From NCBI RefSeq assembly GCF_030209755.1, contig NZ_JARVRH010000012.1:186001-250000 (forward strand): a stretch of DNA of 64,000 bases, in the 5' to 3' direction. A program made the translations under genes and the position numbers. This document shows positions 1 to 64,000 of this stretch, piece by piece. The stretch is from Arthrobacter sp. efr-133-TYG-118 (GTDB lineage Bacteria > Actinomycetota > Actinomycetes > Actinomycetales > Micrococcaceae). Under the pieces are notes generated by a model that ran no database searches, was not told the DNA's origin, and worked only from the letters and a program-made list of their open reading frames with translations. Position 1 is the first letter of the stretch. Each line of letters starts with the position of its first letter.

Positions 1-138
1 ATCGATCCCGATGCTGGGGATCTCGCTCATGAGGAAGTACGGACCGGAGAGGGACCATTCCTTGCGGTCTGTGCTGCGTGCCAGCCACAGTCCTTTTTTG
101 GTCCCGATCGCCAAGACATAACTCTCTGCGGTAGCCAT
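1..138 (-). CDS. BNR/YVTN-repeat (sialidase-like) protein, N-terminal fragment
   Basis: Only the first 46 residues are present and the gene runs off the left edge. The start ATG is at 138 on the minus strand. The segment contains IGTKKGLWLARSTDR followed by a W-x-L-S-G-P stretch. This is the usual first blade of BNR/WD40/YVTN-type beta-propeller proteins annotated as exo-alpha-sialidase-like or VPS10-like in actinobacteria. There is no signal peptide, so a cytoplasmic propeller is likely. The true enzymatic role is not established for this family, and the catalytic residues would lie outside the window. The family call rests on a short segment and is moderate. Confidence 0.55.
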   Translation of the reverse strand, partial: MATAESYVLAIGTKKGLWLARSTDRKEWSLSGPYFLMSEIPSIGID

Positions 139-204
139 GCACCCCATGCAACCATCCCGGCGCGGGAGCCGCAACGGTTTTATGAACCGGTCTAGGAAAC
201 CGCC

Positions 205-405
205 TCAGTCCACGAACTCGGACTGCGTCTCAATGAAGTCCCAGTCGGCGTCGCTCAGCCCGCCAGCCAGCTCCTCAAGGCGCGGGCCGCCGACATCCGC
301 GATGCGCTGCAGAACTTCCAGTGGAAGCTCCGTGGCACGCAGGTTTTCCCGCAGCCATTCCTTGCTCTTGAGGTCTATGTCCAGCCACCACATGAAGATC
401 TCCAC
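205..405 (-). CDS. Small acidic hypothetical protein
   Basis: This is a short acidic protein of about 66 residues ending in IETQSEFVD. I recognise no domain. The W-W-L-D-I-D-L segment near the start and the amphipathic EVLQRIADVGG helix look like a genuine folded small protein. The GTG at 405 is preceded by a good ribosome site (GGAAGGGG). An in-frame ATG at 393 also has GGAG six bases upstream, and an ATG at 450 has none, so the start is uncertain among these. An opposite-strand reading frame (137-478) is Ser/Arg-rich and looks like a shadow. The gene lies between the sialidase-like gene and the hairpins at 615-722. Confidence 0.5.
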   Translation of the reverse strand: MEIFMWWLDIDLKSKEWLRENLRATELPLEVLQRIADVGGPRLEELAGGLSDADWDFIETQSEFVD

Positions 406-614
406 ATGGACCACCCCTTCCTGTGCAAAGTTAACGCTAGGCCTGCTCATGGTGCTCTACAAGGGGCCGGCGACCTGATCACACGCCGGGTTTCGCCCCG
501 AATTCAGGGTCGGAAAAAGTAAAGTGAAAGTAGTTATTCAGATTGGTGGCGGAGTCCTGTTGGGGCACGTAAGCTAATTGTCAGCAGGAACCCAAAGAAC
601 CTGCTCCAAAGTCC

Positions 615-653
615 GCTCCGGAGTGCGTATCCCCCAATAACGCACTCCGGAGC
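615..653. terminator. 14-bp perfect hairpin
   Basis: The arms 615-628 (gctccggagtgcgt) and 640-653 pair perfectly over 14 bp around an 11-base loop. A T-rich stretch (tctttgttt) follows on the plus side. No plus-strand gene ends just upstream, so it is a terminator-like or repeat hairpin within a gene-free stretch of about 360 bp (406-764). Apart from this hairpin and the next one, I see nothing coding there. Confidence 0.5.
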
Positions 654-678
654 TCTTTGTTTAAGACCAAAGATGCGC

Positions 679-722
679 AAAATCCCTGGCGATACCCGGA
701 TACGGGTGTCGCCAGGGATTTT
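679..722 (-). terminator. Terminator downstream of the GntP permease
   Basis: A 20-bp stem (679-698 with 703-722) carries one G-T wobble and a 4-base loop and is flanked by AAAA/TTTT. It works as an intrinsic terminator in either direction and lies about 43 bp past the end of the minus-strand permease gene. The core CTGGCGA..CCCG / CGGG.GTCGCCAG is shared with the hairpin at 24868-24908, so it belongs to a repeated hairpin family. Confidence 0.75.
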
Positions 723-764
723 CCGTGTCGCTCACCTCTTTACGAGTCGCGGCGCGGAACGAGC

Positions 765-2156
765 CTAGACGAATTGGTACAGCAGGGCAGCCATTCCGAA
801 GCCCACGACGGAGAGCACGGTCTCCAGCACGGTCCACGTCTTCAGGGTGTCCTTGACCGACATGTTGAAGTATTTGGAGATGATCCAGAATCCGCCGTCG
901 TTGACGTGGCTGGCGATGATGGAACCGGAGGAGATGGCCATCACGATCAAGGCCAATTGCGGCTGCGAATAGTGTCCGGCCGTGAGCGCCGGAGCCAGGA
1001 TGCCGCCGGTCGTCACGATCGCTACCGTGGCCGAGCCCTGGGCAAGCCGCATGCCGCATGCAATCACGTAAGCGGACACGATCACCGGGAGCCCCGCCTT
1101 GGCCAAGCTGTCCGCCACGGCGTTGCCGACACCGGTTGCCGAGAGTACGGCACCGAAGAATGCGCCCGCTCCAACCACCAGCAGGATCATGCCGACCGGC
1201 TTGAGCGAGGCAGAGCTGAGTTCGGAGAGGTCCTTTGCGCTCATGCCCCGGCGGGTGCCCAGGAGCCACATGGACAATGCGACGGCAACGGTGAGCGCAA
1301 TGGCCGGGTTACCGAAGAACACCAGCGCATCGCGGAATCCACCGGCGGGCAGGAAGACGTTGCCGAAGGTGGCGCCGAGGATCAGGAGCATCGGCAGCCC
1401 GATGGCAAGGGCAACGACGCTCATGGGCGGCTCGTGGCCCACGGCTTCCTCGGCTTCCGGGATCACGCGGTCCTCCGGAACAGCCACCTGCACGCGCTTG
1501 CCGATCCACTGGCCCCAGAGAATGCCGGAGGCGAACCAGGCAGGGATGCCACAGGCAAGGCCCATGATGATGATCCAGCCAAGTTCAACGTGGAACAGCC
1601 CGGCCGCGGCCACGGGACCCGGGTGCGGCGGCAGGAAGGCGTGGGTCACGGAGAGGCCGGCGAGGAGCGGCAAGGCGTACAAAATCAGGGATTTCCCGCC
1701 GCGCACCGCGGCAACGTAGACGAGGGGCGCGAGCACGAAAATGCCGATGTCGAAGAAGACGGGAATCCCCAGGACAAAGCCGGTGACGCCCATGGCCAGC
1801 GGCGTGCCCTTTTCGCCGAAGACCTTCACCAGCCTCCCCAGCAGGACCTCCGCGCCCCCGGAGCGTTCCAGGATGGCCCCGAGGACGGTACCCAGGCCGA
1901 TGATCAGGGTGATGTGTCCCAGGATCCCGGCGAAACCCTTCTCAATGAGGGCATCGCCGCTCTTGATGGGCGAGCCGACAAGGGCGTCGATGCTGACCCC
2001 GCCCGCCAACGCCACGAGCACGCTGGTGCCCACCAGGGCAATGAACGGTTCTACCTTGACCTTGATGATCAAAAACAGCAGGAGGGCGATGCCGGCACCT
2101 GCAAGGAGAAGCAGGCCGGCCGTATCGTGGCGCAGCCAGTTCAGGAATTCATTCAT
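765..2156 (-). CDS. GntP-family gluconate-type permease
   Basis: This 463-aa integral membrane protein matches the gluconate:H+ symporter (GntP/Gnt-I) family in length and pattern. It has about 12 hydrophobic segments, the conserved LPPHPGP and an ILGATF-type loop, and a glycine-rich C-terminal half with SGSIIASHVNDGGFW. It should import a sugar acid such as gluconate, or by context an amino-sugar acid. The ATG at 2156 is chosen over an upstream in-frame ATG at 2324, because those 56 extra residues are Pro/Arg-rich and overlap the aldolase gene. It is last in a minus-strand operon after the deaminase, deacylase and aldolase genes, 22 bp after the aldolase stop, and is followed by a strong terminator. 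The substrate is inferred from neighbours only. Confidence 0.88.
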   Translation of the reverse strand: MNEFLNWLRHDTAGLLLLAGAGIALLLFLIIKVKVEPFIALVGTSVLVALAGGVSIDALVGSPIKSGDALIEKGFAGILGHITLIIGLGTVLGAILERSGGAEVLLGRLVKVFGEKGTPLAMGVTGFVLGIPVFFDIGIFVLAPLVYVAAVRGGKSLILYALPLLAGLSVTHAFLPPHPGPVAAAGLFHVELGWIIIMGLACGIPAWFASGILWGQWIGKRVQVAVPEDRVIPEAEEAVGHEPPMSVVALAIGLPMLLILGATFGNVFLPAGGFRDALVFFGNPAIALTVAVALSMWLLGTRRGMSAKDLSELSSASLKPVGMILLVVGAGAFFGAVLSATGVGNAVADSLAKAGLPVIVSAYVIACGMRLAQGSATVAIVTTGGILAPALTAGHYSQPQLALIVMAISSGSIIASHVNDGGFWIISKYFNMSVKDTLKTWTVLETVLSVVGFGMAALLYQFV

Positions 2157-2178
2157 GGAGGTTACTTTCTGGGTATTC

Positions 2179-2814
2179 CTACTTGAGGGTGGCGGTGAAA
2201 GCGGCTGCCCTGGCCGAAATGTCCGACCAGTCGCCAGACGCCACGGCGGCGGGAGGGACCACGCTGGTTCCACAGCAGACGGCGGCGGCACCGGCGTCGA
2301 GATAGCTCTTGGCGTTCGACGCATCGATCCCGCCGGAGGGCAGGAGCCGGATACCGGGGTAGGGCCCCTGGAGATCCTTCAGGTAGGCGGGGCCGAGCTG
2401 CCGGGCGGGGAAGATCTTGACTGCCGCTGAGCCGAGGTCGAGGGCCTGCGCAACCTCAGTGGGTGTCATGGCGCCCAAACTGAAGGGAACACCGGCGGCC
2501 GCAGCCACCGCCGCAACCTCAGGACGAAGGCCAGGGGTCACCAGGAACTGGGCGCCGGCGTCGATCGCTGCCCTGGCCTGTTCGGCCGTCATCACCGTGC
2601 CGATCCCGACGACGGCGCCGTGCTGCTTGGCGGTATCCGCCGCCCGCCGCACATGCTTCAGCACATCCGGGGTGGTGAACGTCAGTTCGACGCTGCGGAT
2701 GCCGCCGTCGGCCAATGCCCGGCAGAGCTCGGCGGCGTCAGGGATGGACGCAGCGCGAACGACGGCGAGGGTGCGGTCTGCTTCAAGCTGTTCGACAAAT
2801 TCTTCAGGAGTCAT
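2179..2814 (-). CDS. eda: 2-keto-3-deoxy-6-phosphogluconate (KDPG) aldolase
   Basis: This 211-aa class I aldolase of the KDPG/KHG family is expected to split KDPG into pyruvate and glyceraldehyde-3-phosphate in the cytoplasm. Visible residues include the Schiff-base lysine Lys133 in VKIFPA, the catalytic Glu43 in SVELTF, the GIGTV strand, the FLVTPG segment and the LPSGGI phosphate-binding loop. The start ATG overlaps the stop of the deacylase gene by 4 bp (ATGA), so translation is probably coupled. It sits in one operon with the deaminase-like and deacylase genes and a GntP permease, opposite a KDG kinase. That makes it the final carbon-splitting step of this locus. Confidence 0.92.
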   Translation of the reverse strand: MTPEEFVEQLEADRTLAVVRAASIPDAAELCRALADGGIRSVELTFTTPDVLKHVRRAADTAKQHGAVVGIGTVMTAEQARAAIDAGAQFLVTPGLRPEVAAVAAAAGVPFSLGAMTPTEVAQALDLGSAAVKIFPARQLGPAYLKDLQGPYPGIRLLPSGGIDASNAKSYLDAGAAAVCCGTSVVPPAAVASGDWSDISARAAAFTATLK

Positions 2815-4463
2815 GCGATGTCGGTACTTCCTGCTCGGGTGAGTCCGTCGGGGCTGCGGCGCAGGGCACGGCCGGCACGGGCGCCGGTGGGCTTCCCGCC
2901 GTCGATCGCTGCCGTCCCGTTGACGAACACGTAATGGATGCCGGTGGCTGGCTTGCGGGGGTTTTCAAAGGTGGCTTCGTCACGGACGGTGCGCGGATCG
3001 AAGAGGACGACGTCGGCCGCGTAACCTTCGCGGACCAGCCCCCGACGATCAAGCTTGAGCCGCCCGGCCGGGCGTCCGCTCAAGTGGTGGACCATGTCTT
3101 CCAGGGTCAGCAAGCCCAAGTCACGGCTGTAATGGCCCAAGTAGCGGGGGAACGTTCCCCAGGCACGCGGGTGGGGTTTGGCACCGACCAAGAGCCCGTC
3201 GCTACCGCCGGTGTGCGTCCGGTGGACCATGATGGCCTGTACGTTTTCCTCGTGGCCAACGTGCTGCAGGATCCCGGTACCCAGGCGGTCTTCCTGGAGG
3301 ATTTGCGCGAACACATCGAATGGCTCTGCGTTGGTTTCCTCGGCGATCCGGGCGATGGTCTTGCCCACATGGCCGGCGAGCGCCGGGTTCTGGACGCCGC
3401 TGATCTCCAGGGTGTGCCATTCGGCAACCACTCCATGGCAGCCGTCGGAGCCGTAGATCTCAACGCTTTCGCGGATTTTCGCCAGCGTAGCCGGGTCGGC
3501 CAGCCGCGCGAGTGTGGCCTCGGTACCGCCGGAGGATGACCAGCTTGGCAGGATGGCCGCAAGCGTGGTGGCGCCGGGGAGGTAGGGGTAAGTGTCGAGC
3601 GTGATGTCGGCGCCGTCGTCGAGGGCTGCATCGATGAGCTCAAGCAGTTCGCCTGCCCGGCCCTTGTTTTCGGCGAAGTTCATGGTGGCGTGGGAAAGGT
3701 GCAGCGCGCAGCCCGTGTCGCGGCTCAGCCCGATCATCTCCGCATAGGCGCCGAGCGCGCCCTTCCCGTAGGAGCGGTGGTGCGGGGCGTAGAAACCGCC
3801 GAGTTCTCCCACGGTCCGGCAAAGTCCTGCCAGTTCCTCAGTCCGGGCATACATGCCGGGAGTGTAGGTCAGCCCGGAGGACATGCCCACGGCACCTTCC
3901 TGCATGGCGGTGCGGACTACGTGCTGCATCCGCTTCTGCTGCTCGGGCGTCGGGTCCCCTTCGGCGAAGCCCATCACCATCGCGCGGACGGTTCCTTGCG
4001 GTACGAGGTAAGCGGCGTTGGTGGCGATGCGGCCTGCTTTGTCTTCATCGTCGAGGCGGTCCAGGTACTCGCCCACGGTTCGCCAATTCCAGTCGAAGTC
4101 CTGCGGGTTGTCATTCCAACCGGCGATCTTTTCGCGGACCCCGGTAAGCGTGGCGTCGTCCACCGGCGCGTAGGACAGGCCGTCCTGGCCCAGCAGTTCG
4201 GTGGTGACGCCTTGGCTGAGCTTGGCGTGGTGGTCCTTGTTGACCAAGAGCTGCAGGTCCGAATGGGCGTGCATGTCGATGAAGCCGGGGCTCAGGACGA
4301 GGCCGGTGGCATCGATGGTCCGCTCGGCGCCCGTTCCGCTGGCGGTGAGGGATCCGGCGTCGGCGACGACGGCGATCACCTCGCCGTCCAGCAGGACGTC
4401 CGCGGGACGACGGTCCGCCCCGGTTCCGTCCACCAAAGCGGCGTTGCTGATGAGGGTCTTCAT
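2811..4463 (-). CDS. N-acyl-D-amino-acid deacylase-like amidohydrolase
   Basis: This 550-aa protein belongs to the D-aminoacylase branch of the amidohydrolase superfamily, which are zinc TIM-barrel enzymes. It has the metal-binding His65-x-His67 motif within FIDMHAHSD, a GVTTELLGQDG strand and HLSHA. C-terminal segments such as GGSDGLLVGAKPHPRAWG and DMVHHLSGRPA are typical of D-aminoacylases. Family members remove N-acyl groups from D-amino acids. Here the neighbours (PLP deaminase, KDG kinase, KDPG aldolase, GntP permease) suggest N-acetyl-D-glucosaminate as a substrate; that is inference. The ATG at 4463 is chosen because the longer frame to 4625 adds 54 low-complexity residues and overlaps the previous gene. 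Its stop overlaps the aldolase start. Confidence 0.87.
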   Translation of the reverse strand: MKTLISNAALVDGTGADRRPADVLLDGEVIAVVADAGSLTASGTGAERTIDATGLVLSPGFIDMHAHSDLQLLVNKDHHAKLSQGVTTELLGQDGLSYAPVDDATLTGVREKIAGWNDNPQDFDWNWRTVGEYLDRLDDEDKAGRIATNAAYLVPQGTVRAMVMGFAEGDPTPEQQKRMQHVVRTAMQEGAVGMSSGLTYTPGMYARTEELAGLCRTVGELGGFYAPHHRSYGKGALGAYAEMIGLSRDTGCALHLSHATMNFAENKGRAGELLELIDAALDDGADITLDTYPYLPGATTLAAILPSWSSSGGTEATLARLADPATLAKIRESVEIYGSDGCHGVVAEWHTLEISGVQNPALAGHVGKTIARIAEETNAEPFDVFAQILQEDRLGTGILQHVGHEENVQAIMVHRTHTGGSDGLLVGAKPHPRAWGTFPRYLGHYSRDLGLLTLEDMVHHLSGRPAGRLKLDRRGLVREGYAADVVLFDPRTVRDEATFENPRKPATGIHYVFVNGTAAIDGGKPTGARAGRALRRSPDGLTRAGSTDIA

Positions 4464-4473
4464 GGCTTGTGTC

Positions 4474-5784
4474 CTAGAAGAAGGTATGGATGAGGTCGAC
4501 GACGGTTTGGTCACCGTCGGTGTCCGCGAGCACGGGGATGAGCGTCCACTTGTCGAAGGCTGTGCACGGATGCGAAAGTCCCAGGCGCACGACGTCGCCC
4601 GGCCGCAACGTGGTGGTGCCGGCATCGAACGTCATAAAGCAGTGCTGGTCGTTGACGGCGGTGATCTCGGCACCGACGAGCGGCTGCATGGAACCACCGA
4701 GGGCGGGCCCGACCAACTGAGGACGGGGCAGTCCTTCGTCCACGGGCAAATCGCGTTTGCCGGCGTCGAGGATGGCAAGGCCCGGCTCGGGCTGGGACAC
4801 GACGCGCGCCCAGCCGTGCATTCCTGCCTTGAACGGCCGGCCGCCGTCACGGGAAAACGGCGAGATGCCCCGGTAGAAACCGTCGTCGTGGATGATGTAG
4901 GCGCCGCTGCGGATCATGAGTTCCACCCGGGGGCCTGCCTCGGAGCCAGCGGCGACGCACGGCGAAAGGACCTCGACGACGTCGTCGAAGTAGGCGCTGC
5001 CGCCTGCGGTGAGGATAACGGCGTCGGATCCGTAGAGACCTTCCTCGAGGAGCCGCTGATGCAGCCCACCCATCCGGCCCAAGTATCCGCGGACGGTGGC
5101 GAGGCTGTCCGCGTCGGCCGTGTGGGCCAAGGATCCTTCGTAGCCGCTCACCCCCACCAGCCGCAGGTTCGAGGAGGCAGAGATGGCGCGGGCCACGTCG
5201 AGTGCGGCCTCCACGCCCCGTGCTCCGGTGCGGCCACCGATTCCGCCGAGTTCAACGAGGACATCCAGGACGGCGTTGCTTCCTGCGGCTTCCAGCGTGC
5301 GGCCGATGACATCGACGGTGACTGTGGAGTCCACCCAGGACAGGATCGGCATCTCCGGCGTCGCGGTGGCGGCAACCCATTCGATGGCATGCGGATCGGT
5401 CAGGCTATTGGCCAATTGCAGGCGCCGCACGCCGAATTCGCGGGCAACGCGGAGCTGGGTGAAGTTCGCCACAGTGATCCCCCAGGCGCCGCGGCTCAGC
5501 TGTTCGGCCCAAAGCTGCGGTGCCATGGTGGTCTTTCCGTGCGGGGCCAGCAAGACGCCGCGCTCAGCACACCACAAGGCCAGCCGATCCGCGTTATGGC
5601 GGAGGGCGCGGGCGTCGAGCGTCAGCAGCGGGGTCTGGAGATCGGCCAGCGCGTGCTTTTCGGCGAGGAAATCGGTGTGGGTGGTCCCATTTGCGGCAGC
5701 GGGCACGGCCTTGTGCCGCCAGTCCAGGCGGCGATCTGCCAAGGCGGCCACGGCGGATGCCGAAATGGCTTCGGAAGTGTTCAC
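4474..5784 (-). CDS. Fold-type III PLP deaminase (D-serine dehydratase / D-threonine aldolase-like)
   Basis: This 436-aa enzyme has an N-terminal alanine-racemase barrel and a C-terminal D-serine-dehydratase-like domain. The PLP lysine is Lys84 in APHGKTTMAP. His405 and Cys407 in LSHPC match the zinc ligands of eukaryotic-type D-serine dehydratases. Family members eliminate ammonia from beta-hydroxy D-amino acids or cleave them by retro-aldol. D-glucosaminate is also a D-configured beta-hydroxy amino acid, and its deamination would give 2-keto-3-deoxygluconate, the substrate of the divergent kinase. I infer that role from the gene set; D-serine or D-threonine remain possible. It is the first gene of the minus operon, 10 bp before the deacylase, with a divergent promoter region upstream. 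Confidence 0.83.
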   Translation of the reverse strand: MNTSEAISASAVAALADRRLDWRHKAVPAAANGTTHTDFLAEKHALADLQTPLLTLDARALRHNADRLALWCAERGVLLAPHGKTTMAPQLWAEQLSRGAWGITVANFTQLRVAREFGVRRLQLANSLTDPHAIEWVAATATPEMPILSWVDSTVTVDVIGRTLEAAGSNAVLDVLVELGGIGGRTGARGVEAALDVARAISASSNLRLVGVSGYEGSLAHTADADSLATVRGYLGRMGGLHQRLLEEGLYGSDAVILTAGGSAYFDDVVEVLSPCVAAGSEAGPRVELMIRSGAYIIHDDGFYRGISPFSRDGGRPFKAGMHGWARVVSQPEPGLAILDAGKRDLPVDEGLPRPQLVGPALGGSMQPLVGAEITAVNDQHCFMTFDAGTTTLRPGDVVRLGLSHPCTAFDKWTLIPVLADTDGDQTVVDLIHTFF

Positions 5785-5852
5785 GCGTTGATTCCCTTCG
5801 CGGTGCTGCGTTTTTGAAGCTGCGGGGCTGTTGGGTGGAGTTTTCGCTTGCG

Positions 5853-5882
5853 TTGCGTATTTTGCAATGCTGGTTGCAATAC
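5853..5882. promoter_or_regulatory. Candidate IclR operator in the divergent promoter region
   Basis: The 240-bp gap between the divergent deaminase and kinase operons contains TTGC-N7-GCAA (5853-5867). It also holds two direct copies of TTGCAAT (5862-5868 and 5874-5880), and the outer GTAT/ATAC ends (5857-5860, 5879-5882) are inverted. Such near-palindromes between divergent catabolic operons are typical IclR-family sites, and an IclR gene lies in the right-hand operon. This is inference from pattern and location. Confidence 0.4.
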
Positions 5883-6024
5883 TGTTGGTGATATGTCTAA
5901 CATGGTGCAGGATTGGGAGTCAAGGCCGCGGCGCGCCCGGAGGCCTCGGTTCCAGCCACGGAAATCCCTTCTTCATGGGGGTGTCGAGTGCCGCTAAAAG
6001 CGGCAGAGGGAGTGCGGGAGTTTC

Positions 6025-7056
6025 ATGCTTTCAGCTGTATGTGTGGGCGAGACGATGGCCATGCTCACCCCGGTGAAGGCTGTCCCGTTGCACCAAGCCA
6101 CTGAGCTGCATTGCGGCATCGGCGGCGCCGAATCGAACGTTGCGATCGGCCTGGCTGCCATGGGCCTGGACTCGCACTGGGTAGGCCGGGTGGGCCGGGA
6201 TGGCTTCGGCACGCGGATCCTGGACGAGCTCAGCAGCCACGGCGTGGGGATTTCCGGCGTCGAGGTTGATTCCGGACGGCCCACCGGGCTTTACGTCAAG
6301 GTCCCCGCCCAGGAATCAGATCCCGATGGCGGCAGTTCAGTTTTGTACTACCGGCAGGGTTCCGCGGCGTCGGCCATGGGCCCGGGCACCCTGGCGAGTC
6401 CAGCCGTCGCGCGCCTGTTGGAAAAAGCCGCGCTCATCCACCTGAGCGGCATCACGGCAGCCCTCTCGGCCGACTGCCTGGAGCTGATGGAAACGATCCT
6501 GGCCGCACCGAGGCAGGGCCGCGTCATCAGTTTCGACGTCAATTGGCGCGCCGCGCTCTGGGCAGGGCAGGACCGCTCGGTGCTGCGCCGCCTGGCCAAT
6601 CTCGCCGACGTCGTGCTGGTGGGCAAGGACGAGGCCGAGCACGCCTTCGGCACCACAGACGAAGCTGAACTCCGGCGCCTCATGCCGGATCCCGCCGTCG
6701 TCGTCATCAAGAACGAAGCGATCAGCGCCATTGCCCTGGAACGGGACGGTACGCGATCGGAAGTGCCTGCGTTGTCCGTGGACGTGCTCGAGCCAGTGGG
6801 GGCGGGCGATTCTTTTGCTGCCGGCTACCTGAGCGGCGTGCTGTTCGGCCTCGACCAGAAGGCGAGCCTCCGCCGGGGACATGTCGCAGCCGCCTGCACC
6901 CTCACCGTCCACGGCGATCGCGGCCCCCTGCCGGGGGCCGAACAGCTCGGGGCCATCCTTGACTCCGCTGACGCCGAATGGACTGCGATCCATGTTGCCG
7001 GGGGACACTTCACCAGCCAAAACCGGAGCCTTCAAGATCGGAGTACAGCGCCATGA
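6025..7056 (+). CDS. kdgK: 2-keto-3-deoxygluconate kinase (PfkB family)
   Basis: This 343-aa PfkB/ribokinase-family sugar kinase has the N-terminal GGAESNVAIGLAAMG motif and the C-terminal catalytic signature PVGAGDSFAAGYLSG, whose GAGD supplies the catalytic Asp. The arrangement CVGETMAML...GGAE is typical of KDG kinases, which phosphorylate 2-keto-3-deoxygluconate to KDPG. The KDPG aldolase encoded in the divergent operon fits as the next enzyme. A GGGAG ribosome site precedes the ATG at 6025. The stop overlaps the IclR start by 4 bp (ATGA). Another sugar kinase specificity cannot be excluded from motifs alone, but the context makes KDG kinase the best call. Confidence 0.85.
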   Translation: MLSAVCVGETMAMLTPVKAVPLHQATELHCGIGGAESNVAIGLAAMGLDSHWVGRVGRDGFGTRILDELSSHGVGISGVEVDSGRPTGLYVKVPAQESDPDGGSSVLYYRQGSAASAMGPGTLASPAVARLLEKAALIHLSGITAALSADCLELMETILAAPRQGRVISFDVNWRAALWAGQDRSVLRRLANLADVVLVGKDEAEHAFGTTDEAELRRLMPDPAVVVIKNEAISAIALERDGTRSEVPALSVDVLEPVGAGDSFAAGYLSGVLFGLDQKASLRRGHVAAACTLTVHGDRGPLPGAEQLGAILDSADAEWTAIHVAGGHFTSQNRSLQDRSTAP

Positions 7057-7814
7057 GCCAAAGCCTGATGCGGGCCATCGACCTGCTTGCCGAACTCGCG
7101 GCCAAACCGGCCACCCTGGATGAGCTCGCCTCCAAGGCTTCGGTGCACAAGACCACAGTGATGCGCCTCCTGCATGCCATGGAGGAAAAGCGCTTCGTGG
7201 TCCGGGATGAGGACCAGCGATTCATGCTTGGCTCGAAGCTGTTCGAGCTGTCCTCGCTCGCCCTGGAGCAGCGGGATATCCGCAAAGTGGCGCACCCGCA
7301 CCTGGCCGAGCTGAACGGAAAGACGGGGCACACCGTGCACCTTGCCGCATTCGAGGGCAACGACGTGGTGTACATCGACAAGTTCGAGTCGCACCATCCC
7401 GTGCGGATGTACTCCAGGATCGGCCTGACCGCGTCCCTGCATTCCGCCGCCGTCGCAAAAGTCCTCCTGGCCGACATGCCGCGCAGCCGACAGGAACGGA
7501 TCGCCGCAGGACTGGACTACACAAGAATTACCGACACCACCCTGACCTCACCGGAGGCCCTGCTGGCCGAACTGGAGCAGGTCAGGATCCAGGGCTGGGC
7601 CCACGACAATGCCGAGCATGAAGCCTTCGTGCACTGCATCGCGACCCCCATTCGCGACGCGAGCGGCGCCGTCGTGGCCGCAGCCTCTTGTTCGGTACCG
7701 GTAGTGATGCTCAGCTATGAAGGACTGCTTGAGCTACTGCCCGACCTCAAAGCCAGCACCGAGGCCATCTCCCGCGACCTCGGCTGGATCAGCCACGAAA
7801 GGAACTCAGCATGA
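7053..7814 (+). CDS. IclR-family transcriptional regulator
   Basis: This 253-aa regulator has an N-terminal winged helix-turn-helix (residues about 5-60, with ELASKASVHKTTVMRLLHAME as the recognition region). It also has a C-terminal IclR effector domain with VYIDKFESHHPVRMYSRIG and LHSAAVAKVLLA. It is translationally coupled to the kinase (ATGA overlap) and to the following RidA gene (ATGA overlap), so all three form one transcript. It probably controls this operon and the divergent deaminase operon through the repeats near 5853-5882, responding to a pathway sugar acid such as KDG or KDPG. The longer in-frame start at 6978 lies inside the kinase gene and is rejected. Confidence 0.88.
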   Translation: MSQSLMRAIDLLAELAAKPATLDELASKASVHKTTVMRLLHAMEEKRFVVRDEDQRFMLGSKLFELSSLALEQRDIRKVAHPHLAELNGKTGHTVHLAAFEGNDVVYIDKFESHHPVRMYSRIGLTASLHSAAVAKVLLADMPRSRQERIAAGLDYTRITDTTLTSPEALLAELEQVRIQGWAHDNAEHEAFVHCIATPIRDASGAVVAAASCSVPVVMLSYEGLLELLPDLKASTEAISRDLGWISHERNSA

Positions 7815-8215
7815 GTGAAAAGACGATCGTACGGACCGACAACGCCCCTGCACCGGCGCACACCTTCTCGCAGGGCGTCCGCAAGGGCGGCTTGTTCCAG
7901 GTGTCCGGCCAAGGCCCCATGGACCCGGACACCAACCAGTACATCGGCGAGGGCGACGTCCGCGTCCAGACCCGCCGCACCCTGGAGAACGTCAAGGCGA
8001 TCCTCGAGGCCGGCGGATCCTCCGTGGAGGACGTCATCATGTTCCGCGTCTACCTCACCACCCGCGACGACTTCGCAGCCATGAATGATGTCTACGGCGA
8101 ATTCATCACCGAAAACGTCGCCAGCGGCCAACTGCCAAGCCGCACCACGGTGTTCGTCGACCTCCCGCATGAAGTGATGCTGGTGGAAATCGACGCGCTG
8201 GCGGTTACGGCGTAG
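7811..8215 (+). CDS. RidA-family enamine/imine deaminase
   Basis: This 134-aa protein is of normal RidA (YjgF/YER057c/UK114) length. It keeps the SQGVRKGGLFQVSGQ start, the QTRRTLENVKAILEAGG helix and SRTTVFVDLP, whose arginine matches the catalytic Arg of active RidA proteins. RidA proteins hydrolyse reactive enamine/imine intermediates released by PLP dehydratases, which fits the PLP deaminase in the divergent operon. An AGGAA ribosome site lies in the IclR C-terminus and the ATG overlaps its stop. It is the last gene of the operon and is followed by a hairpin terminator. Confidence 0.88.
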   Translation: MSEKTIVRTDNAPAPAHTFSQGVRKGGLFQVSGQGPMDPDTNQYIGEGDVRVQTRRTLENVKAILEAGGSSVEDVIMFRVYLTTRDDFAAMNDVYGEFITENVASGQLPSRTTVFVDLPHEVMLVEIDALAVTA

Positions 8216-8231
8216 GTTCACAGACGGGAAG

Positions 8232-8270
8232 GGTCGACGGCGGCACTCGGGTGAGTGCCGCCGTCGAACC
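8232..8270 (+). terminator. Terminator after the RidA gene
   Basis: A 15-bp perfect stem (8234-8248 tcgacggcggcactc with 8253-8267) encloses a 4-base loop just past the RidA stop. The same GACGGCGGCACTC core recurs in the hairpin at 33821-33861. Confidence 0.75.
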
Positions 8271-8359
8271 TTATGGGGGACGCGAGTGCTTCCGGGCCGA
8301 CGGCGCCCCTTGCCTAATGGCACTATTAGGGGATCGCTTCGATTGCGGCAGGAGGCCCC

Positions 8360-9733
8360 ATGGTTAGAGTTTCGGGGGAACCACGATGGACCCGCCCGTT
8401 CAGGAACCGACTAGCTTCAGCCTCGACCGGATGGTGGCTGATGATTGTCGTGTTCGTCGAGGCCGCGGTCGCCTTGTCCATTCGCCTGCCAATGGCTTTC
8501 GGATATCCGCCGTGGGGCGGCATCGATGATTCCACCACATTCCCCGGGCTCCTATCGCTGTTGGTTGTGCCCTTGGTGGTGCTGGCAGCATGGCGCCTGA
8601 TGCGGCAGCAGCAGCGGGAGCGAAGGCAGGCATTCCGGACCTCCCGTTTGATGGACACAGTGCTGCACGCAAGCCCGGACTGGTTGTGGGCCACCGGCCC
8701 GGATGGGCGATTCACTTTCTCCAGCCCGGCCTGCAAGGACATCACCGGATACGAACCTTCCGAGCTGCTGGGAAGACATATCACCTACGTCATCGACCCC
8801 GCGGATTTGGCGGAGGCACGGGAAGACTGGAAGGCAAGGGAAAGCGGAGACTCCTCGTGGTCCCGGGTGGTGACCGTTTGCCGCCACCGGAATGGCGGCC
8901 GCGTCTTGGTTGACGTGTCCGGAAGGCCAATGCGTGATCGGGAAGGCAAGGACTGCGGCTTCGAGGGTACCTGTCGCGTCCTCGACGCAGAGATGGCACG
9001 TTCGCGCGCTGAAGTCACTGCCCGCACCCAGGAATTGCTCACCGGCGGCTCGCTCACAACAGCTTTCCAACCGATCAAACTGTTGGAAACTGGCAGCGTC
9101 ATCGGAGCAGAAGCCCTGACAAGATTCGGCGGGCCGGACGGCGGGTCCCCCGAAGTGCGTTTTGTTGAGGCAGCTTCCGTAGGGCTCGATATCGAGCTTG
9201 AAATCCTTGCGCTCCGGGCCGCGCTGACCGCCGCAACAGCGCTCCCGGCGGAACTGTACGTGGGGGCGAATCTCTCGCCCCGCGCATGCCTTGACCCGCG
9301 GCTGTCAGCCACGATTGAGGGGTCTGACATCCCTGCACGGCGCATCGTGCTTGAACTGACCGAACGCCACGAAGTTGCCAACTACGGACCGCTCGCTGAA
9401 GCACTGGCGCCGCTGCGTCGCGCCGGGCTGCGGATCGCCGTCGACGACGCAGGAGCGGGCTTTGCTTCAATGCGCCACATCCTGCAGCTCAAGCCAGACC
9501 TGATCAAACTCGATCGCGAGATCATAGCCGGCATCGATGCAGATCCTGGGCAGCGGGCCCTGGGAGCCGCGATGGTTGGTTTTTCCTCGGAAATCGGAGC
9601 AACGCTGGTGGCCGAAGGGATCGAGACCGAAGCTGAATTGGCTGCGGTCACCAAGCTCGGCATGACGTCAGCCCAGGGTTACTTGATCGGCCGTCCCTCG
9701 CTCAACCGGGAGGACTGGGCGGGATGGGGGTAG
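8360..9733 (+). CDS. Membrane-anchored PAS-EAL cyclic-di-GMP phosphodiesterase
   Basis: This 457-aa protein has two N-terminal membrane helices (about 26-42 and 62-79), a PAS domain (about 95-210, including SPDWLWATGPDGRFTF and ITGYEPSELLG) and a C-terminal EAL domain (about 230-450). The EAL signature is intact: E251-A252-L253, ELTER, DDAGAGFAS, KLDREII and VAEGIETEAEL. It should therefore hydrolyse c-di-GMP. No GGDEF domain is present, so it is a dedicated phosphodiesterase with a sensory input. A strong ribosome site (caggaggcccc) precedes the ATG. It is a single gene between two operons and its ligand is unknown. Confidence 0.88.
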   Translation: MVRVSGEPRWTRPFRNRLASASTGWWLMIVVFVEAAVALSIRLPMAFGYPPWGGIDDSTTFPGLLSLLVVPLVVLAAWRLMRQQQRERRQAFRTSRLMDTVLHASPDWLWATGPDGRFTFSSPACKDITGYEPSELLGRHITYVIDPADLAEAREDWKARESGDSSWSRVVTVCRHRNGGRVLVDVSGRPMRDREGKDCGFEGTCRVLDAEMARSRAEVTARTQELLTGGSLTTAFQPIKLLETGSVIGAEALTRFGGPDGGSPEVRFVEAASVGLDIELEILALRAALTAATALPAELYVGANLSPRACLDPRLSATIEGSDIPARRIVLELTERHEVANYGPLAEALAPLRRAGLRIAVDDAGAGFASMRHILQLKPDLIKLDREIIAGIDADPGQRALGAAMVGFSSEIGATLVAEGIETEAELAAVTKLGMTSAQGYLIGRPSLNREDWAGWG

Positions 9734-9742
9734 CAGGGGCCG

Positions 9743-10171
9743 CTACACCTGCGGCTGGTGCGCCGTCACCAGCGCGTCGGGATCACGAACAACAATTCCA
9801 CCAGCCGTCTCCACTGGAAGCCCGTTCCGCGCCCAATACTCAATGCCGCCGATCATTTCGCGCACCGGGTATCCGAGCTCGGCGAACGCCAGTGCCGCGA
9901 AGGTACTGCCGTTGCAGCCCGGCCCCCAGGAATAGACCACCACTGAGCTCCCGGCCGGGATCAGGGCACCAACGCGGGCCTGGATCTCGGCGGTAGGCAA
10001 GTGAACGGCACCGGGGATATGTCCGTGGTCCCAGGAAGACTGCCTGCGTGTGTCCACGAGCACAAAACTGCCGGGAGCCGCATCCGCAACGTCCATGACG
10101 TCGATCTCGAACTGCAGCTTCGCGCGTAAGTACGCGGCCGCTACATCGGCGTCGTTCATTGGCTTTTCCAT
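9743..10171 (-). CDS. Rhodanese-like domain protein
   Basis: This 142-aa single-domain rhodanese has the conserved VLVDTRRQSSWDHGHIPGAVHLP strand-loop. Its active-site loop has Cys86 in GPGCNGST, which would carry the persulfide. It probably acts as a sulfurtransferase or sulfur carrier; the acceptor is unknown. An AGGAGGGCAG ribosome site precedes the ATG at 10171, 8 bp after the stop of the upstream IclR gene, so it is probably co-transcribed with the GH20/ABC operon. I see no metabolic reason for its presence there. Confidence 0.85.
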   Translation of the reverse strand: MEKPMNDADVAAAYLRAKLQFEIDVMDVADAAPGSFVLVDTRRQSSWDHGHIPGAVHLPTAEIQARVGALIPAGSSVVVYSWGPGCNGSTFAALAFAELGYPVREMIGGIEYWARNGLPVETAGGIVVRDPDALVTAHQPQV

Positions 10172-10179
10172 CTGCCCTC

Positions 10180-10995
10180 CTAGGCCAGCTTCGCGAGTTT
10201 GGCGTTCGCCCGCCGCGATCCCAGCTTGGCCGAAATGCGCAGGCTGGTTTCGGCGGCCATAGGGCCCACTTCGCGGACGCGCTTGGCGGTCATCCGGGAC
10301 GACAACGAGGAGACGCTGAGGGCGGCCACGACGTGGTCATCGTGGCCGAAGATCGGAGCGGCGACGCACCGGACCTCGGGTTCGTTCTCGCGGTCGTCGA
10401 TCGCGTAGCCACGACGGCGGATCGCCGCGAACTCGGCCCGCAACTGCCCCGGATCGGTGATGGTCCGTTCCGTCAGCGGCACCAGTTCGTCAGCCAGGAT
10501 CGGCGCCACCACTTCCTCCGGACTGAACGCGAGCATGGCCTTGCCTACCGCGGTGCAGTACGCAGGCATGGTCGCGCCAACCCGTGATGCCATGCGAACC
10601 GTTGCCTCGTCCTCCACCTTGTCGAGATAGACGACGTCGTGGCCGGACAGAACCACCAGGTGGCACGTGCTTTCCGTGGCCCTCATCAGCAGTCTGAGCT
10701 CGGCGTTGGCGACGCTGCGCAAATCGAGCCGATCCAGGTAGGCCTGCCCCAAACGTAGGCACCCATGGCCCAGCCGGAAGCGGCCGCTCTCAGCATCCCG
10801 TTCCAGCAGGTTTTCCTCCAACAAGGGCGCGGCCAAGCGCAGCACCGTGCTCTTGTTGAGCCCGGAGACCTTGGTCAGCTCCACCAGCGCGAGTCCGTCC
10901 GCGCTCACCGGATGCTCCGCCACGACGGCCAGCAATGCCAGCGCTTTCCGCAACGAGGCCGAGGAGTTCCGGGCCTCCGTACCTTCAGTACCCAC
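10180..10995 (-). CDS. IclR-family transcriptional regulator
   Basis: This 271-aa regulator has a winged-HTH near residues 12-75 (KVSGLNKSTVLRLAAPLLEENLL) and an IclR effector domain with VVYLDKVEDEATVRMASRVGATMPAYCTAVGKAMLA. It lies 6 bp downstream of the GH20 hexosaminidase gene in the same minus-strand operon as the sugar ABC transporter. The natural inference is that it regulates uptake and hydrolysis of that saccharide. The start is GTG with AGGAA upstream. It is distinct in sequence from the IclR protein at 7053-7814. Confidence 0.87.
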   Translation of the reverse strand: MGTEGTEARNSSASLRKALALLAVVAEHPVSADGLALVELTKVSGLNKSTVLRLAAPLLEENLLERDAESGRFRLGHGCLRLGQAYLDRLDLRSVANAELRLLMRATESTCHLVVLSGHDVVYLDKVEDEATVRMASRVGATMPAYCTAVGKAMLAFSPEEVVAPILADELVPLTERTITDPGQLRAEFAAIRRRGYAIDDRENEPEVRCVAAPIFGHDDHVVAALSVSSLSSRMTAKRVREVGPMAAETSLRISAKLGSRRANAKLAKLA

Positions 10996-11001
10996 GTGTT
11001 C

Positions 11002-12615
11002 CTATCCAGCGACGCTGCGCTGCTCGGCGTCGTAATCGCGTTTCCAGCCAACCACGCCCGGCCTCAACTGCCAGGGATGGGGTCCGGACAGCGGCCGGTA
11101 TTCCACTCCCATGGCCTCCAGGCGTTCCAGATGTGCTCCTTCGAGCCTGGCCAGGAAACCATCGTAGTCCCGGTTTTCGGGCTGGGACCAGAGCACCTCC
11201 GCCACGGCGCTCAGCCGCGGAAACGCGGCGAAGTGGACCCGTCGCGCGGAATCGAGGTGTTCCGTCCAGATGTTGGCCTGCGCCCCGAGGAGCCGGCCGG
11301 AGAACGCCTCATCCGCACCCACGGGCAGCGGTTCGAAGCCGTAGACATCCCGCAGGGTGGTGACAAAACCCACGGGCACGGGTTCATTGTCGCCGTCGGC
11401 CTGCCGGTGGTCCAGGTACAGCCTGTGCTCGGGGCACATGACCACGTCATAACCGCTTGTGAGCGCGCTCAGACCGCCTTCATAGCCTCGCCAGGAGGCT
11501 ACCAACGCGCCGTCCGGCAGTTCGCCGTCGCCGATTTCGTCCCACACGGAGGTCGCGCGTCCGTGCCCTTGAAGGTGCTTTGCCAACTGCCCGACAAACC
11601 AGCTGTGCAATCCGGAAACGTCCGGCAAGCCGAGTTCGGCGGCTTTGGCCTGTGCCTCCACACTGGACTGCCACTGGGCCAGAGGGACTTCGTCCCCACC
11701 CAGGCTGATCCAGCGGGACGAGAAGATCTCCACCACTTCATCGAGTACGTTTCGGTAGAACTCGAGCGAGGCTTCCGAGACTTCCAGGACCGTCTCGTTG
11801 ATTCCCCAACGGGTCCACACCTCGGGGGCCGGGCCGGTGCCCAGTTCGGGGTAGGCGGCGATGGCGGCCTGGCTGTGCCCGGGGACATCGATTTCGGGGA
11901 TGACTGTGATGTGCCGCTCGGCAGCGAACGCGACCACTTCGCGGAGATCGTCCTGGCTGTAGAAACCGCCGTGCGGAAGCCCGTCGAAGACCCCTGCCCG
12001 CCACGAACCCAGCGAGGACTCACGCCGCCACGCACCGGTATCAGTGAGTTTCGGGTAGCGGTTGATCTGGATCCGCCAGCCTTGGTCGTCCGTGAGGTGC
12101 AGGTGCAGGACGTTGAGCTTGTGCATGGCCATCACCTCGATGAACCGCAGCAGGTTGTCCTTGGGCATGAAGTGCCGGGCCACGTCCAACATGGCGCCCC
12201 GGTACCCGAAGCGCGGCTGGTCCTGGATGGCTACCTTGGGAACCGGCCACACGCCGTCCGTTTCCGGAACTGGCGCTTGCCGCAGTGCGGCCGGCCCCAT
12301 CAGCTGCAGGAGCGTCTGCGCGGCATAGAAGGCTCCGGCCGGACCGCCTGCTTGAATCACGACGGCGGCGCCCACCTCCAGGCGGTACGCCTCGGCGTCG
12401 AGCTCCGGGTCAAGCCAAAGGCTGATGCGCGCCTCGGCCACGTCGGCCGGGGACAGGTCCCAGCCAGTGGCCGCGCCGAGGGTCCGGGCCAGCCAGCGGC
12501 GCGCGCTGTTGAGCTCCGGATCGGCGGCCAAGGTGGTGGCTGCGTCCAGTTCCAGGAAACCGCCGCCGGACTCCACCGAGCACGGAACGGGAACCAGCAG
12601 ATCTGCGGCGCTCAT
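11002..12615 (-). CDS. Beta-N-acetylhexosaminidase (GH20)
   Basis: This 537-aa glycoside hydrolase family 20 enzyme has a small N-terminal GH20b domain (about 8-130) and a TIM barrel with GYRGAMLDVARHFM and LHLHLTDDQGWRIQI. The catalytic pair is Asp308-Glu309 in SLGGDEVP. GH20 enzymes release terminal GlcNAc or GalNAc with neighbouring-group catalysis. There is no signal peptide, so it acts in the cytoplasm on imported oligosaccharides such as chitobiose. That fits the ABC importer genes directly upstream, and its start overlaps the permease stop by 4 bp. The longer frame to 12723 adds an unrelated Arg/His-rich stretch and is rejected. Confidence 0.92.
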   Translation of the reverse strand: MSAADLLVPVPCSVESGGGFLELDAATTLAADPELNSARRWLARTLGAATGWDLSPADVAEARISLWLDPELDAEAYRLEVGAAVVIQAGGPAGAFYAAQTLLQLMGPAALRQAPVPETDGVWPVPKVAIQDQPRFGYRGAMLDVARHFMPKDNLLRFIEVMAMHKLNVLHLHLTDDQGWRIQINRYPKLTDTGAWRRESSLGSWRAGVFDGLPHGGFYSQDDLREVVAFAAERHITVIPEIDVPGHSQAAIAAYPELGTGPAPEVWTRWGINETVLEVSEASLEFYRNVLDEVVEIFSSRWISLGGDEVPLAQWQSSVEAQAKAAELGLPDVSGLHSWFVGQLAKHLQGHGRATSVWDEIGDGELPDGALVASWRGYEGGLSALTSGYDVVMCPEHRLYLDHRQADGDNEPVPVGFVTTLRDVYGFEPLPVGADEAFSGRLLGAQANIWTEHLDSARRVHFAAFPRLSAVAEVLWSQPENRDYDGFLARLEGAHLERLEAMGVEYRPLSGPHPWQLRPGVVGWKRDYDAEQRSVAG

Positions 12616-13520
12616 CCCTTCACCGCCCCGGCCAGGCCGGACACGAGCTTTCGCTGGACGGCAATGAAGAAGATCAGCACCGGAATGGTCATGATCACGG
12701 AACCGGCCATGATGGCACCCCAATCGTTCTGGTCGGGCTTGAAGAAAGTCAACAATGCCATGGGCAGAGTCTGGTTCTCCTGGGCGGAAATGATGAACGT
12801 CTTGGCGAAGAGGAAGTCATTCCAGGTGGAGATGAACGAGAATACCGAGCACGCCACCACGCCGGGAGCCACCAGCGGGAAGAGCACAGAGCGGACAAAA
12901 CGGAAGCCGCTTGCCCCGTCCAGGCGCGCTGCTTCCTCGATCTCAACCGGCACGGCCGCCACAAATCCACGGAGCATCCAGATCGCGAACGGAATGCTGA
13001 AGCCCACATGGACCAACACCAGGGAGCCGAGCTGGTTCAGGCCGACTATCGGTACCGCCTCCCCTGCATTGCGAAGCAGGAAGAACAGCGGAATCGTCAG
13101 CGCCTCCACCGGCACCATCTGGGAGACCAAGACCACGATCAGCAGCTTGGTGCGCATCTTGAATTCGTAACGGGTCAGCGCCACGGACGCCAGGAAAGCC
13201 AGCACGGTCGAGATGATGACGACGACGAGCGCCACGATCACGCTGTTGAGGAAGTACCGGCCGAAGTTGTTCACCGACAGGACCCGCATGAAGGAATCGA
13301 GGGATGGTTCCAGTGTGAACGGCGCGGCATCGCCGGCGTCGAGCGCTGTCTTCGGCTTGAGGGCCGAAAGGACCATCCAGAACAATGGGAACGCGACGAG
13401 AAGCGCGATGGCGAGTGCCGCCGCATCTGCTCCGAACCGGCGTCGTCCGCCTTTGCGGAGCTTTTGCGGCGCGTCCGGCGCGCGCCGGTTCTTGCGGAGT
13501 GAAACGTCGACGGCGGTCAC
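12612..13520 (-). CDS. Sugar ABC transporter permease (MalG type)
   Basis: This 302-aa inner-membrane permease of the CUT1 carbohydrate uptake family has six predicted helices and the cytoplasmic EAA loop EEAARLDGASGFRFVRSVLFPL near residue 205. It is the second permease of the operon and overlaps its neighbours by 4 bp on each side (ATGA). With the partner permease and lipoprotein it should import an oligosaccharide. No ATP-binding gene is present, so it probably uses a shared MsiK-like ATPase encoded elsewhere, as is common in actinobacteria. Confidence 0.9.
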   Translation of the reverse strand: MTAVDVSLRKNRRAPDAPQKLRKGGRRRFGADAAALAIALLVAFPLFWMVLSALKPKTALDAGDAAPFTLEPSLDSFMRVLSVNNFGRYFLNSVIVALVVVIISTVLAFLASVALTRYEFKMRTKLLIVVLVSQMVPVEALTIPLFFLLRNAGEAVPIVGLNQLGSLVLVHVGFSIPFAIWMLRGFVAAVPVEIEEAARLDGASGFRFVRSVLFPLVAPGVVACSVFSFISTWNDFLFAKTFIISAQENQTLPMALLTFFKPDQNDWGAIMAGSVIMTIPVLIFFIAVQRKLVSGLAGAVKG

Positions 13521-14512
13521 AGGACTTCTCCCGTTCTCTTGAGGATGCGGAGGTAGACCAGGGTGACGATCATCAGCAGCGCGGTCATGATGACACCGAG
13601 GGCCGAGCCGAGGCCGTAAAGGCTGGCCGCGAAGGCCTGCTGGTAGCCGTAGACGTTCAGCACGAGGTTCTGCCCGGCGATACCGCCACCGTTGGTCATG
13701 ATGTAGATCTGCGAGAAGATCTTGAAATTCCAGATGATCGACTGGATGGTCACCACCATCACTATGGGACGCAGCATGGGAAGCATGATGCTGCGCGCGA
13801 TCCGGGGCATCGACGCACCGTCGAGCCGCGCCGCCTCAATCACTTCGGTGGAGATCGCCTGGATCCCGGCGTAGACCGTGACCAGCACGAACGGGAACGA
13901 ACACCACACCACTTCGCTGGCTACCAGGCCAAAAGCGGACCATTTGTCGTAGGTCCAGGAGTAGCCGTTGAATTGGGTCAGACCGATGGAGACAAGGGCC
14001 TTGTTGACCAGCCCCAATGTGGGATCGAAGAGGAACAACCACACCGCGCTGCCGGTGACGGCCGGGGTAGCCCATGCGCCCAGCGAGACCACGAACAGTG
14101 CGGTCCGGACCCAAGGCCGGAGCCGCGTGGCCAGCACGGCCAGCGACGTTCCCACCAGCAGGGTCAGGACAACGCAGGCGCCCGCAAACAGCACGGTGTT
14201 GCCCAAGACAGACCAGAACTCAGGGTCGGCCACCAGCTTCTGGTAGTTCTCCAGGCCGGTGAACTGCAGGGGTGCCTTGCCGCTGACCTGGGCCTGGCGG
14301 TAGTCGTACAACGAAACGTTGATCAGTTGGAAGATCGGGTACCCCAGCAGCGCAATCAAGACAATGAACGCCGGAGCCAGGTAGAACCAAGGTTCCAGGC
14401 CGCGCTTGCCTAGCGCACGACGGCGGGACGCGCCCGCCGTCGTCGGCTTGCGGCTCTGCTTGGGGCTCTGCGTTCCGCTTACGTCCGCCTTCGCGGACGT
14501 AAGCGCCGTCAT
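13517..14512 (-). CDS. Sugar ABC transporter permease (MalF type)
   Basis: This 331-aa CUT1 permease has an Arg/Lys-rich cytoplasmic N-terminus, the usual first helix WFYLAPAFIVLIALLGYPIF, five further helices and the EAA loop EVIEAARLDGASMPRIARSIML near residue 225. It lies between the substrate-binding lipoprotein gene and the second permease gene, with a 4-bp overlap to the latter. The substrate is inferred as an amino-sugar oligosaccharide from the linked GH20 hexosaminidase. Confidence 0.9.
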   Translation of the reverse strand: MTALTSAKADVSGTQSPKQSRKPTTAGASRRRALGKRGLEPWFYLAPAFIVLIALLGYPIFQLINVSLYDYRQAQVSGKAPLQFTGLENYQKLVADPEFWSVLGNTVLFAGACVVLTLLVGTSLAVLATRLRPWVRTALFVVSLGAWATPAVTGSAVWLFLFDPTLGLVNKALVSIGLTQFNGYSWTYDKWSAFGLVASEVVWCSFPFVLVTVYAGIQAISTEVIEAARLDGASMPRIARSIMLPMLRPIVMVVTIQSIIWNFKIFSQIYIMTNGGGIAGQNLVLNVYGYQQAFAASLYGLGSALGVIMTALLMIVTLVYLRILKRTGEVL

Positions 14513-14555
14513 GACGCACCGCCCGGCGCGGATCTACCTTGAGTCACGAGCCCGA

Positions 14556-15848
14556 TCATTTGGATCCGAAGACCTTGTTCATGGCGGCTGCCGCGTCCCC
14601 AGTAGCCGTGTTGACGTCAGCCTTGCCGGTGACAATCTTCTGGTACATGCCGGTGAAGATGCCTTGGGCGTCGATCGTGGACCAGGTTTCCGTCACCGGG
14701 ACAAAGTTGGTGCCGGCGGCGAGGGTTTTGATGAAGGGGTCAAGCTGCGGGTTGGAGGCTGCAACGGATTTCTGGACGTCGCTGAACGTCGGCAGGTTGC
14801 CCATGGCATCGAACATCTTTTGCTGGTACTTCTTGCCTGCCAGCAGCTCGACGAACTCAGCCGCCAGGGTGTGGTGCTTGCTGCTGTTGAAGACGCCCAG
14901 GTTGTTGCCGCCGGCAAATGCGGGGGCGATCGATCCAGCTGTATTGCCGGGAACCGGAACCACTGCGAACTTGTCCTTGACGGCGCTGGCTGCCACGGCC
15001 TTGTAGTTGAAGTCGCCACCGATGGTCATGGCCGACTTTCCGGCGATGAACTGCTGCACGCTGGCGTTTCCGCCGAATTCGGCGCACGTCTGGGGTGGGC
15101 AGATGTCGTTCTTGAGCAACCGGGCATAAGCGGAGATGCCGTCCCGGGATCCGGCCGAATCCAAGCCCGAGACAAAGGTGCCACCCTTCTTCGTGGCGAT
15201 GGTGCCGCCGTTGGCCCAGAGGTAGGGCATGGCGGAGAACTGCGCAGCTCCACCGACGGAAATGCCGAGCATGTCCGGGTTGGCTGCGCGGACGGCACGG
15301 GCCACGGTTTCGACGTCCGCGAGGGTCTTCGGAGCCTCCAGTCCAAGCTTCTGCAGCAGATCCGTGCGGTAGTAGAGGGCCCGGACGCCCACGTACCACG
15401 GCACGCCGTAGTTCTTGCCTCCGACGTCCGTGGTGGCCAGGATTTTGCTGTCCAGGTCCTTTGACTCGTCCCAGGCCTTGATGTCGGCGGTCATGTCGGA
15501 CAATCCGCCCGACGCGACGTAGCTGGCGAGGTCGGTGTTGCCGAATTCGGCGACGTCGGGAGCGCTCGAGGGGTCGTTGAACGCGGCCTTGAATCGTTCC
15601 GCCCGGCTGTCGACGGGAATGTACTGGACGTCGACCTTGACGCCGTTGTGGCTGGCTTCGAAATCCGAAACCGCGGCCTTGACGACCGCGGATTTAGGGT
15701 CTTGGTTGACTTCCGAGAACAGCCACACGCGGATGGTGCCGGACTTCTCATCCGAGGATGACGCGGCGTTGTTCGACGTGGGCGGGGCGCAGGCCGTTAG
15801 CGCCAGGGCGGCGAGGGCAAAGGCAGCCGCAGAGCGTGCGATTTTCAA
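14556..15848 (-). CDS. Sugar ABC transporter substrate-binding lipoprotein
   Basis: This is an extracellular solute-binding protein (family 1) of about 430 residues. The N-terminus is a lipoprotein signal peptide with the lipobox LTAC (Cys20), so it should be membrane-anchored outside the cell. Periplasmic-binding-fold segments follow, such as VDVQYIPVDSRAERFKAAF and PYLWANGGTI. I prefer the TTG at 15848 because GGAGG lies 5-6 bases upstream and it gives a clean signal peptide; an ATG four codons earlier (15860) is possible. It is the first gene of an operon with two permeases, GH20 hexosaminidase, IclR regulator and rhodanese. Confidence 0.88.
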   Translation of the reverse strand: MKIARSAAAFALAALALTACAPPTSNNAASSSDEKSGTIRVWLFSEVNQDPKSAVVKAAVSDFEASHNGVKVDVQYIPVDSRAERFKAAFNDPSSAPDVAEFGNTDLASYVASGGLSDMTADIKAWDESKDLDSKILATTDVGGKNYGVPWYVGVRALYYRTDLLQKLGLEAPKTLADVETVARAVRAANPDMLGISVGGAAQFSAMPYLWANGGTIATKKGGTFVSGLDSAGSRDGISAYARLLKNDICPPQTCAEFGGNASVQQFIAGKSAMTIGGDFNYKAVAASAVKDKFAVVPVPGNTAGSIAPAFAGGNNLGVFNSSKHHTLAAEFVELLAGKKYQQKMFDAMGNLPTFSDVQKSVAASNPQLDPFIKTLAAGTNFVPVTETWSTIDAQGIFTGMYQKIVTGKADVNTATGDAAAAMNKVFGSK

Positions 15849-15957
15849 TGGATCCTCCATGGAGAAAAGGGTTCGGTGCCCGGCGGACCTCCGCTTCGGG
15901 TATGGAAGGAAACTTTACAAACATACTTTTGTGAGCGGAAGCACAAGCGGCAAAAGG

Positions 15958-15970
15958 TTTGCATTGCAAA
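15958..15970. promoter_or_regulatory. 13-bp palindrome upstream of the sugar ABC operon
   Basis: TTTGCAtTGCAAA is symmetric about its central base and lies about 110 bp upstream of the binding-protein start. It resembles half-sites of catabolic repressors, including the TTGCAAT motif near 5862. Proposed as an operator by pattern only. Confidence 0.35.
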
Positions 15971-15989
15971 ACGAGAATTTGTAAATAGA

Positions 15990-16009
15990 CCACCCTTCAT
16001 GAAGGGTGG
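15990..16009. repeat. 20-bp perfect palindrome beside the csoR operators
   Basis: CCACCCTTCATGAAGGGTGG is self-complementary over all 20 bases and ends one base before the first CsoR-type site. It could be an additional operator for either divergent transcript. Its sequence differs from the copper-box symmetry. Confidence 0.45.
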
Positions 16010-16010
16010 C

Positions 16011-16054
16011 ATACCCCCAGGGGGTACTTGATTTATACCCCTAGGGGGTATACG
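16011..16054 (+). promoter_or_regulatory. Tandem CsoR operators with overlapping promoter
   Basis: There are two G/C-tract palindromes, ATACCCCCAGGGGGTAC (16011-16027) and TATACCCCTAGGGGGTATA (16034-16052). Both match the known CsoR consensus of an ATACCCCC half-site facing its complement. A TATACG element (16049-16054) sits 8 bases before the csoR ATG. The transcript is therefore probably leaderless or nearly so, with the second operator overlapping the -10. Apo-CsoR would repress the copper operon and copper would release it. Confidence 0.85.
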
Positions 16055-16062
16055 TTTGCTAC

Positions 16063-16416
16063 ATGAGCACGATCGATGTGAACCCCACTCATGTGGAATC
16101 CGCAGATTCGAAGCCGGATTCCCAACACGGCTACTCTTCCAACAAGGACGCATACTTGCTGCGCCTTAAGCGGATCGAGGGCCAAGTGCGCGGTATTGCG
16201 CGCATGGTGGAAGAGGACAAATACTGCATCGACATCCTCACGCAAGTCTCGGCAGTCACGAAGGCGCTGCATGCGGTGAGCCTCGGGCTCGTGGAGGAAC
16301 ACATCGGGCACTGCGTTGTCGGCGCAGCATCCGAGTCCGATCCGGTCGTGCGCGCCGAGCAAATCGACATCAAGGTCAAGGAGGCAGCCGATGCCATCGG
16401 GCGCCTGCTGCGGTAA
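16063..16416 (+). CDS. csoR: Copper-sensing repressor CsoR
   Basis: This 117-aa CsoR/RcnR-family four-helix repressor has the RLKRIEGQVRGIARM DNA-binding helix. It has the complete Cu(I) ligand set Cys55 (KYCIDIL), His80 (VEEHIGHC) and Cys84. The Cys-His-Cys pattern indicates a copper rather than nickel or formaldehyde sensor. It is autoregulated through the two palindromes directly upstream and heads an operon with copZ and copA. No ribosome site is obvious, consistent with a leaderless start. Confidence 0.93.
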   Translation: MSTIDVNPTHVESADSKPDSQHGYSSNKDAYLLRLKRIEGQVRGIARMVEEDKYCIDILTQVSAVTKALHAVSLGLVEEHIGHCVVGAASESDPVVRAEQIDIKVKEAADAIGRLLR

Positions 16417-16465
16417 CCCCGCAAGCACTCACCACACCATTCAACTCACCACCAAGGAGCACGCC

Positions 16466-16705
16466 ATGGGCCACACCGCTACCATCCAGACGAACGTCAG
16501 CGTTTCCGGCATGACCTGCGGGCACTGCGTTTCAGCAGTCAGCGAGGAAATTGAGTCCCTGGCGGGAGTGGAGAATGTCGAGATCGACCTGAATGCCGGC
16601 GGAATCTCCACCGTCACCATCACCTCCACCCAGGAATTGTCGCCATCAGAAATCGGCGAAGCCGTCGCCGAAGCCGGCTACCTGGTAGTAGCCAACGAGG
16701 CCTAG
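16466..16705 (+). CDS. copZ: Copper chaperone CopZ (HMA domain)
   Basis: This is a 79-aa single heavy-metal-associated domain with the Cu(I)-binding MTCGHC motif (Cys18, Cys21) and the beta-alpha-beta-beta-alpha-beta order of Atx1-like chaperones. It should deliver Cu(I) to the neighbouring P-type ATPase. AAGGAGC precedes the ATG at 16466. It lies 49 bp after csoR and 8 bp before copA, in the same operon. Confidence 0.93.
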   Translation: MGHTATIQTNVSVSGMTCGHCVSAVSEEIESLAGVENVEIDLNAGGISTVTITSTQELSPSEIGEAVAEAGYLVVANEA

Positions 16706-16713
16706 GGGCCAAT

Positions 16714-19116
16714 GTGAGCAATCACGACATCCTCCACCAAACGGGCACGCGCATCATCGAACTCGACATCGAGGGCATGACGTGCGCATCCTGCGTGGCC
16801 CGCGTAGAGCGGAAACTGGGCAAGCTGGACGGCGTGGAGGCTTCAGTCAACCTCCCCCTCGAATCAGCCCAGGTAACAGTTCCGGACAATGTCACCGACC
16901 AACAAATCGTGGACACAGTGAACGCAACGGGTTACAAAGCCTGGATCCGCGAATCCACGCGGTCCCACTCCGTCGCCCAGGCCCCCGATCGCGAAACCAG
17001 CATGCTCGGCGCGCTCGAGACCGACGCCGTGCACCTTGGCGAGCACAGTGCCGCCACCGAGGCTTCAGGCGACCACGGTGCCGCAGCGCAAGTCGCCCAC
17101 GAAGACCACATGCACCACGGCCCTGCGTCCCGCCAGCTAAAGCCGAGACTGATCGCCGCTGCCATTCTGACGGTCCCGGTCTTCGTCATCTCGATGATTC
17201 CGGCTCTGCAGTTCCCGCAATGGGGCTGGGTGGCCGCAGCACTTGCACTTCCCGCGGTGACGTGGGCTGCCTGGCCCTTCCACCGCGCCGCCGCCATCAA
17301 CGCGCGCCATCTCGCCTCGACAATGGACACCCTCGTCTCCATTGGCGTCCTCGCCGCATACCTCTACTCTGCGTGGCAGCTCTTTGCCAACCCCATGATG
17401 ACCGAACACCCCGGCATGGAGACCATGGGAGGCGTGAGCGGTGGGCTGTACTTCGAAGTTGCGGCCGTGGTCACCACCTTCCTGCTTCTGGGCCGTTTCC
17501 TTGAGGCCAACGCCAAAGCGAAGGCCGGCGATGCCCTCAAGGCCCTGCTGAATCTGGGAGCCAAGGACGCAACGGTGCTGCGCGACGGCGTCGAGCACAA
17601 GATCCCGGCCGAGCAACTCGTGGCAGGGGACATCTTCGTGGTTCGACCGGGAGAGAAGATCGCCACGGACGGCTTGGTGACGAGCGGTTCGTCTGCCGTG
17701 GATGCCTCATTGGTGACAGGTGAATCCGTGCCCGTGGAGGTCGGACCGGGAAGCCAGGTCACGGGCGCCACCATCAATACTTCGGGCCGCTTGCTGGTCT
17801 GCGCGACCCGCGTGGGTTCCGACACTACGCTGGCACAAATGGGGCGGTTGGTGAGCCAGGCGCAGACGGGCAAGGCCCCGATTGCGCGGCTCGCCGATCG
17901 CATCAGCGCCGTCTTCGTTCCGGTTGTGCTGGTCATCGCCGTCGTTACCTTCGTCTTCTGGCTCGCCCTGAGCGGGGACCTCAATGCCTCGTTCACGGCT
18001 GCTGTGGCGGTGCTCGTGATTGCCTGCCCGTGTGCGCTTGGGCTCGCGACTCCCGTTGGCCTCCTGACCGGGACCGGTCGGGGCGCGCAGCTCGGCATCC
18101 TCATCAAGGGTCCACAGGTGCTTGAAGATACGCGCACTGTGGACGCCATCCTGCTGGACAAGACCGGAACCGTCACCAGCGGCAAACTCGCCGTTGGACA
18201 CACCCTGGCCTTGAACGGCCACTCCCCCGCCGACGTCTTGTCTCTCGCCGGCGCCGTCGAGGCAGCGTCGGAGCACCCCATCGCCCACGCCATTGCCGCT
18301 GCCGCCAAGTCCGCAATGCCCGACGCCGGCCCACTCCCGGCTGTGAAGGACTTCAGTTCCGCCCCGGGCGGCGGAGTCCGGGGGATGGTTGCGCTGAACG
18401 GAGCCGGAAATGACGCCGAGCGAACCGTCGTGGCCGGCAGGACTGGCTGGTTGGAACACAACGGAATCTTCCCTGACGATGCACAGCGCCAGGCCCTCGC
18501 CTCTGAGGAAGCAGGTGGCGCTACCGCCATCTGGGTTGCTGTGGACGGGATGCCCGCTGGAATAGTCACGCTAAGGGACACCGTCAAACCCGGTTCGGCG
18601 GCCGCCATCGCGAAGCTCAAGGAACTCGGGATCCGCCCTCTGCTGCTGACCGGAGACAACGCAGCCGTCGCCGCCCAAGTGGCCACCGCCGTCGGGATCG
18701 CCCCGGAAGACGTATTCGCTGGGGTCCTGCCGGAAGGCAAAGTGGATGCGGTACGGAAACTCCAGGCCCAGGGCTCCACTGTGGCCATGGCCGGGGATGG
18801 AGTCAACGACGCCGCAGCACTGGCGCAAGCCGACCTTGGCATCGCCATGGGTTCGGGCACGGATGTGGCCATAGAGGCCTCGGATCTGACCGTGATGGGC
18901 AGCGACCTCGGCCAGCTGGTGCAAGCCATCGAGCTGTCCCGGAAGACGCTCTCAACCATCAAGACAAACCTGTTCTGGGCGTTCTTCTACAACGCCATCG
19001 GTATCCCCGTGGCCGCCCTTGGTTTGCTCAACCCGATGATCGCCGGCGCGGCCATGGCTGCGAGCTCGGTCCTGGTGGTCGCAAATTCGCTACGGTTGCG
19101 CTCGTTTGCAAAGTAG
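16714..19116 (+). CDS. copA: Cu(+)-exporting P1B-type ATPase
   Basis: This 800-aa heavy-metal ATPase has one N-terminal HMA domain (CASC, Cys24/Cys27) and a His-rich linker around 123-136. It has eight predicted membrane helices, the actuator TGE (335-337) and the transmembrane CPC metal site (438-440). The phosphorylation motif DKTGT is at 482-486, followed by SEHPIAHAI, TGDN and GDGVNDAAAL. CPC plus the linked csoR/copZ genes points to Cu(I) export across the cytoplasmic membrane. The start is GTG at 16714; the overlapping ATG at 16712 is out of frame. Confidence 0.94.
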   Translation: MSNHDILHQTGTRIIELDIEGMTCASCVARVERKLGKLDGVEASVNLPLESAQVTVPDNVTDQQIVDTVNATGYKAWIRESTRSHSVAQAPDRETSMLGALETDAVHLGEHSAATEASGDHGAAAQVAHEDHMHHGPASRQLKPRLIAAAILTVPVFVISMIPALQFPQWGWVAAALALPAVTWAAWPFHRAAAINARHLASTMDTLVSIGVLAAYLYSAWQLFANPMMTEHPGMETMGGVSGGLYFEVAAVVTTFLLLGRFLEANAKAKAGDALKALLNLGAKDATVLRDGVEHKIPAEQLVAGDIFVVRPGEKIATDGLVTSGSSAVDASLVTGESVPVEVGPGSQVTGATINTSGRLLVCATRVGSDTTLAQMGRLVSQAQTGKAPIARLADRISAVFVPVVLVIAVVTFVFWLALSGDLNASFTAAVAVLVIACPCALGLATPVGLLTGTGRGAQLGILIKGPQVLEDTRTVDAILLDKTGTVTSGKLAVGHTLALNGHSPADVLSLAGAVEAASEHPIAHAIAAAAKSAMPDAGPLPAVKDFSSAPGGGVRGMVALNGAGNDAERTVVAGRTGWLEHNGIFPDDAQRQALASEEAGGATAIWVAVDGMPAGIVTLRDTVKPGSAAAIAKLKELGIRPLLLTGDNAAVAAQVATAVGIAPEDVFAGVLPEGKVDAVRKLQAQGSTVAMAGDGVNDAAALAQADLGIAMGSGTDVAIEASDLTVMGSDLGQLVQAIELSRKTLSTIKTNLFWAFFYNAIGIPVAALGLLNPMIAGAAMAASSVLVVANSLRLRSFAK

Positions 19117-19136
19117 CTGTGGCGCCCAACTAGCTA

Positions 19137-19178
19137 GCAGTTGTTGTCGTTATCCGGCGTGAGAACGGCAACAACTGC
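19137..19178 (+). terminator. Hairpin after copA
   Basis: The arms 19137-19151 and 19164-19178 (gcagttgttg.cgtt) pair over 15 bp with one G-T wobble and a 12-base loop. It lies 20 bp past the copA stop and also downstream of the converging DUF2277 gene, so it probably ends both transcripts. Confidence 0.65.
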
Positions 19179-19195
19179 CAGTCAGTTTGCGGAGG

Positions 19196-19468
19196 CTAGG
19201 CCGTTCCGAAACGAACGGCCGCGCGGGCCCTGGCTTTGGCCGCTTCCTCGTCGCGGTTGCGGGCTGGCGCATGGGTCACCAGGGAATCGAGCAGATGCTG
19301 GGTGATATGCGCGATCTCGTGGACAGCCTCGGCGAAGGCCTCCTCATTGGCCTTGGACGGCTTGGTGGTGCCACTGATCTTGCGCACGTATTGCAGGGCT
19401 GCGGCTTCCACCTCCGCGGAGGTGGCTCGTGGCTCGAAATTGTGGAGGGTGTGGATGTTCCGGCACAT
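19196..19468 (-). CDS. DUF2277 family protein
   Basis: This 90-aa protein begins MCRNIHTLHNFEPRAT, a strongly conserved start of the DUF2277 family, and continues with EVEAAALQYVRKISG and a basic Ala/Arg-rich tail. The function is unknown; the family is small, cytoplasmic and widespread in actinobacteria. No ribosome site is visible. A TAGCAT six bases before the ATG looks like the -10 of a leaderless promoter. It converges on copA. Confidence 0.8.
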   Translation of the reverse strand: MCRNIHTLHNFEPRATSAEVEAAALQYVRKISGTTKPSKANEEAFAEAVHEIAHITQHLLDSLVTHAPARNRDEEAAKARARAAVRFGTA

Positions 19469-19509
19469 ATCAACATGCTAGGCCCAGGTCCCCCATGAAG
19501 GGTCGGTTT

Positions 19510-20541
19510 TTAGAGCGCCCTCTCGGATGGAACCGGCTCGACGTCGTTCGCGTGGTCAAGCTGCAGGGCTGCGTACTCTTTACAGGGCTCCGCAGCATCA
19601 CGCTTGTCCGCGCGGAGCTCGTCGATTCGCACCAGGACCACTCCGCACACGATGAGTGCCCCTCCCACAAGCTGGATGGCTCGCGGCAACTCGGCCAGCA
19701 ACAGCCAGGCCCACACCACGGCAAACAGTACTTCCGTGAGCGAGACAAAGGACGCCACCTTGGAGCCAAGGCTGCGTGCCGCCATGATCCCAGTGACGTA
19801 GGACAGCACGGTGGACAGGATGACCAGACCGGCGATGGAAACCCACCACGGCGTGGTCCACGGTCCGAGATGTGTGTCTGCAGTTGCGAAAGTCATGGAC
19901 ACCAGGCCGGTCCCACCGGCAATCCAGATGAGGACTGAGCCTGCCGTAAGACCGCCGGCGGCCAGCACAATGGGCGGCAACGTGTCGTTCTGCTTGGCTG
20001 TGATGAAGAAGTAGATGACCAGGCAGACGGCCGCGGCCATGCCCCAGAGGACGCCGACGAAGTCCACCTTCACGGAGCCGGTGAGATCAAGCACCAGGGC
20101 GAGTCCGCCGAGGGAAAGCAGCGTTCCAATGGCGGTGAGGGCCCTCGGACGGCGTCGGCTGGCTGCCCACAGCCACAGGACGATCATGGTTGGCGCGAGG
20201 TATTCGAGCAGAAGCGCGACCCCCACGGACAGCCTGGACACCGCGTTGAAGTAGAAAAGCTGGCACGCTGCAACGCCAATCACACCGAATAGCAGGATGG
20301 TGAGCCAGTTGTCCCTGAGCTGGTGCCAACGGCCCCGGAGAGCGACGACGGCCGGGATCACCAGGATGAGCGAGGCGCCGCTGAGCCGGATCGCAACTGC
20401 GGCACCGGGGGTCCACCCGGTTTCCAGGAGGGACTTGGCAAACGAGCCGGACAAGCCGAAGACCGCTGAGGAAAAGAGCGCGAGCCCCAGGCCCGACGCC
20501 ATGAAGCCCGCAGCACCAGCCCGGTTCGTTGCAGCTGACAC
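19510..20541 (-). CDS. EamA/DMT-superfamily transporter
   Basis: This 343-aa membrane protein has ten predicted helices in two EamA repeats, as in RhaT/YdcZ-type metabolite exporters. Recognisable segments are FSSAVFGLSGSFAKSLLETGW at the start and FVSLTEVLFAVVWAWLLLAE in the second repeat. It probably exports an amino acid or small metabolite; the substrate cannot be read. A GTG start follows an AGGAGG. It is divergent from the CGNR gene across a 70-bp gap that contains a 13-bp palindrome (20548-20560). Confidence 0.85.
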   Translation of the reverse strand: MSAATNRAGAAGFMASGLGLALFSSAVFGLSGSFAKSLLETGWTPGAAVAIRLSGASLILVIPAVVALRGRWHQLRDNWLTILLFGVIGVAACQLFYFNAVSRLSVGVALLLEYLAPTMIVLWLWAASRRRPRALTAIGTLLSLGGLALVLDLTGSVKVDFVGVLWGMAAAVCLVIYFFITAKQNDTLPPIVLAAGGLTAGSVLIWIAGGTGLVSMTFATADTHLGPWTTPWWVSIAGLVILSTVLSYVTGIMAARSLGSKVASFVSLTEVLFAVVWAWLLLAELPRAIQLVGGALIVCGVVLVRIDELRADKRDAAEPCKEYAALQLDHANDVEPVPSERAL

Positions 20542-20611
20542 AGCAGCCTCCTGTCAGGAGTAAAATGGGTTACGCTGCTGACACTACTCCCGAGAGATGT
20601 AAGGAGTCAAA

Positions 20612-21160
20612 GTGCTTTTTGCACCTGACACTGAAGTGGCGCTTCGAAGCGTGGTCAATTTGATCAATACGGCCGCCAACGGGACCGAATCCCTTGCGGG
20701 TCTCGCCGAGCTCCACGCCTTCCTCGATGCGGAAGAATTCACGGGGACCAGGGAGGGAACCGAGGCCGAATTGGCCAACGTGAAGCGACTGCGGAGCCAG
20801 CTGGCTTCACTGTGGACAGGCGATGAGGACGCGGCCGCAAAGACCGTCAACCAGCTCCTCACCGACGCACGCGCGCTCCCCCAGCTGGTCAAGCACGACC
20901 ACTGGGATTGGCACCTGCACGCCACTACCCCTGAAGCTCCCCTCGCGGAACGCATGGGCACGGAGGCTGCCATGGCACTCGTGGACGTCATCCGCAGCAA
21001 GGAAATGGACCGCTTGCGGGTGTGCGCGGCGGACGATTGCGACGCCGTCGTGTTGGACCTGAGCCGCAACCGATCCAAGCTCTATTGCGATACCGGCAAC
21101 TGCGCAAACCGAACACACGTGGCAGCCTACCGGGCCCGGAAGGCCTCAGGTACGGAGTAG
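20612..21160 (+). CDS. CGNR zinc-finger / ABATE-domain putative regulator
   Basis: This 182-aa protein has an N-terminal ABATE-like domain (about 5-130) and a C-terminal CGNR zinc finger. The finger has Cys138, Cys143, Cys159 and Cys164 followed by ANRTHVAAYRARK, so the family CGNR is CANR here. Such proteins are predicted stress-linked transcription regulators. The GTG start has AGGAG upstream. Being divergent from the EamA transporter, it may control that gene, which is inference from position. Confidence 0.8.
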   Translation: MLFAPDTEVALRSVVNLINTAANGTESLAGLAELHAFLDAEEFTGTREGTEAELANVKRLRSQLASLWTGDEDAAAKTVNQLLTDARALPQLVKHDHWDWHLHATTPEAPLAERMGTEAAMALVDVIRSKEMDRLRVCAADDCDAVVLDLSRNRSKLYCDTGNCANRTHVAAYRARKASGTE

Positions 21161-21172
21161 GCGGGCGCGGGC

Positions 21173-21270
21173 GTCACGCCGTGCAACTTTTCAGGGCGCA
21201 CGACGGCGGTCTGCCGCGGGTTTCCGCGGTTGCTGCGTCGGCCAGCCGGCAAAAAGTTGCGTGGCGTGAC
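21173..21270. repeat. Interrupted 19-bp inverted repeat
   Basis: The arms 21173-21191 (gtcacgccgtgcaactttt) and 21252-21270 pair at 17 of 19 positions around a 60-bp GC-rich centre. The element sits between converging genes (CGNR and a two-helix membrane protein). It could be a large terminator or a small palindromic mobile repeat. No transposase is present. Confidence 0.5.
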
Positions 21271-21300
21271 ACAAAACAAGACCGTGACACGAAACAAGAC
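21265..21300. repeat. Two tandem 18-bp repeats
   Basis: The unit cgtgacacRaaacaagac occurs twice head to tail (21265-21282 and 21283-21300) with a single A/G difference. It abuts the inverted repeat and lies 10 bp from the end of the next gene. The role is unknown. Confidence 0.6.
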
Positions 21301-21309
21301 TAAGACGGC

Positions 21310-21660
21310 CTAGTCTGCGTCGGGGGTTTCCGTCTCACTGCCCGTGTGGGGGGCCGCGGAACCGTGGCCCTGGCCCGGCTTCCTGGAGCTCAGGTTGACG
21401 CCCGAGCCTTTGCCGAGGTGTTCGGCGTTTTCCTTGTGGCTCATGGAAAGCATCGCAGCGAGGACCAGGCTCACAATGAAGGCGATGCCGGCACCGGTAA
21501 AGGCGAGGTCAAAGCGCGGAGTGCGGGCGCTGCCGCCGGAGGCGAAGATCAGCACGGCGAAGAAGATCAGGATGCCCCAGAACGCGGAGAACATCAGCGG
21601 TCCCTTCACCGAGGTCCGCATCTTGCGCGGCTCTCCTGGTTTCTGGTCAGCCAAGGTCAT
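21310..21660 (-). CDS. Two-helix hypothetical membrane protein
   Basis: This 116-aa protein has two hydrophobic helices, FSAFWGILIFFAVLIFAS (about 24-41) and AGIAFIVSLVLAAMLSM (about 57-73). The tail is polar and Gly/Ser-rich. I recognise no family with a known function. The position and size suit a small actinobacterial membrane protein with a cytoplasmic C-terminus. It is transcribed in the same direction as the next two minus-strand genes but is separated by 67 bp, so co-transcription is uncertain. Confidence 0.65.
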   Translation of the reverse strand: MTLADQKPGEPRKMRTSVKGPLMFSAFWGILIFFAVLIFASGGSARTPRFDLAFTGAGIAFIVSLVLAAMLSMSHKENAEHLGKGSGVNLSSRKPGQGHGSAAPHTGSETETPDAD

Positions 21661-21727
21661 TCCTCCAATGTGGGTGCTGGCGCCGTGCGCGCCTTGAGAG
21701 TTCTACGCAGGGTAGAACGTACGACTA

Positions 21728-22282
21728 CTAGTTTACGGCCTCAGCGGAGGGGGTTCGCCCATCGTGCCGCAGGCTCAGCCCGGACAGCACCCACAAGACT
21801 CCCGAGATAATGGCGCCGCCGCCGGCAACACCGAGAAGCGCGTGCGCTCCAAGGCTGATGAAGAACGGCAATGCAACGGCGGTGCCGATGCCCACCACAC
21901 CGGAAATGATCCAGTCGCGGGCAAGCACGTGCCGTCCGCGCCGCCGGAATCCCTGGACCAGCTCAAACGCTCCGAGCACCAGCAATCCTACGAGCGCGGA
22001 AACGCCGGCACCTGTGTCGGACTGCGTCATCAAGGCACCCACCCCTGCCAGGCCAACGACGACGGCCGCGGCCGCCGGAACACTCGCGGCCAGGAACGCG
22101 GCGCCCGCGGTTGCGAGCAGGTAGAGCCCGGTAGCCCAGGCCAGAACGTAAACGGATGGCGAGCCCCAGAAGACGGTCACGGCGCCAAACACCAGCGCAG
22201 TACCGGCGCGGAGAAGAACAGGCTTCCAGAGACCAGCTGCTGTAGGCGTGGATGAAGTCGCTGAAGAGGCGGGGAGAGTCAC
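21728..22282 (-). CDS. Multi-pass hypothetical membrane protein
   Basis: This 184-aa protein has about six hydrophobic segments and short loops, resembling HdeD/DUF308-type proteins, for example VYVLAWATGLYLLATAGAAF and a central charged FRRRGRHVLARDW loop. No enzymatic motif is visible. It lies 9 bp downstream of the MATE transporter gene and was probably co-transcribed with it. The start GTG at 22282 lacks a clear ribosome site, which suggests translational coupling to the MATE gene. Confidence 0.65.
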   Translation of the reverse strand: MTLPASSATSSTPTAAGLWKPVLLRAGTALVFGAVTVFWGSPSVYVLAWATGLYLLATAGAAFLAASVPAAAAVVVGLAGVGALMTQSDTGAGVSALVGLLVLGAFELVQGFRRRGRHVLARDWIISGVVGIGTAVALPFFISLGAHALLGVAGGGAIISGVLWVLSGLSLRHDGRTPSAEAVN

Positions 22283-22291
22283 CAGTCCAGT

Positions 22292-23635
22292 TTAGTGCGA
22301 ACCAAGGACCATCCATTTGTCAGAGCGGGCCCGCACCCCGAGAGTGACCCCGCGGGCCGTCATGTACCCCAGCGCGAACGCGACCCAGAGCCACACGAGC
22401 CCCGCCGCGCCGTCGGGCCTGGTCAGGTGGACTGCCGCCAAAAGGGGCAGATACACCGCGAGGTTCACGACGCCGGCAATCGCCAGGTAGCGGGCATCCC
22501 CCGCGCCGATCAGCACGCCGTCCAGGACGAAGACGTACCCCGCGAGGGGCTGCCCGACGGCGAGCACCCAGAGTGCCGCTGTGAGCGCGGACTGAACGCC
22601 GGCGTCGGAGGTAAAGAGGAAGCCTGCCCACGGAGCGGCCACCGCGAGGAGCACGCCGGTCACCACACCGAAGCCCACGCCCCAGCGGATCATGGTGCGG
22701 GTGAGTTCCCGCGCCCGGGCCGGATGGGAGGCTCCGAGTTCCTTGCCGATGAGGGCCTGCGCAGCAATCGCCAAGGCGTCCAGGGCGAAGGCGAGGAAGG
22801 AGAAAATGGTCATTGCGAGCTGGTGCGCGGCGAGGTTCACGGACCCTTGGGAAGTGACCACCAGGACGGTGGCGAGGATAGCCAGCCGCAGGCTGAGAGT
22901 GCGGAGCATGAGCCATGAACCCACGCTGGTCATCGTGCGGATTCCATGCCAGTCCGGGCGCAGCGAAACGCCGTGCCGCCGGGCATTCCGTCCCACCATC
23001 ACCAGATAGACGGCAGCCATGGCCCACTGGGCAATGCTGGTGCCGATGGCTGACCCCGCAACGGACAAATGCAGCCCGTAGACCAGGACGACGTTGAGGC
23101 CGATGTTCACGGCGAACCCCGCCGTCGCGACCACCAACGGCGTGCGCGTGTCCTGTAGTCCGCGCAAGACGCCGGTGCCAGCGAAGATCAGCAGCATGGC
23201 GACGAGTCCCGGCATGGACCAGCGCAGATAGTCGACGGCGTAGGCCCGCACCTCGCCGTTGGCTCCAAGCAGCCCGACCAGCGGCCCGGCCGCGAAGAAG
23301 CCGGCCACGGCCAGGACTGTGCCCAGCAGCAAGGCCAGCCAGACGCCGTCGCGCCCTGCGGCCAGCGCTTTGCCGAGCTTTCCGTCCCCGATGGCCCGGG
23401 CCACAGCGGGAGTCGTCGAATATGCCAAAAAGACCATAAGTCCTACGGCGGTGTACAGCAGGGTGGAGGCCAGCCCCACTCCCGCGAGCTGAGGGACGCC
23501 AAGGTGCCCCACAATGGCGGAGTCGGCCAAGAGGAAGAGGGGTTCTGCGATGAGCGCCCCAAAGGCGGGGACAGCAAGGCGCAGGATCTCGCGGGCAGTG
23601 GAGGGCGCGGTGGGACGGGTCACTGTTTGGGGCAC
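22292..23635 (-). CDS. MATE-family efflux transporter (DinF type)
   Basis: This 447-aa protein has about 12 membrane helices in two homologous halves, with the MATE start EILRLAVPAFGALIAEPLFLLADSAIVGHLG. The DinF branch is suggested by LGVPQLAGVGLAS, GVLRGLQDTRTPL and the second-half AIAAQALIGKELG. It should export cationic compounds using H+ or Na+. It is first of a two-gene unit with the membrane protein at 21728 and divergent from the ABM-domain gene 40 bp away. Confidence 0.88.
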   Translation of the reverse strand: MPQTVTRPTAPSTAREILRLAVPAFGALIAEPLFLLADSAIVGHLGVPQLAGVGLASTLLYTAVGLMVFLAYSTTPAVARAIGDGKLGKALAAGRDGVWLALLLGTVLAVAGFFAAGPLVGLLGANGEVRAYAVDYLRWSMPGLVAMLLIFAGTGVLRGLQDTRTPLVVATAGFAVNIGLNVVLVYGLHLSVAGSAIGTSIAQWAMAAVYLVMVGRNARRHGVSLRPDWHGIRTMTSVGSWLMLRTLSLRLAILATVLVVTSQGSVNLAAHQLAMTIFSFLAFALDALAIAAQALIGKELGASHPARARELTRTMIRWGVGFGVVTGVLLAVAAPWAGFLFTSDAGVQSALTAALWVLAVGQPLAGYVFVLDGVLIGAGDARYLAIAGVVNLAVYLPLLAAVHLTRPDGAAGLVWLWVAFALGYMTARGVTLGVRARSDKWMVLGSH

Positions 23636-23675
23636 TTTCCCAGCCTAGCCGGACACCGGCGGGTAGATTGTTGAG

Positions 23676-24245
23676 GTGTCGCTCGAGCATCCCATCACCG
23701 TTTCCGTCGCCCGCACCATCACTCCCGGTTACACCCGCCAAGCCAACGCATGGGCCCACGCGGGCCAGGAACTTGCACGGGAATGGCCCGGCTACTTGGG
23801 TTCAGGGTGGGTGCGCACGGCGGCCGATTCCGATGAATGGCACATGCTCTACCGCTTCGCGGACGCTGAAACCCTGCAGGCCTGGGAGGAATCCGGAGAG
23901 CGCCGATGGTGGATCGAAAGCGCCACCGAGCTCATGGAGGTCACACGGGTGGAGCGCCGTTCCGGCATCGAAGGATGGTTCTCCCAACCCGGCGACGTGA
24001 ACCTCGTGGTCCCGGAGACGGTGGTGCCGCCACGATGGAAGCAGGCTGTCAGCATCTTCCTGCCGTTCTTTCCCTTGAGCCTGCTCGCCAATTTCCTGCT
24101 GCACCCCCTGGTTCTGAGCTGGCCTCTGGTTCTCCAGGTTCTGTTGAACATCTGCATCCTGACGCCCCTCATGGTCTACGTTTTCCTGCCGGTCACCACC
24201 CGGCTCCTGAAGCCCTGGCTGGAAGCAAAGCGGAAGGGCCAATAG
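23676..24245 (+). CDS. ABM-domain protein with C-terminal membrane helices
   Basis: This 189-aa protein has an N-terminal antibiotic-biosynthesis-monooxygenase (ABM) ferredoxin-like fold (about 5-95; ITVSVARTITPG, EWHMLYRFADAETLQAWEES). Two membrane helices follow near 125-175 (VSIFLPFFPLSLLANFLL and VLLNICILTPLMVYVFL). The ABM-TM arrangement is seen in actinobacterial and cyanobacterial membrane proteins of unknown function. It is probably not a true monooxygenase, since no catalytic residues are evident. The start is GTG at 23676. Confidence 0.78.
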   Translation: MSLEHPITVSVARTITPGYTRQANAWAHAGQELAREWPGYLGSGWVRTAADSDEWHMLYRFADAETLQAWEESGERRWWIESATELMEVTRVERRSGIEGWFSQPGDVNLVVPETVVPPRWKQAVSIFLPFFPLSLLANFLLHPLVLSWPLVLQVLLNICILTPLMVYVFLPVTTRLLKPWLEAKRKGQ

Positions 24246-24321
24246 CATCCGCCGGGACCGCGGAGGCGGCCCCGCCGTGTCGGTCTTGTTTGACAGTTCA
24301 AGCAAAGTTCGAAAGGCTTGA

Positions 24322-24335
24322 GTTGAAGCTTCAAC
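24322..24335. promoter_or_regulatory. 14-bp palindrome upstream of the DoxX gene
   Basis: GTTGAAGCTTCAAC is perfectly symmetric and lies 65 bp before the DoxX start. A TTGACA hexamer lies at 24290-24295. The pattern resembles MarR/HTH regulator sites that control DoxX-type genes. No regulator gene is adjacent. Confidence 0.45.
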
Positions 24336-24399
24336 AAATTGGGCCTCGGCCCCGGGAGCTTCACGACAGCCAACCGCTACCCGGAAACGGTGCAAACAC

Positions 24400-24834
24400 A
24401 TGAACCAGTCCACCCTGACCAACACAGCCCTTACCGTCCTGCGCGTCATCGTCGGCTTCATCTTCGCCGCGCATGGCTGGCAGAAATTCACCGAGTTCAC
24501 CATCGCCGGCACCCAGACCGCCTTCGGCAAGATGGGCGTACCCGCCCCCGACGTCGTGGCCCCAATCGTCGCGACCATCGAACTTGTCGGAGGCATTGCC
24601 CTCATCGCGGGCGTGCTTACCCGCGTCTTCGCCGCCCTCCTTGCACTGGACATGCTCGGCGCCCTGGTCCTGGTCCACGCCCCGGCCGGCCTGTTTGCCG
24701 ACAAGGGCGGGTACGAACTCGTCCTGGCCCTTGCTGCCGGCGCGGCAGCCGTGGCCCTGGCCGGCGCCGGTCGGATCTCCATCGACGCCGCCCTCTTCGG
24801 CCGGAAGGGCTCCAAGCTGGGCATCCTCGCCTAG
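24400..24834 (+). CDS. DoxX-family membrane protein
   Basis: This 144-aa protein has four predicted helices and the DoxX signature LRVIVGFIFAAHGWQKF...KMGVPAP...VATIELVGGIALIAGVLTR. DoxX-like proteins are linked to quinone, thiosulfate or oxidative-stress metabolism, but their reaction is not settled. It is a single gene with its own upstream palindrome and a strong downstream terminator. Confidence 0.88.
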   Translation: MNQSTLTNTALTVLRVIVGFIFAAHGWQKFTEFTIAGTQTAFGKMGVPAPDVVAPIVATIELVGGIALIAGVLTRVFAALLALDMLGALVLVHAPAGLFADKGGYELVLALAAGAAAVALAGAGRISIDAALFGRKGSKLGILA

Positions 24835-24867
24835 TATCGCGTTCGCTTCCACACTGGCGGCACCTGA

Positions 24868-24908
24868 ACGGGCTGGCGACTCCCGAAATCCGGGCGTCGC
24901 CAGCCCGT
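24868..24908 (+). terminator. Terminator after the DoxX gene
   Basis: A 13-bp perfect outer stem (24868-24880 with 24896-24908) continues into an inner cccg/cggg pairing. The sequence shares the CTGGCGA...CCCG...CGGG.GTCGCCAG plan with the hairpin at 679-722. It lies 33 bp past the DoxX stop. Confidence 0.8.
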
Positions 24909-24950
24909 CATACAGCGCATCAGTATCCACGCCGTCGATACACTCACGTC

Positions 24951-25919
24951 ATGAGCGAGCTCCCCTCCCACTCCGTCACGCTGCGGTTCCTTGCTTCCCC
25001 CACCGACGTCGGACACAGCGGGTCCGTCGACGCCGGCACTGTCCTTGAGTGGGTGGACAAGGCGGCGTACGCGGCAGCGGTTGGCTGGGCGAAGTCCTAT
25101 TGCGTCACGGCATATGTGGGCAACATCTATTTCGCCGACCCTGTGAACAGCGGAGACATGGTCGAGGTCGAAGCGACCATCGTCTACACGGGCCGCTCCT
25201 CCATGCACATCCGGACCATCGTGTCCTCCGGCGACCCCAAGGGCGGCCCGGCCACGATGCGCAGCCAGTGCCTGGTGATCTTCGTTGCGGTCGGTCCCGA
25301 CGGCCGCCCGGTGCCAGTCCCCCAGTTCGAGCCCTCGACGCCGGAGGAAATCGAGCAGCGCGACAACGCCCTCGCGCGGATCGCCGTCCGGGAAAAGATC
25401 GTCGAAGCCATGAATGCACAGGAATATACCGACGCCGGCACTGCCGAGCGCGTTGTTCTCCGCTTCATGGCGGCCCCCACTGATGTGAACTGGGGCGGAA
25501 AGGTCCACGGCGGCATCGTCATGAAGTGGATTGATGAGGCCGCCTACGTCTGCGCTTCCCGGTACTGCGGCAAGGACACCGTGGCGGTGTTCTCCGGGGG
25601 CGTGCGCTTCTACCGCCCGCTCTTGATCGGCGACGTGGTGGAAGTAGAAGCCCGTCTCGTCTACACAGGCCACAAAGGAATGCATATTGCCGTCCATGTG
25701 CGCTCCGGAAACCCCAAGAGCCGTGAGATGAACCTGACCACGTACTGCCTCACGGTCATGGTGGCCAGGGACGAAACCGGCACGTCCGTTCCGATCCCTC
25801 CCTGGGTGCCGGAAACCGACGAGGACCGCCGCCTTCACGCCCACGCCCGCGAACTGCTGGAGATCCGAGGACGGGCTCCCGGAAACCGGATGCCGGATCA
25901 TTTGCTCAACGGCGGGTGA
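24951..25919 (+). CDS. Acyl-CoA thioesterase with tandem hotdog domains
   Basis: This 322-aa protein is two hotdog-fold repeats in one chain (about 5-135 and 165-300). Each has the pattern VTLRF/VLRFMAAPTDVN...G..V..WVDKAAYAAA or WIDEAAYVCA, then VYTGRSSMHI or VYTGHKGMHI. The arrangement resembles ACOT7/YciA-type acyl-CoA hydrolases fused in tandem. It should hydrolyse acyl-CoA to free acid and CoA. The ATG at 24951 is chosen because the upstream extension is low-complexity and overlaps the DoxX gene. Confidence 0.85.
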   Translation: MSELPSHSVTLRFLASPTDVGHSGSVDAGTVLEWVDKAAYAAAVGWAKSYCVTAYVGNIYFADPVNSGDMVEVEATIVYTGRSSMHIRTIVSSGDPKGGPATMRSQCLVIFVAVGPDGRPVPVPQFEPSTPEEIEQRDNALARIAVREKIVEAMNAQEYTDAGTAERVVLRFMAAPTDVNWGGKVHGGIVMKWIDEAAYVCASRYCGKDTVAVFSGGVRFYRPLLIGDVVEVEARLVYTGHKGMHIAVHVRSGNPKSREMNLTTYCLTVMVARDETGTSVPIPPWVPETDEDRRLHAHARELLEIRGRAPGNRMPDHLLNGG

Positions 25920-25982
25920 CATTTCGTCTATCGATGCGACCCACGTCTGCTACACGGGCTGGATTGTCTGCATCAGCTCAAC

Positions 25983-26990
25983 TCAGCCCCGCGCCTCGAT
26001 ACCGGACCGAAGAGCGACCGTGCGGAAGCCGCAGTTGCCGGACGAGGATTCCGGGGTGTTGGAGGTGCGGGCAGCAACCCGGTAGCGGTTGCAGTAGGAG
26101 TCGTGGCAGAGGTAGGAGCCTCCGCGCATGACGCGCCCGGCGCCGATCGTGGGTCCTTGCGGGTTGTCGGCGGGTGAGTTGCGGTAGTACCTGGGCAGGA
26201 ACCAGTCTGCGCACCATTCCCACACGTTGCCGGCCATTTCGTAGAGCCCGTACCCGTTGGGCTTGAAGGTGCGCACGGGGGCGGTGCCCAGATGCCCGTC
26301 CTCAAGCGTGTTGGTCCTGGGGAAGGTGCCTTGCCAGATGTTGCAGCGGTGCTCACCGCCGGGAGTCAGCTCGTTGCCCCAGGCGTAGCGCATACCGTCC
26401 AGGCCTCCGCGGGCGGCGTACTCCCATTCTGCCTCGCTCGGCAGGCGACGTCCTGCCCAGTCACAGTACGCCAGAGCGTCGTTGTGCGAAACGTGCACCA
26501 CGGGATGGTCCGGGATTTGTTGCCAGTTCGACGACGGTCCAGTCGGGTGCGCCCAGTCGGCCCCGCTGACGTTCAACCACCACGGCGCGCCGGCGGCAGC
26601 ACCGAGGATAGCGTCGGCAAGGGCGGTGGAGAGCAGGTGGAACACGGCCGAGGAGCCGTACTGTTCGGCCTCCGTCTTGTATCCGGTGTCTTGGACGAAT
26701 GCGGCGAACATTTCATTCGTTACTGCCGTGGCGTCTATCCCGAAACCGTCCAGGCGCACCTCGTGCACGGGGGTTTCACCGTCCGTCGGATAGCCTTCCC
26801 CGAAAGCGTCCCCCATGGCGAAGCGACCACCGGGAACCGGGAGATCGTCATGCGTGTTCCCCGGGATCTGGGGCCGGCTTGTGAGCTGCAGCCGCTCGAT
26901 CCCGAACTGAGTGATGCCGGGGCCGTCTCTGTCGCTGCTGCTGGGACGAGAAGTGGCGCAGCAACTCCCAGCCGAGTCCAATGAGGACAT
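25983..26990 (-). CDS. Formylglycine-generating enzyme (sulfatase-activating)
   Basis: This 335-aa FGE-sulfatase (SUMF1) domain protein has PGGRFAMGDAFGEGYPTDGETPVHEV near the start and then RLPSEAEWEYAARGG, NGYGLYEMAGNVWEWCADWF and RVMRGGSYLCHDSYCNRYR. The pair Cys295/Cys300 matches the two active-site cysteines that bind copper in aerobic FGEs. It converts the Cys of the CxPxR motif in type I sulfatases to formylglycine. A Cys-type sulfatase lies across the divergent promoter, its likely client. A good ribosome site (AAAGGAAAG) precedes the ATG at 26990. Confidence 0.92.
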   Translation of the reverse strand: MSSLDSAGSCCATSRPSSSDRDGPGITQFGIERLQLTSRPQIPGNTHDDLPVPGGRFAMGDAFGEGYPTDGETPVHEVRLDGFGIDATAVTNEMFAAFVQDTGYKTEAEQYGSSAVFHLLSTALADAILGAAAGAPWWLNVSGADWAHPTGPSSNWQQIPDHPVVHVSHNDALAYCDWAGRRLPSEAEWEYAARGGLDGMRYAWGNELTPGGEHRCNIWQGTFPRTNTLEDGHLGTAPVRTFKPNGYGLYEMAGNVWEWCADWFLPRYYRNSPADNPQGPTIGAGRVMRGGSYLCHDSYCNRYRVAARTSNTPESSSGNCGFRTVALRSGIEARG

Positions 26991-27036
26991 GCTCTTTCCT
27001 TTCGGCGGTCGGATGCTTCATCAGAATACTGCCATT

Positions 27037-27103
27037 ATTCCACTTGTGTCATCAACAGAGTATTCCAATTGTCTCATTGACGAACCATTCCACTTGTGGC
27101 ATC
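27037..27103. repeat. Three 17-bp direct repeats at exact 25-bp spacing
   Basis: Copies begin at 27037, 27062 and 27087 with consensus ATTCCAmTTGTnnCATy. The outer two match at 16 of 17 positions (attccacttgtgtcatc and attccacttgtggcatc) and the middle copy diverges more. They fill the 170-bp region between the divergent FGE and PadR genes. They are best read as an array of regulator-binding sites for the locus. Confidence 0.75.
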
Positions 27104-27160
27104 CTAATTTTCAGCAGGGTGACCCGGATCACTACGCAACACCACCAAATGGAGATAAGC

Positions 27161-27775
27161 ATGAAACTCGAACATATTCTGCTCGGAGTCCTGCTGGAAC
27201 ACCCGAGCACGGGGTATGAACTCAAGAAATTCCTCGACTCGTATGGTCGATTCCTCCGCTCGAACACGCAAATGAGCCAGGTCTACCGATCGCTGGGAAC
27301 CATGGAGAAGCAGGCCTTGGTGGCACACAGCGTGGACCCACGTCCAGGAGCCCAGGACGCGAAGACCTACCGTGTCACCGACGAGGGGGCGACTGTGTTT
27401 CTTGACTGGTTGACCGGCCCGTACCACCCGGCCAGCCGCTTTCAGGACCCTGAACTCGGTGCCCGGTTGGCCTTTGCCGGCTTCATGAGCGCCGAACAGC
27501 TCCTCAGGATTCTCGACGTTGAAATCCAGACCCGCCAGGACGAAATCGCACGATACCGGTACCGCGACCGCCGCGAGACTTGGGCACCCACCATCCCCTT
27601 CGACGCCGAATTGGCCGAATCGGTCGGAGAACGGATGCACACCAAGGGCGCGAATGCGATGGACGCCCACGTCGCCTTTCTGGTTGAGCTGCGGCGCGAA
27701 CTGCTGGACGGCAAGCTCTCCTCCCGCTCCCTGACGGCGGTCCCCGGCGACATGTCTGCCGACAATACCCGCTGA
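27161..27775 (+). CDS. PadR-family transcriptional regulator
   Basis: This 204-aa protein has the PadR winged-HTH at 1-85 (LEHILLGVLLEHPSTGYELKKFLDS...YRSLGTMEKQALV...YRVTDEGATVFLDWL). A C-terminal helical Vir-type dimerisation domain of about 110 residues follows. It is the first gene of the sulfatase operon and probably represses it, and perhaps the FGE gene, through the three repeats upstream. The ligand is unknown. The ATG at 27161 follows GGAG; the longer frame to 26981 crosses the repeat array and is rejected. Confidence 0.87.
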   Translation: MKLEHILLGVLLEHPSTGYELKKFLDSYGRFLRSNTQMSQVYRSLGTMEKQALVAHSVDPRPGAQDAKTYRVTDEGATVFLDWLTGPYHPASRFQDPELGARLAFAGFMSAEQLLRILDVEIQTRQDEIARYRYRDRRETWAPTIPFDAELAESVGERMHTKGANAMDAHVAFLVELRRELLDGKLSSRSLTAVPGDMSADNTR

Positions 27776-27828
27776 GTTCAGCAATCGACTCCTCGGCGTT
27801 GCGCCGGCGGCCATTAGGAAGGACCCCG

Positions 27829-29595
27829 ATGCGGGCCATCAATCTCATGTTTGACAGCCTCAACAGGCACATGCTCTCCCCTTATGCGGCGGACACTTTC
27901 GTCAACGCCCCCAACTTCGCCCGCCTTGCGGCTAAGACGGCGACCTTCGAAAACTTCTACGCCGGCTCCATGCCATGCATGCCCGCCCGCCGTGAAATGC
28001 ACACAGGCCGCTACAACTTCCTCCACCGCAGCTGGGGTCCGCTGGAGCCCTTTGATGACTCCATGCCCGAAATGCTCAGCAAAGCCGGCGTGCACACGCA
28101 CCTCGTCTCCGACCACCCCCATTACTGGGAAGACGGCGGCGCAACCTACCACCCCCGTTACACCACGTGGGAGTTCTTCCGGGGCCAGGAGGGGGACCCC
28201 TGGAAGGGGGTGGTTGGACCCACGTGCAGCTCACACGACCGCTACGCCGGAATGAAGCGCCAGGACCTGATCAACCGCAGTTACATGGCCACCGAGGCGG
28301 ATCACTCCCAGACCAAGACGGTGGACGCCGGCCTGCATTTCATCGATACCAACCACGACGCAGACAAGTGGATGCTGCAGATCGAGCTTTTCGACCCCCA
28401 TGAGCCCTTCTTCACACACAACGCTTACAAGGCAATGTACGAACACGACTACGACGGCCCGGAGTTTGATTGGCCCGGCTATCAGAAGGTCACCGAGCCG
28501 CAAGAGCAGGTAGAACACGCCCGCTTCGAATACGCGGCCCTGGTTTCCATGTGCGACAAGTCCCTCGGACGGGTACTGGATGCCATGGACCGCCACAACA
28601 TGTGGGAGGACACCCTCCTGCTGGTCAACACCGATCACGGATTCCTGCTCGGCGAACACGGCTGGTGGGCGAAATCCGTCCAACCCTGGTTCAATGAACT
28701 CGTCCATCTACCCATGTTCCTGTGGGACCCGCGCACGGGCGGCAAGGACACCAGCCGCGGAGCACTCGCCCAGACCATTGACATCGCACCCACCATGCTG
28801 CGCTTCTTCGGCCTTGAACCTACCCCCGACATGCAAGGCCAGGACCTCGCCCTCGTCCTCGAAAGCGACGCGCAGGTCCGCGAAGCCGCCCTGTTCGGCA
28901 TCCACGGCGGTCACGTCAACGTCACCGATGGCCGCTACGTCTACATGCGCGCCGCCATCGACTCCTCCAATACGCCCCTGGAGGAGTTCACGCTCATGCC
29001 GACCCACATGCGCTCACGGTTCGGCGTTGACGAACTCGCCCAATGGCAACCTGCAGAACCCTTTGCCTTCACCAAAGGACTGCGGACCCTTCAGGTCCGT
29101 GCGTCGTCGATGATGAACTCCTGGGGCCACGGGACCCTGCTGTTCGACCTCGAAACCGACCCCCAGCAAGAGCACCCCGTAGTTGACGACGAGCTGGAGC
29201 TACGCATGCTGAGGCTTCTAGCGGGTCTCATGCACGCAAACGACGCACCCCAAAGCCAGTTCCAACGACTCGGCATCCCCTTCGACCTTGAACCGGACAA
29301 TCAGCACCTGCTCGCCGGCAAGCAAGCAGACAGGTCCCGGCAAGCCCTGGAGCCGCTTCCCCCCCTGGCCAACTTCCCGGACGGAGGATTGGCGCTAACG
29401 GTCCCCGTCCTTGAGCTCCTCCAGGATGACCGAAGCCGCCAAGCCCTGGAGAAGCATCTCCCCGACCTTGTCCACACTGAGCTCGTTAACGTCCCCGCCC
29501 AGCTCAGCCTCTATCGGCTGGCAGCCGTCATCCCGCTGTCCACGAGCGCCCTCCACGCCATCTCCAAAGAACTGACCGCCGTCCCTATGGCGTGA
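27829..29595 (+). CDS. Cys-type sulfatase (S1 family)
   Basis: This 588-aa type I sulfatase of the alkaline phosphatase superfamily has the formylglycine motif CMPAR at 50-54, in which Cys50 is the residue to be modified. Asp9 in MFDSLNRHML and Asp269-His270 in NTDHGFLLGEHG supply metal ligands. No signal peptide is present, so it acts in the cytoplasm on an imported sulfated compound. The partners are the FGE opposite, an MFS transporter and a GH3 glycosidase in the same operon. Together they suggest a sulfated glycoside or saccharide as substrate; the exact ester is unknown. AGGAAGGA precedes the ATG. Confidence 0.9.
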   Translation: MRAINLMFDSLNRHMLSPYAADTFVNAPNFARLAAKTATFENFYAGSMPCMPARREMHTGRYNFLHRSWGPLEPFDDSMPEMLSKAGVHTHLVSDHPHYWEDGGATYHPRYTTWEFFRGQEGDPWKGVVGPTCSSHDRYAGMKRQDLINRSYMATEADHSQTKTVDAGLHFIDTNHDADKWMLQIELFDPHEPFFTHNAYKAMYEHDYDGPEFDWPGYQKVTEPQEQVEHARFEYAALVSMCDKSLGRVLDAMDRHNMWEDTLLLVNTDHGFLLGEHGWWAKSVQPWFNELVHLPMFLWDPRTGGKDTSRGALAQTIDIAPTMLRFFGLEPTPDMQGQDLALVLESDAQVREAALFGIHGGHVNVTDGRYVYMRAAIDSSNTPLEEFTLMPTHMRSRFGVDELAQWQPAEPFAFTKGLRTLQVRASSMMNSWGHGTLLFDLETDPQQEHPVVDDELELRMLRLLAGLMHANDAPQSQFQRLGIPFDLEPDNQHLLAGKQADRSRQALEPLPPLANFPDGGLALTVPVLELLQDDRSRQALEKHLPDLVHTELVNVPAQLSLYRLAAVIPLSTSALHAISKELTAVPMA

Positions 29596-29634
29596 CCCCA
29601 GCACAGCCTGACAATGTAGACAGGACAAAAGCCC

Positions 29635-30993
29635 ATGAGCACCCAACCCAGCCCCGCACTCACCGCAGACACTCCCTCTGAAGGAGCCGACCAAGCCAGG
29701 AAGGTTCCCTACCGCTGGAGGAATCTTACAGTCCTCACCGGTGTCACGGTGGTGGACAACACCGAAGTCGGTCTCAGCGCCACCCTCTTTCCCACCATCG
29801 CAGATGCCCTGAAATTGCAGAGCAGCCACCTGGGCCTGCTTGCCGCCCTCGGAAAACTTGTTTCGGTTCCGGCCGGCCCTGCCTGGACATGGCTTGCGGG
29901 GAAGATCGGGCGCCGCAACGCGCTCCTTGCCACGACCCTCACCGGCGGCGTCTTCGGTATTGCCGCAGGTTTCTCCCACGACTTCATCCAACTATTGATA
30001 TTCAACACGCTCATGTCTGCGGCGATAATCGGTGGAAGCCCCATCGCGAACGCAATCATCGCCGATTCCTTTGACGACAGCCAGCGCGCAAAGGCGGCCG
30101 GCTACTTCTATGGATTCATGAGCCTCATCGGCTCTTTCATTGCCCCTCTGGTCGCACTGTTCACAGGCATTACTGATGGCTGGCGGTTCGGCATGTGGAC
30201 CATCGGCGCGATATGCATCCTGGCCGGCCTGGTGGTGGCCCTGTTCCTGAAAGACCCGGGCGTAGGCGCGTCAGAGAAGCAACTCGCCGATCTGGGAAGC
30301 CGCGAGGACTTGGCCCCCAAAGTCACAGTGCGCTCCGTCCTCTCGCTGTTCCGCGTTCCCAGCTTCTCCGTCATGATGCTCTCCAGGCTTCTCTCCGGAC
30401 ACCTGCTCATCATGATCTTCGGCATACAGTTCCTCGTCGCCGAGCGGGGATTTACCAACGCGGTCGCTGCCATAGTCTTCGTACCGTTCGGCCTCGGCTA
30501 CTTCGCCGGCACCGCTGGAGGAGGTTGGCTCGTGGCCCTGCTGGACCGGATCTCACCGGCCCGCGGCCGGGTAGCCTACCTGCAGGGAGCCCAGATCCTC
30601 TTCGCCGCCGTGGCGTTCTTCGCAACGCAATTCCACTATGACAACATCGGCATCTATGGCACCCTTTGGGCGCTGATGGGCTTCGCCCAAGGCGCCAACC
30701 CGCCCGTTAACCGACCCGTCGTCGCCGCGGTGGTACTCCCCGAACTGCGTGGACAGGCTTTTGCCATCTTCCTGACCGTGTTCGAGACGATCGGCTGGGC
30801 CGTCTTTTCGCTCGCGGCGGGAGCGCTGGCCGCGACGCTCGGCATTCAGTTGGTATTCCTCTGGACCTTGGTCATCCTCATGCTGGTCAACGCAACCGTT
30901 CTCACGGCCCTCTACTTCAGCTACCCGCGGGACGTCGCTCGTGTCCGGGACACGCTCGAGAAGCGCCGCCAGGAAGCCCTCCTTAAGGAATGA
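29635..30993 (+). CDS. MFS transporter
   Basis: This 452-aa major facilitator protein has 12 predicted helices, the loop-2 motif LAGKIGRRNALLATTLTGG, and a soluble N-terminal tail of about 30 residues. The central loop (about 205-235) is charged. It lies 39 bp after the sulfatase gene and before the GH3 gene, so it probably imports the sulfated glycoside the locus degrades. The family gives no substrate specificity. Confidence 0.87.
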   Translation: MSTQPSPALTADTPSEGADQARKVPYRWRNLTVLTGVTVVDNTEVGLSATLFPTIADALKLQSSHLGLLAALGKLVSVPAGPAWTWLAGKIGRRNALLATTLTGGVFGIAAGFSHDFIQLLIFNTLMSAAIIGGSPIANAIIADSFDDSQRAKAAGYFYGFMSLIGSFIAPLVALFTGITDGWRFGMWTIGAICILAGLVVALFLKDPGVGASEKQLADLGSREDLAPKVTVRSVLSLFRVPSFSVMMLSRLLSGHLLIMIFGIQFLVAERGFTNAVAAIVFVPFGLGYFAGTAGGGWLVALLDRISPARGRVAYLQGAQILFAAVAFFATQFHYDNIGIYGTLWALMGFAQGANPPVNRPVVAAVVLPELRGQAFAIFLTVFETIGWAVFSLAAGALAATLGIQLVFLWTLVILMLVNATVLTALYFSYPRDVARVRDTLEKRRQEALLKE

Positions 30994-31097
30994 CAAGGGT
31001 GACTGGGCCCACCCCTTGAAACAAGCTACTTCCCCCAATCACGCAACTGACCGAGCATGTTCCATTCGGGACCAGCACGGCAGACAAGAAAGCAGCC

Positions 31098-33581
31098 ATG
31101 GAAACCCTTACCTCAAAAATGCCCCCCGAGGCCACCACTGATCAGCGCCTCGAAGCACTGCTGGCCAAACTCACGCTCGAGGAGAAGGTCCGGCTCCTGA
31201 CCGGCCGGGATTTCTGGACCACCTGGCCGATGGAGAAGATCGGGCTGCGCCGGATGCTGTTCTCGGACGGGCCTACGGGGGTGCGTGGTGAGGTGTGGGA
31301 TGAGCGGCAGCCGTCAATGAACTTCCCGTCCGCGACGGCGATCAGTTCGTCCTGGGATCCTGCCATGGCGGACCGTTTGGGGGCTGCTTCGGCGGTCGAG
31401 GCCCGGCGCAAGGGTGTCGACGTCGTTCTCGGCCCGACGATCAACCTGCACCGTTCCCCGCTGGGTGGCCGGCATTTCGAGGCGTTCAGCGAGGACCCGG
31501 TCCTGACCGCCGAACTTGCGGCGGCGTATGTGGCCGGGGTCCAGCGCAACGGCGTGGGCGCCACCCCCAAGCACTACGTGGCCAACGACTCGGAGACGGA
31601 CCGGTTCACCGTGGACGTGCTCGTCGACGAGCGACCCCTCCGCGAGCTGTACCTACTGGCCTTCGAGAAAGCCATCGTTGAATCCCGCGCCTGGCTGGTG
31701 ATGAGCGCATACAACTCGGTCAACGGTGCCACGGCCACGGAAAACGAGTTGCTGGAATCACCCTTGAACAGTGAGTGGGGTTTCGACGGCGTCGTGATCA
31801 GCGACTGGACCGCCGTGCGCAGCGTCGACTCCGCCAACGCTTCCCAGGATCTGGTCATGCCCGGCCCTGACGGGCCGTGGGGCGCGGAGCTTGTGCTGGC
31901 GGTCAAGTGCGGCAAGGTCCCGGAGGCCAGCATTGACCGGAAAGTCCTGCGGATCCTGCAGCTGGCCGCCCGGGTGGGCGCCTTGGAGGGCTTCGAACCC
32001 GCGGCCGCGGAGCCGGTGGACCACGAGGACCCGCTCGCGTTCGCGAGGGAAGCGTCCGCGGCCGGCACCGTGATGGTGAAGAACGACGGCGTGCTGCCGC
32101 TCGACCCTGCCTCCGTTGCCAAGATCGCCGTGATCGGGCACAACGCCTTGCAGGCCCGGACCCAAGGTGGCGGATCGGCCACTGTGCTGCCCGAGAAGAT
32201 CGTGACACCGCTGGACGGGATCCGTACGGCCTTCGGCAGGGAGAACGTCAGTTACAGTGTCGGCGCAGTAGTGCAGGAAGGCGTCGCCGAACTGCCGTTG
32301 GAGCAGCTGACCAACCCGGTCACGGGCGGCCCGGGGCTGCGGGTGCGGTTCTTTGCCTCCACCGACACCGAGCTCTTCGCGGAGGACCGCCGTTCCACTG
32401 CATTGGTTTGGTTCGGCGGGGACGCGCCGATCGCGGAGTCATCCCTGGTGCAGTTCCACACCCTCTACACCCCGGAGGAGACCGGCACCATCCGGTTGGG
32501 CTTCTCGACAGTGGCTCACGGGCGGATCTTCGTGGACGGGCAACTCCGGCACGAAGCCACCATCGTCCCCGTTGGCACCGACCTGGGTGCGGCGTTCCTC
32601 GCCCCGCCCTCGGAAACCATCCCGGTCCAGGTCACCGCCGGCACACCCATCGACGTCCGGGTCGAACTGGACATCCCCAACGGCGCCGGTACGCTCTCCA
32701 ACACGCTCAGCGTCACAATCGGCACGGAGACCGACAACTCCGACCCCGAAAAGCTCATCATCGAAGCGGCGAAGGCCGCCCGGGAAGCGGACATCGCCGT
32801 CGTCGTGGTCGGCACCAACTCCCACGTGGAATCGGAAGGCTACGACCGCACAACCCTGGACCTGCCCGGCATGCAGGACCGCCTGGTCCACGCCGTCGCC
32901 GCCGCCAACCCGCGCACCATCGTGATCGTCAACTCCGGATCCCCCGTCATCATGCCCTGGCGTCACGAGGTCGCGGCCACCCTGATCGGCTACTTCGGCG
33001 GGCAGGAGTTCGGCAACGCCCTCGCGGACATCCTCACGGGCGCCGCCGAGCCCGGCGGCCGGCTTCCGACCACGTGGCCCGCTACCCAGGGCAGCGTACC
33101 CGTCCTCAACACCACCCCCGACGCTGCCGGCAAACTCCGCTACGACGAAGGCATCCACCTCGGCTACCGGGCCTGGCTCAAAACCGGTGCCACCCCCGCC
33201 TACGATTTCGGGTACGGCCTGGGCTACACCACCTGGACACTCGACTCCCTTGAAGCGCCAGTCAACCTTGCCGCGGCCGCCGGGGTCCTGCCGCTCGCCG
33301 TGAGCTTGACCAACACGGGCAAACGCGCAGGCAAGCAAGTTGTGCAGATCTATGCAGAAAAGCCCGGCTCCGTCGTGGACCGCCCGGTCCGCTGGCTCGT
33401 TGCCTCCACCCCTGTGTGGGCCGAACCCGGCGAAACCGTATCGACGGTCCTCAACGTTCCCGTTCGGCTCCTGGCCTATTGGGACAACGGCTGGAACTAC
33501 GAACCCGGCAAGTACCAACTCCGGGCCGGATTCTCCGTGACAGACCTGCCAGCCGCTGCAACGGTGGTGCTCACGCCATGA
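31098..33581 (+). CDS. GH3 beta-glucosidase-type glycosidase with PA14 insert
   Basis: This 827-aa GH3 enzyme has an N-terminal TIM barrel with FSDGPTGVRGE, a KHYVANDSETDR loop and nucleophile Asp236 in VVISDWTA. A (beta/alpha)6-sandwich domain follows with VVVVGTNSHVESEGYDR, whose Glu is a candidate acid/base. A PA14-like insert lies at about 415-550. A C-terminal fibronectin-III-like domain contains YDFGYGLGYTTW and VVQIYAEKPG. No signal peptide is visible, so it acts inside the cell on an imported glycoside. It is next to last in the sulfatase operon and overlaps the following small gene by 4 bp. Confidence 0.93.
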   Translation: METLTSKMPPEATTDQRLEALLAKLTLEEKVRLLTGRDFWTTWPMEKIGLRRMLFSDGPTGVRGEVWDERQPSMNFPSATAISSSWDPAMADRLGAASAVEARRKGVDVVLGPTINLHRSPLGGRHFEAFSEDPVLTAELAAAYVAGVQRNGVGATPKHYVANDSETDRFTVDVLVDERPLRELYLLAFEKAIVESRAWLVMSAYNSVNGATATENELLESPLNSEWGFDGVVISDWTAVRSVDSANASQDLVMPGPDGPWGAELVLAVKCGKVPEASIDRKVLRILQLAARVGALEGFEPAAAEPVDHEDPLAFAREASAAGTVMVKNDGVLPLDPASVAKIAVIGHNALQARTQGGGSATVLPEKIVTPLDGIRTAFGRENVSYSVGAVVQEGVAELPLEQLTNPVTGGPGLRVRFFASTDTELFAEDRRSTALVWFGGDAPIAESSLVQFHTLYTPEETGTIRLGFSTVAHGRIFVDGQLRHEATIVPVGTDLGAAFLAPPSETIPVQVTAGTPIDVRVELDIPNGAGTLSNTLSVTIGTETDNSDPEKLIIEAAKAAREADIAVVVVGTNSHVESEGYDRTTLDLPGMQDRLVHAVAAANPRTIVIVNSGSPVIMPWRHEVAATLIGYFGGQEFGNALADILTGAAEPGGRLPTTWPATQGSVPVLNTTPDAAGKLRYDEGIHLGYRAWLKTGATPAYDFGYGLGYTTWTLDSLEAPVNLAAAAGVLPLAVSLTNTGKRAGKQVVQIYAEKPGSVVDRPVRWLVASTPVWAEPGETVSTVLNVPVRLLAYWDNGWNYEPGKYQLRAGFSVTDLPAAATVVLTP

Positions 33582-33805
33582 TGACAGCAGCAGTCCCAAT
33601 GGCTCCGGTCCCGGACCTGGTCGAAGTCAGCGTCCAAGACTCCGCACAGCTCGACCAGGCCCTCAAAGACGGGATCGCGGGGGTCATGGCCGCAGCCACC
33701 CTGCACCACACAGGCGTTATGGTCATCCGCACCGGTCCGGGCCGTTACGTTGTGAGGGTGCATCCGGAAGTTCCATACGGACTTATCCGCCAGCAATATC
33801 AATAA
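33578..33805 (+). CDS. Small hypothetical protein coupled to the GH3 gene
   Basis: This 75-aa protein starts at the ATG that overlaps the GH3 stop (ATGATG), so translation is coupled. The sequence has a predicted helix (SAQLDQALKDGIAGVMAAATLH) and then GVMVIRTGPGRYVVRVHPEVPYG, which looks like two beta-strands. No family is recognised. Coupling and the downstream terminator make it a genuine last gene of the operon. Confidence 0.7.
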   Translation: MMTAAVPMAPVPDLVEVSVQDSAQLDQALKDGIAGVMAAATLHHTGVMVIRTGPGRYVVRVHPEVPYGLIRQQYQ

Positions 33806-33820
33806 GGCGGGCCCGTAAAA

Positions 33821-33861
33821 CCCCGACGGCGGCACTCAAGAAATGAGCGCCGCCGTCGGGG
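33821..33861 (+). terminator. Terminator of the sulfatase/GH3 operon
   Basis: An 18-bp stem (33821-33838 with 33844-33861) has one mismatch and a 5-base loop. Its core CGACGGCGGCACTC is the same as in the hairpin after the RidA gene. Confidence 0.8.
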
Positions 33862-33950
33862 GCTTGCGGTGCGATGGAGTCGGTTGCCGAGCGCGCCACC
33901 CCGGTCAAGCCTGAGGTTATTCGAGTTTGTCGATGCACGCCTGAGGCCGG

Positions 33951-34298
33951 CTATTCGCCCGTGAAATAGACTTTGCGAAGGGTCTCTGTGACGGTCCATA
34001 CTGTTCGTTGACCGGCTCGTAGCCACACAATGTCTCCCTTTCCGACGTTGAGGGTGTAGTTCTCATCGAGAAATGCGATGCTCGCGCTGCCGCTCAAGAC
34101 GACAAAAACTTCCTCCGTCTCGGTGTCGACTGCTTTGCCGGGAGTCATTTCCCAGACGCCGACGCTGCATCCGGCCACGTCTTCAAGCTCATGGGTCGCG
34201 GTGCTTGGATTGCCCAGGAGAACTTGTTCGGCAGGAAGCGGCTCGTGCTTCAGGTCAAGGCTGAGTGCCGCGACGTGCTCGGCTGATCGCGCCGTCAC
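33951..34298 (-). CDS. Cupin-domain protein
   Basis: This 115-aa single cupin of the DUF861/EutQ-like type has GVWEMTPGKAVDTETEEVFVVLSGSASI...VGKGDIVWLRAGQRTVWTV. The usual metal-ligand histidines of cupin motif 1 are replaced by Thr/Glu, so a binding rather than catalytic role is possible. A GTG start has AAAGAGG eight bases upstream. It lies 36 bp after the FAD oxidoreductase gene, and such cupins commonly accompany these amine oxidases. It is the last gene of a seven-gene minus-strand operon. Confidence 0.82.
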   Translation of the reverse strand: MTARSAEHVAALSLDLKHEPLPAEQVLLGNPSTATHELEDVAGCSVGVWEMTPGKAVDTETEEVFVVLSGSASIAFLDENYTLNVGKGDIVWLRAGQRTVWTVTETLRKVYFTGE

Positions 34299-34334
34299 GG
34301 TTCGGGCCTCTTTGTTCGGGTCGGATCAATGTCT

Positions 34335-35750
34335 CTAGGAGTCAAAACCCAGCCCCACGGCGTCGAGCGTCTTGAGGATAAGGTTCCGTTTGCCCGAATT
34401 GTGGTCGGCCCTGTCCATCGACCAGCGAGTGAGGTTGATCCCAATCGAAGCGAAAGGCTCGGGCGGGAAGGGCAGGGGGCGTTTTCGCACCATTTCAAGG
34501 CGGGTCCGCTCCGTATCTTGTCCGGCCAGCAGATCGAGCATGACATCCGCGGCAAAGCGAGTGGAGCCTACGCCCAGGCCTGTGAAGCCTGCGGCGTAGG
34601 CCACCCGTCCTTTTCGTGCCGTACCGAAAAAGGTACAGAACTGCGTGCTGGAGTCGATCGCGCCTCCCCATTTGTGTGTGAACTTCAAGCCCTCCAGCTG
34701 CGGGAAAGTGGTGAAGAAATGGCTGGCCAGCGTCCTGAAAGTCTCCTCTCGGTCCTCGTATGCTTCCTTCACTTGACGCCCCGCATAGTAGATTGCGTCG
34801 TAGCCGCCGAAGAGAATGCGGTTGTCCTTGCTCAGGCGGTAGTAGTGGAATTGGTTGGCCATGTCGCCGATGCCCTGACGTTCCTTCCAGCCAATGGCGG
34901 CGAGTTGTTTGTCAGTGAGCGGTTCCGTCATGAGTGCGTAGTCGTAGACCGGAACGGTCATCAGGCTGTTCCGCTTCAGGAGCGACGGAAAGACGTTAGT
35001 GGCAAGGGCTGCTTGCTTGGCGCGCACGCCACCGGCTCCTGTGGACACCCGGACGCCGTCGGGCAGCTCTTCCAGCCCACTCACCCGGGATTCTTCAAAG
35101 ATCCGCACACCCAGCCTTGTAAGTACCTGCGCCAGGCCCGCGGCGAGCTTGGCGGGATGGATCATGGCGGCCGCGTCCTTGTGCCAACGGCCCGCGAGGT
35201 AGGTGGGGGAATTCACATGCGCGCGCATCGCACGAGTGTCGAGGAAAGTTCCGTCGGCGCATTCCTCCCTAAGCCATTCGACCTGGTGCGGTTCGACGGC
35301 GACGCTGAGCTCGCCGGTGCGCTCGAAATCGCAATCGATCCGATAGCGCTCAACGGTCTCTTGGATCCCATCCAGGTTTTCCATTCCCAGACGCTCCAGC
35401 TGCTCCAGTTCCTGGGGCCAGCGGTTCTTGCCGTTCTCATAGCCGTGCGTCAGGCTCGCAACGCAGAACCCGCCATTGCGGCCTGACGCGGCCCACCCGA
35501 CGTGTCGTGCCTCGATCACGATCACGTCGAGTTCGGGATCGCGTTCCTTGGCCCGAAGGGCAGTCCAAAGTCCGGTGTACCCCGCGCCCACTACCACCAG
35601 ATCGGCCCGAAGCTCAGCGTCAAGCTGAGGGTAGCGGACCGCATCTTTGCCCATATCGTCGATCCAGAATGGGCGGTGCACGGTATCCGCTAACGACTGC
35701 TCGACGATTGCCGAGTCGGGGCGGATCCGTTCAAAAACGGTCGTATGCAC
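34335..35750 (-). CDS. FAD-dependent amine oxidoreductase (PuuB/OrdL-like)
   Basis: This 471-aa DAO-family flavoprotein has the dinucleotide motif VVVGAGYTGLWTALRAKERDP (about 40-60), the conserved GWAASGRNGGF and C-terminal AAGFTGLGVGSTRFAADVMLDLL. It resembles gamma-glutamylputrescine oxidase-type enzymes that oxidise an amine to an aldehyde with release of H2O2 and ammonia. The GTG at 35750 is chosen because TAGGAGAT lies just upstream; the longer frame to 35987 overlaps the ABC gene. It sits 73 bp after that gene. An aldehyde dehydrogenase is encoded opposite and fits as the next step. Confidence 0.85.
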   Translation of the reverse strand: MHTTVFERIRPDSAIVEQSLADTVHRPFWIDDMGKDAVRYPQLDAELRADLVVVGAGYTGLWTALRAKERDPELDVIVIEARHVGWAASGRNGGFCVASLTHGYENGKNRWPQELEQLERLGMENLDGIQETVERYRIDCDFERTGELSVAVEPHQVEWLREECADGTFLDTRAMRAHVNSPTYLAGRWHKDAAAMIHPAKLAAGLAQVLTRLGVRIFEESRVSGLEELPDGVRVSTGAGGVRAKQAALATNVFPSLLKRNSLMTVPVYDYALMTEPLTDKQLAAIGWKERQGIGDMANQFHYYRLSKDNRILFGGYDAIYYAGRQVKEAYEDREETFRTLASHFFTTFPQLEGLKFTHKWGGAIDSSTQFCTFFGTARKGRVAYAAGFTGLGVGSTRFAADVMLDLLAGQDTERTRLEMVRKRPLPFPPEPFASIGINLTRWSMDRADHNSGKRNLILKTLDAVGLGFDS

Positions 35751-35823
35751 TGGAATATCTCCTATTTGTGAGGGCCTGAGGCACCTTGGTTTGGTGGCGC
35801 GCGGGCGGGCGTGGATGCCGGAC

Positions 35824-37428
35824 CTAAGCGAGTTGTTCTTCCCAGAGCGCCCGCGGCCTCGAGTCGATGAGCATCCGGGTGTAGGCATTGGCGGGTGCGG
35901 ACAAGATCTTCGCGGTGGACCCCTGCTCCACGATCTCGCCGTGCTGCAGCACAAGGAGTTCCGCACACAGCCTCGAAACCACCGCAAGATCGTGGGTCAC
36001 GAAGAGGAGAGTCAGGCCCAACTGCTCACGCAGCTCCTCCACCAGCTCCAGCACTTGCGCCTGGACCGAGACATCCAGGGCACTCGTGGCCTCGTCCAGG
36101 ACCAACAGTTTGGGCCGCGCAGCGAGGGCCTTGGCAATCGCTACACGCTGCCGCTGTCCGCCCGAAAGGGCCCGCGGTTTAGAGTCGAAACGCTCAGGGC
36201 CGATGCCCACCCGTTCGAGAAGCTTCTCGGCACTCTTCACGGCCTCCGCCCGCCCCTGTCCCTGGTGCAGGCGGAAAACGTCCGCCACAGCCTTGCCCAC
36301 GACGATCCGAGGGTCCAGGGACAGGTAGGGATCCTGGAAGACGATCTGGACGTCCTTGGCCAGGAGCTTGCGCTCAGCCGCCCGGAGAGGACGTGGCGCG
36401 CGGACGCGGCCGTTGATCGCGAGTTCGCCCTCATCTGCCGTCTCTAGCGCAACAATCATCCGCGCTAAAGTCGATTTTCCTGAACCTGACTCCCCCACCA
36501 CCCCTAGCGAGCCGCCAGGGGCAAGGCTAAACGTGGCGTCGTTCAGGGCAGTCAGTTCTTCCCCGCTGGGCAACTCGTATCGCTTGCACAGCCTCTTTAC
36601 CGCGAGCAGCGGTACGGTGCCATCGGCGGCGGGCGCCGCCGGGACCTTGTCAATTTCGATGCGCGGCGTCGCGCCGACCAGCTGGCGCGTGTAGTCCGCG
36701 TGGGGACTCATGAAGACCTCGCGTGCGCCGCCATGCTCTACGACTTCGCCCTTGCGCAACACGTAGACCCGGTCGCAGAGTGAGGCAGCGAGGTTCAGGT
36801 CGTGCGTGATGAACAGCATGCCCATACCCCGTGCCTGTTGCTGCTCGCGTAGCAATTCGACGATCCCGGCCTGGGTGGTGACATCCAAGGCCGTGGTTGG
36901 CTCGTCGCACAAAAGCAATTCGGGCGAATCGAGCAGTGCGCCCGCAATCATGACACGTTGCAGCATGCCGCCGGACAGCTGGTGGGGGTACTGCCGCATC
37001 AGGTCCTTGGTCCGCCGCAGGCCCACCTGGTCCAGCTGCGTGACGGCCCGAGCGTATGCTTCTTCGCGGCTCAAGCCACGCCATCTCACCAGCGTCTCGG
37101 TGAGGAAATCGCCCACCGTGCGTACCGGGTTGATGCCGGCGCGCGGGTCTTGGAAGATCATCGAAGCGTGGTTGCGGCGCAGTTCCAGTAACTTGGCTGC
37201 AGGTGCACTCGTCGTGTCCAGGCCTCGTACCTTCACCGAACCGGAGAGCCGGGAGAATTCGGGGAAAAGGCCCAACGCCGCCCTGGTGGTGAGCGACTTT
37301 CCGGAACCGGACTCTCCCACCAGGGCGACGGCCTCGCCGTCGTCCACGTGCAGCGAAACGTCGCTCAAGAGCGCCCCGCGGCCTGGGAAGTGCAGCGAGA
37401 ACTGTTCAATTTCAAGGAGCTTGCTCAT
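35824..37428 (-). CDS. Fused dipeptide-type ABC transporter ATPase (DppD-DppF)
   Basis: This 534-aa protein has two nucleotide-binding domains in one chain. The first has Walker A GESGSGKS (about 38-45), signature LSGGMLQR and DEPTTALD. The second has GESGSGKS (about 310), LSGGQRQR and DEATSALD. The arrangement is that of fused DppDF/NikDE ATPases of peptide, nickel or opine importers. It overlaps the permease gene by 4 bp and powers uptake with the two permeases and binding protein encoded upstream. Confidence 0.92.
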   Translation of the reverse strand: MSKLLEIEQFSLHFPGRGALLSDVSLHVDDGEAVALVGESGSGKSLTTRAALGLFPEFSRLSGSVKVRGLDTTSAPAAKLLELRRNHASMIFQDPRAGINPVRTVGDFLTETLVRWRGLSREEAYARAVTQLDQVGLRRTKDLMRQYPHQLSGGMLQRVMIAGALLDSPELLLCDEPTTALDVTTQAGIVELLREQQQARGMGMLFITHDLNLAASLCDRVYVLRKGEVVEHGGAREVFMSPHADYTRQLVGATPRIEIDKVPAAPAADGTVPLLAVKRLCKRYELPSGEELTALNDATFSLAPGGSLGVVGESGSGKSTLARMIVALETADEGELAINGRVRAPRPLRAAERKLLAKDVQIVFQDPYLSLDPRIVVGKAVADVFRLHQGQGRAEAVKSAEKLLERVGIGPERFDSKPRALSGGQRQRVAIAKALAARPKLLVLDEATSALDVSVQAQVLELVEELREQLGLTLLFVTHDLAVVSRLCAELLVLQHGEIVEQGSTAKILSAPANAYTRMLIDSRPRALWEEQLA

Positions 37429-38282
37429 GAAAGCTTGCCTCCAATCCGGTCGGAGAGTTCCTCACCGATGACGTTGATGGACACCACAATAAGAACGACG
37501 ACGAGCGCAGGAAGCAGGCCCGGGAGCACGTGGCCGCCGAGCAGCGCACCCCGTGCCTCCTCGATCATGGCGCCCCAGTCCGAGGTGGGCGGCTGGATGC
37601 CGAGGCCGATGAAGGACAGTGCCGCAAGGTCGGCGAGCACATAGCCGAAGTTGAGCGTGGACTGGGCGCCAATGGTGGGGACCAGGTTTGGCATGACGCG
37701 CCCCAGCACGACCCAAGGAGTTCGGAAGCCCAGGACCCGGTAGGCCTGGACATAGGGCCGGGCCCGTTCGGCGACCACTAGCTGCTGCGTCAAACGCGCC
37801 ACGTACGGTACATAACTAATGGTCATGGCCAGAATCGGCGCCATGAGGCCTTTGCCGAAAATTGCAATGGCCAGCATGGAGAGCAGCAGCGCGGGGAAAG
37901 CGAAGAGCAAGTCGAAAATGCGGTTCAGGATCCGGCTCATCCAGCCGTCGGTCCATCCGGTTGCCAGGCCCAGGAGCATGCCCAGGACCGTAGACGCCGC
38001 CACCACAATCAACGGGCCCATAAGCGAAGTGCGCCCCCCGTACATGAGGCGGCTGAACAGGTCCCGGCCCAAGGCGTCGGTGCCGAGCCAGTGAGCGCCG
38101 CTCGGTCCGCCCAGCACGCTGGAGAGATCAACGAAGTCCGGATCGTATGGGGCTAGGACCGGGGCGAGGACGGAAAGCAGTACGACGACGAGCGTCACCA
38201 CCGCTGCAAACCAACCCGTCCCCGACAGGAGGCTTCCATAGCTCCGGGTCCTCAGAAGGGGGATCGTTCCTGTGAGAGTCAT
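37425..38282 (-). CDS. Dipeptide-type ABC transporter permease (DppC)
   Basis: This 285-aa inner-membrane permease of the binding-protein-dependent OppC/DppC family has six helices and DPDFVDLSSVLGGPSGAHWLGTDALGRDLFSRLMYGGRTSL. Its EAA-type loop is YVQAYRVLGFRTPWVVLGRVMPNL. It overlaps both neighbours by 4 bp (ATGA). The substrate is not readable from sequence. Confidence 0.9.
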   Translation of the reverse strand: MTLTGTIPLLRTRSYGSLLSGTGWFAAVVTLVVVLLSVLAPVLAPYDPDFVDLSSVLGGPSGAHWLGTDALGRDLFSRLMYGGRTSLMGPLIVVAASTVLGMLLGLATGWTDGWMSRILNRIFDLLFAFPALLLSMLAIAIFGKGLMAPILAMTISYVPYVARLTQQLVVAERARPYVQAYRVLGFRTPWVVLGRVMPNLVPTIGAQSTLNFGYVLADLAALSFIGLGIQPPTSDWGAMIEEARGALLGGHVLPGLLPALVVVLIVVSINVIGEELSDRIGGKLS

Positions 38283-39298
38283 CGGGACTCCGTTCCTGCG
38301 GCGATGCGCGGATCAATGAGGGGTTGAATGAGGTCAACGATCGTATTGGCCAGGACAAATGCCGTGACAACGATCATGACGATCGCCTGAACCACCGCGA
38401 AGTCGAGCCGGTCGATTGACTGGACAAGGAGCTGGCCGATCCCGGTCAGTCCGAACGTCTGCTCCACGATGGCGCTCGAGACCAGAAGGCCGGCGATCAG
38501 GACACCACTCACGGTCAGAATGGGGCCGAGGGCGTTGCGGAGCACGTGCCGGAACACCACGGAACTGCGTTTAAGGCCCCGGCTGGTAGCCACCTCGACG
38601 TGTTCACGGGTGAGCTGTTCGTTCATCGAGGAACGCGTCACCCGCGCCATGAACGCAATGAATGTCAATCCCAGGGCCAGGGCCGGGAGCGTCAAGTGCC
38701 AGAGCCGGCCCAGTCCTTCATCACCACTGCCGAAGGACGGGAACCACCCCAACTGGACCGCGAAGAGGGCGGTGAGGGCAATCGCGGCCACGAACGGCGG
38801 TATGGCGCCGGCGGCCGTGACCGTGATGAGGATGAAGCGGTCCCACCCGCCCTTGTTCAAGCTCGCGAGAATGCCGGCAGCGAGGCCTAGGACTGTGATG
38901 AAGACGGCGGCCAGGGCCGCGAGTTCCAAGGTCACCGGCAGGCGATTGAGGAGCACATCGCTCACGCTCTGGCGGTAGGTCAGGGAGCGGCCCCAGTCGC
39001 CGTGCAGGATGCCCCCGACCCACGTGAGGTACTGCTCAATGGGAGGTTTGTCCAGGCCGAACTGCTTTGTGATTTCCACGAGTGCTTCGGGCTTCGGGCT
39101 CCGGCCGCGCAGGAGGAAACGCGCAGGGTCGCCCGGTAGGACAAAACGCGAGAAGAACACGACCAATGAGGCGAAGAACAGCGTGATCAGCAGGGTTCCC
39201 ACCTTGCGGAGCGCCAAAACTATCAGGGACGTTGCCGGGCTTTTCTTTCTTCCGGGCGTCGGGCGGGCGGGCGGTGCCGCCAGTTCGGTCACGGCCAT
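38279..39298 (-). CDS. Dipeptide-type ABC transporter permease (DppB)
   Basis: This 339-aa permease of the OppB/DppB family has the N-terminal VVFFSRFVLPGDPARFLLRGRSP (a typical DppB periplasmic start), DWGRSLTYRQSVSDVLLNRLPVTLELA and the EAA loop VATSRGLKRSSVVFRHVLRNAL. The ATG at 39298 lies 2 bp after the binding-protein stop; a longer frame to 39385 is inside that gene. It forms the membrane channel with the DppC-like protein. Confidence 0.9.
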   Translation of the reverse strand: MAVTELAAPPARPTPGRKKSPATSLIVLALRKVGTLLITLFFASLVVFFSRFVLPGDPARFLLRGRSPKPEALVEITKQFGLDKPPIEQYLTWVGGILHGDWGRSLTYRQSVSDVLLNRLPVTLELAALAAVFITVLGLAAGILASLNKGGWDRFILITVTAAGAIPPFVAAIALTALFAVQLGWFPSFGSGDEGLGRLWHLTLPALALGLTFIAFMARVTRSSMNEQLTREHVEVATSRGLKRSSVVFRHVLRNALGPILTVSGVLIAGLLVSSAIVEQTFGLTGIGQLLVQSIDRLDFAVVQAIVMIVVTAFVLANTIVDLIQPLIDPRIAAGTESR

Positions 39299-39300
39299 GG

Positions 39301-40950
39301 CTACCGGCCTCCAATCGTTGCTGCCCACGGGTAGTACATGTAGTTGATCGACGGAGCCGCGCCTGTGATGCGCTTGCCGAGCCACAGCGAGGTGACATTC
39401 TCATAGAGCGGAGACCAAACCACATCCTGGCTGGCGATCTTCGCAGCCTGGGCGGTGAGCCGGTCCCGCTCGTCTACGTTCTTGGTGCTGATCGCACTGT
39501 TCACGAGCTGGTCGAAGTCCGCGTTGGACCAGCCACCGTAATTGCTGAAATCGCCGGTGCGCAGCACTGAGTACATTTCAGTCGGATCCGCGCTGGAGAG
39601 GTACCAAGACGTCTCAAAGAGATCGATCCCCTTGCGGGCCGCCGGGTCGGAGAAGAGCGTCGTGTACTTGTCATTGGACATGGTCTGAATCTCCGGCACC
39701 AGGCCGATTTGCTCGGCAGCCGAAGCGACGGCACGGGACGTAACGTCCGAGGACGCGCTTATGGACGCCGTGGCATAGACGAACTTCTTGCCGGCAGCAC
39801 CTGCTTCCTTGATGAGGCGCCTGGCTTCGTCAAGGTTGTAGTCCTGCTTCTCAAGGGATTCAAAGGCCGAATTGACCGTGGAAGGCTGTGCATCCACCCA
39901 CACGTTCCGGGTGGTGAGCGCATCGGTCTTCTTGCCGTAGCCCTGCGCCGCCGCCTGAACGAGCGCGTCACGGTTGATGGCCATCATGAGGGCTTTACGA
40001 ACCCGGACATCGCCGAAGACGCCGTTGAAATTCGATGTGATGAGGCTCGTCACCGAGGTGCTGTTGCCAAAGTAGACGTTTCCGGCGTCGGTGTTGGCTT
40101 TGAGGATATCCAGCGCATTGGAGGGAACCCCCCAACTGCCATCGATCTCACCGGTCTGCAAAGCGTTCACGCGGGCGTTGGCGTCGGGGAGGATCTTAAA
40201 GGTCATCTCCTTCGCCTTGGCCTTGAGGTTCGGATCCCAGTAGTCGTCGAAGCGCTTGAGCGTGATGCTCTCCCCGGCGTCCCAATGGTCAAATTGGAAA
40301 GGGCCCGTGCAATTCACCCCCGTGGCGGCGTTTCCGTAGTCCTTTCCGTCCTTGGCGAGCGTCTTGGCCGATTCCACCACGCCGGGAGCCCCCACGAGGG
40401 CCGAGTTCAAGCTGTAATCCGGGACGCTGGTGGTGATGGTGACCTCGTAGTCCCCGGTCTTCCGGATGCCTGCCACCCGTTGAAAGGCTGACGCCCAGAA
40501 CGATCCGACCTTCTCATCGACATGCCGCTTGAGTGAGGCCACGACGTCGTCGGCCGTCATGAGGCTGCCGTCGTGGAAATGGACGCCCTGCCGGATCGTG
40601 TAAACCCAGGTCAAGTCATCCGGGTGTTCAAATTTGGTCGCCAATCCCGGGGAAGAACTCAGGTCCGGGTTCCAGCGGAAGAGCGAATCACACATGTTTG
40701 CCAGGACCTGGTTGTCCGGGTAGTCGAACGCGTACGCGTAATCGAGCGAAAACGGCTCGGCGTAGAGCGCCCAGCTGAACGTGTCAATTTCCTTGCTCGG
40801 TTTGGGCGTTGAAGCGCTTAGGGTGAATTTGGCGGCGCCGGCGTCGTTGCCGCCCGGCGTCGCGCCGCAACCGCTAAGCACGAGGCCAATCGCCGAGCAA
40901 CCAGCCACGACGGCGACCAGCCGTCGAAGCCGTGTGCGTGTGTGGGTCAT
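39301..40950 (-). CDS. Peptide/opine-type ABC substrate-binding lipoprotein
   Basis: This 549-aa extracellular solute-binding protein of family 5 has a lipoprotein signal peptide with lipobox LSGC (Cys28). The typical body includes LTWVYTIRQGVHFHDGSLMTADDVVASLKR and DVRVRKALMMAINRDALV. It captures the substrate outside the cell; the class includes dipeptide, nickel and opine binders. A strong ribosome site (GAGGAGGGAAG) precedes the ATG at 40950. It follows the amidohydrolase gene by 37 bp and leads the transporter genes. Confidence 0.9.
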   Translation of the reverse strand: MTHTRTRLRRLVAVVAGCSAIGLVLSGCGATPGGNDAGAAKFTLSASTPKPSKEIDTFSWALYAEPFSLDYAYAFDYPDNQVLANMCDSLFRWNPDLSSSPGLATKFEHPDDLTWVYTIRQGVHFHDGSLMTADDVVASLKRHVDEKVGSFWASAFQRVAGIRKTGDYEVTITTSVPDYSLNSALVGAPGVVESAKTLAKDGKDYGNAATGVNCTGPFQFDHWDAGESITLKRFDDYWDPNLKAKAKEMTFKILPDANARVNALQTGEIDGSWGVPSNALDILKANTDAGNVYFGNSTSVTSLITSNFNGVFGDVRVRKALMMAINRDALVQAAAQGYGKKTDALTTRNVWVDAQPSTVNSAFESLEKQDYNLDEARRLIKEAGAAGKKFVYATASISASSDVTSRAVASAAEQIGLVPEIQTMSNDKYTTLFSDPAARKGIDLFETSWYLSSADPTEMYSVLRTGDFSNYGGWSNADFDQLVNSAISTKNVDERDRLTAQAAKIASQDVVWSPLYENVTSLWLGKRITGAAPSINYMYYPWAATIGGR

Positions 40951-40987
40951 GCGCTTCCCTCCTCGGATCATGAAAGTCATCTCGGAC

Positions 40988-42652
40988 TTAGGAATCTGCC
41001 CGGGCAAAGACCCGCTCGCCGGCAATCCAGGTTTCGTCTACGCGAGCCGTGTGCAGTTCCTCCACAGGGATGTCGAAGAGGTTACGGTCAAGGATCGCCA
41101 GGTCAGCGAGGGCGCCAGGGCGGATGATGCCGGTGTCCGTGTCCAGGTGGTTGATCCATGCTGTGCCCTGGGTATAGGCATCCAGGATCTGCTTGAGCGT
41201 GAGTTTGTGTTGTTCGGGGCCGAGCGGTGGCAGCGCGCCGCCTGGCTCCACCCTGTTCACAGCAACATGGATGGCCAGGACGGGGTTGGGCGAAGAGACG
41301 GCCCAATCGCTTCCCGCGGCCAGGTGTGCGCCGGTCGCTGCGAGTTCCCCGAAGGGGTAATGCCGCTCCTCGGCATCGGCCTCCAGGAAGGGCAGCGTCA
41401 ATTCATCCAGTTGATCTTCGTGGCACGCCCAGAGCGCCTGGAGGTTGGCTGTCGCCCCAAGGGCAGCGAAACGCGGCACATCCGCCGCACGGACCAGCTG
41501 AAGGTGAGCCAGATGATGGCGATTATCGCTGGGCCCGTTGGTGGAGCGTGCCTGCTCAACGGCGTCGAGCGCGTCTGTAACGGCGCGATCCCCCAACGCG
41601 TGGAAGTGGACCTGGATCCCGTTGGCGTCGAGGTCCGTGACGAACTCCCGCAACTCTGCAGGGTCAAAGAACTCGATGCCGTGGTTGTCCGTGTGGTGCC
41701 CGTGACTGTCCCGGTACGGAGCATGCATGGCAGCCGTGTAGTTCTCCGCCACGCCGTCCACCATGACTTTTACCGTCGCCGCGGACAGACGCAGCGGATC
41801 GCAGGCGCCGGCGACACGATCGCGACGGGCCAGGATTTCGTCGAGCTGTCCCCGGCCGGCCGAACGGTCCCACCATTGCGCTGCACGGACGCGAACTTTG
41901 AGATCCCCGGCGTCGAACGCCTTGATATAGGTTTCCAAAGTATCCCCGGACCCGCTGGGGGATATACCCACCAAGGCGTCCTGCCAAGCCGTAATGCCGT
42001 AGGAGAGCATGAGCTCCTGGGCCCAGAGCAATCCTTCGTAGGCCTGCTCTGGGGAGGTACCAGGGTGCACGTGGTCAAAAAGTCCCATGGCGCCCTCATG
42101 GACGGTTCCGGCGGGGTAGCCATCGGCCTCGCGTTCGATACGGCCACTGTCGGGATCCGGAGTCCCCGCACCGATCCCCGCCAGTTCGAAAGCCTTTGTA
42201 TTGGCCCAGGCTCCGTGATGGTCCCGGTTGTGGACGAACACGGGGCGGTCGGAAACCACTGCGTCCAGCATTTGCCGCGTGGGCGTCCCGCCCGGGAAGC
42301 AGTCCATCGACCAGCCCGCGCCAAGAATCCACGGCTCGTCGGGATGCGACTCGGCGTAGCGGCGCACCACAGACACGGCTTCCTCGGCAGTGGTGGTCTC
42401 GGTGAGATCGCATTGCAGGTGCTCGACCCCGGCCATGATCGGGTGGATGTGGCCATCCTGAAAACCAGGAATGAGCAGACGCCCGTTCAGGTCCACGCGC
42501 CTCGTGGCGCCGGTGGCCAGCACGGATACCTCCGCACCGTCCCCTAGAGCCAGTACACGGCCGTCCGCAACCGCCACATTGGTGCGGACAGGACGCTCGT
42601 CCTCGCCCGTATATATCCACCCGTTCTCAAAAATCGTCTCGGCGCTAGCCAT
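40988..42652 (-). CDS. YtcJ-like metal-dependent amidohydrolase
   Basis: This 554-aa amidohydrolase-superfamily protein (amidohydrolase_3/YtcJ group) has the HxH metal motif in IPGFQDGHIHP, internal HFHALGDRAV and LAAGSDWAVSSPNP, and no signal peptide. Such enzymes hydrolyse C-N or related bonds of unknown small molecules. The ATG at 42652 has GAGGAAGGAAAACG upstream; an ATG seven codons earlier is less well placed. It is the first gene of the operon with the ABC importer and FAD amine oxidase, so it probably acts on the imported compound to release an amine. Confidence 0.86.
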   Translation of the reverse strand: MASAETIFENGWIYTGEDERPVRTNVAVADGRVLALGDGAEVSVLATGATRRVDLNGRLLIPGFQDGHIHPIMAGVEHLQCDLTETTTAEEAVSVVRRYAESHPDEPWILGAGWSMDCFPGGTPTRQMLDAVVSDRPVFVHNRDHHGAWANTKAFELAGIGAGTPDPDSGRIEREADGYPAGTVHEGAMGLFDHVHPGTSPEQAYEGLLWAQELMLSYGITAWQDALVGISPSGSGDTLETYIKAFDAGDLKVRVRAAQWWDRSAGRGQLDEILARRDRVAGACDPLRLSAATVKVMVDGVAENYTAAMHAPYRDSHGHHTDNHGIEFFDPAELREFVTDLDANGIQVHFHALGDRAVTDALDAVEQARSTNGPSDNRHHLAHLQLVRAADVPRFAALGATANLQALWACHEDQLDELTLPFLEADAEERHYPFGELAATGAHLAAGSDWAVSSPNPVLAIHVAVNRVEPGGALPPLGPEQHKLTLKQILDAYTQGTAWINHLDTDTGIIRPGALADLAILDRNLFDIPVEELHTARVDETWIAGERVFARADS

Positions 42653-42722
42653 CGTTTTCCTTCCTCGCATCATTGATTGTGCCCCGCGTCACACTACGGG
42701 GAAGGAAGCAGGAAAGTCAACA

Positions 42723-42755
42723 GCATTGACATTGGCATTGACACGCATCTTGACT
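42723..42755. repeat. Direct repeats in the TetR/amidohydrolase divergent promoter
   Basis: GCATTGACA occurs at 42723-42731 and 42735-42743, with a related GCATCTTGACT at 42745-42755. The set lies about 70-100 bp before both divergent genes. It may be promoter -35 elements or TetR operator half-sites. Confidence 0.4.
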
Positions 42756-42824
42756 CCAGAGGCCGGTGCTCGTGTAGCGTGGGGATCGCACTTAAACGAG
42801 GAACTTCGAGAAAGGCGGTGATAC

Positions 42825-43517
42825 GTGGCGCAGCCCAGGCCCGATCGAGGCGAGGAGCAGCTCACGGACCGACGCGTTCGGCTCGACGCAGAGACAATAG
42901 TCGACGCCGTATTGCAGCTCGCCCGGGACGAACCCCAGTCCCGCTTCACCTTCAAACGCCTTGGCGAAGCACTCGGCGTGGACGCCACTGCCATGTACCG
43001 CCACTTCCGGAACCGCGACGCGATCCTCAGAGCAGCGTTGGACCGGCTCTTCTCCATGGCACTTTCGGAAGGTACCTCCGGGGACTCACCCACAGGCTGG
43101 CGGCCCCGCCTCGAGCGCTACCTCACCTCCCTGGTGGATGTCTTCATCAAGTACCCGTCAATCGGCTGCGAAGCCTTCGCCACCGACACTTTCGGCCAAG
43201 GCGAGTTGCGCACTATCGAATTCGTCCTCAGCTGCCTGAGCGACGCAGGACTATCCGACGACCGGCTCGTGCACTACTACGCAGCGCTGGAGAGCTACAC
43301 TCTGGGACACGGTTCCGGAATCGCCCAGGAAGTGCTCGCCAAACCGAACTCAAACGGTCACGAGCCCTGGCTCCAGGCGGTTGCGGTCGCATCGGTGAGT
43401 GGGTTCCCGCTGATCGAGGAGCACCGTCATCGCTTGCTCAGCCTTGACAGCCTCAACACCTTCTCCGCCGGCCTCAGCGCCATTCTGGATTCCGCCGAGC
43501 GCGAGGGCACTCGCTAG
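42825..43517 (+). CDS. TetR-family transcriptional regulator
   Basis: This 230-aa protein has an N-terminal TetR HTH (about 20-70; IVDAVLQLARDEPQSRFTFKRLGEALGVDATAMYRHFRNRDAIL) and an all-helical C-terminal ligand domain of TetR_C type. A GTG start follows a GGCGGTG. It is divergent from the amidohydrolase/ABC operon and 82 bp upstream of the aldehyde dehydrogenase gene. It therefore likely controls both transcripts in response to the amine or amide substrate. Confidence 0.87.
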   Translation: MAQPRPDRGEEQLTDRRVRLDAETIVDAVLQLARDEPQSRFTFKRLGEALGVDATAMYRHFRNRDAILRAALDRLFSMALSEGTSGDSPTGWRPRLERYLTSLVDVFIKYPSIGCEAFATDTFGQGELRTIEFVLSCLSDAGLSDDRLVHYYAALESYTLGHGSGIAQEVLAKPNSNGHEPWLQAVAVASVSGFPLIEEHRHRLLSLDSLNTFSAGLSAILDSAEREGTR

Positions 43518-43599
43518 GCTGCCCCCAGAGGGACAGCCTGGATCTGGGTCGCGGACTCCGCCAAGACACCCGCCAACCACCTATCCCCGAGGGAATATC

Positions 43600-45078
43600 A
43601 TGTACCAATTCATCAACGGCCGCCTCCACCAGGGCACCTCCGGCCTGACGCACGACGTCCTCAACCCCTCCACCGGCGAGGTTGAGGCCACCGTGGACCT
43701 TGCCGGCGCCGACGACGTCGACCTCGCCGTGGCAGCAGCCCGCGCCGCTTTTGCCTCATGGTCCCGCACGGCACCGAGCGAACGCTCAGCAATACTGCAC
43801 CGTTTCGCGGCGATCCTGACGGAACGGGCCGAAGAATTCGCCCACACGGAGAGCAGCCAGACCGGCAAACCCCTCCGCCTGACCCGGAATTTCGATGTCC
43901 CTGGGACCATCGACAATATAGAGTTCTTCGCGGGCGCCGCGCGGCACCTTGAAGGCATGGCAACGGCCGAATATTCGCCCGAGCACACCTCCAGCATTCG
44001 ACGCGAACCCATCGGAGTGGTGGGCTCAATCGCCCCCTGGAACTATCCCCTCCAGATGGCTGCATGGAAAATTCTTCCCGCCATCGCCGCAGGCAACACG
44101 ATCATCCTTAAGCCGGCAGAGATCACGCCGCTCACTTCGGTGATGTTCGCCCAGGCGCTCAGCGACGCAGGGCTGCCCGACGGCGTCGTCAACGTCCTCG
44201 TCGGCACCGGACCCGAAGTAGGCGCGGCACTGATGCGTCACGAAGGCGTTGACATGGTCTCCTTTACGGGCTCCACCGCGATCGGCCGCACCGTACTGGA
44301 AGCCGCGGCCGTCAACGCCAAACGCGTTCATCTCGAACTAGGCGGCAAAGCACCCTTCGTGGTCTTCGAGGACGCAGACGTGGACGCCGCAGTGCACGGC
44401 GCGGTCGCCGGGAGCCTGATCAACTCTGGCCAGGACTGCACGGCAGCGACGCGGGCAATTGTGCACCGTTCGGTCTACCAGGAATTCGTAGACAAGCTCG
44501 CGAAGCGATTCCGGGACATCCGCCTAGGGGTGCAGGACGACGAAGGGGCGGATCTTGGTTCCTTGGTCTCCTTCAAGCACCGCGATCACGTGGCCGGAAT
44601 GGTTGAGCGCGCCCGCGGATACGCGAAGGTACTCGTCGGCGGCGAAATCCCCAGCCAAGGCGCCCTGGCACGAGGCGCCTTCTACCCGCCCACCCTCGTC
44701 ACCGACGCCGCTCCGGACAGTGAGATCGTCAAGGACGAAGTGTTCGGACCGGTTCTGGTGGTGTTGCCCTTCGACGATGACGACGAGGCCATCCGGCTTG
44801 CGAACGACACCGTCTACGGGCTGGCCGCCTCCGCGTGGACCAGCAATGTGCGCAAAGCCCTGCGCGCCACCCGCGAAATCAACGCGGGCTGCGTGTGGGT
44901 CAACGACCACATCCCGATCATCTCCGAAATGCCCCATGGCGGCTTCAAGCAGTCAGGCTTCGGCAAGGACATGTCTGCCTACTCCTTCGAGGAGTACACC
45001 CAGGTCAAACACGTCATGTTCGAACTAAGCGGGAACGTGGAAAAGGACTGGCACCGGTCCATTTTCCAGCTTCGCTGA
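43600..45078 (+). CDS. Aminoaldehyde dehydrogenase (gamma-aminobutyraldehyde dehydrogenase-like)
   Basis: This 492-aa NAD(P)-dependent aldehyde dehydrogenase has APWNYPLQMAAWKILPAIAAGNTIILKPAEITPL, the catalytic Glu in LELGGKAP and the nucleophile Cys in SGQDCTA. The C-terminal NDHIPIISEMPHGGFKQSGFGKDMSAYSFEEYTQVKHV is typical of gamma-aminobutyraldehyde/betaine-aldehyde dehydrogenases such as PatD. It would oxidise an aminoaldehyde to an amino acid, the natural step after the FAD amine oxidase of the divergent operon. GGGA lies upstream of the ATG at 43600. Confidence 0.9.
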   Translation: MYQFINGRLHQGTSGLTHDVLNPSTGEVEATVDLAGADDVDLAVAAARAAFASWSRTAPSERSAILHRFAAILTERAEEFAHTESSQTGKPLRLTRNFDVPGTIDNIEFFAGAARHLEGMATAEYSPEHTSSIRREPIGVVGSIAPWNYPLQMAAWKILPAIAAGNTIILKPAEITPLTSVMFAQALSDAGLPDGVVNVLVGTGPEVGAALMRHEGVDMVSFTGSTAIGRTVLEAAAVNAKRVHLELGGKAPFVVFEDADVDAAVHGAVAGSLINSGQDCTAATRAIVHRSVYQEFVDKLAKRFRDIRLGVQDDEGADLGSLVSFKHRDHVAGMVERARGYAKVLVGGEIPSQGALARGAFYPPTLVTDAAPDSEIVKDEVFGPVLVVLPFDDDDEAIRLANDTVYGLAASAWTSNVRKALRATREINAGCVWVNDHIPIISEMPHGGFKQSGFGKDMSAYSFEEYTQVKHVMFELSGNVEKDWHRSIFQLR

Positions 45079-45126
45079 AGAATGTAGCCGGTGCCGGTCC
45101 TCGGCCGGTGAGACCTCGGCCCGAGC

Positions 45127-46512
45127 CTAGAACCCGCCGCCGCCGCCAGTCTCGCCCGCCATATTGGCGAAGCGGGAGTAGTGCCCTTGGAAGGCAACCA
45201 CGATGTCCTTGGTGGGACCGTTACGGTGCTTGGCGATGAGGATGTCGGCCTCGCCGGCGCGCGGGGATTCTTTGTCGTAGACGTCTTCGCGGTGAAGCAG
45301 GATGACCATGTCGGCATCCTGCTCGATGGAACCGGATTCACGGAGGTCCGAGACCATGGGCCGCTTGTCCTGGCGCTGTTCGGATCCACGGTTGAGCTGC
45401 GAGAGCGCGATGACCGGAACCTGCAGCTCCTTGGCCAACAGCTTGAGTGCACGCGAGAATTCGGAGACTTCCTGCTGGCGGGATTCGACCTTCTTGCCGG
45501 AGCTCATGAGCTGGAGGTAGTCGAGGATCACCAGTTTGAGGTCGTGCTGCTGCTTCAGGCGACGGCACTTGGCCCTGATTTCCATGAGGGACATATTGGG
45601 GCTGTCATCGATGAACAACGGCGCATCGTTCATGCGGCCCATGGTGGTGGCGATCTTGGACCACTGCTCGTCCTTGATGGTGCCCTTGCGCAGGTCCTGA
45701 AGGCCAATGGTGGCTTCCGCGGACAGCAGGCGCATCGCGATTTCGTTGCGTCCCATTTCCAGGGAGAACATCACGGTGGCGAGGTTGTTCTTGATCGCGG
45801 CGGAACGGGCGAAGTCAAGCGCGAACGTAGACTTACCGACGGCGGGGCGCGCAGCGATGACGATCATCTGGCCCGGGTGCAGGCCATGGGTGAGCTCATC
45901 GAGTTCGTAGAACCCGGTGGGGACCCCCGTCATGCCCTCTCCGCGGTGGCCGGATGCCTCGATCTCGTCAACGGTGGATTCCATGACGTCCTTGAGCGCC
46001 ACGTAGTCCTCCGCGGTGCGGCGTTCGGCCACGGCATAGATCTCGGCCTGGGCCTGGTTGACGAGGTCTTCGACCTCGCCGTCCTGGCCGTAGCCCATCT
46101 GGACGATCTTGGTGCCTGCGTTGACGAGGCGGCGCAGGACGGCGCGTTCAGCCACGATTTCGGCGTAGTAGCCGGCATTGGCCGCCGTGGGCACGGTCTG
46201 GATCAGCTCGTGCAGGTAGGCAGGGCCGCCGATCCTGTTGATCTCGCCGCGCTTGGTCAGCTCATCGGACACCGTGACGGCATCGGCAGGTTCGCCGCGG
46301 CCGTAGAGGTCGATGATGGACTCGTAGATGGTCTCGTGGGCCGGGCGGTAGAAGTCATGGCCGCGGACGATTTCCACGACGTCGGCAATGGCATCCTTTG
46401 ACAGCATCATGCCGCCGAGAACTGATTGCTCAGCGGGAATGTCCTGGGGAGGTTTGCGGCTGGCGTCCGATGTCCGGCCGCCCTCGATCGAATCCAAGTG
46501 CGTAACTGACAA
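45127..46512 (-). CDS. dnaB: Replicative DNA helicase DnaB
   Basis: This 461-aa hexameric helicase has an N-terminal helical domain (about 20-130; PPQDIPAEQSVLGGMMLSKDAIADV) and a RecA-like domain with Walker A ARPAVGKSTFAL, LVILDYLQLM, LSQLNRGSEQRQDKRP and HRNGPTKDI. It unwinds DNA ahead of the replication fork. No intein interrupts it. I prefer the TTG at 46512, which follows GGAGG by 5 bases and gives MSVTHLDS; an ATG at 46524 is the alternative. Upstream is a DnaA-box-rich intergenic region. Confidence 0.93.
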   Translation of the reverse strand: MSVTHLDSIEGGRTSDASRKPPQDIPAEQSVLGGMMLSKDAIADVVEIVRGHDFYRPAHETIYESIIDLYGRGEPADAVTVSDELTKRGEINRIGGPAYLHELIQTVPTAANAGYYAEIVAERAVLRRLVNAGTKIVQMGYGQDGEVEDLVNQAQAEIYAVAERRTAEDYVALKDVMESTVDEIEASGHRGEGMTGVPTGFYELDELTHGLHPGQMIVIAARPAVGKSTFALDFARSAAIKNNLATVMFSLEMGRNEIAMRLLSAEATIGLQDLRKGTIKDEQWSKIATTMGRMNDAPLFIDDSPNMSLMEIRAKCRRLKQQHDLKLVILDYLQLMSSGKKVESRQQEVSEFSRALKLLAKELQVPVIALSQLNRGSEQRQDKRPMVSDLRESGSIEQDADMVILLHREDVYDKESPRAGEADILIAKHRNGPTKDIVVAFQGHYSRFANMAGETGGGGGF

Positions 46513-46658
46513 GCCGTCCTCCATTTTGTACCGCGCAGATAACTGTTCCCGGCGGTGCGGTAGGCCAATGCCCCGGTGTGGGTTGCTCCGACCGCGCCGT
46601 TTATGCCGGCTGGTCCAAACTGTTCCGTAGGGCACCGACAATTTTGGTTTCCCCGAGA

Positions 46659-47114
46659 TTTCCACAACTTATCCACAGACAGGTCCGCGGGCGTGCTGCT
46701 TTTCGACGGCACCAAGGTGCCGTCCACAAGAAACAGGGGTTTTCCAAGTACCTAAAGCAGGTACTCAGCCACGTTAGCCCTGCTTTTCCGAGGCACCAAG
46801 CCGGGCCTGTGGATAAAGTGTGGAATACACACCCCTACTTGTGCACAGTCTGTGCATGACCCTGTGGAAAGAGAAATTCTTTTGGCGGCAAATAGCCCCT
46901 GAGCTGGGAAAACGTTCTTCGTGCCATGTGGATCAAAAGTATTTTCTTCAAGGGATCATCCACAGGCCGATTCGCTCAATCCATGCCCCGCCCCTCCTCC
47001 AATGGCCCAAAGAGGGATAAATATGCCAAAAAAGTGATACTCCCCACAATATCTCCCGAAATTTGACAGCCGGCTCTCGGAAGCTATGCCGGAGCAGGAA
47101 TGTGCTGTGGATAA
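46659..47114. other. DnaA-box cluster in the 627-bp region upstream of dnaB
   Basis: The gene-free stretch 46513-47139 contains three exact TTATCCACA boxes: 46669-46677 on plus, 46808-46816 and 47106-47114 on minus. One- or two-mismatch boxes occur at 46659-46667, 46863-46871, 46927-46935 and 46956-46964. AT-rich blocks occur near 46870-46950 and 47015-47070. It resembles a DnaA-binding regulatory or origin-like region. No dnaA or dnaN gene is adjacent, so it is unlikely to be the main oriC. Confidence 0.65.
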
Positions 47115-47139
47115 CTGCGTTCTGACATAAGCTCTAGGT

Positions 47140-47619
47140 ATGGGTTTCACCGTGGGGGATGTACTGCTGGTCGCAATGCCCGTTGTCATCCTTGTGGCTG
47201 TGATTTGGGCCCTGACGGCGGCATTCAAGCCACGCAACTCAGGGCTGTCCGACGCCGAGCGCTATCAACGGGAGCTGGCCGCACGTTCGGCAGCCCACCA
47301 GGCCGCCCAAGTGCAGGCGGCGACGGCGGCGAGGGCCCGCATCGATGCATCCACAAGACCGAGCCAAAACGCGCAGCAACAGTCCCAGCAGGACAGCCAG
47401 TCGCGGGCCGCGCTGAAAGCGCAAGTCGGGGCCAGCCCGGGGGTTGGCCAGGCCGGCTACAACGGTCCGGTTCTGCCCAACGGGCAGTTGAATCCACAGT
47501 TCGCCCTGCAATTGCAAGGCATGGTCCGCAGTGGGCAGAAGATCCAGGCCATCAAGCTCCTGCGCCAGCAAACCCACTCGGACTTGTTGACCGCCAAGAA
47601 CTACATAGATCGGCTTTAG
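47140..47619 (+). CDS. Membrane-anchored protein with L7/L12-like C-terminus
   Basis: This 159-aa protein has one N-terminal membrane helix (VLLVAMPVVILVAVIWALTA, about 8-27) and an Ala/Gln-rich linker of about 80 residues. The C-terminus QKIQAIKLLRQQTHSDLLTAKNYID resembles the C-terminal helix-turn-helix of ribosomal protein L7/L12. Comparable anchored L7/L12-like proteins of unknown function occur in actinobacteria. A TAAGCT six bases before the ATG suggests leaderless transcription. It is followed 3 bp later by a related gene. Confidence 0.7.
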   Translation: MGFTVGDVLLVAMPVVILVAVIWALTAAFKPRNSGLSDAERYQRELAARSAAHQAAQVQAATAARARIDASTRPSQNAQQQSQQDSQSRAALKAQVGASPGVGQAGYNGPVLPNGQLNPQFALQLQGMVRSGQKIQAIKLLRQQTHSDLLTAKNYIDRL

Positions 47620-47622
47620 CGC

Positions 47623-48198
47623 ATGTCATCCCTACTCGTTCCGGTCTTTATCCTGGCGGCCGTCGTCGTCGGCGTGCTGCTGATCAGCCGCGTGCTCTCC
47701 CGCCGCTCCGCGGAACTTCGCGACAATGCTGCCACGGGCAAGGCGGCCGTGGACCCTGCGGAGCTCGCCCGCGAGGCCGCCGCAAAGCTCAGCGAGGATC
47801 AACACCGGCAGCTGTATTCCCTGATCGCCCAAGGTCAGGCCATGGCTGCCATCAAGCTGTACCTCAGCGCCACCGGAGAAGGCCTGCGTGCCTCGCGGGA
47901 CGCCGTCGGCGCCCTTGCGGCGCACCCGCAGCCCTTCCGCAAGCCCGAACCCGCCCCGCAGGACCTCATGCCCGACGACGACGAGCCGGAGCGCTTCCCG
48001 TACCGTTACCGGGCGATCGCCAGCAAGGGTGACGTCACGCGTGAGGTGAGCAGCAACATGCTCAATGACGAGATCTACGGACGGATCCGCACCCTGGCCA
48101 AGAGCGGCGATGTCGAGGCGGCAGCGTTGGCCCTGACCAAGCATTCCGACATCAGCATGAAGCAGGCCCTGGAGTTCATCGAGCTACTGGACGACTAG
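47623..48198 (+). CDS. Membrane-anchored protein with two L7/L12-like motifs
   Basis: This 191-aa protein has an N-terminal membrane helix (LLVPVFILAAVVVGVLLISRVL) and two helix-turn-helix motifs of L7/L12 C-terminal type. One is at about 65-105 (IAQGQAMAAIKLYLSATGEGL) and the other at about 155-190 (LAKSGDVEAAALALTKHSDISM). An acidic linker (MPDDDEPER) lies between. The gene starts 3 bp after the previous one, so the pair is one operon. No function is known; a ribosome- or membrane-proximal role would be speculation. Confidence 0.72.
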   Translation: MSSLLVPVFILAAVVVGVLLISRVLSRRSAELRDNAATGKAAVDPAELAREAAAKLSEDQHRQLYSLIAQGQAMAAIKLYLSATGEGLRASRDAVGALAAHPQPFRKPEPAPQDLMPDDDEPERFPYRYRAIASKGDVTREVSSNMLNDEIYGRIRTLAKSGDVEAAALALTKHSDISMKQALEFIELLDD

Positions 48199-48225
48199 TG
48201 CCAGGAACGGGCAGCCGAGGCTCCC

Positions 48226-48852
48226 CTAGCGTCCCGCGGTGATCCCTGCGAGGAGTTGTTCAAAAGGCAGGGATTCCATCGCGTCCGCCTTGCGGTGCGG
48301 CTGTTCGCCGCTCAGAAGCCGGGCAAGCTCGCCCGCCGCCCGGTCCACGCGGACCGATAGTGGCGACGCGCCGTCGTCGGTGTTTCCCCAATCCTGGGGC
48401 CCGGCGAAAACGGACGTCTGGGTTATCCGGGTGCGAAGGTAGGTGAAGAGCGGACGCATGGCGTAGTCGAGCACCATTTGGTGCCGGTCGGTGCCGCCCG
48501 TGGCGCCGAGAAGAACTGCCTTGCCGTCCAGGGACTTCGGGTCCAGAACGTCGATGAAGGACTTGAACAGCCCGCTGTAGGATGCACTGAAGACAGGCGT
48601 GACGGCGATGATGCCATCGGAGTCCTCGACGCCGGCGATCACCTCCGCAAGGCGCGGCGCTGCATAGCCGGTGACGAAATTGTTGGCGATATCCACTGCC
48701 AGGTCCCGGAGTTCGATAACATCCACCCGTACCTCGTACCCGGCATCGCCCAGCTGGCGCTTGGCCGCGGCAGCGAGCTGGTCTGCAAGAAGCCTGCTCG
48801 ACGACGGTACGCCAAGTCCGGCGGAAAGGACGGTTATGCGGCGGGTCTCCAT
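48226..48852 (-). CDS. NADPH-dependent FMN reductase family protein
   Basis: This 208-aa flavodoxin-like reductase of the MsuE/CE1759 type has the FMN phosphate loop TVLSAGLGVPSSSRLLADQL at the start, ITPVFSASYSGLFKSFIDVLD-like packing (here VTPVFSASYSG) and GATGGTDRH. It should reduce FMN with NAD(P)H, often for a two-component flavin monooxygenase. No partner monooxygenase is adjacent. It is a minus-strand gene of its own, converging on the L7/L12-like gene pair. Confidence 0.87.
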   Translation of the reverse strand: METRRITVLSAGLGVPSSSRLLADQLAAAAKRQLGDAGYEVRVDVIELRDLAVDIANNFVTGYAAPRLAEVIAGVEDSDGIIAVTPVFSASYSGLFKSFIDVLDPKSLDGKAVLLGATGGTDRHQMVLDYAMRPLFTYLRTRITQTSVFAGPQDWGNTDDGASPLSVRVDRAAGELARLLSGEQPHRKADAMESLPFEQLLAGITAGR

Positions 48853-48952
48853 GGCGATCTCCTGTTGCTGGGCGGTTCGATGGCTTCAAACCAGAGTACA
48901 TGCGTTTGCATCTATACTCCCAAACTGTGCCCCCGCCCCTTTTATTCCCCTG

Positions 48953-49792
48953 CTATAGCCGCACGGTTCCCTGGATGCACATCACCGAGCTCCCGCCCAC
49001 CCAGATGTCGCCGTCTTCCGCCTTGACGTGGATGCGTCCCGCCCGGCCCAGCACCGTACCCTGCGCGGCGACGTATTGCTCCGGAGCCCGGCCGCTGCCG
49101 ATCAGCCACTGGGCGGCTCCCGCGTTGAAGCTTCCGGTCACGGGGTCCTCCACCATGGCGTCTCGGGGAATGAACGTCCGGACCTCGAAATCGACGCCGG
49201 CACCCGGTTCATGGGGACCGATCACTCCAACCTTCAGATCCCCCAACGCCGCGAGGTCCGGAGCGAGGCCAAGGACCCGCTCGGCCGATTCGAGCAGCAC
49301 ACCGATCCATTGCGGGCCGTTGACCAGCCACGAGGCATCCAGGAGCGCGGTTTGGGGCAGTCGGAGTCCAGAAGTCAACTGTTTCACGGTTGCCCCGCCG
49401 ACGGGCCCGAAGCGCGTCAGTGGCGGCGCAGCGAAGGCGAGGCGGCCGCCGTCGAGCTTCACCTTGACCAAGCCGGCGCCACATTCCTGAACCAGCGTCC
49501 CTTCCTGCTTCGGGACACCGCCGGCCGCCAGCCACGCATGCGCCGAGCCGAGCGTCGGATGTCCCGCGAAAGGAAATTCCTCGCTGCCAGTGAAGATCCG
49601 CACGCGGTAATCGGCCGCAGGATCGCTGGGCGGCAGCAGGAAGGTGGTCTCAGACAAGTTGGTCCAGTTGGCAAAGTGCTGCATTTGCTCCGTGCCGAGC
49701 CCTTCTGCGTCGACGACCACGGCAAGCGGATTGCCGAGCTTCCTTAGCGCGAACTGGCAGCTAATGCCCCTCACGAGGCCGCGAGAGGGCAT
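48953..49792 (-). CDS. PhzF-family isomerase with replaced N-terminus
   Basis: This 279-aa PhzF/DapF-fold protein has LGNPLAVVVDAEGL, NLSETTFLLPP (with the family's catalytic Glu) and GHPTLGSAHAWL. The C-terminal half has DPVTGSFNAGAAQWL. The first strand that precedes GNPLAV in the family (usually xxVDVFT) is missing. Codons 1-15, including the ATG at 49792, are encoded by a 61-bp palindrome (49748-49808). No PhzF-like coding sequence lies beyond it. The protein is therefore 5'-truncated or re-started and may be inactive. No phenazine genes are nearby; most PhzF homologues act elsewhere. Confidence 0.72.
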   Translation of the reverse strand: MPSRGLVRGISCQFALRKLGNPLAVVVDAEGLGTEQMQHFANWTNLSETTFLLPPSDPAADYRVRIFTGSEEFPFAGHPTLGSAHAWLAAGGVPKQEGTLVQECGAGLVKVKLDGGRLAFAAPPLTRFGPVGGATVKQLTSGLRLPQTALLDASWLVNGPQWIGVLLESAERVLGLAPDLAALGDLKVGVIGPHEPGAGVDFEVRTFIPRDAMVEDPVTGSFNAGAAQWLIGSGRAPEQYVAAQGTVLGRAGRIHVKAEDGDIWVGGSSVMCIQGTVRL

Positions 49793-49808
49793 CTACTGCC
49801 AGTTCGCG
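49748..49808. repeat. Palindromic repeat forming the 5' end of the phzF-like gene
   Basis: The arms 49748-49772 and 49783-49808 share CGCGAACTGGCAG and ATGCCC with a 3-base mismatch between them, around a 10-base loop. It behaves like a REP-type element and also supplies the start codon of the phzF-like reading frame. Confidence 0.65.
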
Positions 49809-49830
49809 GGCCCCGAAACCGCGCAAAGCA

Positions 49831-49869
49831 AAGGACCCCCGCCTCCGGAAACCGGAGACGGGGGTCCTT
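49831..49869 (-). terminator. Terminator after rplI
   Basis: An 18-bp GC-rich stem (aaggacccccgcctccgg, 49831-49848, with 49852-49869) has one wobble and a 3-base loop, and a T-rich tract follows on the minus strand. It lies 75 bp past the rplI stop and closes the rpsF-ssb-rpsR-rplI operon. Confidence 0.85.
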
Positions 49870-49944
49870 CGAGCTGCGTCAGAAACTACCGCAGCGCGAT
49901 GCCCCCTCGAAGCTTCGCAAGCTCAGCTTCCAGGGAACCCTGCA

Positions 49945-50397
49945 TCACTTGCTTGCAACGACCTCGAGGTCGATGACAGCAGAAACGTCCTCGTGCAGGC
50001 GGACGTTGGCCTGGTACGAACCAAGGGACTTGATGTGGTTCGGCAGTTCAACGTTGCGCTTGTCGATGGAGCCGAGGCCTGCGGCCTCAACTGCAGCAGC
50101 GACATCAGCCGGCTTGACGGTGCCGAAGAGACGACCGGACTCGCCGGCCTTCACTACGAGCTTGACCTTCTTGGAAGAAAGCGCAGAAGCCTGGGCCTGT
50201 GCAGCTTCAACCGAAGCGTGGGCACGAGCAGCGCGGGCAGCCTTGATGGACTCAACCTGCTTCTCGCCACCCTTGGTCCAGGTCAGAGCGAAGCCGCGGG
50301 GCAGCAGGAAGTTACGTGCGTAACCGTCCTTGACCTCGACAACATCGCCAGCAGCACCGAGACCGGTTACTTCGTGGGTCAGAATGAGCTTTGCCAT
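49945..50397 (-). CDS. rplI: 50S ribosomal protein L9
   Basis: This 150-aa L9 has the canonical N-domain [37 protein letters not shown]. The long connecting helix runs about 42-75, and the C-domain has [20 protein letters not shown] and [21 protein letters not shown]. It binds 23S rRNA near the base of the L1 stalk. It is the last gene of the rpsF-ssb-rpsR-rplI operon, 17 bp after rpsR. Confidence 0.97.
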
Positions 50398-50414
50398 GTT
50401 AGTTAATCCCTTCC

Positions 50415-50654
50415 TTAGCCGCGGCCAGCGCCGGAGTAAGGCAGCAGAGCAACTTCGCGGGCGTTCTTGATTGCCTGGGCGATTTTGCGCTGTTCCTGCA
50501 CCGTGACGCCAGTGACGCGACGGGCGCGGATCTTTCCGCGGTCGGAGATGAACTTGCGCAGCAATGCTACGTCCTTGTAGTCGATGACGGTGATGTCAGC
50601 GGCCTTCAAGGGGTTGGACTTTGGTTTGGGCTTACGGAGTTCAGCCTTAGCCAT
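50415..50654 (-). CDS. rpsR: 30S ribosomal protein S18
   Basis: This 79-aa S18 has [53 protein letters not shown], which is nearly invariant in bacteria. It binds S6 in the small-subunit platform; rpsF is in the same operon. There are no CxxC zinc ligands, so this is the zinc-free form. GGAG lies before the ATG at 50654. Confidence 0.97.
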
Positions 50655-50779
50655 CGTGGAGCTCCTTTTCTATGGAGCCCGTGGAATGGATCCACGGGAT
50701 GGTGGTGCTCGACGGCGGTCGCCACCCGGGTGCCTCGCGGCACGTCCGGCGGGTTCCGGCGTCGAACTTTTATGAGTAT

Positions 50780-51355
50780 TTAGAAGGGAGGTTCGGAATC
50801 CGGGCCGTTGCCCCATCCACCCGCATTGCTGACACCCGGGGTAGCCCAGGGGTCTTCCTGCGGTGCGGATTGGCCGCCGCCCCACGTTCCGCCGGAGTTG
50901 CCGCCCTGGCTTGCACTAGCGCCGCCACCTCCGAAGCCGCCGCTGTTGTTGCCGCCGCCGAAGCCGCCCTGACCACCCTGACCGCCGGAGCGCTGGGTGC
51001 GGTTGACCTTGGCGTTGGCGTAACGCAGGCTCGGGCCGATTTCATCGACTTCGAGCTCGATAACGGTGCGCTTCTCGCCTTCCTTGGTTTCGTAGGAACG
51101 GCTCTTCAGGCGGCCGGAAACGATCACGCGCATGCCCTTGGTGAGGGATTCGGCGACATTTTCAGCTGCTTCGCGCCATACCGATGCGCGGAGGAACAGG
51201 GTTTCCCCGTCCTTCCACTCATTGGACTGGCGGTCGAAGGTCCGGGGAGTAGACGCGATGGTGAAGTTCGCTACCGCCGAGCCTGACGGTGTGAACCGCA
51301 GTTCGGGGTCATTGGTGAGATTACCGATGACCGTAATAGTGGTTTCGCCTGCCAT
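50780..51355 (-). CDS. ssb: Single-stranded DNA-binding protein
   Basis: This 191-aa SSB has an OB fold at about 1-110 ([59 protein letters not shown]). A Gly-rich, Asn/Ser-rich linker follows, ending in the short acidic tip DSEPPF that recruits partner proteins. It coats single-stranded DNA at replication forks. Co-location with rpsF and rpsR is the standard bacterial arrangement. Confidence 0.96.
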
Positions 51356-51410
51356 CTACTGCCTCCTTGTTCGTTCCTGCGGGGTAAAGAATGAAAGCCG
51401 GGAGCTGAAA

Positions 51411-51716
51411 TTACTCAGCAACGACCTTCTGCTCTTCGGGGCGGGTGATCTTGGTGCGCATGATGGTCTCGTTGAGACTCAGCTGGCGGTCAAGTTCCTT
51501 GGCGGTTTCCGGCTTGGCGGTGAAGTTCACCACAGCGTAGATACCTTCGGACTTCTTCTTGATGTCGTAAGCGAGGCGACGGCGGCCCCAGATGTCAACC
51601 TTTTCGATGGTTCCACCATCGGTGGTGATGACATTGAGGAACTTCTGAAGCGACGGCTCTACGGTACGCTCTTCGACCTCGGGGTCGATGATTACCATCA
51701 ATTCGTAAGGACGCAT
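51411..51716 (-). CDS. rpsF: 30S ribosomal protein S6
   Basis: This 101-aa S6 starts [21 protein letters not shown] and continues [26 protein letters not shown], as expected. The ATG at 51716 is preferred; an ATG four codons earlier (51728) gives a non-canonical MGSH extension. AGGAGG lies about 11 bases upstream. It is the first gene of the ribosomal/ssb operon, with two DnaA-like boxes (51909-51917 and 51926-51934) about 200 bp upstream. Confidence 0.95.
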
Positions 51717-51908
51717 ATGTGAACCCACCTCCTTTGGGCTAAGCGGTTACGGCATTTCCGTAACAGGAGGTTCATTTGCGATGAACAGTGCTGCTGGCCG
51801 CTTCCAGAAGCGGAAGCAGGGCGCAGCACAGACTTCAATATCTTAGTCCATTTCCCGCCTCCAAGCCTATTCGGCGTGTCGGCAAGGTGGAATGCGCGGC
51901 GTCGCGTA

Positions 51909-51934
51909 TGTGGATAACCCAAGTATGTGGATGA
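51909..51934 (-). promoter_or_regulatory. Two DnaA-like boxes upstream of rpsF
   Basis: TGTGGATAA (51909-51917), the exact complement of TTATCCACA, and TGTGGATGA (51926-51934) lie in the region between rpsF and the divergent ynfA-like gene. The spacing is 17 bp start to start. They may link expression of ssb to DnaA level. Confidence 0.5.
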
Positions 51935-51975
51935 CCCGCGTGGAACCGCCGCGCCAGGACAGGCAGACTGAACCC

Positions 51976-52314
51976 ATGACCATCCTCAAATCCACTGCCC
52001 TTTTTGTCCTCGCGGCCATCGCCGAGATCGGCGGGGCCTGGCTGGTATGGCAATCGGTCAAGGAGGCCAAGCCCTGGTGGTGGGCAGGCCTCGGAATCGT
52101 GGCCCTCGGCATCTACGGATTCGTGGCGGCTTTCCAGCCGGACGCGCATTTCGGCCGCGTGCTTGCCGCTTACGGCGGCGTGTTCATCGCCGGATCCTTG
52201 GCTTGGGGAATGCTCCTTGACGGCTTCCGGCCGGACCGCTGGGACATTGTCGGAGCTATGATCTGCCTTCTGGGCGTCGCGGTGATTATGTTCGCGCCGC
52301 GATCGGGGAATTGA
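51976..52314 (+). CDS. UPF0060 (YnfA-family) membrane protein
   Basis: This 112-aa protein has four predicted helices and the YnfA signatures [76 protein letters not shown]. YnfA proteins are related to small multidrug resistance exporters. The ATG at 51976 gives the family length; the longer frame to 51892 is rejected. It is divergent from rpsF. Confidence 0.9.
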
Positions 52315-52350
52315 AGGCCGTCGTGCCGGCCCTCGTGCCATGATCTGACT

Positions 52351-53022
52351 ATGAACGCCGCAGCAAAGAACAACCGTCCGAAGTCTGCCCGTGCCAAACG
52401 TTCCCAATTGCGATTTTGGCTCATGATCGTTACCGGCATCGCTGCGGCCTTAGCGACCGGACTATGGGGTCAGTGGATCTACGCACCCGCCGCGGGCTGG
52501 GCAGTGGCCGCGGCGGTCTACAACGTTTTCGTGTGGACGGTCATCACCCCGATGAAAGCCGATCAGACGAGAAGCCATGCCACGGAAGAAGATCCACGGC
52601 GCTCCACCGCCGACCTCCTCATCCTGTGTGCCGCCGTCGGTTCGCTCGCCGCCGTCGTGCTGGTGATGATCGGCGCCAAGGACGCGCACGGATTCGACAA
52701 ATTCATGCTTGCCCTGCTCGCCCTCGGCGGCGCGGTGGCGTCGTGGCTCCTGGTGCACACCCTCTTCACCTTGCGCTATGCCGAGGTGTACTACACGTCC
52801 GATCCGCCCCGCGGCATCGAATTCAACCAAAAAGAACCGCCGCAATACACGGATTTCGCCTACATGGCGTTCAGCCTCGGGATGACCTATCAAGTCTCGG
52901 ACACGTCGATCACCACCAGGACAATGCGGTCCGCCGCCTTGCGGCACAGCCTGCTCGCCTACGTTTTCGGCGTCGGGATCCTGGCCACCACCATCAACCT
53001 CGTGGTGAGCCTTGCGTCCTGA
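52351..53022 (+). CDS. DUF1345 membrane protein
   Basis: This 223-aa protein has five or six predicted helices and the DUF1345 hallmarks AYNVFVWTVITPM-like (here VYNVFVWT), LLVHTLFTLRYAEVYYT, DFAYMAFSLGMTYQVSDT and LRHSLLAYVFGVGILATTINL. The function is unknown. It lies 36 bp after the YnfA-like gene, possibly in one transcript. Confidence 0.88.
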   Translation: MNAAAKNNRPKSARAKRSQLRFWLMIVTGIAAALATGLWGQWIYAPAAGWAVAAAVYNVFVWTVITPMKADQTRSHATEEDPRRSTADLLILCAAVGSLAAVVLVMIGAKDAHGFDKFMLALLALGGAVASWLLVHTLFTLRYAEVYYTSDPPRGIEFNQKEPPQYTDFAYMAFSLGMTYQVSDTSITTRTMRSAALRHSLLAYVFGVGILATTINLVVSLAS

Positions 53023-53054
53023 GCCGGGCCGCCTTAGCCGGAGCTTGAGTAAAG

Positions 53055-54356
53055 CTAGATCGCTGTCCGGAAGAACAACTCCGCCACCGTGGCCAGGTGG
53101 CGCGGGTCCTCAACGCCGCATAGCTCGCGTGCCGAGTGCATCGACAGAAGGGGCACGCCGACGTCGACCGTCCGGATCCCCAGGCGGGTAGCCGTCAGCG
53201 GACCGATGGTAGAGCCGCACGGGACGTCGTTGTTGGAGACGAACTCCTGGTAGGGGATGCCCGCCTCGCCGCAGAGCCGGGCCCAGAATGCCGCGCCGGT
53301 GGCGTCCGTGGCGTAACGCTGGTTGGCGTTGATCTTGAGAAGTGGTCCGCCGTTGAGGATGGGCCGGTTGGCGGGATCGTGCCGCTCGGGGTAGTTGGGG
53401 TGGACGGCGTGGCCGGCATCCGCAGAAACACAGAACGACGCCGACAACGCCTGGCGCCGTTCACTCACCGTCGCGCCGAATCCGTCGGAGATCCGGGTGA
53501 GGATGTCTTCGAGGATGGGTCCGCAGGCGCCGGAGCGCGAGGCGGAGCCGATTTCTTCGTGGTCGAAGGCGGCAAGGACCGCAATAGGACCGCCGGCCGG
53601 CGCACCTGCGGCCGCGTGCGCAATGAGTGCCGCAAGCCCGGCGTGGGTCGACGAGAGGTTGTCGAGCCGTCCTGAAGCGAAGAACTCGCCCTTTGCGCCG
53701 AACTGCTCAGGCGCCTGGGTGTCCGCGACGACGACGTCATAGCCGCCGATCTGCGCGGGATCCACGGAAGCCCCGGCCACGGAGTCCGCCAGGATTGCCA
53801 ACACGTCCGCGGAATCGGGATCGCCGAGGCCGAACACCGGGTTCATGTGCTGTTGCTTGTCGAGCGTGAGGCCGTCATTGACGGCCCGGTCCAGGTGGAT
53901 GGCCAACTGCGGAAAGCGCAGGAGCGGTCCGGTAGCTGTCAGGTGCTGGGTGCCGTCCAGCATCACGAGCCGCCCCGCGAGCCGAAGCTCACGGTCCAGC
54001 CAGGAGTTCAACAAAGGGCCGCCGTAGACCTCAACGCCGGCCTGGAGCCAGCCGAACTTGCCTGTCGTCGGCTTGGGTTTGAGCTTGAAGGACGGAGAAT
54101 CCGTGTGGGCGCCAAGGATGTTGAATGCAGTGGTCGGAGTTGCATCTTCGGGCGTCACCCAGGCGATGAGGGCTCCGTCCCGGATCACGTAGAAGCTGCC
54201 AGCCCCGCCCTCCCATGGCTGAAGTTCATCAAGGGCCGTGAAACCCGCTGCATCGAGCCGGCGCGCGGCCTCGTTGACGGCGTGGAAGCTCGACGGCGAT
54301 GCGCTCACATATGCGCCAAGGTCCTGGATGTGTTCTGCAGCGGAGTTCGAAGGCAT
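53055..54356 (-). CDS. M18-family aminopeptidase (DapE/PepC-like, aspartyl aminopeptidase type)
   Basis: This 433-aa zinc aminopeptidase of family M18 has metal and active-site segments GAHTDSPSFKLKP, ASGRLDNLSS, AAFDHEEIGSASRSGA, FCVSADAGHAVHPNYPERHD and the C-terminal LSMHSARE. It removes N-terminal residues from cytoplasmic peptides, typically acidic ones. The ATG at 54356 matches the family length; the longer frame to 54437 adds a non-homologous stretch. It is a single gene on the minus strand. Confidence 0.92.
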   Translation of the reverse strand: MPSNSAAEHIQDLGAYVSASPSSFHAVNEAARRLDAAGFTALDELQPWEGGAGSFYVIRDGALIAWVTPEDATPTTAFNILGAHTDSPSFKLKPKPTTGKFGWLQAGVEVYGGPLLNSWLDRELRLAGRLVMLDGTQHLTATGPLLRFPQLAIHLDRAVNDGLTLDKQQHMNPVFGLGDPDSADVLAILADSVAGASVDPAQIGGYDVVVADTQAPEQFGAKGEFFASGRLDNLSSTHAGLAALIAHAAAGAPAGGPIAVLAAFDHEEIGSASRSGACGPILEDILTRISDGFGATVSERRQALSASFCVSADAGHAVHPNYPERHDPANRPILNGGPLLKINANQRYATDATGAAFWARLCGEAGIPYQEFVSNNDVPCGSTIGPLTATRLGIRTVDVGVPLLSMHSARELCGVEDPRHLATVAELFFRTAI

Positions 54357-54481
54357 GGCTCCGAGTCTAGCCTCGGCGACGGACGACGCGGCCTCGAACC
54401 GGCGACACGGATAGTAACTGGCGATGCCGGAATTCACGCGTCGTCTGGGACTATCCGCGTCGCGACCCAGTGCCGGCAGTC

Positions 54482-55177
54482 CTAGTAATCCGGGTTGCTC
54501 GGGATCACGAGTCCTGTTTCGTAAGCGTAGACCACCACTTGGACCCTGTCGCGCAGATGCAGCTTGGTGAGGATCCGCCGGACGTGGGTCTTGACCGTGG
54601 CCTCGGACAGGAAGAACTTGTGGGCGATTTCCGCGTTGGACAGCCCTCCTGCGATAGCTTCCAGCATCTCGGTTTCGCGGGGCGTCAATTCTTCGAGCAG
54701 CGGATCGCGGGGCTGGGCTGTGGCCTGTCCGGGCATGCGACCCCCGCGGACGTAGGTTTCCAGGAGCCGTTGGGTGACCCTCGGAGCCACCACGGCGTCG
54801 CCGCTGGCCACAAGCCGGACGCCCTGGACCAACTCGGCAGGCGCAACATCCTTGAGCAGGAAGGCGGAAGCCCCTGCCTGCAGGCCGGAGAAGGCATATT
54901 CATCGAGGTCGAAAGTTGTCAGGATGATGATCCTGGCCTTGGATGCCGAGGCCGTGATCCGCCGTGTGGCTTCGATCCCATCCACGGCAGGCATCCGGAC
55001 GTCCATGAGCACCACGTCCGGTTCCAGTTCCTCGACCTTCCGCACTGCTTCAGCGCCGTCGGAGGCTTCGCCCACTACCTCGAGGTCGTCTTCGCCTTCC
55101 AGGATGAGCCGAAATCCCATGCGCAGCAGGGGCTGGTCGTCCACCAGCAGAACCCTGATGGGAGCATTGTCAGTCAT
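54482..55177 (-). CDS. NarL/LuxR-type response regulator
   Basis: This 231-aa regulator has a receiver domain with phospho-acceptor Asp59 in VVLMDVRMP and the conserved LLVDDQ and LLKD. A C-terminal LuxR HTH follows (about 165-225; LTPRETEMLEAIAGGLSNAEIAHKFFLSEATVKTHVRRILTKL). It overlaps the sensor kinase stop by 4 bp (55174-55177). It probably activates the adjacent ABC exporter, as this order is common in actinobacteria. Confidence 0.92.
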   Translation of the reverse strand: MTDNAPIRVLLVDDQPLLRMGFRLILEGEDDLEVVGEASDGAEAVRKVEELEPDVVLMDVRMPAVDGIEATRRITASASKARIIILTTFDLDEYAFSGLQAGASAFLLKDVAPAELVQGVRLVASGDAVVAPRVTQRLLETYVRGGRMPGQATAQPRDPLLEELTPRETEMLEAIAGGLSNAEIAHKFFLSEATVKTHVRRILTKLHLRDRVQVVVYAYETGLVIPSNPDY

Positions 55178-56460
55178 GATTTCCCCTTGTCGCCATTCCA
55201 GTTCAGCTCCGCATGGACGCGCCACCCGCCGTGGATTCCAGGGCCGGCATCCACGGTTCCAGCATAAATTCCCGCACGTTCACGCATTCCCGCGATGCCT
55301 TGGCCCGTTCCCAAGACCGCCTCTTCGGTGCCCGGATCCCGGGAGCCCCGGCCGTCGTCGAGCACTTCAATCGTGACCGAGTCGCTCTCACGCACGATCC
55401 TCACATCCACGTGGCTTGAGGAGCGGCCGTACCTGAGCACGTTCGTCAGGGATTCCTGCACGATCCGGTAGACGGTGAGCTGGAACGCCGGATCTTCAGG
55501 AAGGGCCGGACCAGTGTGGGAATAGTGCAACGGCAGCCCTGCCGTCCGGAATCCATCGAGCAGCTTGCTCAGGTCGTGCCCGGAAACCAACGGCTCCAAC
55601 GGTGCCGGGCGGGCTGAGTCGTCCCGCAGCACGCCGAGGACGCGGCGCATGTCGGCCAGCGCAGTCCTGCCGGTGCGGGACAGTTCGCCAAGCACCTCAC
55701 CCGCGCGCTCCGGATCCTTCTTGACCACGACGGCGGCGCCGTCCGAGAGGCTGATCATGACAGTGAGGGAGTGGGCCACGACGTCGTGCATCTCCCGGGC
55801 GATCCGGTTGCGTTCGGTGACGGAACCCAAGCGGGCCGTGCGTGCTGCCCAGGCCCTGATTTCGCTTTCGTGCTCACGCCGCTGCCGCACCGAAATGCCG
55901 ATGCCGGTGGCGATCAGGTTGGACAACAAAATGCTGACCGCAGCGGCGATGTTGCTGATGAGGTGGAAATTCTCCGGAATCGCCTCTCCGTTGGATGGGG
56001 TCGCCGGGCTGGTCCACATGAACAGGTACACGAGGGTCAGCGGCAGGCTCGCCGCGCCAAACACCGTCAACGCGAATCTCCGGGTCCTCGCCACGGCCAC
56101 GGCGTACAGCGCGAACCACAATCCCGCGGAGACATTCGAACCCCAGGGATTCAGCAGCGTCACGGCCACTTCGAGGACGGCAACGGCCGCAGTGACACTG
56201 AGCGGATTGCGGCGTCGAAGGAACAGGATGGCTGCAATGGCAACCAGCAGCAGGGCGGCGAACCACTTGCCATCCACGATGGAGCTGATGAACGTGGGCA
56301 GTGCCAGCAGCGAATAACAGAGCACCACCATCGCGTCCATGACCCGCGGGTGCTCAAAGAGATAGCGGCGGATCCTGCCACGGCGACGCAGCGTGATTTC
56401 AGCAAAGGACGCGTCGGCCACGTGGGCCGACGCGTCCTGTGCTGGCAACTCTTCACTCAT
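55174..56460 (-). CDS. Sensor histidine kinase (DesK/NarX type)
   Basis: This 428-aa kinase has four to five N-terminal membrane helices (about 44-150) and another helix near 170-190. A HisKA_3 dimerisation domain carries the phosphorylated His225 in REMHDVVAHSL. The HATPase_c domain has QESLTNVLRYG and DDGRG. It pairs with the overlapping response regulator. The short external loops suggest sensing inside the membrane, for example of cell-envelope stress. Confidence 0.91.
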   Translation of the reverse strand: MSEELPAQDASAHVADASFAEITLRRRGRIRRYLFEHPRVMDAMVVLCYSLLALPTFISSIVDGKWFAALLLVAIAAILFLRRRNPLSVTAAVAVLEVAVTLLNPWGSNVSAGLWFALYAVAVARTRRFALTVFGAASLPLTLVYLFMWTSPATPSNGEAIPENFHLISNIAAAVSILLSNLIATGIGISVRQRREHESEIRAWAARTARLGSVTERNRIAREMHDVVAHSLTVMISLSDGAAVVVKKDPERAGEVLGELSRTGRTALADMRRVLGVLRDDSARPAPLEPLVSGHDLSKLLDGFRTAGLPLHYSHTGPALPEDPAFQLTVYRIVQESLTNVLRYGRSSSHVDVRIVRESDSVTIEVLDDGRGSRDPGTEEAVLGTGQGIAGMRERAGIYAGTVDAGPGIHGGWRVHAELNWNGDKGKS

Positions 56461-56524
56461 GGCTTGAGCCTAGTGGCCTTGTCTGGAGTGGGTGTCCCTG
56501 GATAGCGAATCTGGCGATCGCGGA

Positions 56525-57415
56525 TCAGACGTCGCGCTTCTTGAGCGCAATGAGGGCAGGAACCATGAACAAGATGACGTAGCCAAGGAACACGAGACCG
56601 CCCGCCCATGGATCCAAGGTGCCGTCTACGTGGCCGATCGACAAGAAGCGACCGCCGGCCTCACTGGGCAGGTACTGGGGGACGTACTTCCAAAATTCTC
56701 CCGGGGCGAGGCTGAGGAACTGGCCGGCGAACGGGAGGACGAACATGATGCCCACCAGGACGGTAATGCCGCCCGCCGGGTTCTTCAGCAGTGTTCCGAG
56801 CGAGAGGCCGATCAGCGCGACCCCGGAGACGTACAGGCCGCCGGTGAAGACGCTGTAGAGGACGCCGTCCGTGTTCCAGCCGAGGTCAAGGCCAAAGTTG
56901 GCGAACATGGGTGACGCCAACAGGAAGGTCACGACGCCTGCCACCAGCGAAAGGACATAGGACACCACAACCAGGACCACGGCTTTGGCACCGAAGGTGG
57001 AGAGCCGGCCGGGCGCCGCGTTCATGGTTGACCGGATCATGCCGGTGGCGTACTCGGAGGCAATGAAGAGTACCGCCAGGGAACCCATGACGAGGATGCC
57101 GATGTTGAGTCCGGCGTTCGGCAGGTTGTAGAGGTTGAATCCCGAACCTGGCGGGAAGGAGTCAACGGCTTGCTGCACCGTTTCCTTGTGACCCTGGCGG
57201 CCGACTTCGACCATCTGGTTGATGAAATTCCAGCGGACCAGCGCGGACAGAAGGCCGATGCCGACGATGGCCACGAAGGTCAGGACCAACAGGAGCTTGG
57301 TGCTCATGAGGGTCCGGAACTTGATGGATTCGGAGTTCAGTACCCGGAGGAAAGTGACGCCACCGGTCCCGGCTGACGGGATCGCATGTTTCTTGCTGAC
57401 GGTAGTGGTGCTCAT
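56525..57415 (-). CDS. ABC-2 type transporter permease
   Basis: This 296-aa protein has six predicted helices in the ABC-2 pattern. It includes a large external loop after helix 1 (about 65-100) and the motif IASEYATGMIRSTMNAAPGR, typical of lantibiotic-immunity-type and antibiotic-export permeases. It overlaps the ATPase gene by 4 bp and forms an exporter with it. A two-component system is encoded 65 bp downstream on the same strand, its likely regulator. Confidence 0.88.
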   Translation of the reverse strand: MSTTTVSKKHAIPSAGTGGVTFLRVLNSESIKFRTLMSTKLLLVLTFVAIVGIGLLSALVRWNFINQMVEVGRQGHKETVQQAVDSFPPGSGFNLYNLPNAGLNIGILVMGSLAVLFIASEYATGMIRSTMNAAPGRLSTFGAKAVVLVVVSYVLSLVAGVVTFLLASPMFANFGLDLGWNTDGVLYSVFTGGLYVSGVALIGLSLGTLLKNPAGGITVLVGIMFVLPFAGQFLSLAPGEFWKYVPQYLPSEAGGRFLSIGHVDGTLDPWAGGLVFLGYVILFMVPALIALKKRDV

Positions 57416-58410
57416 GACTGGATCCCTTCCATGGTGGTAGCAGACGTAGCGCCGACGCCGGCCGGGCTTCCGTCCAGAGGCCCGCCTGGCGCTGCCGGTC
57501 CGCCGGTGATGTGCGAGTGGTATTCCACCTCGTCCTTGGTCAGCTGGAAGTAGGCCTCTTCCAGCGACGACGTGAGCGGAGTGAGTTCGTAGACCAGCAC
57601 CCGGTTGTCGAGGGCAAGCTCGGCGATGCGGAGCGGCTCCACTCCGTACACTTCCAGGGTTTCACGTTCGTTCTGCTCCACCCGGACACCGTCGCGGGCC
57701 AGCAACTCGGACAAGCGCGTGGTCTCCGAGGTACGGACCAAAGTGCGCTTGCGGGACTGGCTCTCAATCAGCGCGTCCACCGTGGTGTCTGCAATGATCC
57801 TGCCGCGACCGATCACAATGAGGTGATCCGCGGTCTGGGCCATCTCGGACATGAGGTGGCTGGAAATGAAGATGGTCTTGCCCTGGCTTGCCAGGTAGCG
57901 TGCAAGGTTCCTGACCCACTGGACACCCTCGGGATCCAGTCCGTTGACCGGTTCGTCGAGGATCAGCGTCTGGGGATCACCCAGGAGTGCGTTGGCGATG
58001 CCAAGCCGCTGGCCCATGCCGAGGGAGAACCCCCCGGCCTTCTTCTTGGCAACCGCGGTGAGGCCCGTCATCTCGATGACTTCCTCAACGCGCGAGTTCG
58101 GAATCCCGTGGGTAGCGGCCATGGCCCGCAGGTGGTTGTACGCGCTGCGGCTGGTGTGCACCGCCTTGGCATCGAGCAGCGCTCCCACTTGGTGGAGCGG
58201 GGCTTTGTGCTGGGAGTAATGCCGGCCGTTGACAATGACGTCGCCCGACGTCGGGCGGTCGAGACCCATGATCATGCGCATGGTGGTGGACTTGCCGGCG
58301 CCGTTCGGGCCAAGGAAGCCTGTGACTTTCCCGGGCTGTACGGTGAAGCTGATTCCGTCCACGGCTGTCTTTGCGCCGTAGACCTTCCTCAAGCCTGTTG
58401 CCTCAATCAT
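57412..58410 (-). CDS. ABC transporter ATP-binding protein (drug-export type)
   Basis: This 332-aa ATPase has Walker A GPNGAGKST (about 35-43), signature FSLGMGQRLGIA, Walker B LILDEPVNGLDPEG and H-loop SSHLMSE. A C-terminal extension after about residue 220 resembles DrrA/BcrA-type exporters. With the permease it should export or detoxify an envelope-active compound. It leads the operon. Confidence 0.92.
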   Translation of the reverse strand: MIEATGLRKVYGAKTAVDGISFTVQPGKVTGFLGPNGAGKSTTMRMIMGLDRPTSGDVIVNGRHYSQHKAPLHQVGALLDAKAVHTSRSAYNHLRAMAATHGIPNSRVEEVIEMTGLTAVAKKKAGGFSLGMGQRLGIANALLGDPQTLILDEPVNGLDPEGVQWVRNLARYLASQGKTIFISSHLMSEMAQTADHLIVIGRGRIIADTTVDALIESQSRKRTLVRTSETTRLSELLARDGVRVEQNERETLEVYGVEPLRIAELALDNRVLVYELTPLTSSLEEAYFQLTKDEVEYHSHITGGPAAPGGPLDGSPAGVGATSATTMEGIQS

Positions 58411-58577
58411 GGAAGCGTTCCCTCCGCTTGCTGCAGCTGTGTGGTGACTGTAGGTACAACGCTAGCCACCGGCACAGCGGAATTCGCCGGTCTCAGGGAT
58501 GATTCAGGGGCTGGTCAGGGTAGTCCCTATGGATGATGCCGACCGCGGCCAGGTCCTCCAGGGCACTAGGAAAAGAG

Positions 58578-60074
58578 CTAGGAAAGCGGCGAATACACCC
58601 GTAGGGCCCGGCGCTTCACGGTGAACTCCGCGGTCCGCACACCGGGCAACGGCTCGCCGTCGACCGCTATCACTAGCGGTTCTCCGATCGCTTCGATGCT
58701 GAGCTCCGCGGCTTCGCTGAGGTGGGTCACTTTGGATGCACCGACTGTTCCGGTGAGGATCGCCCACAGGAGGCGCAGCCGCGCAAAAGGCTCATCGGCC
58801 GTGACCATGCGGATGTCCAGCACGCCATCGTCAAGCACGGGACGCGTCAACGGCGCGAGGTCCCGCGGGTAGTAGCGGCCCCGGCCCAAATAGAGGATCC
58901 ATAACTTGTGGGGGACACCGTTGATCCGGAGGGTGGTCGGCGTTGCCGCGCCGAAGGTGCGCAGGCCTGCGACAAGTCCCGCGAGTGGCTTCCCGAAGGC
59001 GGGCTGCAGCCGTTCGCGTCGCCGCACCAAGTTGGGGTAAACGCCGACGCTTGCCGTATTGAGCATGATGAGTTCAGTGGTCTCGTCCTTGCCATCGACG
59101 CCGCGGCCCGCGCTCACATGGCCCAAGTCCGTCCATGCCGCTGCTCCCGTTTTGGCGGCTTTGAGGGCCCCTTCGAGGGACCGGGCGTCCACGTCACGTG
59201 CGAAATGGTTGAGTGTTCCGCCGGGCAGCACCAGCAAAGGCAGCGAGTGCTCGACGGCGGCCGCGGCGGCAGTGCCGACAGTTCCGTCGCCGCCCCACAC
59301 GCCCAAAGCCTTCGTCCCCGGCCGCCCCGCTGCGGCCCGGATTTCGGCAACCACGTCATCGCCATCGGAAATGATCCTTATATGCGCTTTGGGGAATATT
59401 TCCCGAAGCTGGGTTTCGGTCTCCGGCGAGTAGGAACCGCCAAGGGCGTTGACCGCAATGCTCAACCCCTCGCCGTCGCCGACAGCGGGCGCGTCGGCCG
59501 GTGAACGGTCCGTGGCCGGAACGGGAGGCCGGGCCGGCCACCATTTTCGCGTCAGGAGGGCCGCTCCGGCGCCGATCGCCGAGCCGAGCACGACGTCGGA
59601 GGGCCAGTGGGCGCCTGTGTGAACCCGGGAATACGCCACGCCCGCGGCAACGGGAGCCAAAATTGCACCAAGGCGGGGATTCACCAGTGCGACACCAAGA
59701 GTGAATGCGACGGCAGATGCTGAGTGCCCCGACGGCATCGAGGAGCTTGTGGGCTGCGGGTTGACAAAGCGGAAAGCCGGCAGGAGTTCGGGCAATGGCC
59801 GCGTCCGCGGAAGAAGCGTCTTGAAACCGAGATTGGTGACGGCCGACGCAACGCCAAGGGCCAGGAGTCCGTGGATCGCTGCGTTGCGGGGCTTACCCGG
59901 AAATGCCGCGCAAACGCCAGCGACGGCAAACCAGAGCTTGCCCTTGGTAGCGGCCTCCGAGAGGTTCTTCAAAACGGTGTCATGCGGGCCCTCAGGCCAC
60001 CGCGAGACCGCTCGGACCGCTGCCCGATCGAGTCGCGCTATCCGCCCTGAACCCCATCGCAGCATGCTTCGCAT
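58578..60074 (-). CDS. PAP2 phosphatase / diacylglycerol kinase-type fusion protein
   Basis: This 498-aa protein has two modules. The N-terminal PAP2 domain (about 30-185) has the three acid-phosphatase motifs: KTLLPRTRP, SSSMPSGHSAS and SRVHTGAHWPSD. The C-terminal lipid-kinase-like DAGK domain (about 200-495) has GVWGGDGTVGTAAAAAV, LPGGTLNHFARD and LDIRMVTADEPFARL. It probably remodels membrane lipids by dephosphorylating and phosphorylating lipid headgroups. Fusions like this are recurrent in actinobacteria. Confidence 0.9.
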   Translation of the reverse strand: MRSMLRWGSGRIARLDRAAVRAVSRWPEGPHDTVLKNLSEAATKGKLWFAVAGVCAAFPGKPRNAAIHGLLALGVASAVTNLGFKTLLPRTRPLPELLPAFRFVNPQPTSSSMPSGHSASAVAFTLGVALVNPRLGAILAPVAAGVAYSRVHTGAHWPSDVVLGSAIGAGAALLTRKWWPARPPVPATDRSPADAPAVGDGEGLSIAVNALGGSYSPETETQLREIFPKAHIRIISDGDDVVAEIRAAAGRPGTKALGVWGGDGTVGTAAAAAVEHSLPLLVLPGGTLNHFARDVDARSLEGALKAAKTGAAAWTDLGHVSAGRGVDGKDETTELIMLNTASVGVYPNLVRRRERLQPAFGKPLAGLVAGLRTFGAATPTTLRINGVPHKLWILYLGRGRYYPRDLAPLTRPVLDDGVLDIRMVTADEPFARLRLLWAILTGTVGASKVTHLSEAAELSIEAIGEPLVIAVDGEPLPGVRTAEFTVKRRALRVYSPLS

Positions 60075-60232
60075 CCCATCAGACTATCGGCGGGCTGGTT
60101 AGGATGTGGGATAGTGAGGGTCGTTCTTCCCCGCAAGCGCGTCGCAAGCGGCACGCCGAGCAGAACGTCACATAGGGTAAACCATCAGGTAGCACTCGGC
60201 ATGCTCCAAGACAGCGACCATAGTCTTCGGGC

Positions 60233-61771
60233 ATGCTCTCAAAGCCTCAACTCATCAACAGCGGCATCGGGGTGGCCGTCATCGGCATTGCCGCCGGCGC
60301 CTTCTTCGTGCTGAACGGTGTGCCGCAAACGGCCGCCGACACCACCGCCCGCACCGTCGCGGTCAGCGCCGCGGACCTCGCCGCCGTCTCTACGGCGAGC
60401 GGAAACGTCTCGCCCGCAAGCACGACGGTCATCAACGCTCAGAACTGCACCGGGCCCATCGCCACGGTTTCCGCCGTGACCGGTCAGCAGGTCACCGCCG
60501 GGCAGGTACTGGTCACCATTGATCCGACGAACGCCCAGAACGCCCTAGCAGTTGCCCAGGCCCAACTGGATTCCGCCGCAGCCCAGGCAAACCAACAGCA
60601 GGCCTCAGCCAACAACCAGGTAGCTTCGGCGAACCAGAGCCTGGCCAACGCCCAGCAAACGGCCAACCTCGACGCGAGCCAGCAAGCCAGCGCGGTGGCC
60701 GCCGCCCAGACAGCCGTGAACAATGACAATGCGACTGTCGCTGCGGCCCAGACCGCTGCCAGTGCCCAGCCCAGCAGCCAGCCGGCGCAGAACGCGCTCA
60801 GCGCGGCACAGGCCCAGCTGGCGAAGGATAACCAAGCACTGACCCAGGCAGCCAACCAGCAAGCCAGCTCGGCCCTCAAGGACAAAGAGCAGATCGCCTC
60901 GGCCGCGACGGCCCTCAATTCCGCCCAGAGCGGCGGAGGCGCCACGTCCAACACTACGTCTGCCCAGATAGCAGTCGACACTGCTACCAAGAACCTGGCG
61001 TCCTGCTCACTCGCGGCCCCGGTTTCAGGAACTGTCACCGCCGTGAACGCCGTGGTCGGAGGCAACGCCGGAAGCAGCTCCGGTTCTTCCGGGTCTTCCG
61101 GTTCCGGCTCTTCCGGAGCTTCCGGTTCCTCGAGCAGCACTTCCACAAGCGCCGCGAGCACATCGTCCTCGGGACTGATCACCATCAGCGACACCGCGCA
61201 CCTGCAGGTCATCGCCAACTTCGCCGAATCCGACATTGCCGCCATGAAGACCGGCGACTCGGCCACCTTCACCTTCCCGGCACTCAAGACAGACCCCTCC
61301 GCGGCCCCGGTCACAGGTACCATCACGGCAATCGCCCAGAACGCTACAACCACCAACAACGTGGTCAGCTACCCCGTGACGATCTCCATCACGAACCCCC
61401 CGGCTGCCCTCCGGCTCGGCCAGAGCGCAAACATCTCCGTGACCACGGCGACTGCCAAGAACGCCTTGGCGGTGCCATCGCTGGCCATCACCACCACGGG
61501 AACCAAGCAGACCGTCAACGTGATGAGGAACGGGACCACGACGGCGGTGACCATCACCACCGGGATCACGGACAACGGCCGCACCCAGGTGCTCACGGGA
61601 CTCAGTGCGGGCGATCAGGTTGAACTCCCGGCCATCTCCTCCACCCTGGACACCACCGGCACTACCGGACGAACCGGAGCGGGCGGACTTGGCGGTACGG
61701 GTGGATTCGGTGGCACAGGCGGCGCCGGAGTTACGGGCGGCACCGGTGGCACACGTGGAAATGGCGGGTAA
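60233..61771 (+). CDS. Periplasmic adaptor (MacA/HlyD-like membrane fusion protein)
   Basis: This 512-aa protein has an N-terminal membrane helix (about 9-28) and biotinyl-lipoyl-like segments around 62-95 and 259-275. Between them is a long Ala/Gln-rich alpha-helical hairpin (about 98-235). A Ser/Gly-rich stretch lies near 280-320 and the Gly/Thr tail is low complexity. The HlyD-like core is TISDTAHLQVIANFAESDI...LRLGQSANISVTT. It bridges the MacB-like transporter to the cell wall or outside. Its 3' end is 6 bp from the ATPase gene. Confidence 0.87.
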   Translation: MLSKPQLINSGIGVAVIGIAAGAFFVLNGVPQTAADTTARTVAVSAADLAAVSTASGNVSPASTTVINAQNCTGPIATVSAVTGQQVTAGQVLVTIDPTNAQNALAVAQAQLDSAAAQANQQQASANNQVASANQSLANAQQTANLDASQQASAVAAAQTAVNNDNATVAAAQTAASAQPSSQPAQNALSAAQAQLAKDNQALTQAANQQASSALKDKEQIASAATALNSAQSGGGATSNTTSAQIAVDTATKNLASCSLAAPVSGTVTAVNAVVGGNAGSSSGSSGSSGSGSSGASGSSSSTSTSAASTSSSGLITISDTAHLQVIANFAESDIAAMKTGDSATFTFPALKTDPSAAPVTGTITAIAQNATTTNNVVSYPVTISITNPPAALRLGQSANISVTTATAKNALAVPSLAITTTGTKQTVNVMRNGTTTAVTITTGITDNGRTQVLTGLSAGDQVELPAISSTLDTTGTTGRTGAGGLGGTGGFGGTGGAGVTGGTGGTRGNGG

Positions 61772-61777
61772 GCAGCC

Positions 61778-62506
61778 GTGAACGACGCTGTAATCCAACT
61801 GGACTCCGTGAGCAAGATCTATGGCAAAGGGGAGGCCGAAGTACGGGCACTCGATTCCGTCAGCATCTCCATTGACCGGGGCGACTTCGTGGCCATCATC
61901 GGCGCCTCGGGCTCCGGAAAATCCACCATGATGAACATCATCGGTTGCCTTGACGGCGCGACCCAGGGGACTTATCACCTGGACGGCATCGATACCGGGA
62001 CCCTGGACGAATTCCAGCTCGCGCAGATCCGCAACCGGAAAATCGGCTTCGTCTTCCAGAACTTCAACCTGATACCGCGCACGCGGGCCGTGGACAACGT
62101 CTCGATGCCGCTCGCCTACGCAAAAGTGCACCGCAAGGAACGGCGCGATCGGGCCTTGGAAGTGCTCGATTCAGTGGGATTGGCGGAACGGGCCGACCAC
62201 AAGCCTTCACAGCTCTCCGGTGGACAGCAACAGCGTGTTGCCATCGCCCGGGCGCTCGTGACCAACCCGGTGCTGTTGTTGGCCGACGAGCCTACGGGAG
62301 CCTTGGACACCAAGTCCTCGCACGAAATCCTGGATCTCTTCGAGTCCCTGCACGCCAACGGCCGGACCATCGTGATGATCACCCACGAGGCGGACGTCGC
62401 GGCGCGGGCCAACCGTGTGGTGCGATTCCAGGACGGGCACATCATTGAGGACCACAGGATCCGCGCCGTTAATGCGCATCCTATGGCGACGGCGGTGCCG
62501 GCATGA
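61778..62506 (+). CDS. MacB/LolD-type ABC transporter ATPase
   Basis: This 242-aa ATPase has Walker A GASGSGKSTM (about 45-54), signature LSGGQQQRVAIARAL, Walker B LLLADEPTGALD and H-loop MITHE. It belongs to the LolD/MacB exporter class. A GTG start has weak GC-rich upstream sequence and probably relies on coupling to the adaptor gene. Its stop overlaps the permease start by 4 bp. Confidence 0.92.
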   Translation: MNDAVIQLDSVSKIYGKGEAEVRALDSVSISIDRGDFVAIIGASGSGKSTMMNIIGCLDGATQGTYHLDGIDTGTLDEFQLAQIRNRKIGFVFQNFNLIPRTRAVDNVSMPLAYAKVHRKERRDRALEVLDSVGLAERADHKPSQLSGGQQQRVAIARALVTNPVLLLADEPTGALDTKSSHEILDLFESLHANGRTIVMITHEADVAARANRVVRFQDGHIIEDHRIRAVNAHPMATAVPA

Positions 62507-63750
62507 TGATCGCCGAATCCGTTCGCTTCGCCCTGACCGGGGTGATGGCCAACAAGATGCGCTCCATCCTCACCACCCTGGGCATTTTGATCGGCATCGC
62601 CTCCGTCATCGTCCTGCTGGCCGTGGGCGCCGGAACCTCCAACGCCATCAAGGCCCAGATCGGCAAGCTGGGAACCAACGTGCTGACCGTGAGCCGCCAG
62701 ACGACGGCTGGCGGCCGCGCAGCAGGCGGCGGACAAGCCGTCACCGGTCCGCGGTCCCGTGGCACCAACCTCACGCTCCAGGACATGGCCGCGCTGACAG
62801 ATCCCGTCATGGCCCCCGACGTCGCCGCGACGGCGCCGGTGGTCACGGCACAGAACGTCACGGGTACTTACCAGGACGCAACCCATGCGGTCGCAACGTT
62901 CGTGGGGACCACGCCGTCGTACTTTTCCATTTCGAACGACACGCTCGCGGCGGGGTCCTACTTCAGCGACGGTGACGCCAGCAGCGGCACCGCAGTGGCC
63001 GTGATCGGCAATACGGTTGCGCAGGACCTGGTGGGCAGCTCGGTGACCTCGGCCGTGGGGCAGACGATCGCCCTCAACGGCCAGAACTTCGTGGTCTCCG
63101 GCGTCCTGGCCCAAAAGGGGTCCTCGGGCCTCAACGATCCAGACGACATTGTGGTGATCCCTTACAGTGCGGCCCAGGACAAGTTCACCGGATACTCGCC
63201 GTCGCTTGCCTCCATCACTGTCCAGGCGAAGTCAGCGGACGTGATGAACCAGGCCCAGAACGAGGTCCAGATGATCCTCGATGCCAGGCACAACGTCACC
63301 TCCGCCAACCGTGACTATCAAGTGCGCAACCAGGCGCAGATCCTCACGACAGCCACCACCACCACGGCCACGCTGACCATCCTCTTGGGTGCCGTGGCCG
63401 GCATTTCGCTCCTGGTGGGCGGAATCGGCGTCATGAACATCATGCTCGTCACGGTCACCGAACGTACCCGCGAAATCGGTATCCGCAAGGCAATCGGAGC
63501 CTCGCGGGGCAGCATCGTGAGCCAGTTCCTAATCGAATCGCTCATCATTTCGCTGATCGGCGGGGTGCTGGGAATTGCCGCGGGATACATCGGCAGCGCC
63601 TTCCCCCTGCTGGGAACGCAACCCGAAGTCCAGTGGTGGACCGTGTGGCTGTCGTTCCTGGTATCCGCGGCGATTGGCCTGGTTTTCGGAATCTACCCGG
63701 CCAACAAGGCGGCGAAGCTACGGCCGATCGACGCCCTGCGGTACGAATAA
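62503..63750 (+). CDS. MacB/FtsX-family ABC transporter permease
   Basis: This 415-aa permease has the MacB arrangement. An N-terminal helix (MRSILTTLGILIGIASVIVLLAVGAGTS) precedes a large extracellular domain (about 50-280). Three C-terminal helices follow, with LLVGGIGVMNIMLVTVTERTREIGIRKAIGASRGSI. It transduces ATP hydrolysis into mechanical export rather than forming a channel. The substrate is unknown; family members export antibiotics, lipoproteins or peptides. Confidence 0.92.
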   Translation: MMIAESVRFALTGVMANKMRSILTTLGILIGIASVIVLLAVGAGTSNAIKAQIGKLGTNVLTVSRQTTAGGRAAGGGQAVTGPRSRGTNLTLQDMAALTDPVMAPDVAATAPVVTAQNVTGTYQDATHAVATFVGTTPSYFSISNDTLAAGSYFSDGDASSGTAVAVIGNTVAQDLVGSSVTSAVGQTIALNGQNFVVSGVLAQKGSSGLNDPDDIVVIPYSAAQDKFTGYSPSLASITVQAKSADVMNQAQNEVQMILDARHNVTSANRDYQVRNQAQILTTATTTTATLTILLGAVAGISLLVGGIGVMNIMLVTVTERTREIGIRKAIGASRGSIVSQFLIESLIISLIGGVLGIAAGYIGSAFPLLGTQPEVQWWTVWLSFLVSAAIGLVFGIYPANKAAKLRPIDALRYE

Positions 63751-63808
63751 CGCCGCCCACAGTTCCACCTCCAGCAACTAAAAGAAACAGCCAACAGGAG
63801 ATCCAAAA

Positions 63809-64000
63809 ATGTCCTACTCAGCACCGGAGCCCGGTTCCGCAAACCAGCCGGAGCCCCAGCAGCCCTACACCCAACAGGCCCACGCCGGACAGCCGACCGC
63901 GGTCCTGCAGGCCACCGGCCAGGAACCCACCGGACAGGGTTGGGGCCAACCCCAGATGCCGGAGCCGTTCGTGCCCAAGAAGCGATTCAAGATGGGTCGC
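63809..64000 (+). CDS. Pro/Gln-rich protein, N-terminal fragment
   Basis: Only the first 64 residues are present and the gene runs off the right edge. The segment starts MSYSAPEPGSANQPEPQ and continues with a Pro/Gln/Gly-rich region ending in FVPKKRFKMGR. An AACAGGAGATCC ribosome site lies before the ATG at 63809. It is 58 bp after the MacB-like permease gene and may belong to the same operon. Function cannot be read from this segment. Confidence 0.65.
   Translation, partial: MSYSAPEPGSANQPEPQQPYTQQAHAGQPTAVLQATGQEPTGQGWGQPQMPEPFVPKKRFKMGR

Follow-up and report, generated by a model that had tools for sequence, protein, structure and literature searches.

A 92-bp deletion beside a resident 65-bp palindromic repeat has very probably removed the promoter and start region of a PhzF-family gene downstream of rplI in Arthrobacter sp. 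efr-133-TYG-118, leaving a gene that would now be mostly silent and decaying. In a gene that was probably leaderless, one small deletion of this kind takes away the promoter, the start, and the first strand together. The name "window" is used for the complete stretch of 64,000 nucleotides that was analyzed, which belongs to a genome (G000) of 5.28 Mb in 50 contigs. Judged by the phzF-like gene, the nearest named relatives are Arthrobacter sp. B2a2-09 and efr-133-R2A-120. L040 and L143 both denote Arthrobacter sp. efr-133-R2A-120, and L107 and L130 denote Hiyo8.

The proposed course of events begins with a PhzF-family gene that stood behind rplI, separated from it by a terminator, the resident repeat, and a leaderless promoter in the order TAGCCT, 6 nt, and GTG start. 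In the lineage of the window, a deletion that reached from 8 bp past the repeat to the end of codon 22 would have taken the start codon together with the −10 box before it and the block encoding strand 1 behind it. The break was presumably rejoined end to end without homology, and the frame that begins at an ATG in the palindrome may be open just by chance. The repeat itself would have been no more than a bystander or, at the utmost, a fragile site favoring a nearby break.

Arrangement of the locus

On the minus strand, rplI is followed by a terminator hairpin, the palindrome, and the PhzF-like open reading frame (ORF) of 279 amino acids. The features are as follows.

49945 to 50397, minus strand: rplI (ribosomal protein L9), upstream neighbor (ORF and alignment)
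49822 to 49878, minus strand: rplI terminator hairpin between rplI and the repeat (27-nt arms, 81%)
49746 to 49810, no strand assigned: 65-bp palindromic repeat element with core 49748 to 49808 (arms, fold, covariance model)
49739 to 49792, minus strand: probable chance frame of 18 codons, 15 from the palindrome and 3 from its flank, without PhzF homology (alignment)
Between 49738 and 49739, no strand assigned: deletion junction, 92 bp lost (comparison with L040 and L107)
48953 to 49738, minus strand: surviving phzF-like portion, beginning with the equivalent of codon 23 in the intact gene and including the stop (PF02567, TIGR00654, alignment)
48953 to 49792, minus strand: PhzF-like ORF, 279 amino acids, ATG at 49792 (ORF list, PF02567)
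19126 to 19189, no strand assigned: second, degenerate repeat copy (covariance model, E = 4e-6)

The ORF at 49945 to 50397 is taken to be rplI, as in the preliminary description of the window; in the alignment, the 3' end of rplI also precedes phzF in L010, L011, L040, L041, L042, and L043. The site at 49822 to 49878 is terminator-like with a T-rich tail, one such site being found compared to 1.0 expected in shuffled sequences. Between the rplI stop and the terminator, at 49885 to 49945, the window contains about 55 additional bp that include GAGCTTGCGA and are absent from L010, L011, and L040. A similar stretch, perhaps another repeat, is also present behind rplI in L035 (genome G016). There was a weak excess of GAGCTTGCGA in the genome (41 copies compared to 22 for the reversed control), and no inverted repeat was called in the stretch that bears it.

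The preliminary description had placed a 61-bp palindrome at 49748 to 49808, just past the rplI terminator hairpin, with the ATG and the first 15 codons of the phzF-like ORF inside it, and had proposed a search for further copies. All of this was found again: two 22-nt arms, 86% complementary, are 17 nt apart at this position, the ORF map puts the ATG (49792) and 15 codons within the palindrome, and the 13-mer CGCGAACTGGCAG occurs 16 times in the genome compared to twice for the reversed control. The symmetry covers 40 of the 61 positions. Folding of the RNA from 49738 to 49820 yielded −54.7 kcal/mol compared to a mean of −32.0 for shuffled sequences (standard deviation, 3.4; n = 200), and this z score of −6.6 indicates that the palindrome did not arise by chance. 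The covariance model of the repeat family (R1) recovers the window copy with 62 bits and an E value of 1.1e-13, this copy being 1 of the 34 training sequences. A comparison of 49650 to 49950 with Rfam gave five matches, all far below the gathering scores; the best was a microRNA family with 26 of 80 bits and an E value of 0.0044.

A deletion of 92 bp next to the repeat

The interval between rplI and phzF was aligned across eight genomes, the window among them. The palindrome was present in the window, L040, L041, and L011, and absent from L010, L042, and L043; L039 has a different upstream neighbor and no palindrome. Hiyo8 also contains the palindrome at the same place, together with a normal start region, but an uninterrupted frame could not be traced to the stop in this genome, so that a palindrome next to a whole gene was counted for L040, L041, and L011 only. 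Behind the palindrome, L040 and Hiyo8 have GCGCTAAGGAAG or GCGCCAAGGAAG, next 92 bp, and after these CTCGGCAAT. In the window, the edges CTAAGGAAG and CTCGGCAAT are joined directly and exactly 92 bp are gone. The deletion starts 8 bp past the 65-bp element, which is undamaged, and ends after codon 22. It comprises 26 bp with the TAGCCT box, followed by the GTG and the rest of codons 1 to 22. The bases at either edge differ, and hence there is no microhomology at the junction; a Ku gene is present in the genome (E = 1.2e-50). This comparison of sequences can be regarded as establishing the deletion with its two ends, the disappearance of the conserved box and start, and the presence of the repeat at this site in relatives that lack the deletion.

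A search of 206 genomes of the genus for the junction, with up to three mismatches allowed, found it in one, the genome of the window. Against the explanation favored here stands that the deletion is known from this one genome, and from its assembly only. In a tree of the retained gene portion and the neighboring gene (10 rows, Hiyo8 left out), in which four of the seven inner branches are open, the window was placed beside L010 (support 91/96, not starred). Because L010 does not contain the palindrome, either this lineage lost the repeat or the repeat was acquired repeatedly. The first reading is the simpler one, since the palindrome is also present in L040, L041, and L011, with repeated gain as the alternative.

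Loss of the putative leaderless promoter and start

An in-frame start codon 6 to 7 nt after a TANNNT motif was found at all 72 orthologous loci surveyed (70 GTG, 2 ATG). These loci were L039 to L110, 72 of 80, with the last eight (L111 to L118, 56 to 63% identity) left out. Shuffled upstream regions contained such a pair at a mean of 0.9 and a maximum of 4 of the 72 loci in 200 rounds. In Mycobacterium tuberculosis, TANNNT boxes are centered 7 to 12 bp before transcript starts, and 26% of the genes with a primary start are leaderless (PMC3898074). The phzF orthologues resemble leaderless actinobacterial genes by their TANNNT box 6 to 7 nt before an in-frame GTG or ATG and differ in that their assignment comes from sequence instead of mapped starts (PMC3898074). 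The 72 TANNNT-start pairs, taken together with the pattern in M. tuberculosis, indicate that the orthologues are very probably leaderless genes. If so, the deletion took promoter and start together: the TAGCCT −10 box, which by its sequence and position should act as the promoter, the leaderless GTG start 6 nt farther on, and codons 1 to 22.

The preliminary description had assumed that the event created a new start. This was not supported, because the conserved −10 box and leaderless start are gone, no substitute was found, and the new ATG lies in the stem of the −54.7-kcal/mol hairpin. The last 250 nt before the GNPLAV motif in the window contain no TANNNT with an ATG or GTG 5 to 8 nt farther on. 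No sigma-70-like site was present between 49600 and 50450 in a scan that covered this promoter type only and expects 0.1 sites by chance. The apparent new start is most likely an accident and an annotation trap, as annotation might take a tidy 279-amino-acid ORF starting in a hairpin for a normal PhzF protein.

The truncated PhzF-like protein

Residues 20 to 275 of the ORF match PF02567 with 162 bits, 12 sequences of solved structures match the ORF, with 1ym5, 1t6k, and 1u1v as solved relatives, and its TIGR00654 score is still above the cutoff. Compared to PhzF isomerases (PF02567, TIGR00654), the ORF retains the NLSETTF and GNPLAV motifs; it does not possess the first strand and the start, and its first 18 residues are nonhomologous. 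The glutamate of the NLSETTF motif, which has a catalytic role in the PhzF family, is E48 here and invariant in 30 of 30 aligned sequences. The family's first strand had already been described as missing, and the comparison agrees: the match of the ORF to the TIGR00654 profile is not full length, starting at position 18 of 298 compared to position 4 for intact L040, and the R-P-F-x-Q-x-D-V-F block, with seven residues invariant in 29 of 29 aligned orthologues, is absent. The N terminus of the ORF is common to none of these 29 orthologues. The 26 best orthologues after the window's own gene (L010 to L035, 74 to 94% identity, open frames of 285 to 297 amino acids) align with it from residues 16 to 20 onward only.

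The possibility that a longer start exists in a different frame or at another place was rejected. The R-P-[FY]-x-Q-x-D-[VL]-F block is in none of the six frames of the window, and no second copy of the N terminus was found in the genome, where the intact L040 protein matches the locus in the window from residue 22 on, plus one paralogue. This paralogue, 30% identical, is located at C1:83167 and might soften the loss of the phzF-like gene. A match to the PhzF-like protein encoded in the window was found in 45 of 59 genomes, including that of the window.

AlphaFold predicted no strand and a pLDDT below 50 for residues 1 to 22 of the ORF, from a shallow alignment, and a strand at residues 8 to 16 of the intact L040 protein with modest confidence. 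The mean pLDDT was 81.8 for the ORF and 69.5 for the intact control; since both alignments were shallow and the N terminus of the ORF was aligned to gaps, only the absence of a strand at residues 1 to 22 was used, as weak evidence.

Two further irregularities were noticed among the orthologues. L107 (Hiyo8) and L074 (Arthrobacter sp. AK04) possess a phzF orthologue in which no open frame of the length expected between GNPLAV and the stop was obtained, which may indicate a frameshift, a pseudogene, or a sequencing error. The 3' end of the L010 gene in G012 contains a short tandem duplication, with GTTAGAGACGCACGGT present twice.

State of the gene

With promoter and start deleted, the gene is probably dead, and the phzF-like ORF can be classified as probably a young pseudogene. 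Loss of promoter and start agrees with this classification, and relaxed constraint agrees with it weakly. Substitutions were counted over the 260 retained codons. The ratio of silent to replacing changes among the gene's own changes was 9:8 for the window, 16:1 for L010, 15:4 for L039, and 18:7 for L040. Fisher's test for 9:8 against the three relatives pooled (49:12) gave an uncorrected p of 0.031, and a version with seven genomes (2:4 against 49:9) gave an uncorrected p of 0.013. In the neighboring gene, the ratios were 12:1 for the window, 13:1 for L010, 13:0 for L039, and 10:5 for L040. The window gene has a modest excess of amino acid changes with small counts, and the excess is tempered by the ratios of L040 alone in phzF and in the neighboring gene. 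At retained codon 191, the window contains G to R in a column that is G in 69 of 71 orthologues; comparable changes exist in relatives with intact genes, for instance, P35T and D42N in L040.

All 279 codons can still be read without a stop, and dN/dS of the whole gene compared to L010, L039, and L040 is low, 0.10 to 0.16. This indicates either a recent loss or some remaining function. A low total dN/dS is what would be expected after a recent loss.

Alternative explanations

The fusion might have yielded a working gene, the palindrome providing a start and 15 codons for a shortened PhzF protein that the cell produces and uses. The 279-amino-acid ORF without a stop, the good confidence of the fold predicted outside the N terminus (mean pLDDT, 81.8), and the low overall dN/dS point in this direction. 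Such a gene, however, would have to be expressed behind the rplI terminator, with neither a TANNNT-start pair nor a sigma-70-like promoter found nearby and with its ATG enclosed in a hairpin of about −55 kcal/mol. Its product would do without seven invariant residues and, on the weak evidence of the structure prediction, without a strand in the new N terminus, and the excess of replacements also argues against its use. A working fusion is very unlikely. An artifact of assembly or sequencing, in which 92 bp were dropped beside a difficult hairpin, is more doubtful still: hairpins disturb sequencing and the assembly is a draft of 50 contigs, but here the hairpin was fully assembled, the lost stretch lies outside it, and the window gene also has an excess of replacements of its own.

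The repeat could have had a part in the event in two ways. It could have been the agent, inserted in or beside the gene and displacing its start. It belongs to a dispersed family whose presence at the same site varies between species, for instance, at the L150 site. At the phzF locus, the repeat is nevertheless present in L011, L040, L041, and L107 next to a normal start region, and compared to L040 and L107 the missing bases are the 92 bp outside the repeat only. Because the same site is occupied in relatives without the deletion, the repeat neither was inserted nor replaced anything; insertion into the gene was rejected, and an active role of this kind is extremely improbable. The preliminary description had proposed that a deletion or insertion brought a truncated gene up against a REP-like element, of which the deletion stood, as L040 and L107 retain the 92 bp, and the insertion did not. 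Its wider claims, that the repeat replaced the start of phzF and that a mobile repeat reshaped coding sequence, were not supported: the repeat is undamaged, occupies this position also in relatives whose start is normal, and is separated from the deleted stretch by 8 bp. Alternatively, the palindrome may have provoked the deletion: replication could have stalled at the hairpin, or a cruciform could have been cleaved, and the adjoining 92 bp would then have been lost in repair. Long palindromes can be cut by nucleases, and a role of the near-perfect 65-bp palindrome is possible because one end of the deletion is only 8 bp away; with the palindrome intact and a single case to judge from, this remains somewhat unlikely. 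A deletion beside a resident repeat, with the repeat as bystander or fragile site, is the preferred reading.

A family of palindromic repeats at gene ends

Loss of the gene is an ordinary event, and the little-known repeat family is the more interesting part and merits a study of its own. A strict repeat pattern was found in 26 of 206 genomes of the genus. The covariance model was built from 34 copies, 26 picked by both arms and 8 by the 13-mer of one arm; it matched 31 of 59 genomes, including that of the window, and 2 of 22 genera. In G000, there were at least 22 repeat sites (42 matches on the two strands at E ≤ 0.01, with 150 of 2,579 candidates scored). Since the copies were picked by patterns, the fixed arms are not informative with respect to conservation. 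Three column pairs were left free by the patterns and change jointly in both arms, with 10, 13, and 14 double changes compared to 6, 6, and 2 unpaired cells.

Placement was analyzed for 84 sites in nine genomes, among the best-scoring matches, with a crude in-house gene caller. Of the 84, 74 were between called genes, which were codirectional at 44 sites, convergent at 28, and divergent at 2; 9 sites overlapped a called ORF and 1 was undecided. For the 72 sites flanked by a stop codon on one side or both, the median distance to it was 16 nt, and 68 were within 40 nt. The gene pairs in the window overall are 8 convergent, 9 divergent, and 45 codirectional, so that the convergent share was 28 of 74 repeat sites compared to 8 of 62 unfiltered window pairs (p = 0.0016). 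An alternative background of 3 in 97 is biased by a gap filter, which makes 8 of 62 the fairer one. The degenerate copy at 19126 to 19189, with CTGGCAGTTGTTGCC-like arms, was seen between called gene ends at 19116 (plus strand) and 19196 (minus strand).

The position after gene ends would fit an intrinsic terminator, but the aligned 65-bp element contains no conserved T tract. Other terminator-like sites accompanied 15 of the 110 gene ends that bear a repeat and 4 of the 72 that do not (p = 0.089).

Two sites were compared besides the phzF locus. The L150 site has the repeat in G000, G200, and G127 but not in G022; the corresponding stretch of G012 is occupied by dissimilar sequence in which no arm was found. 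At the L145 site, all four genomes compared contain the repeat. The presence and absence at the L150 site suggest that copies come and go, slowly.

Searches of plasmid and phage collections gave no repeat match at an E value of 0.1. In IMG/VR, 34 stretches contained one exact arm each, 2 of them with CTGCC within 60 nt, and neither of these 2 with a mirrored arm. No paper on this repeat was found by title or opening of the abstract in a literature search that had most subscription journals outside its scope.

Comparison with known REP systems

REPs associated with RAYTs are described in PMC2817692 and PMC3733652 as 20 to 40 bp long with a GTAG tag and usually more than 100 copies. The window family shares with such REPs that it consists of dispersed extragenic palindromes, often near gene ends and variable between species, and differs by its length of about 65 bp, its about 20 sites, and the absence of a GTAG tag (PMC2817692, PMC3733652). 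The family consists of dispersed extragenic palindromes in many copies, albeit fewer than the usual number above 100. In the family alignment, the ends are mostly GCGC, and the GTAG in the window comes from a variable triplet. No Y1_Tnp domain (RAYT, PF01797) was found in G000, and mobilization of the repeat by a RAYT was rejected on this basis. Among the 59 genomes, Y1_Tnp occurs in 3 (G032, G050, and G057), and the repeat accompanies it in G032 only. CGTC-tagged REPs, according to PMC3733652, are likewise a palindromic family apparently without a dedicated transposase and are reported from five other phyla; the window family has no conserved CGTC end. Arthrobacter and Actinobacteria are not mentioned in the main texts of PMC2817692 and PMC3733652.

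Dispersal, placement, and variability between species suggest that the repeat behaves like a REP, but two features of RAYT-type REPs, the GTAG tag and the RAYT, were not found. Tentatively, an undescribed family of hairpins of about 65 bp in Arthrobacter and its kin may come and go at the 3' ends of genes. With no RAYT involved, the copies would be either mobilized by an unknown transposase or retained as a 3'-end signal that works in both directions, and they would act as break sites that erode neighboring promoters. The placement at 3' ends, the matched changes in the arms, the variability between species, and the absence of a detected RAYT turn the spread of such palindromes into a testable question.

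At G000:C14:88053-90835, three repeat copies (L155, L156, and L158) are located within 2.8 kb around two genes, which we take to be permease-like from their sequence. Two of the three copies possess GTTGTTGCC- or GTGCTGCC-type arms with a slightly longer loop.
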